Below are positions 1 to 13,312 of a DNA stretch of 13,312 bases, one piece after another. A program made the translations under genes and the position numbers. Positions within the stretch are counted from its first letter, which is position 1. Every line of letters begins with the position of its first letter. This stretch comes from an uncultured Acidobacteriota bacterium (GTDB lineage Bacteria; Acidobacteriota; JAAYUB01), in assembly GCA_937925645.1 (NCBI GenBank), contig CALAMB010000304.1, forward strand, positions 1 through 13,312. The letters are read 5' to 3'. The notes beneath the pieces were generated by a model that saw nothing but the letters and a program-made list of their open reading frames with translations, had not been told where the DNA came from and ran no database searches.

Positions 1-1
1 G

Positions 2-55
2 GTCCGGCGGACGGATTACGACAGCTTCTACGGCATGATCTTTTACCCGGCATGA
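2..55 (+). CDS. 3' end of an unidentified upstream gene (partial)
   Basis: Frame 2 is open from the window edge and reads VRRTDYDSFYGMIFYPA before a TGA at 53-55. That TGA overlaps the ATG of the next gene in the ATGA arrangement typical of translationally coupled bacterial genes, which is the main reason to believe this short tail is real. Too little protein is present to assign a family. Its position suggests it is the preceding member of the same catabolic operon. Confidence 0.5.
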   Translation, partial: VRRTDYDSFYGMIFYPA

Positions 56-879
56 CGCGGATCCGCCTCGGCGACGGGGTCGGGGAGGGGAGTTGGATCT
101 TCCACTCCCGGTTTCCCCGATCCGTCAATTTCTACGACGGGGCGGACCTGGTCTCGGTGGTGCCCCCCGAGACCGGAGCCGGCCCCCACGCGGTGGTGAT
201 GGAGCGGCTCCCCGGCGGCGAGACGCCCCGGCTGACGGTGGGCGGCGGCCGGCTGGAAATAGCCGACCGCCGCTACTCCTTCACGGCGGGCGACGTGTAC
301 CACAGCCGCCCCGTTTGGGGCGTTCCCGAGGCGAGCCGCCTGGCGGCGGGAATCGGGTCTTTGAAGGCGTTCATGCGCCGGCACGCTCCCGACGGCAGTC
401 TGGCCCGATGGATGGACGGAGCTCCGCGAAAAGCCATGGTGTCGGCTTTCGACCGGGAACTGATGGTCCGCCTCATCGAGGGGAAGGCCCTCCTCCTGGG
501 CGACGACCCGGCCGCCGGCGCCCGACTCCTGCACGGCGCCGGCCGGGGGCTCACTCCCGCGGGGGACGATTTCATCGCGGGCATGCTCCACGGCTGGCGC
601 TTGCGGGAAAGCTGGTGGGGGATCCCTCGGGCAGCCCGCATCGATGCGGTGTACGCCGAGTGCCGCGCCGCCGGCAATCCGTTCGTGGCGACTTTCCTGC
701 GCGAGGCGCGGGACGGGCGCGTGTTCGAGCGGTTGGAGCACGTGGTCCGTGCCCTGCTCGACGGTTCGTCCGGCGCGGTGGAAATTGCCGCGGCCCGGCT
801 GTTCGCCGTCGGGGCGACGTCCGGCGCGGATCTGGCGGCCGGGCTGGTGACGGCGTTGGAAAACGGGAATAAGGACTGA
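52..879 (+). CDS. allH: DUF2877 protein, AllH-like subunit of oxamate carbamoyltransferase
   Basis: A 275-residue protein of the DUF2877 family (E. coli YlbF/AllH). The visible hallmark is GRGLTPAGDDFIAG at about residues 164-177, matching the family's conserved GLTPxGDDxLxG core. In E. coli the product works with FdrA (AllF) and YlbE (AllG) as oxamate carbamoyltransferase, which converts oxalurate plus phosphate to oxamate plus carbamoyl phosphate in anaerobic allantoin breakdown. All three homologues are adjacent here, which supports the assignment. The ATG overlaps the upstream TGA and no strong Shine-Dalgarno is seen, so translation is probably coupled. The next gene begins 3 bases after the stop. 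No signal peptide or membrane segment is visible, so it is likely cytosolic. The substrate in this organism is inferred, not shown. Confidence 0.85.
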   Translation: MTRIRLGDGVGEGSWIFHSRFPRSVNFYDGADLVSVVPPETGAGPHAVVMERLPGGETPRLTVGGGRLEIADRRYSFTAGDVYHSRPVWGVPEASRLAAGIGSLKAFMRRHAPDGSLARWMDGAPRKAMVSAFDRELMVRLIEGKALLLGDDPAAGARLLHGAGRGLTPAGDDFIAGMLHGWRLRESWWGIPRAARIDAVYAECRAAGNPFVATFLREARDGRVFERLEHVVRALLDGSSGAVEIAAARLFAVGATSGADLAAGLVTALENGNKD

Positions 880-882
880 AGG

Positions 883-2451
883 ATGATCATCAAAGGGAAA
901 ATCAAGCCGGGTGAGTATTTTGATTCCGTGACCCTCATGCTGGTCGGGCGGGACCTGACCGGCCTGGCGGGGGTGCAGGATGCCGCGGTGATCATGGGCA
1001 CCCGGGAAAATCTCGCCATCCTGGAGGCGTCGGGGCTGCTGTGCGCGGAGCTCGCGGCGGCGGGGGAAACCGATCTCCTGCTGGCGGTTAAGGCGGCCGA
1101 CGGGGAGACGGCCGCCCGGGCCCTGGACGCGGCCGAGCGGCTGCTGGCGGAACGGAAAGGCAAGACCGCCGACCAGGCGGCGGGATTTTCCGTCCGGAGC
1201 CTCGATGGGGCGCTCAGGGCGCAGCCCGGGAGCCAGCTCGCCCTGATTTCCGTGGCGGGGCGCTACGCGGCCGCCGAGGCGTGGAACGCCCTTGACCGGG
1301 GATTGCACGTCATGCTGTTTTCCGACAACGTGACGCTGGAATCGGAAATCGCCCTGAAGCGCGCCGCGCGCGATCGGGGGCTGCTGGTCATGGGGCCCGA
1401 CTGCGGGACGGCCATCCTCAACGGCGTCCCCCTGGGTTTCGCCAACGCCGTGGAGCGGGGCGCGGTGGGGATCGTCGCCGCGGCGGGAACCGGGCTGCAG
1501 GAGGTCTCGGTCATCGTGTCCAACGCGGGGGCGGGGATCTCCCAGGCCCTGGGGACGGGCGGGCGCGACGTGAAGGAGGCGGTGGGCGGCATCATGTTCG
1601 TCGAGGCGCTCCAGGCGCTGGCCGGCGATCCGGCGACCGCCGTGATCCTGCTGGTGTCCAAGCCGCCCCACCCGTCGGTGATGGAGCGCGTCGCCGAGAC
1701 CTGCCGGACGATCTCCAAGCCCGTGGTCTCGATTTTTCTGGGCGCGCCGCCCGACGGGGCGGGCGTCTTTTCGACCCACGCCGCCGCCACCCTGGAGGAG
1801 GCCGCCCTCGTGGCGGCGCGCATCGCCCGGGATGGGGCCGCCGCCGCTGCCGAAGCGGCGGGATGCGTCCGCCGGGAGCTGGATGCGCGCGATGCCACCC
1901 TCCTGGCGGAAGCGGACCCGCTGGCGGCGGGGCTGGCCCCCGGGCGGCGGTACCTGCGCGGCCTCTTCAGCGGGGGCACGTTCTGTTCCGAAGCCCAGGT
2001 CATCCTTCGGGGGAAGCTCTCCGCCCTCTGGTCCAACGCGCCAGCGGGCGACGCCCGGGCGCTGGACGACCCCCTCCACAGCCGGGAGAACACCCTGGTG
2101 GACCTGGGCGAGGACGCGTTCACCGTCGGGCGCCCGCACCCCATGATCGACTACGACCTGCGCCAGCGGCGGATGGCCGATGAACTCCGCGATCCCGAGA
2201 CCGCGGTGATCCTGCTGGACGTGGTGCTGGGCTTCGGGTCCCATCCCGATCCGGCCGGGGAGTTGGCGCCGCTGGTTCGGGACGCCGCCGGGAAGGTTTG
2301 CGTCGTCTGCTCGGTGACGGGCACCGACCGCGATCCCCAGAACCGCTCCCGGGTGGAGCGCGCCTTGACGGAGGCCGGGGCCCGGGTCATGCCCTCCAAC
2401 GCCGCCGCGTCGCTCCTGGCGGGGGCCGTCTGCGCGTGCCGGCAACGATGA
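883..2451 (+). CDS. fdrA: FdrA (AllF), acyl-CoA synthetase-like subunit of oxamate carbamoyltransferase
   Basis: A 522-residue FdrA-family protein, a relative of the succinyl-CoA synthetase alpha/beta subunits. A Rossmann-type CoA-binding-like domain begins around residue 117 (LISVAGRYAAAEAWNAL) and contains GPDCGT at 171-176. Ligase-like segments AGTGLQEV (201-208) and GTGGRD (224-229) follow, then KPPHPSVMERV near 260 and a C-terminal half with LLDVVLGFGSHPDPAG. Length and order fit full-length FdrA. In E. coli the AllFGH complex makes carbamoyl phosphate by phosphorolysis of a carbamoyl-amide. The ATG lies 3 bases after allH stops, with a GAAGG-type ribosome site overlapping that stop. The gap after this gene carries the first inverted-repeat element. 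Family assignment is firm; the actual substrate (oxalurate or another ureido compound) is inference. Confidence 0.92.
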   Translation: MIIKGKIKPGEYFDSVTLMLVGRDLTGLAGVQDAAVIMGTRENLAILEASGLLCAELAAAGETDLLLAVKAADGETAARALDAAERLLAERKGKTADQAAGFSVRSLDGALRAQPGSQLALISVAGRYAAAEAWNALDRGLHVMLFSDNVTLESEIALKRAARDRGLLVMGPDCGTAILNGVPLGFANAVERGAVGIVAAAGTGLQEVSVIVSNAGAGISQALGTGGRDVKEAVGGIMFVEALQALAGDPATAVILLVSKPPHPSVMERVAETCRTISKPVVSIFLGAPPDGAGVFSTHAAATLEEAALVAARIARDGAAAAAEAAGCVRRELDARDATLLAEADPLAAGLAPGRRYLRGLFSGGTFCSEAQVILRGKLSALWSNAPAGDARALDDPLHSRENTLVDLGEDAFTVGRPHPMIDYDLRQRRMADELRDPETAVILLDVVLGFGSHPDPAGELAPLVRDAAGKVCVVCSVTGTDRDPQNRSRVERALTEAGARVMPSNAAASLLAGAVCACRQR

Positions 2452-2480
2452 GCGAGGTCTGAAGATGTCCGTGGAGATCA

Positions 2481-2582
2481 TTCACCGCAGAGACGCACAG
2501 ACGCGAAGAAATCCAACTGATCTGTCTGCTGACAACCAGGGCGTCTGCGTCTCCTCTGCGTCTCAGCGCCTCTGCGGTAAAT
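2481..2582. repeat. Inverted-repeat element A (TTCACCGCAGAG family)
   Basis: This fills the fdrA-allG gap. The left arm begins TTCACCGCAGAGACGC at 2481. The right arm ends at 2582, and its reverse complement begins TTTACCGCAGAGGCGC; about 20 of the first 24 positions pair. The RNA would fold into an imperfect hairpin about 100 nt long. The same family occurs again at 7233-7331. The element starts 29 bases after the fdrA stop and ends just before the allG ribosome site (AGGAG at 2586-2590). Its sequence is clearly repeat-like rather than coding. Confidence 0.85.
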
Positions 2583-2595
2583 AGCAGGAGTACCG

Positions 2596-4002
2596 ATGCC
2601 TATCGAGGACTTGTTTGGTGACGGATTGAAGGTGATCAACATCGGCCTGGAGAGCTTCGCCACCGGCATCCGGCAGGCGGGCGGGGAGGCGGTCCACGTG
2701 GAGTGGCGTCCGCCGGCCGAGATCGCGCCCGGTCTGATGGAACGCGTCCGGGCGCACGCCGGGGCGATCCGGACCGCCAACGCCGAAGCGGCGAAGCGTT
2801 TTCTCGCGGGGGCCCCCTTCGTCGTGGGGATGGGCCGGGCCGGGGAGGTCATCCCCGGGATGCGGCGGGATCTTCTGCTCCACGCCGGTCCGCCGGTGGA
2901 CTGGGCGCGGATGTGCGGCCCCATGCGCGGCGCCGTCCTGGGCGCCCTGATCTACGAGGGGATGGCCGCCACGCCCGCCGACGCGGAAAGACTGGCCGCC
3001 GCGGGCAAGGTTTCTTTCGCCCCCTGCCACGAGCACGGCGCCGTCGGGCCCATGGCCGGCGTGGTGTCGTGGTCCATGCCGGTGTTCGTCATCCGCAACG
3101 AGACCTTCGGCAACCTCGCCTTCACGACGCAGAACGAGGGGCTCGGCAAGGTCCTCCGCTACGGGGCCTATGGCGAGGACGTCATCCGCCGCCTGAAGTG
3201 GATGGAGGAGACGCTCTATCCCGCCCTGCGGCAGGCCGTCGAGCACCTGGGCCGGATCGACCTCAAGGCCGTCATCGCCCAGGCCCTCCACATGGGGGAC
3301 GAGGTCCACAACCGCAACCGGGCGGCCACCTCGCTCCTGTACCGGACGCTGGCGCCGGCGGTGGTGCGCACGGCCCCCGACCCTGGCACGGCGGCCGCGG
3401 TGCTCGAGTTCATCGGCGGCAACGACCATTTTTTCCTCAACCTCTCCATGGCCGCCTGCAAGGCGCTGCTGGATCCCCTGGCGGGAATCCCCGGCTGCAG
3501 CCTCGTGACGGTCATGGCGCGCAACGGCACCGAGTTCGGAGTGAAGCTCGCGGGCACGGGCGGGCGATGGTTCACGGGGCCGGCCCCGGTGCCCGACGCC
3601 CTCTATTTCCCCGGCTTTTCCAAGGCCGATGCCAATCCGGACATCGGTGACAGCGCCATCACCGAGACGGGCAGCCTCGGCGGATTCGCCATCGCCGCGG
3701 CCCCGGCCATCGTGCAGTTCGTCGGGGGGAGCGCCGCCGACGCCGCGCAGTACACCCTGCAGATGTACGAGATCACCGAGACCGAGCACACCGCCTGGCA
3801 GATCCCCGGACTCAACTTCCGCGGGACGCCGGTGGGGATCGACGCCGTGAAGGTGGTCTCGACGGGGATTCTCCCATTCATCGACACCGGCGTCGCCCAC
3901 CGGGACGCCGGCGTCGGGCAGGTGGGCGCGGGGGTCCTGACCGCACCCATGGAGCCGTTCCGGAGAGCGTTCGAGGCCTTCGCGGAAACACTAAATCAAT
4001 GA
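2596..4002 (+). CDS. allG: DUF1116 protein, AllG (YlbE)-like subunit of oxamate carbamoyltransferase
   Basis: A 468-residue DUF1116 protein, full length for the family. Conserved blocks visible in order are CHEHGAVGPMAG (144-155), MGDEVHNRNRA (233-243), GGNDHFFLN, ARNGTEFGVK, GDSAITETGSLGGFA and, near the end, FIDTGVAHRDAGVGQVGAG. This is the homologue of E. coli YlbE/AllG, the third component of oxamate carbamoyltransferase. Start choice: ATG at 2596 with AGGAG 5 bases upstream, immediately after the inverted repeat. The stop is followed one base later by the next inverted-repeat element. With allH and fdrA it forms a complete set, so carbamoyl phosphate formation is expected. A carbamate kinase, the usual partner, is not in the window and could lie upstream of base 1. 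Confidence 0.92.
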   Translation: MPIEDLFGDGLKVINIGLESFATGIRQAGGEAVHVEWRPPAEIAPGLMERVRAHAGAIRTANAEAAKRFLAGAPFVVGMGRAGEVIPGMRRDLLLHAGPPVDWARMCGPMRGAVLGALIYEGMAATPADAERLAAAGKVSFAPCHEHGAVGPMAGVVSWSMPVFVIRNETFGNLAFTTQNEGLGKVLRYGAYGEDVIRRLKWMEETLYPALRQAVEHLGRIDLKAVIAQALHMGDEVHNRNRAATSLLYRTLAPAVVRTAPDPGTAAAVLEFIGGNDHFFLNLSMAACKALLDPLAGIPGCSLVTVMARNGTEFGVKLAGTGGRWFTGPAPVPDALYFPGFSKADANPDIGDSAITETGSLGGFAIAAAPAIVQFVGGSAADAAQYTLQMYEITETEHTAWQIPGLNFRGTPVGIDAVKVVSTGILPFIDTGVAHRDAGVGQVGAGVLTAPMEPFRRAFEAFAETLNQ

Positions 4003-4003
4003 A

Positions 4004-4169
4004 ACCACGAAATACACGAAATACACAAAAGGGTTTGGGGAATCCGAATCGAGGTCGGCATCGGGATCGAGAATCTGATTCCGATCGCGCTCGGTCATTT
4101 AACCTGATGCCGAAAACGATTCCGATTTGGACCTTGAAACCCTTTTGTGTATTTCGTGTATTTCGTGGT
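4004..4169. repeat. Inverted-repeat element B (ACCACGAAATACACG family), perfect 33-bp ends
   Basis: The left arm (4004-4036) and right arm (4137-4169) are exact reverse complements over 33 bases, starting ACCACGAAATACACGAAA and finishing in AAAAGGGTTT. Complementarity continues imperfectly inside: GAATCG...TCGGCATC on the left matches the reverse complement of the right interior. The whole 166-base element should therefore fold as one long hairpin with a core rich in ATCGG-like motifs. It starts one base after the allG stop and ends 8 bases before the ribosome site of the cyclase gene. The open frames crossing it are artefacts of the repeat. Confidence 0.93.
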
Positions 4170-4177
4170 CATATCCT

Positions 4178-4182
4178 GGAGG
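4178..4182 (+). promoter_or_regulatory. Ribosome binding site deciding the cyclase start
   Basis: GGAGG lies 4 bases before the ATG at 4187. An upstream in-frame ATG at 4127 would translate through the repeat's right arm (MDLETLLCISCISW...), which is repeat sequence, so 4187 is the preferred start. Confidence 0.75.
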
Positions 4183-4186
4183 AACC

Positions 4187-5005
4187 ATGCAAAATGACAA
4201 GTTCTTGCAGTTCATGAGCGGGGTGCGGATGGTGGACCTGACCCAGCGGCTGAGCGTGCACACGCCGCCCTGGCCCAGCTACATGCCCCTGGGGATCCAG
4301 TACTTCAAGCGTATCGCCGGGGCCCACATGGGGCAGGGCGCCAACGGCCAGATCATCACCACCAGCAATCATGTGGGCACCCACATGGATGGCGAGGTGC
4401 ACTTCCATCCCAGCGGGCGCCCCATCGGGGACGTGCCCATGGAGGAATGGGTGGGCCCGGGCGCCGTGGCCGACATCTCGGACGAGGTGTCGGACTACAG
4501 CCTGTACAGTCCCGAGATGATCACCCGGAAAGTGGCGGTGCAAAAGGGCGACATCCTGATCATCAACACCGGTTACCACCGCTACGCCTGGGACCAGCCC
4601 GAGGCCGACGAGCTGCGCTACTTCGTCAAACACCCCGGTCCGGGGCCGGGATTCCACGAGTGGGCGCTGGACATGGAGCTGAAGTGGATCGGCGTGGACT
4701 GCGGCTCGGCGGATCACCCCATGAACACCATCATCCGGAACTGGCACCCCGCCCGCTTCCTGGAGGCGGAGGCCAAGCTGAAGCAGGACCACGGCCAGGC
4801 GTGGGACGAGATGTTCCCGCCCGACGTCTACTACCAGGTGATGCACCTGAAACTCTTCCCGAAGAAACTGGTGCACGCCGAGAACCTGGGCGGCGAGATC
4901 GACCGGGTCAGCAACCAGCGGGTGTGGATCGGCTGCTTCCCGCTGCGCGGCATTGAGCTGGAGTCGTCCATGTGCCGCATCGTCGCCCTGCTGCCACCAC
5001 AGTGA
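4187..5005 (+). CDS. Cyclase-family (kynurenine formamidase-like) metal-dependent hydrolase
   Basis: A 272-residue protein starting MQNDKFLQFMSG. It contains the cyclase-family (PF04199) metal motif HVGTHMDGEVH at residues 62-72, giving His62, His66, Asp68 and His72 as metal ligands. GDILIINTGYHRYAW and a later HAENLGGEID segment are also typical of the family. Members hydrolyse amide or ring bonds, for example N-formylkynurenine and isatin; the family name does not fix a substrate. Between an oxamate carbamoyltransferase set and a molybdenum hydroxylase, a ring-opening or amide-hydrolysing step on an oxidised N-heterocycle is plausible (inference). No signal peptide is seen. The stop is directly followed by the left arm of an inverted-repeat element. 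Confidence 0.87.
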   Translation: MQNDKFLQFMSGVRMVDLTQRLSVHTPPWPSYMPLGIQYFKRIAGAHMGQGANGQIITTSNHVGTHMDGEVHFHPSGRPIGDVPMEEWVGPGAVADISDEVSDYSLYSPEMITRKVAVQKGDILIINTGYHRYAWDQPEADELRYFVKHPGPGPGFHEWALDMELKWIGVDCGSADHPMNTIIRNWHPARFLEAEAKLKQDHGQAWDEMFPPDVYYQVMHLKLFPKKLVHAENLGGEIDRVSNQRVWIGCFPLRGIELESSMCRIVALLPPQ

Positions 5006-5081
5006 ACCACGAAATACACGAAACACACGAAAGGGGTCCAGCGGTTGGCAAGTTGATCGGGCGGAATTGACACAGTGATCC

Positions 5082-5086
5082 GGAGG
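5082..5086 (+). promoter_or_regulatory. Ribosome binding site of the GxxExxY gene
   Basis: GGAGG ends 8 bases before the ATG at 5095. This favours 5095 over the adjacent in-frame GTG at 5092. Confidence 0.65.
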
Positions 5087-5094
5087 ATGGTGTG

Positions 5095-5544
5095 ATGGAG
5101 GGAACCGACGTGACGTGGCCGGACGAGTGGCGCGGTTTTCTTGAAGTGCACGAGCCGGAGGGGGCATATGACACGCTGCTATACCGCGATGAAGTTTATG
5201 CGATCCAAGGAGCTGTGTTCGAGGTCTATCGGGAGATGGGCTGCGGTTTTCTGGAATCCGTTTACCAGGAGTGCATGGAGCGGGAGTTGACGGAACGAAA
5301 GATCCCATTCGAATCACAGAAAGAGCTGAGCCTGATCTATAAACAAAAAGCGCTGAGACAGACGTTCAAGCCGGACCTGGTGTGTTATGGGAAGATCATC
5401 GTCGAGTTGAAAGCGGTCAAAGAGATCAATGACCAACTCCGCGCCCAGGTGTTCAACTATCTTCGCACGAGCAAATTGCGTCTCGGATTGCTGGTCAACT
5501 TCGGCCATTACCCCAAAGCCACCGTCGAACGGATCATCCTTTGA
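5095..5544 (+). CDS. GxxExxY protein, PD-(D/E)XK nuclease-like
   Basis: A 149-residue member of the GxxExxY family (PD-(D/E)XK nuclease superfamily). The name-giving motif is GFLESVY at 51-57. A nuclease-like core follows: PD at 93-94, then VELK with Glu104 and Lys106 (the PD...ExK pattern), then Gln118 and NYL at 121-123, and a family-typical GLLVNFG end. All putative catalytic residues are present, so the gene looks intact. The first 30 or so residues are not typical of the family. The biological role of the family is not established. Codon use is less G+C-rich than the metabolic neighbours, and the gene sits between the two ACCACGAAATACACG arms. It therefore looks like an insertion into the operon rather than part of the pathway. 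Confidence 0.88.
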   Translation: MEGTDVTWPDEWRGFLEVHEPEGAYDTLLYRDEVYAIQGAVFEVYREMGCGFLESVYQECMERELTERKIPFESQKELSLIYKQKALRQTFKPDLVCYGKIIVELKAVKEINDQLRAQVFNYLRTSKLRLGLLVNFGHYPKATVERIIL

Positions 5545-5632
5545 GCAATTATAATTGGCGGTGCATGAAGTGATCTCCATGATTGAAACCAGTTCGTGTA
5601 TTTTGTGTATTTCGTGGTAACGAGGAGCGAGT

Positions 5633-6523
5633 ATGCCCATCCTGCATGATTTCGAGTACGTGAAGCCGGAGACGGTGGACGAGGCGGTGGCCGTGCTCTC
5701 GCGGCACGGCGCCGACGCTGCAGTCCTGGCCGGCGGGACCGACCTGGTGGGATGGCTGCGCGACGAGATCGTCGCGCCGGCGGTGGTCGTGGACATCAAA
5801 TCCATTTCCGAACTGTGCGCCATCACCCGCGCCGACGGCTGCCTGCGCATCGGCGCCGCCGTGCCGTTCAACGTCATCCACCGACACGCCGAAGTGGTCC
5901 GCCTCCTTCCTGTCCTGGCGGAAGCGGCGGGGCGGGTGGGATCGTGCGGACTGCGCAACCGCGCCACGCTGGCGGGCAACATCTGCTCGGCCGTCCCCTG
6001 CTGCGACGGCGGTCCGCCCCTGCTGGTCCTGGAGGCGGAGGTGGAGTTGGCCGGTCCCGGCGGGCTGCGCCGCGTCCCCGTCACCGACTGGTTCATCGAG
6101 AAGCGCCGCACGGCGCGCGCCGCCGACGAACTGGTCACGGCGGTCCGGATCCCCCTGCCGGCGGAACCCCACGGCGCCGCCTACATCAAGCTGGGGCGCT
6201 ATCGCGGGGAGGATCTCGCCCAGGCCTCGGTGGCGGTCCTGTCGCTGCCCGGCCATGTCCGGCGCGTCGCGTTCGGCGCCCTGGCGGCCAAGCCCTTCCG
6301 GGCCGGGAAGCTCGAGGCGCTTCTGGCGGGCCGGCCGCTCACGGACGCCCTGATCGATGAAGCCAGGAGTCTTCTGTCCGAGGAGATCGCGCCCATCACC
6401 GACGTGCGGGCGACGAAGGAATACCGCCGCCTGGCGACGGCGGTCATGCTGGAGCGGGCCCTCCGGGCGGCGGACGACCGGCTGGCGGGCCGTGGCCCCG
6501 CCTATGGAGATAGACTAATTTGA
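5633..6523 (+). CDS. FAD-binding subunit of a xanthine dehydrogenase-family molybdenum hydroxylase
   Basis: A 296-residue medium subunit. The FAD-binding PCMH domain shows LAGGTDL (32-38) and LRNRATLAGNICSAVPCCD (107-125), the second FAD-contact segment. A C-terminal CO-dehydrogenase flavoprotein-type domain follows from about residue 180 (YIKLGRYRGEDLAQASVAV). Length is normal, and there is no extra insertion of the kind that carries a 4Fe-4S cluster in 4-hydroxybenzoyl-CoA reductase. It passes electrons from the Fe-S subunit to an acceptor. The ATG is preceded by GAGGAG 5 bases upstream, just after the right arm of element C. The gene order FAD, Fe-S, Moco is complete. A cytoplasmic enzyme is expected, since no twin-arginine signal is visible. 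Confidence 0.92.
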   Translation: MPILHDFEYVKPETVDEAVAVLSRHGADAAVLAGGTDLVGWLRDEIVAPAVVVDIKSISELCAITRADGCLRIGAAVPFNVIHRHAEVVRLLPVLAEAAGRVGSCGLRNRATLAGNICSAVPCCDGGPPLLVLEAEVELAGPGGLRRVPVTDWFIEKRRTARAADELVTAVRIPLPAEPHGAAYIKLGRYRGEDLAQASVAVLSLPGHVRRVAFGALAAKPFRAGKLEALLAGRPLTDALIDEARSLLSEEIAPITDVRATKEYRRLATAVMLERALRAADDRLAGRGPAYGDRLI

Positions 6524-6727
6524 ACCACGAAATACACGAAATACACCAAAGGGATATCCGGACCGAAATCGGGATCGGTATCGGTATCGTTATCGGTATC
6601 GAAATCGGTATCGATGGCCGGAATCGATCCGCGAATCGATGGTCGATTGCGACCCCGATACCGATGCCGATTTGGGCAATGAATCCAGGATTGAAATGCC
6701 TTTCGTGTATTTCGTGTATTTCGTGGT
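6524..6727. repeat. Inverted-repeat element D (ACCACGAAATACACG family) with hexamer core
   Basis: The left end ACCACGAAATACACGAAA begins on the base after the FAD-subunit stop. The right end (6701-6727) is its reverse complement, with one mismatch in about 28 positions. Inside, AAATCGGGATCGGTATCG on the left pairs with the right interior (around 6656-6673) at all but one position. The roughly 200-base element can therefore form a long hairpin. Its ends match elements B and C. The downstream gene's start lies 24 bases after the element. Confidence 0.92.
6568..6614 (+). repeat. Period-6 (ATCGGT)n-like repeat in the core of element D
   Basis: A run of degenerate hexamers of the ATCGGT type, about eight units. 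It would translate to an alternating Gly-Ile pattern (GIGIVIGIEIG), which is a repeat artefact and not a protein. Element B's core carries related but less regular ATCGG-like motifs. Confidence 0.8.
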
Positions 6728-6751
6728 CACTGTCGGATTGAGGCGATAAAC

Positions 6752-7219
6752 ATGAAGAAGACGATTCAATTTTCGCTCAACGGCGAAGCGCGGACGCTGG
6801 ATGTGGAGCCGTGGGAGATCCTGCTGGATGTCCTGCGGGAGCGCCTCGGCGTCAAGAGCCCGAAGGTGGGGTGCGAGCGCGGCGAGTGCGGCGCCTGCAC
6901 CGTGCTCCTGGACGGGTTGCCGGTCCGGAGCTGCCTGATCCTGGCGGTGGAGGCGGACGGCCGCGGCGTGGTGACGGTGGAAGGCCTGAACCACGGGGGT
7001 CTCTCGAAACTCCAGCAGTCCTTCGTGGAACACAACAGCTTCCAGTGCGGCTACTGCGCCCCGGGCATCGTCGTGGCCGCCACGGAGCTGCTGCAGCGCA
7101 ACCCTGCCCCGGACCGCGCGGCCGTGCAGGAAGCCCTGGACGGACACCTGTGCCGGTGCACCGGCTACACGCCCATCCTGGACGCCGTCGTCGCCGCCGG
7201 TCAGCCGGAGAAGAAATGA
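6752..7219 (+). CDS. 2x[2Fe-2S] subunit of a xanthine dehydrogenase-family hydroxylase
   Basis: A 155-residue small subunit of the molybdenum hydroxylase. The N-terminal plant-ferredoxin-type cluster uses Cys41, Cys46, Cys49 (CERGECGAC) and Cys61. The C-terminal helical-bundle cluster uses Cys99 and Cys102 (CGYC) and Cys134 and Cys136 (CRC). All eight ligands are present and the length is standard, so it should carry electrons from the Moco centre to FAD. The ATG follows a GAGG ribosome site close to the right end of element D. It lies between the FAD and Moco subunits, and all three are presumably transcribed together despite the repeats between them. Confidence 0.95.
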   Translation: MKKTIQFSLNGEARTLDVEPWEILLDVLRERLGVKSPKVGCERGECGACTVLLDGLPVRSCLILAVEADGRGVVTVEGLNHGGLSKLQQSFVEHNSFQCGYCAPGIVVAATELLQRNPAPDRAAVQEALDGHLCRCTGYTPILDAVVAAGQPEKK

Positions 7220-7232
7220 TCGGCGGGACAAG

Positions 7233-7331
7233 ATTCACCGCGGAGGCGCGGAGACGCAGAGGAGATATTTATCCTGTTTTCAATTCAATCAATAATGGAT
7301 TGCTCGGCGCCTCTGCATCTCTGCGGTGAAT
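7233..7331. repeat. Inverted-repeat element E (TTCACCGCAGAG family)
   Basis: The left arm (from 7233) begins ATTCACCGCGGAGGCGC. The right arm (7306-7331) reverse-complements to ATTCACCGCAGAGATGC, pairing at about 20 of 25 positions. The AT-rich middle (around 7263-7300) is unpaired. It is the same family as element A and begins 13 bases after the Fe-S subunit stop. About 57 bases separate it from the Moco-subunit ATG. Confidence 0.85.
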
Positions 7332-7388
7332 GACGGATCGGAGTGAGTGACAATTTTCAAGATTCGGGTCTTCTGACGGAGGTCGGAC

Positions 7389-9824
7389 ATGCGCTATGTG
7401 GGTGAATCGGTGACGCGGATCGACGGGCTCGAGAAGGTGACGGCCACAGCCAAATTCGTGGACGACCTGGACTTCGGCCCCAACCTGCTGCATGCCGAGA
7501 TCGTGGAGAGCCCCCGGGCCCACGCCCGGATCGTGCGCATCGACACGTCGGCGGCCGAGCAGGTGCCCGGTGTCGTCCGGGTGGTCACGGGCAAGGATTT
7601 TCCCTACCGGTTCGGCCTGTACATGAAGGACCGCCACATCTTCGCCCAGGACCGCGTCCGCTTCGTCGGCGAGCAGGTGGCGGCGGTGGTGGCGCGGGAT
7701 CCCCGGACGGCCCGCCGGGCGGCCCGCCTGGTGCGGGTGGAGTACGAAGACCTGCCGGCGGTGTTCGAGCCGCTGGCGGCGCTGGAGGAGACGGCGCCCC
7801 GCCTGCACCCGGACCTGGCCGACTATCCCCGCGTGCCCTGGTTCTTCCCGCAGGGCGGGACCAACATCGCCCACTGGCGGAAGACCCGGCGCGGCGACAC
7901 GGCCGCGGCCTTCGCCGCGGCGGACGTCGTGCTGGAGGACACCTACACCGTGCCCCGCTACGCCCATTGCGCCATCGAGACCCACGTCATCGTCGGGCTG
8001 TACGACCACTCCGGGCGCCTCACCCTGTGGTCCGCCTCGCAGTCCCCTTTCACCCAGCGCAATCTCTTCGCCGAGTCGCTGGCGCCCCTGGGACTGACGC
8101 ACAAGGATATCCGCGTCATCACCCCCTACGTCGGCGGCGGCTTCGGCGGCAAGGCGGGCGTGTCCATGGAGATCCTCGGCGCGGCGCTGGCCGTGGCCGT
8201 GAAAGGGTATCCGGTCAAGGTGCGCTGGACGCGGGAGCAGGAGTTCTACAACACCTACCAGCGCCAGGGCGTGAAGGCCCGCGTCAAGCTGGGGGTGCAG
8301 AAGGACGGGACCATCACCGCCCTGGATCACGCGCTCTACTGGGACGCCGGCGCCTACGTGGAGTACGGCGCCAACGTGGTGAACGCCGTGGGCCTTTCGG
8401 CCACCGGTCCATACCGCATCCCCAACATCCGGATCGACTCGCTGTGCGTCTACACCAACCTGCCGCCCGGCGGTCCGTACCGCGGGTTCGGCTATTCCGA
8501 GTTCCACTTCGGCCTGGAATCTCACATCGACCGCGTGGCGCGGATGATCGGCATGGACTCCGTGGCGTTCCGGCGAAAGAACGCCATCCGGGAAGGGGAC
8601 GTCCTGGCCTACGGCGCCGGGATGAACCCGTCGGGGCTGATCGAAGCGATCGACAAGGCGGCGGAAGCAATCCGGTGGGGGGAAAAGGCCGTGCCGGACG
8701 ATCCGCGCAAGGCGGCGGGGAAAGGGTTTTCGCTCTTCTGGAAAGCTCCCGCGATGCCCCCCAACGCGGCCTCGGCGGCGTTCCTCAAGTTCAACGAGGA
8801 CGGCAGCCTGAACATCATGGTCTCCGGCATGGAGATCGGCCAGGGCTACCTGACGGTCATGGCCCAGATCGCCGCGGAGATCCTCGCGGTGCCCGTGGCC
8901 AGGATCCGGGTGGAGACGCCGGACACCGACCGGAACGCCTACGAGTGGCAGACGGTGGGGTCCCACGTCACCTGGGGATGCGGCAACGCCGTCAAGCGGG
9001 CCGCGGAGGCCGCCCGCGAGCAGATCTTCGAGACCGTCCACCGGGTTCACGGACTGGACAAGGACGGCCTGTACCTCGAAGACGAAACGGTCCGAAGCCG
9101 GACCGCGCCGGCGTTCGCCCTCCCGTTGCGGGACTTCGTCATCCAGGGCATCCAGACCGCCGACGGCTCCTACAAGGGCGGGCCGGTGCAGGCCAGCGGC
9201 ATGTTCATGCCCGAGTTCACCTCGGCCAAGAGCGACCCCGAGACCAGCCAGGGCGGGCACCCCAACGTCCACTACACCGTGGGCGCCGCCGCCGTGGAGG
9301 TGGAAGTGGACCGGGAGACCGGCAAGCTGGACGTGCGGCGGGCGGTCCTGGCGGTGGATGCCGGCAAGGCGATCAATCCCGATCTCGTGAACGCCCAGGT
9401 GATCGGCGGGCTGGTCCAGGGCCTGGCCACGGTCCTGTACGAGGACATGCGCTTCGACCCGGCCGGCCGGCTACTCAACCCGAACTTCACCGATTACAAG
9501 ATTCCCACGGCGCTCGACATCCCCGGCGAGATCATCCCCATCATCGTGGAAACTCCCCAACCCGACGGGCCGTTCGGCGCCCGCGGCGTGGGGGAGCACA
9601 CCATGATCCCCGCGGCGCCCATGGTGGCCAACGCGGTGGAAAACGCCGTGGGGGTGCGCATCACTTCCATGCCCGTGACCGCGGAAAAAGTGGCCCTGGC
9701 CCTCCACGAGGCCTCCGCCCGGGCGCCCCGCGAAGTGGGCAGCGCGCCGGCGAAATGCTCCGTCGTCCTGCCGGGTCCCAAGGAGACTCCCTTCCCGCAG
9801 CCCGCGCCGGACCGCCGGGATTGA
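7389..9824 (+). CDS. Molybdopterin-binding catalytic subunit of a xanthine dehydrogenase-family hydroxylase
   Basis: An 811-residue large subunit, full length. The N-terminal aldehyde oxidase/xanthine dehydrogenase a/b hammerhead domain begins MRYVGESVTRIDGLEKVTATAKF. Moco contacts visible are GGGFGGK (249-255), PYRGFG (363-368, Arg365) and MEIGQG, and the catalytic base lies in GVGEH at Glu736. Aligned by eye with remembered bovine xanthine oxidase, positions equivalent to Glu802 and Arg880, which hold the purine, are Ala256 and Ala333. The enzyme therefore may not act on xanthine. GGAGG at 7378-7382 supports the ATG. The last 35 or so residues are Pro/Ala-rich and look non-conserved. Family certainty is high; substrate is unknown, probably an N-heterocycle or aldehyde. 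Confidence 0.93.
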   Translation: MRYVGESVTRIDGLEKVTATAKFVDDLDFGPNLLHAEIVESPRAHARIVRIDTSAAEQVPGVVRVVTGKDFPYRFGLYMKDRHIFAQDRVRFVGEQVAAVVARDPRTARRAARLVRVEYEDLPAVFEPLAALEETAPRLHPDLADYPRVPWFFPQGGTNIAHWRKTRRGDTAAAFAAADVVLEDTYTVPRYAHCAIETHVIVGLYDHSGRLTLWSASQSPFTQRNLFAESLAPLGLTHKDIRVITPYVGGGFGGKAGVSMEILGAALAVAVKGYPVKVRWTREQEFYNTYQRQGVKARVKLGVQKDGTITALDHALYWDAGAYVEYGANVVNAVGLSATGPYRIPNIRIDSLCVYTNLPPGGPYRGFGYSEFHFGLESHIDRVARMIGMDSVAFRRKNAIREGDVLAYGAGMNPSGLIEAIDKAAEAIRWGEKAVPDDPRKAAGKGFSLFWKAPAMPPNAASAAFLKFNEDGSLNIMVSGMEIGQGYLTVMAQIAAEILAVPVARIRVETPDTDRNAYEWQTVGSHVTWGCGNAVKRAAEAAREQIFETVHRVHGLDKDGLYLEDETVRSRTAPAFALPLRDFVIQGIQTADGSYKGGPVQASGMFMPEFTSAKSDPETSQGGHPNVHYTVGAAAVEVEVDRETGKLDVRRAVLAVDAGKAINPDLVNAQVIGGLVQGLATVLYEDMRFDPAGRLLNPNFTDYKIPTALDIPGEIIPIIVETPQPDGPFGARGVGEHTMIPAAPMVANAVENAVGVRITSMPVTAEKVALALHEASARAPREVGSAPAKCSVVLPGPKETPFPQPAPDRRD

Positions 9825-9848
9825 GCCGTCAGGCGCGTCGGCGCACGA

Positions 9849-11138
9849 TCAGTGTTCCGGTTGCGGGGACGCTTCCCCGGGATCCTGTTTGAAGTGCAAC
9901 GCCAGATAGAGCACCACCGCCAGAAGAGTGCCGAGGGCGATGCCCGCCAGGTTCAGTCCGTAGACCGTCAGGCCCCGGGTGCCCAATCCGGAGGCGACGA
10001 TCAGGGAGGCGCCGGCCACCACCAGGTTCCGGTGGTCGGCGAAATCCACCTTCGCGTCCACCCAGATCTTGACTCCCATCAGCACGATCATCCCGTACAG
10101 GATCAGCGTGACTCCCCCCAGGACGGGGTTGGGGATCGACTGGATGACCGCCCCGAACTTCGGGCAGAGCCCCATCAGGATGGCCACGATGGACGCGACG
10201 ACGAAGTTGCCGATGGCGAACACCTTGGTGATGGCCATCACGCCCATGTTCTCGGCGTAGGTTGTCTGCGGGGTGCCGCCCCCCATGGCCGACACGAACG
10301 TGGCCACGGCATCCCCCAGGAAAGCCCGGCCGAGGTGCGGGTTGAGATCGCGCCCCATGAAACCGGAGATGGCGGAGATGTGCCCCTTGTTTTCCGCCAC
10401 CAGCACCACAAACACCGGAGCGATGACCAGCAGGGCGTGCCAGCTGACACTGGGCGTCTGGAATTGCGGCAGGCCGATCCAGGCGGCGGAACCGATGGCC
10501 GCCAGCGCACTGGGGTCGAGCATTCCCAGGACGGCGGCCGTGAGATAGCCGGTGACCACGCCGATCAGGATGGGCAGCAGGCGGACGAAACCCCGCAGGA
10601 AGATGGAGACCAGGGCCGCGGTGAAGAACGTGACCAGAGCGATGGCCAGGTTCTTCAAGTCACCGGTGGTGCTGATGGTGAACGTCCCGTTGACCATGTT
10701 GGCAATGGACGACGCGGAGAGGTTGAGCCCGATGATGGCGACCACCGTCCCGGTGACCAGCGGCGGCATCAGCCGGTCGATCCAGCCGGCCCCCCAGCGG
10801 ATCGTGGCCGCTCCCGCCAGGGCGTAGAGCACCGCGGCGCCGGCGATGCCGAAGAGCGCCTCGGAGATGCGATCCGGGGCGCCGGCCGTGACCGCCAGCA
10901 CCGGCCCGATGAAAGCGAAGCTGGAGCCGAGGTAACTGGGGACCTTGAACCGGGTGAAGGCCAGAAACAACAGGGTGCCGATGCCCGAGAAGAACACGGC
11001 CACCTGGGGATTAAAACCCATCAGAATCGGCGCCAGCACCGTGGCGCCGAACATGGCCACCACGTGCTGGATGCCCATGGGGATGAGCTTCCGGATCGGC
11101 AGGCGATCCTCAGGGTAGTAGATCGGCTGATGGGGCAT
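9849..11138 (-). CDS. NCS2-family nucleobase permease, uracil-permease (UraA)-like
   Basis: A 429-residue polytopic inner-membrane transporter, the same length as E. coli UraA, with many hydrophobic segments consistent with the 14-helix NCS2 fold. Signature pieces are QHVVAMFGATVLAPILMG in the first helix, VAENKGH with Glu249 and His253, and TTYAENMGVMAITKV with Glu296. These three match UraA's substrate-binding Glu241, His245 and Glu290, whereas xanthine permeases such as XanQ carry different residues there. Uracil or another small pyrimidine-like ring is thus a better guess than xanthine, but specificity is inferred. The start at 11138 is preferred because the protein begins MPHQPIYYPEDRLPIRK with an AGAGGA site upstream; the longer open frame upstream looks non-coding. 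It converges on the Mo-enzyme operon, with stops 24 bases apart and no clear terminator between them. Confidence 0.9.
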   Translation of the reverse strand: MPHQPIYYPEDRLPIRKLIPMGIQHVVAMFGATVLAPILMGFNPQVAVFFSGIGTLLFLAFTRFKVPSYLGSSFAFIGPVLAVTAGAPDRISEALFGIAGAAVLYALAGAATIRWGAGWIDRLMPPLVTGTVVAIIGLNLSASSIANMVNGTFTISTTGDLKNLAIALVTFFTAALVSIFLRGFVRLLPILIGVVTGYLTAAVLGMLDPSALAAIGSAAWIGLPQFQTPSVSWHALLVIAPVFVVLVAENKGHISAISGFMGRDLNPHLGRAFLGDAVATFVSAMGGGTPQTTYAENMGVMAITKVFAIGNFVVASIVAILMGLCPKFGAVIQSIPNPVLGGVTLILYGMIVLMGVKIWVDAKVDFADHRNLVVAGASLIVASGLGTRGLTVYGLNLAGIALGTLLAVVLYLALHFKQDPGEASPQPEH

Positions 11139-11146
11139 GACGGTTT

Positions 11147-11152
11147 TCCTCT
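11147..11152 (-). promoter_or_regulatory. Ribosome binding site of the permease
   Basis: AGAGGA on the minus strand, 8 bases before the ATG at 11138. This selects that start over the roughly 119-codon upstream extension of the same frame. Confidence 0.65.
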
Positions 11153-11310
11153 GGAAACAGATCGTTACCATCGACCCGACGCCGCGGGGCCGCCGGGGGG
11201 ACGTTCGCGGTGCGCGCCCGATGCCGCGCCGATGGTTTCGGCGGCGGCCGGCGTTCCCCTTGTGTTTGCGGCAAACCGGGTCGTGCTCAATTGTCGCGAT
11301 GCCTGCCCCG

Positions 11311-11339
11311 ATGGTATCGGCAGGTTCCCGGGGAGTCAA
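11311..11339 (-). promoter_or_regulatory. Candidate sigma70-type promoter for the permease
   Basis: On the minus strand TTGACT (11339-11334) is followed, after exactly 17 bases, by TACCAT (11316-11311). The start codon is about 170 bases downstream, leaving a long leader. A short inverted repeat CCGAT-acc-ATCGG overlaps the -10 element, and GTTTG-ccg-CAAAC lies at 11264-11276; either could be an operator. These are pattern matches only. Confidence 0.3.
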
Positions 11340-11903
11340 TGAGGTTTTGAGGAGATTCAGGCGTACGCTGGCCAACAGGTTCCGGGGAGATTCAGCCAGA
11401 TCGTATTCGAGACGCGGGCTCACAACCGGAGTATTCCCGGGCCCAGGCCGGCAATCCGGGTTCTCCCGGGTGCGCGCGTGGTTTCGATGGAACATGAAAA
11501 CAGCCGTTGATTTGGGCCCTTAGCTGTTCTGGTTCTCGAATGTCTCACGCCGGTGGGGATGAGACGGAGGTCACCGCCGGCGACCGCCCCCCGAGGCACC
11601 GCCGTGGGAGCCGCCTCCACCGGCCTCTCTGCCGTCATCACCGGCTGGATCCTCAACACGGTCAGCGGCGACCGGGTCCAGATTTATGGCAGCGGCGGTC
11701 ACCTGGTGGACGCCTCGAGCGGCGCCGACCTGACGACCGGCGGTTCGCGGTGTCACACTCAATCCCAAAACAACCTGATTTCAGGCGGTGTTGAACCGTT
11801 TCCAGCACTGGTCGGGGAAAAACACCGAAACAGCTGAATCCAAAACCTTGGCGGTATGATCGTGTTGTTGGTCGTTCGATATCGTGATGATCCGATCGGA
11901 CGC
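11340..11903. other. Gene-poor spacer upstream of the permease, possible decayed coding DNA
   Basis: No convincing gene is seen on either strand. The open frames from 11137 to 11523 are Arg-rich shadows. A 94-codon plus-strand frame at 11553-11837 contains a more protein-like stretch (TGLSAVITGWILNTVSGDRVQIYG). It lacks a ribosome site and a recognisable family, and could be a fragment of a degraded gene. GC-rich inverted repeats such as CCCGGG...CCCGGG near 11435-11470 have no T-run, so a terminator is not supported. No purine riboswitch was recognised. Confidence 0.4.
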
Positions 11904-11953
11904 TCAGTTTTCGGAACTAAGGGTCGGAGATTCGAACCCCTCCGGGTGCGCCA
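11904..11953 (+). pseudogene. Degenerate 3' half of a tRNA-Arg-like sequence, ending in CCA
   Basis: The sequence has the spacing of a tRNA from the anticodon arm to the 3' end. An anticodon arm TCAGTTTTCGGAACTAA has 4 of 5 stem pairs and a 7-base loop reading TCG (Arg). It is followed by a GGGTC variable loop, a T arm around ATTCGAA with two mispairs, then CGGGTGC, discriminator G and CCA. The expected 5' acceptor strand (GCRCCCG) and a D arm are absent in the preceding 30 bases, so it cannot be a working tRNA. A piece running from anticodon arm to CCA is what tRNA-targeting integrative elements leave at an attachment site. Decay of a whole tRNA gene is the alternative. Confidence 0.55.
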
Positions 11954-12009
11954 TGTTTCTGCCGATTGCCCGGGATCGGGACAGTCGCCGCCGGCAGAGA
12001 TTCAAACGC

Positions 12010-12113
12010 TTCAAACAGGCGAACTGAGCTTCAGGTGTTTCAAACAGGTGAACCGGGCTTCAAGCGATTCAAACAAGTGAACCGAGCCTCAAACGCTGTA
12101 AACAGGTGAAGCC
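12010..12113. repeat. 29-bp direct tandem repeat, about 3.5 copies
   Basis: Units start at 12010, 12039, 12068 and 12097 (the last partial). They share the core TTCAAACAGGTGAACCGAGC with a few substitutions each. A half unit (ATTCAAACGC) precedes the array at 12000-12009. The period is not a multiple of three and no start or ribosome site precedes it, so a repeat protein is unlikely. There are no spacers, so it is not a CRISPR array. It lies between the tRNA-like fragment and the 3' end of the radical SAM gene. Confidence 0.8.
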
Positions 12114-12176
12114 GCCCGCTCGCCCGTCGCCGCCGAGTCACCCGGAGATCATTGACGCCTTTTCGGCGCGCCCCGT

Positions 12177-13267
12177 TTAAAAACCGTCCGGGGGCGGATC
12201 CGGGGCGGCCTGGAGAAGCAGCGGTTGGTCCAGCGCCTGCATCACCATGGCGGCCGGGTACCCGTGTTCCAGGAGCTGCGCCATGGCCCGCAGGTACTTG
12301 CGGATGTGGCGGAAGAACTTTTGGTACCCCGCGCAGAGGTAGTGCAGCCCGGGCTCGCCGCGGCCGGATTCGGCGAAGCGGTGCTTGGGGCATCCGCCCC
12401 GGCACGCCGCCAGGACCTCGCACTCCCGGCACTGGAGCGGCAGTGCGGTCTCCTTCGTCACCCCGAACCCTGACCGGCGGGAGCGTTCCGCCAGGTCGGC
12501 GAGGCGGTCGGCCCGGACGTTGCCGAGCTTGAGCTGCGGGTACACCCCGTGGTCACAGGCGTAGACGTCGCCGTTGTGCTCCACCGCCAGCGCGCGGCCG
12601 CACTGCGTCGCGTGGACGCAGACGGGCGACGGGTTGCCGATCCAGGCGTTCAGCGCCCACTCGAAGTTCATCACGAAGACGGCGCCCACATCGTGGCGGA
12701 CCCACTCCTCGTACACGGCGATCAGGAAGTCGCCGTACTCCTCCGGCAGGACGGACCAGAGGGTGACCGCCGCCGGCCCGTCGGCCGCTCCCGGCGAGGC
12801 GAACCCCGCCAGCCGGAGCCCCTGCGCGGCGGTCACGGCGTCGGCCGGACGCTCCACCACCGGGGTGAACTGGATGAACTCCACGCCCTGGTCCCGCAGG
12901 AAGCGGTAGACCGCCAGCGGCTGCCGGGCCGTCTCCCGGGCCACACACGCCAGGACGTTGTACGCGACCCCGTGCTGCTTCAGCAGCCCCAGCCCCCGCA
13001 TCACCGCGTCGAAGGTGCCGCGGCCCGCCCGGTCCCGGCGGTAGCGGTCGTGGATCTCCCGCGGGCCATCGAGGCTGAGCCCCACCGTGAAGCCGTGTTT
13101 TCGGAGAAAGGTGCACCACTGATCGGTGAGCAGGGTCCCGTTGGTCTGGAGCGAGTTCGTGATCCGCTTCCGCTTCACGAAACGCTGCTGGATTTCCACG
13201 ACGCGCCGGAAGAAGTCGATGCCCAGCAGGGTCGGCTCCCCGCCCTGCCAGACGAACTCCACCTCCG
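12177..13267 (-). CDS. Radical SAM/SPASM protein, anaerobic sulfatase-maturating enzyme type (5' truncated)
   Basis: The C-terminal ~361 residues of a radical SAM protein. The visible N-terminal part reads VEFVWQGGEPTLLG (SAM-binding GGEP). The CxxxCxxC cluster motif that precedes it in the family is lost beyond the contig end. The SPASM region keeps eight Cys, numbered from the GTG at 13262: 215, 221, 236, 278, 281, 287, 291 and 310. Their spacing matches the two auxiliary clusters of anaerobic sulfatase-maturating enzymes. Asp237 next to Cys236 corresponds to the catalytic Asp of the Clostridium enzyme. LCAGYQKFFRHI and the following helix are also typical. Such enzymes oxidise a Cys or Ser of a sulfatase to formylglycine. 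No sulfatase lies in the window, so another peptide substrate is possible. Confidence 0.88.
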
Positions 13268-13312
13268 AGATCGGAAGAGCGTCGTGTAGGGAAAGAGTGT
13301 AGATCTCGGTGG
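13268..13312. other. Illumina TruSeq adapter contamination (not genomic)
   Basis: The last 45 bases begin AGATCGGAAGAGCGTCGTG and continue as an exact match, from memory, to the reverse complement of the TruSeq universal (P5-side) adapter, through GTAGATCTCGGTGG. This is a library artefact left at the contig end. Any codons translated from it, and any start codon placed in it, are false. Confidence 0.97.

Follow-up and report, generated by a model that had tools for sequence, protein, structure and literature searches.

A small gene for a GxxExxY protein lies, in the window analysed here (the whole stretch of 13,312 nt), between inverted repeats that elsewhere in the same window enclose only hairpin cores, which raises the question of why a nuclease-like gene should share its ends with gene-less palindromes. 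The first-pass annotation had likened the gene-bearing copy (element C) to an autonomous element and the gene-less copies (B and D) to its non-autonomous derivatives, and supposed that GxxExxY proteins act in spreading or processing the repeats. The reading favoured here, with a probability of roughly 0.72, is that element C would represent the gene-bearing form of a transposase-free mobile element, the nuclease of which recognises the repeats at the element's ends and disseminates them. The available excerpts of two articles mention GxxExxY only in passing (PMC8934634; PMC12085832), and PF13366 occurs in a third (PMC9756366). A full-text literature search returned no account of a mobile element built on a PD-(D/E)XK nuclease alone, and a search with repeat words gave unrelated matches only; preprints and most subscription journals lay outside the scope of both, so that a prior description is possible. 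We know of no case in which PD-(D/E)XK nuclease chemistry moves dispersed repeats.

Element C and the Gene-Less Hairpins of the Window

Element C (5006..5618, forward strand) is bounded by two arms of 35 nt that are 83% complementary and separated by 543 nt (pair I6 of the inverted-repeat search). The left arm (5006..5040, forward strand) consists of three CACGAAA units separated by TA and CA, while the right arm (5584..5618, reverse strand) is inverted and reads CACGAAA, CACAAAA and CACGAAC, the second and third units being changed. The single forward reading frame between the arms (5095..5544, forward strand; ATG at 5095, alternative GTG start at 5092) encodes a GxxExxY protein of 149 amino acids of the PD-(D/E)XK nuclease type, which matches TIGR04256 (E 2.4e-41, 140.7 bits, curated cut-off 35) and, in Pfam, PF13366 PDDEXK_3 only (E 2.3e-41, 141.2 bits, curated cut-off 22), so that neither a DDE nor any other transposase is encoded by this frame. 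An alignment of 84 rows shows no variation at G51, E54, Y57, E104 and K106 and a conservation of at least 90% at D94. The predicted active site (5374..5412, forward strand) comprises the conserved columns D94 (5374-5376), E104 (5404-5406) and K106 (5410-5412), the catalytic role of which we assume from the PD-(D/E)XK superfamily. With a G+C content of 0.53 the gene is indeed more A+T-rich than its neighbours (0.65 and 0.72; window 0.67), as the first-pass annotation had noted. The neighbours resemble, in profile searches, an oxamate or purine catabolic cluster with AllH, FdrA-like, AllG and cyclase genes, together with three xanthine-dehydrogenase-type subunits and a xanthine/uracil permease.

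The earlier claim that C has the ends of B and D and yet encloses an intact GxxExxY gene is confirmed, the arm sequence being common to all three. Element B (4004..4169, no strand assigned) has arms of 33 nt at 4004-4036 and 4137-4169 that are fully (100%) complementary (pair I1), and element D (6524..6727, no strand assigned) has arms of 35 nt at 6524-6558 and 6693-6727 with 91% complementarity (pair I3). Folded as single-stranded DNA, both lie far below their shuffles, with z scores of -12.3 for B and -11.6 for D. Two further gene-less hairpins without assigned strand, A (2478..2582; fold z -3.5) and E (7233..7333; pairs I2, I5 and I18; z -3.6; inverted relative to A), belong to the same structural class as B to D, but the likeness stops at the unit sequence, which is CGCAGAG. 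Two specificity classes thus share the window, CACGAAA (B, C and D) and CGCAGAG (A and E). The window holds no cognate gene for A and E; CGCAGAG units flank 17 GxxExxY loci of the set described below.

A scan with a regular expression for three C[AG]C[ACGT][AGC]A[AGT] units at a spacing of 1-4 nt found eight places in the window, each of them at an arm of one of the elements A to E, with left arms matching in forward and right arms in reverse orientation; it misses the right arms of both C and E. Elements B, C and D each start at, or one base past, the TGA stop of the upstream gene (junctions at 4000-4006, 5003-5008 and 6521-6526), as if insertion preferred gene ends or the stop came from the element. 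The core of D (6553-6676) holds ATCGGT hexamers, and in elements such as that of locus L031 the units are separated by hexamers similar to ACGGCA.

Inverted Repeats around GxxExxY Genes across Phyla

The first-pass annotation had proposed a comparison of the flanks of GxxExxY genes with those of random genes. For this, a first set consisted of the best 80 of 208 relatives in one-genome-per-species contigs of many phyla, and four phylum samples (named after the titles of their centre loci) were searched with TIGR04256 so that close relatives would be less over-represented. Matches above the cut-off were found in 95 of 199 genomes of Planctomycetota, 73 of 148 of Bacteroidota, 32 of 200 of Pseudomonadota and 53-54 of 148 in the phylum of a Geobacteraceae genome (hereafter the Geobacteraceae phylum), and several copies per genome were common in this profile search. 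Each genome contributed at most one locus, chosen among the top-scoring matches, so that the sample favours canonical members: 40 from Planctomycetota, hand-picked with matches close to contig ends skipped, and 30 from each of the other three. Removal of two duplicates gave 208 loci, 195 of which have 400 bp on both sides (13 do not).

When the 400 bp upstream of a gene were locally aligned with the reverse-complemented 400 bp downstream of it, the score was at least 31 at 133 of 195 GxxExxY loci, but at only 8 of 391 control ORFs (Fisher p 7e-72) and in 2 of 975 dinucleotide shuffles. The excess anticipated at these genes is therefore present, and GxxExxY genes do not generally lack flanking repeats. 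By set the counts are 47/71 (first set), 31/38 (Planctomycetota), 22/29 (Geobacteraceae phylum), 13/29 (Bacteroidota) and 20/28 (Pseudomonadota), and the control ORFs come from the first set (7/344) and Planctomycetota (1/47) only, the loci of the other sets being too short. The remaining 62 of the 195 loci fall below the threshold, at the highest rate in Bacteroidota (16/29). The arms are composed of three units, each ~9 nt long and mostly of the form C[A/G]C[N][R]A[A/G/T]. Among loci with flanks of at least 300 bp (n=197), any three-unit motif occurs at 150 compared with 47 of 372 control ORFs, and the strict inverted three-unit motif at 88 compared with 2 of 372 control ORFs and 0 of 3940 shuffles. 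The segment bounded by the inverted repeats has a median length of 520 nt over the 133 loci, which is room for little beyond the GxxExxY gene.

Three GxxExxY genes follow each other in the same orientation at G014:C3:169508-172251, where every gene has its own pair of arms, and at G306:C32:27330-30526, and two GxxExxY domains lie within one reading frame of ~288 amino acids at G035:C14:39384-40145 and similar loci.

Coevolution of Protein and Repeat

The unit type could be read at 168 of the 208 loci and was mapped onto a FastTree phylogeny of the proteins. Base 7 of the unit (A, G or T) requires 4 changes on this tree, compared with 62.6 (minimum 51) when shuffled freely and 18.9 (minimum 15) when shuffled within sets, that is, within the four phyla and the first set of mixed phyla (200 shuffles of each kind). 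For the four phylum samples alone, in which the set equals the host phylum, base 7 needs 3 changes compared with 15.4 (minimum 13) by either shuffle. Bases 2, 4 and 5 as well as the full type likewise need fewer changes than any of the 200 free or 200 within-set shuffles, although for base 4 the margin within sets is narrow (19 against a minimum of 21; 16 against a minimum of 17 in the four samples). Fewer changes than in within-set shuffles indicate that the repeat is tied more tightly to the protein than to the phylum of the host.

Within the CACGRAA clade, to which the window's protein belongs, the identity of residue 38 goes with unit base 5: Arg38 occurs with G in 29 of 29 genes and Gln38 or Met38 with A in 29 of 30, so that the rule fits 58 of 61 genes, the other three being single cases of Gln38 with G, Ile38 with G and Leu38 with A. 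The mutual information with base 5 is 0.86 bit for residue 38 and 0.54 for residue 34 in this clade (shuffled maximum 0.24), and in the G-type clade 0.43 for residue 34 and 0.40 for residue 35 (shuffled maximum 0.24), where Ile38 is found with both states of base 5. For unit bases 2 and 4 the covariation in the G-type clade does not exceed the shuffled maxima, and a residue code for these bases is not claimed; nor are the correlates of base 7 (Tyr45/His45 and others) claimed as contacts, since they exist at the level of clades only. The window itself, with Gln38 and CACGAAA, is in line with the rule.

Eight disjoint tree pairs that differ in base 5, some of which may run over unsupported branches, show residue 38 agreeing in seven, unchanged in one and opposing in none (p 0.016). 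Restricted to supported branches, a mean of 4.1 pairs agree and 0 oppose for residue 38 (median p 0.125) and 3.2 agree and 0 oppose for residue 34 (median p 0.25), numbers that give too little power. A later test drew on 40 further genes from genomes already used, so that it is not fully independent of the first set; 13 had no unit consensus, and of the 27 with one, one repeated a known gene and three had unreadable residues. Thr34 or Arg38 was found with G in 9 of 9 and Gln, Met or Val38 with A in 7 of 7, so that all 16 decidable genes agree with a combined rule for residues 34 and 38, the exact wording of which was fixed after these genes had been seen. Ser34 with Ile38 was mixed (4 A and 1 G, n=5), while Val34 with Ile38 (L287) and Ala38 (L299) each went with A. 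The dispersed repeats of 12 genomes gave the same picture by majority base: Arg38 with G in 4 of 4 and Gln38 with A in 5 of 5, one genome with Thr34 and Ile38 having G and two lacking a readable residue.

Residues 34, 38 and 45 all lie on one helix (residues 31-48) of an AlphaFold2 model of the window's protein (pLDDT 87.8, pTM 0.80), which as assigned by DSSP is the predicted recognition helix (5185..5238, forward strand; Val34 at 5194-5196, Gln38 at 5206-5208). Arginine with guanine and glutamine with adenine are textbook contacts, and from the model and the covariation we infer that the helix reads unit base 5 through residues 34 and 38. Coevolution and covariation together tie the protein, at the level of sequence comparison, to the repeat sequence itself. 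What both argue for is recognition, not mobility, and they would also suit a resident repeat-processing or repeat-limiting nuclease that recognises and processes palindromes (by cutting hairpins or cruciforms) without mobilising them, its gene being kept beside its sites. This alternative, which can also draw on a predicted fold that may resemble those of Cas4, restriction enzymes and Hjc, is considered unlikely, since the arms around the gene are similar to the arms of dispersed hairpins; evidence on mobility that bears on it is given below.

Dispersed Hairpins in Repeat-Rich Genomes

In a Gallionella genome (G022), 93 distinct arms form 31 convergent pairs of 68-278 bp, one divergent and one same-strand pair. 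Only four GxxExxY family matches accompany them, that is, few gene copies and many hairpins, as in RAYT/REPIN systems. Most outer flanks of the nine hairpins mapped in 30 loci have a further A-rich stretch in common, which suggests that the true ends probably lie 15-20 nt past the units in this genome. The hairpins are mostly intergenic, with midpoints outside ORFs of more than 450 nt in 8 of the 9 mapped, while ORFs cover 70% of the 30 loci. Such a location, together with the DNA binding implied by covariation, could suit arms that serve as operators for self-regulation of GxxExxY, the dispersed hairpins being terminators or regulatory sites. An operator, however, needs neither a symmetric pair of arms around the gene, nor dozens of gene-less copies, nor the presence and absence of whole elements, so that this explanation is hardly credible.

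A pattern for the A-type unit is found in all 36 genomes that hold the chosen loci of the first set (1-107 hits each), while the pattern read backwards has 0 or 1. Some single A-type hits look like coding repeats. In Planctomycetota 28 of 34 genomes with at least one A-type hit have a family match, compared with 68 of 165 without, and in the Geobacteraceae phylum 17 of 25 genomes with a hit, compared with 53-54 of 148 overall. Since the pattern covers the A-type unit only, most family members of Planctomycetota lie in genomes without it, and the counts were dropped as a test of the whole family. The first-pass annotation had regarded repeat-rich genomes with no homologue as counting against its hypothesis; these exist, but as a minority (6/34 in Planctomycetota and 8/25 in the Geobacteraceae phylum), and four have at least nine A-type hits with no TIGR04256 match (G062, 9; G084, 25; G087, 63; G270, 21). 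Gene loss, assembly gaps or another enzyme are candidate readings of these four.

Another enzyme would be central if an HUH transposase of the RAYT or TIRYT type, encoded elsewhere in the genome, moved the repeats and GxxExxY were a passenger. RAYT-type systems form similar hairpins and terminal inverted repeats flank some RAYT-like genes, as stated in the excerpt consulted (PMC3733652), and some repeat-rich genomes are without a GxxExxY match. A passenger is not expected to covary with bases of the repeat through specific residues, though, profile scanning of the window's genes gave no transposase, and a single small gene is all that the elements can accommodate; a passenger role is thus regarded as very unlikely.

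Empty Sites and Proposed Mobility

The first-pass annotation had suggested looking for orthologous sites that lack the element, and such sites exist for two gene-bearing elements of Gallionella. For the first, loci were read in 19 relatives (of 58 with matches, all of the same genus): 15 are empty with a gap of 8-120 bp, one holds only a hairpin at the same site (L219 of genome G036), one has 877 bp of other sequence and two are incomplete. In G022 this element is ordered as arm, gene and then a hairpin like that of G036. For the second, 26 of 29 other loci were read (three with arm-only matches were left out), and 20 of the 26 have both flanks, none with the element (gap -10 to 305 bp), the other six being incomplete. 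Insertion is a simpler reading for the Gallionella elements than so many losses, and the proposed relation of autonomous and non-autonomous forms gains support from the one site at which some relatives have nothing, one has the hairpin alone and one has the gene. The empty sites are too diverged to fix the ends of the element or a target-site duplication. At L221 the empty site contains a palindrome of the GTAGGTCGGGC type that is similar to a GTAG REP, which suggests that palindromes of different kinds may be drawn to one intergenic position. In a Bacteroidota genus the one relative with matches has the left flank and the gene in common in one stretch, so that the element is seemingly shared and some copies look stable.

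The empty sites also bear on a homing logic, in which the protein would cut an unoccupied chromosomal target and homologous repair would copy the element in. Homing enzymes of the PD-(D/E)XK type are known, one of which, I-Bth0305I, matches the fold of the window's protein weakly (3r3p_B, E 0.078). The sequence that covaries with the protein is, by contrast, in the element's own arms rather than the target, and inspection by eye showed no three-unit arm in the empty sites of the two Gallionella insertions, which leaves homing a slim chance, marginally slimmer than that of a passenger.

Searched with the window's protein as query, by which distant members could be missed, 72,556 plasmid records contain 8 relatives and 50,697 phage records contain none. 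Eight pattern matches in IMG/VR include no relative, PHROGs gave no match for two proteins, and a GxxExxY-annotated protein is on record in an alga virus, according to the excerpt consulted (PMC12085832). Rarity on plasmids and the null result among phage records would suit the resident nuclease, whereas the presence and absence of whole gene-bearing elements between relatives and the common occurrence of several copies per genome speak against it.

A Proposed Transposase-Free Mobile Element

The preferred reading, a mobile element that spreads through its own nuclease, starts from what was observed: arms shared by gene-bearing and gene-less copies, flanking repeats throughout the family, coevolution, covariation, convergent pairing of arms in one genome, and empty sites. 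That the protein moves or processes the repeats is put forward on this basis as a hypothesis. The minimal element of ~0.5 kb would consist of two inverted arms with three units of ~9 nt each around one small PD-(D/E)XK nuclease gene. The protein would bind the unit sequence of its own element, residues 34 and 38 of the helix probably reading base 5 (G being read by Arg and A by Gln), and may act in trans on gene-less copies such as hairpins B and D. We infer that it cuts at or within the arms, probably while these form extruded hairpins or are single-stranded at a replication fork, and that it thereby drives the insertions: host repair and replication would copy the released or nicked element into a new intergenic site or capture it there, with no need for a transposase. 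A broader form of this proposal, favoured by a small degree over its negation, is that GxxExxY genes with tri-unit arms may constitute a multi-phylum class of transposase-free elements in which a lone restriction-like nuclease reads the unit of its own arms by a simple residue-base code, multiplying both themselves and gene-less hairpins; the latter would make up much of the palindromes of the CACGAAA, CACAGAG, CGCAAAG and CACAGAT types that are dispersed in bacterial intergenic regions.

The closest comparison is with REPIN/RAYT systems (REPtrons and TIRtrons), for which the definitions used here are those in the available parts of PMC8049555 and PMC3733652. In both, a gene is bounded by repeats that are also dispersed as inverted pairs forming hairpins, and the protein is linked to the repeat. 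GxxExxY proteins, however, are PD-(D/E)XK nucleases and not HUH tyrosine transposases, so that the HUH Y1 feature is absent, their arms consist of three direct units of ~9 nt, and genomes often have several gene copies. No GTAG/CGTC tag was seen by eye at the outer ends of the arms of the window or of Gallionella; the outer arms start with ACCACG or ACCGC in the window and with GTCCACG in nine Gallionella hairpins. By analogy, the elements would work like RAYT/REPIN, but they lack the defining feature, the HUH transposase, and the chemistry is unrelated.

Gene-bearing and gene-less forms with common terminal inverted repeats, and empty sites, also recall a MITE and its parent transposon, but no DDE transposase was found in element C. 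Casposons (Cas1 transposons), in the parts of the literature consulted, similarly tie a CRISPR-type protein to terminal inverted repeats; unlike them, the element has no Cas1, no polymerase and only one small gene. Like I-Bth0305I-type homing endonucleases the protein is a lone nuclease encoded within a mobile segment, yet its specificity appears to be aimed at the repeats that terminate its own element, which would multiply in the form of dispersed hairpins. From the Cas4/RecB, BamHI/BglII and Hjc groups it differs in that the window genes scanned include no methyltransferase or CRISPR gene. Cas4 has four cysteines for an iron-sulphur cluster, and this signature is not conserved in the 84-row alignment, where only C60 is among the invariant or nearly invariant columns. 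PADLOC assigned no family to the window's protein at E 1e-3 and gave weak matches for two relatives, Cas4b for P0121 (6.9e-4) and PDC-M36A for P0004 (5.4e-5). Sequence matches in the PDB reached E 0.57 and 1.1 only, to endonuclease I chains, presumably of the phage T7 type, and were not used as evidence.

If correct, the proposal would give a function to a large family named only by its motif (at least 7,995 relatives), explain palindromic repeats of several unit types seen in the four sampled phyla and the mixed set, and add a mobile element that needs no enzyme of its own other than a sequence-specific PD-(D/E)XK nuclease. GxxExxY genes and their cognate palindromes across phyla would then point to a type of very small mobile element that has been overlooked. 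The covariation of residues 34 and 38 makes the idea directly testable and may provide a small, readable scaffold for DNA recognition.

Other Features of the Window

Rfam matched nothing in the window; the stretch 11925-11954 resembles the 3' end of a tRNA, and ARAGORN calls no tRNA there. The last ~45 bases (13268-13312) look like an Illumina TruSeq adapter, which we take to be contamination of the contig end, so that the 5' end of the minus-strand radical-SAM reading frame located there is probably artificial. A tandem repeat of 29 bp in 3.9 copies occupies 11997-12110.
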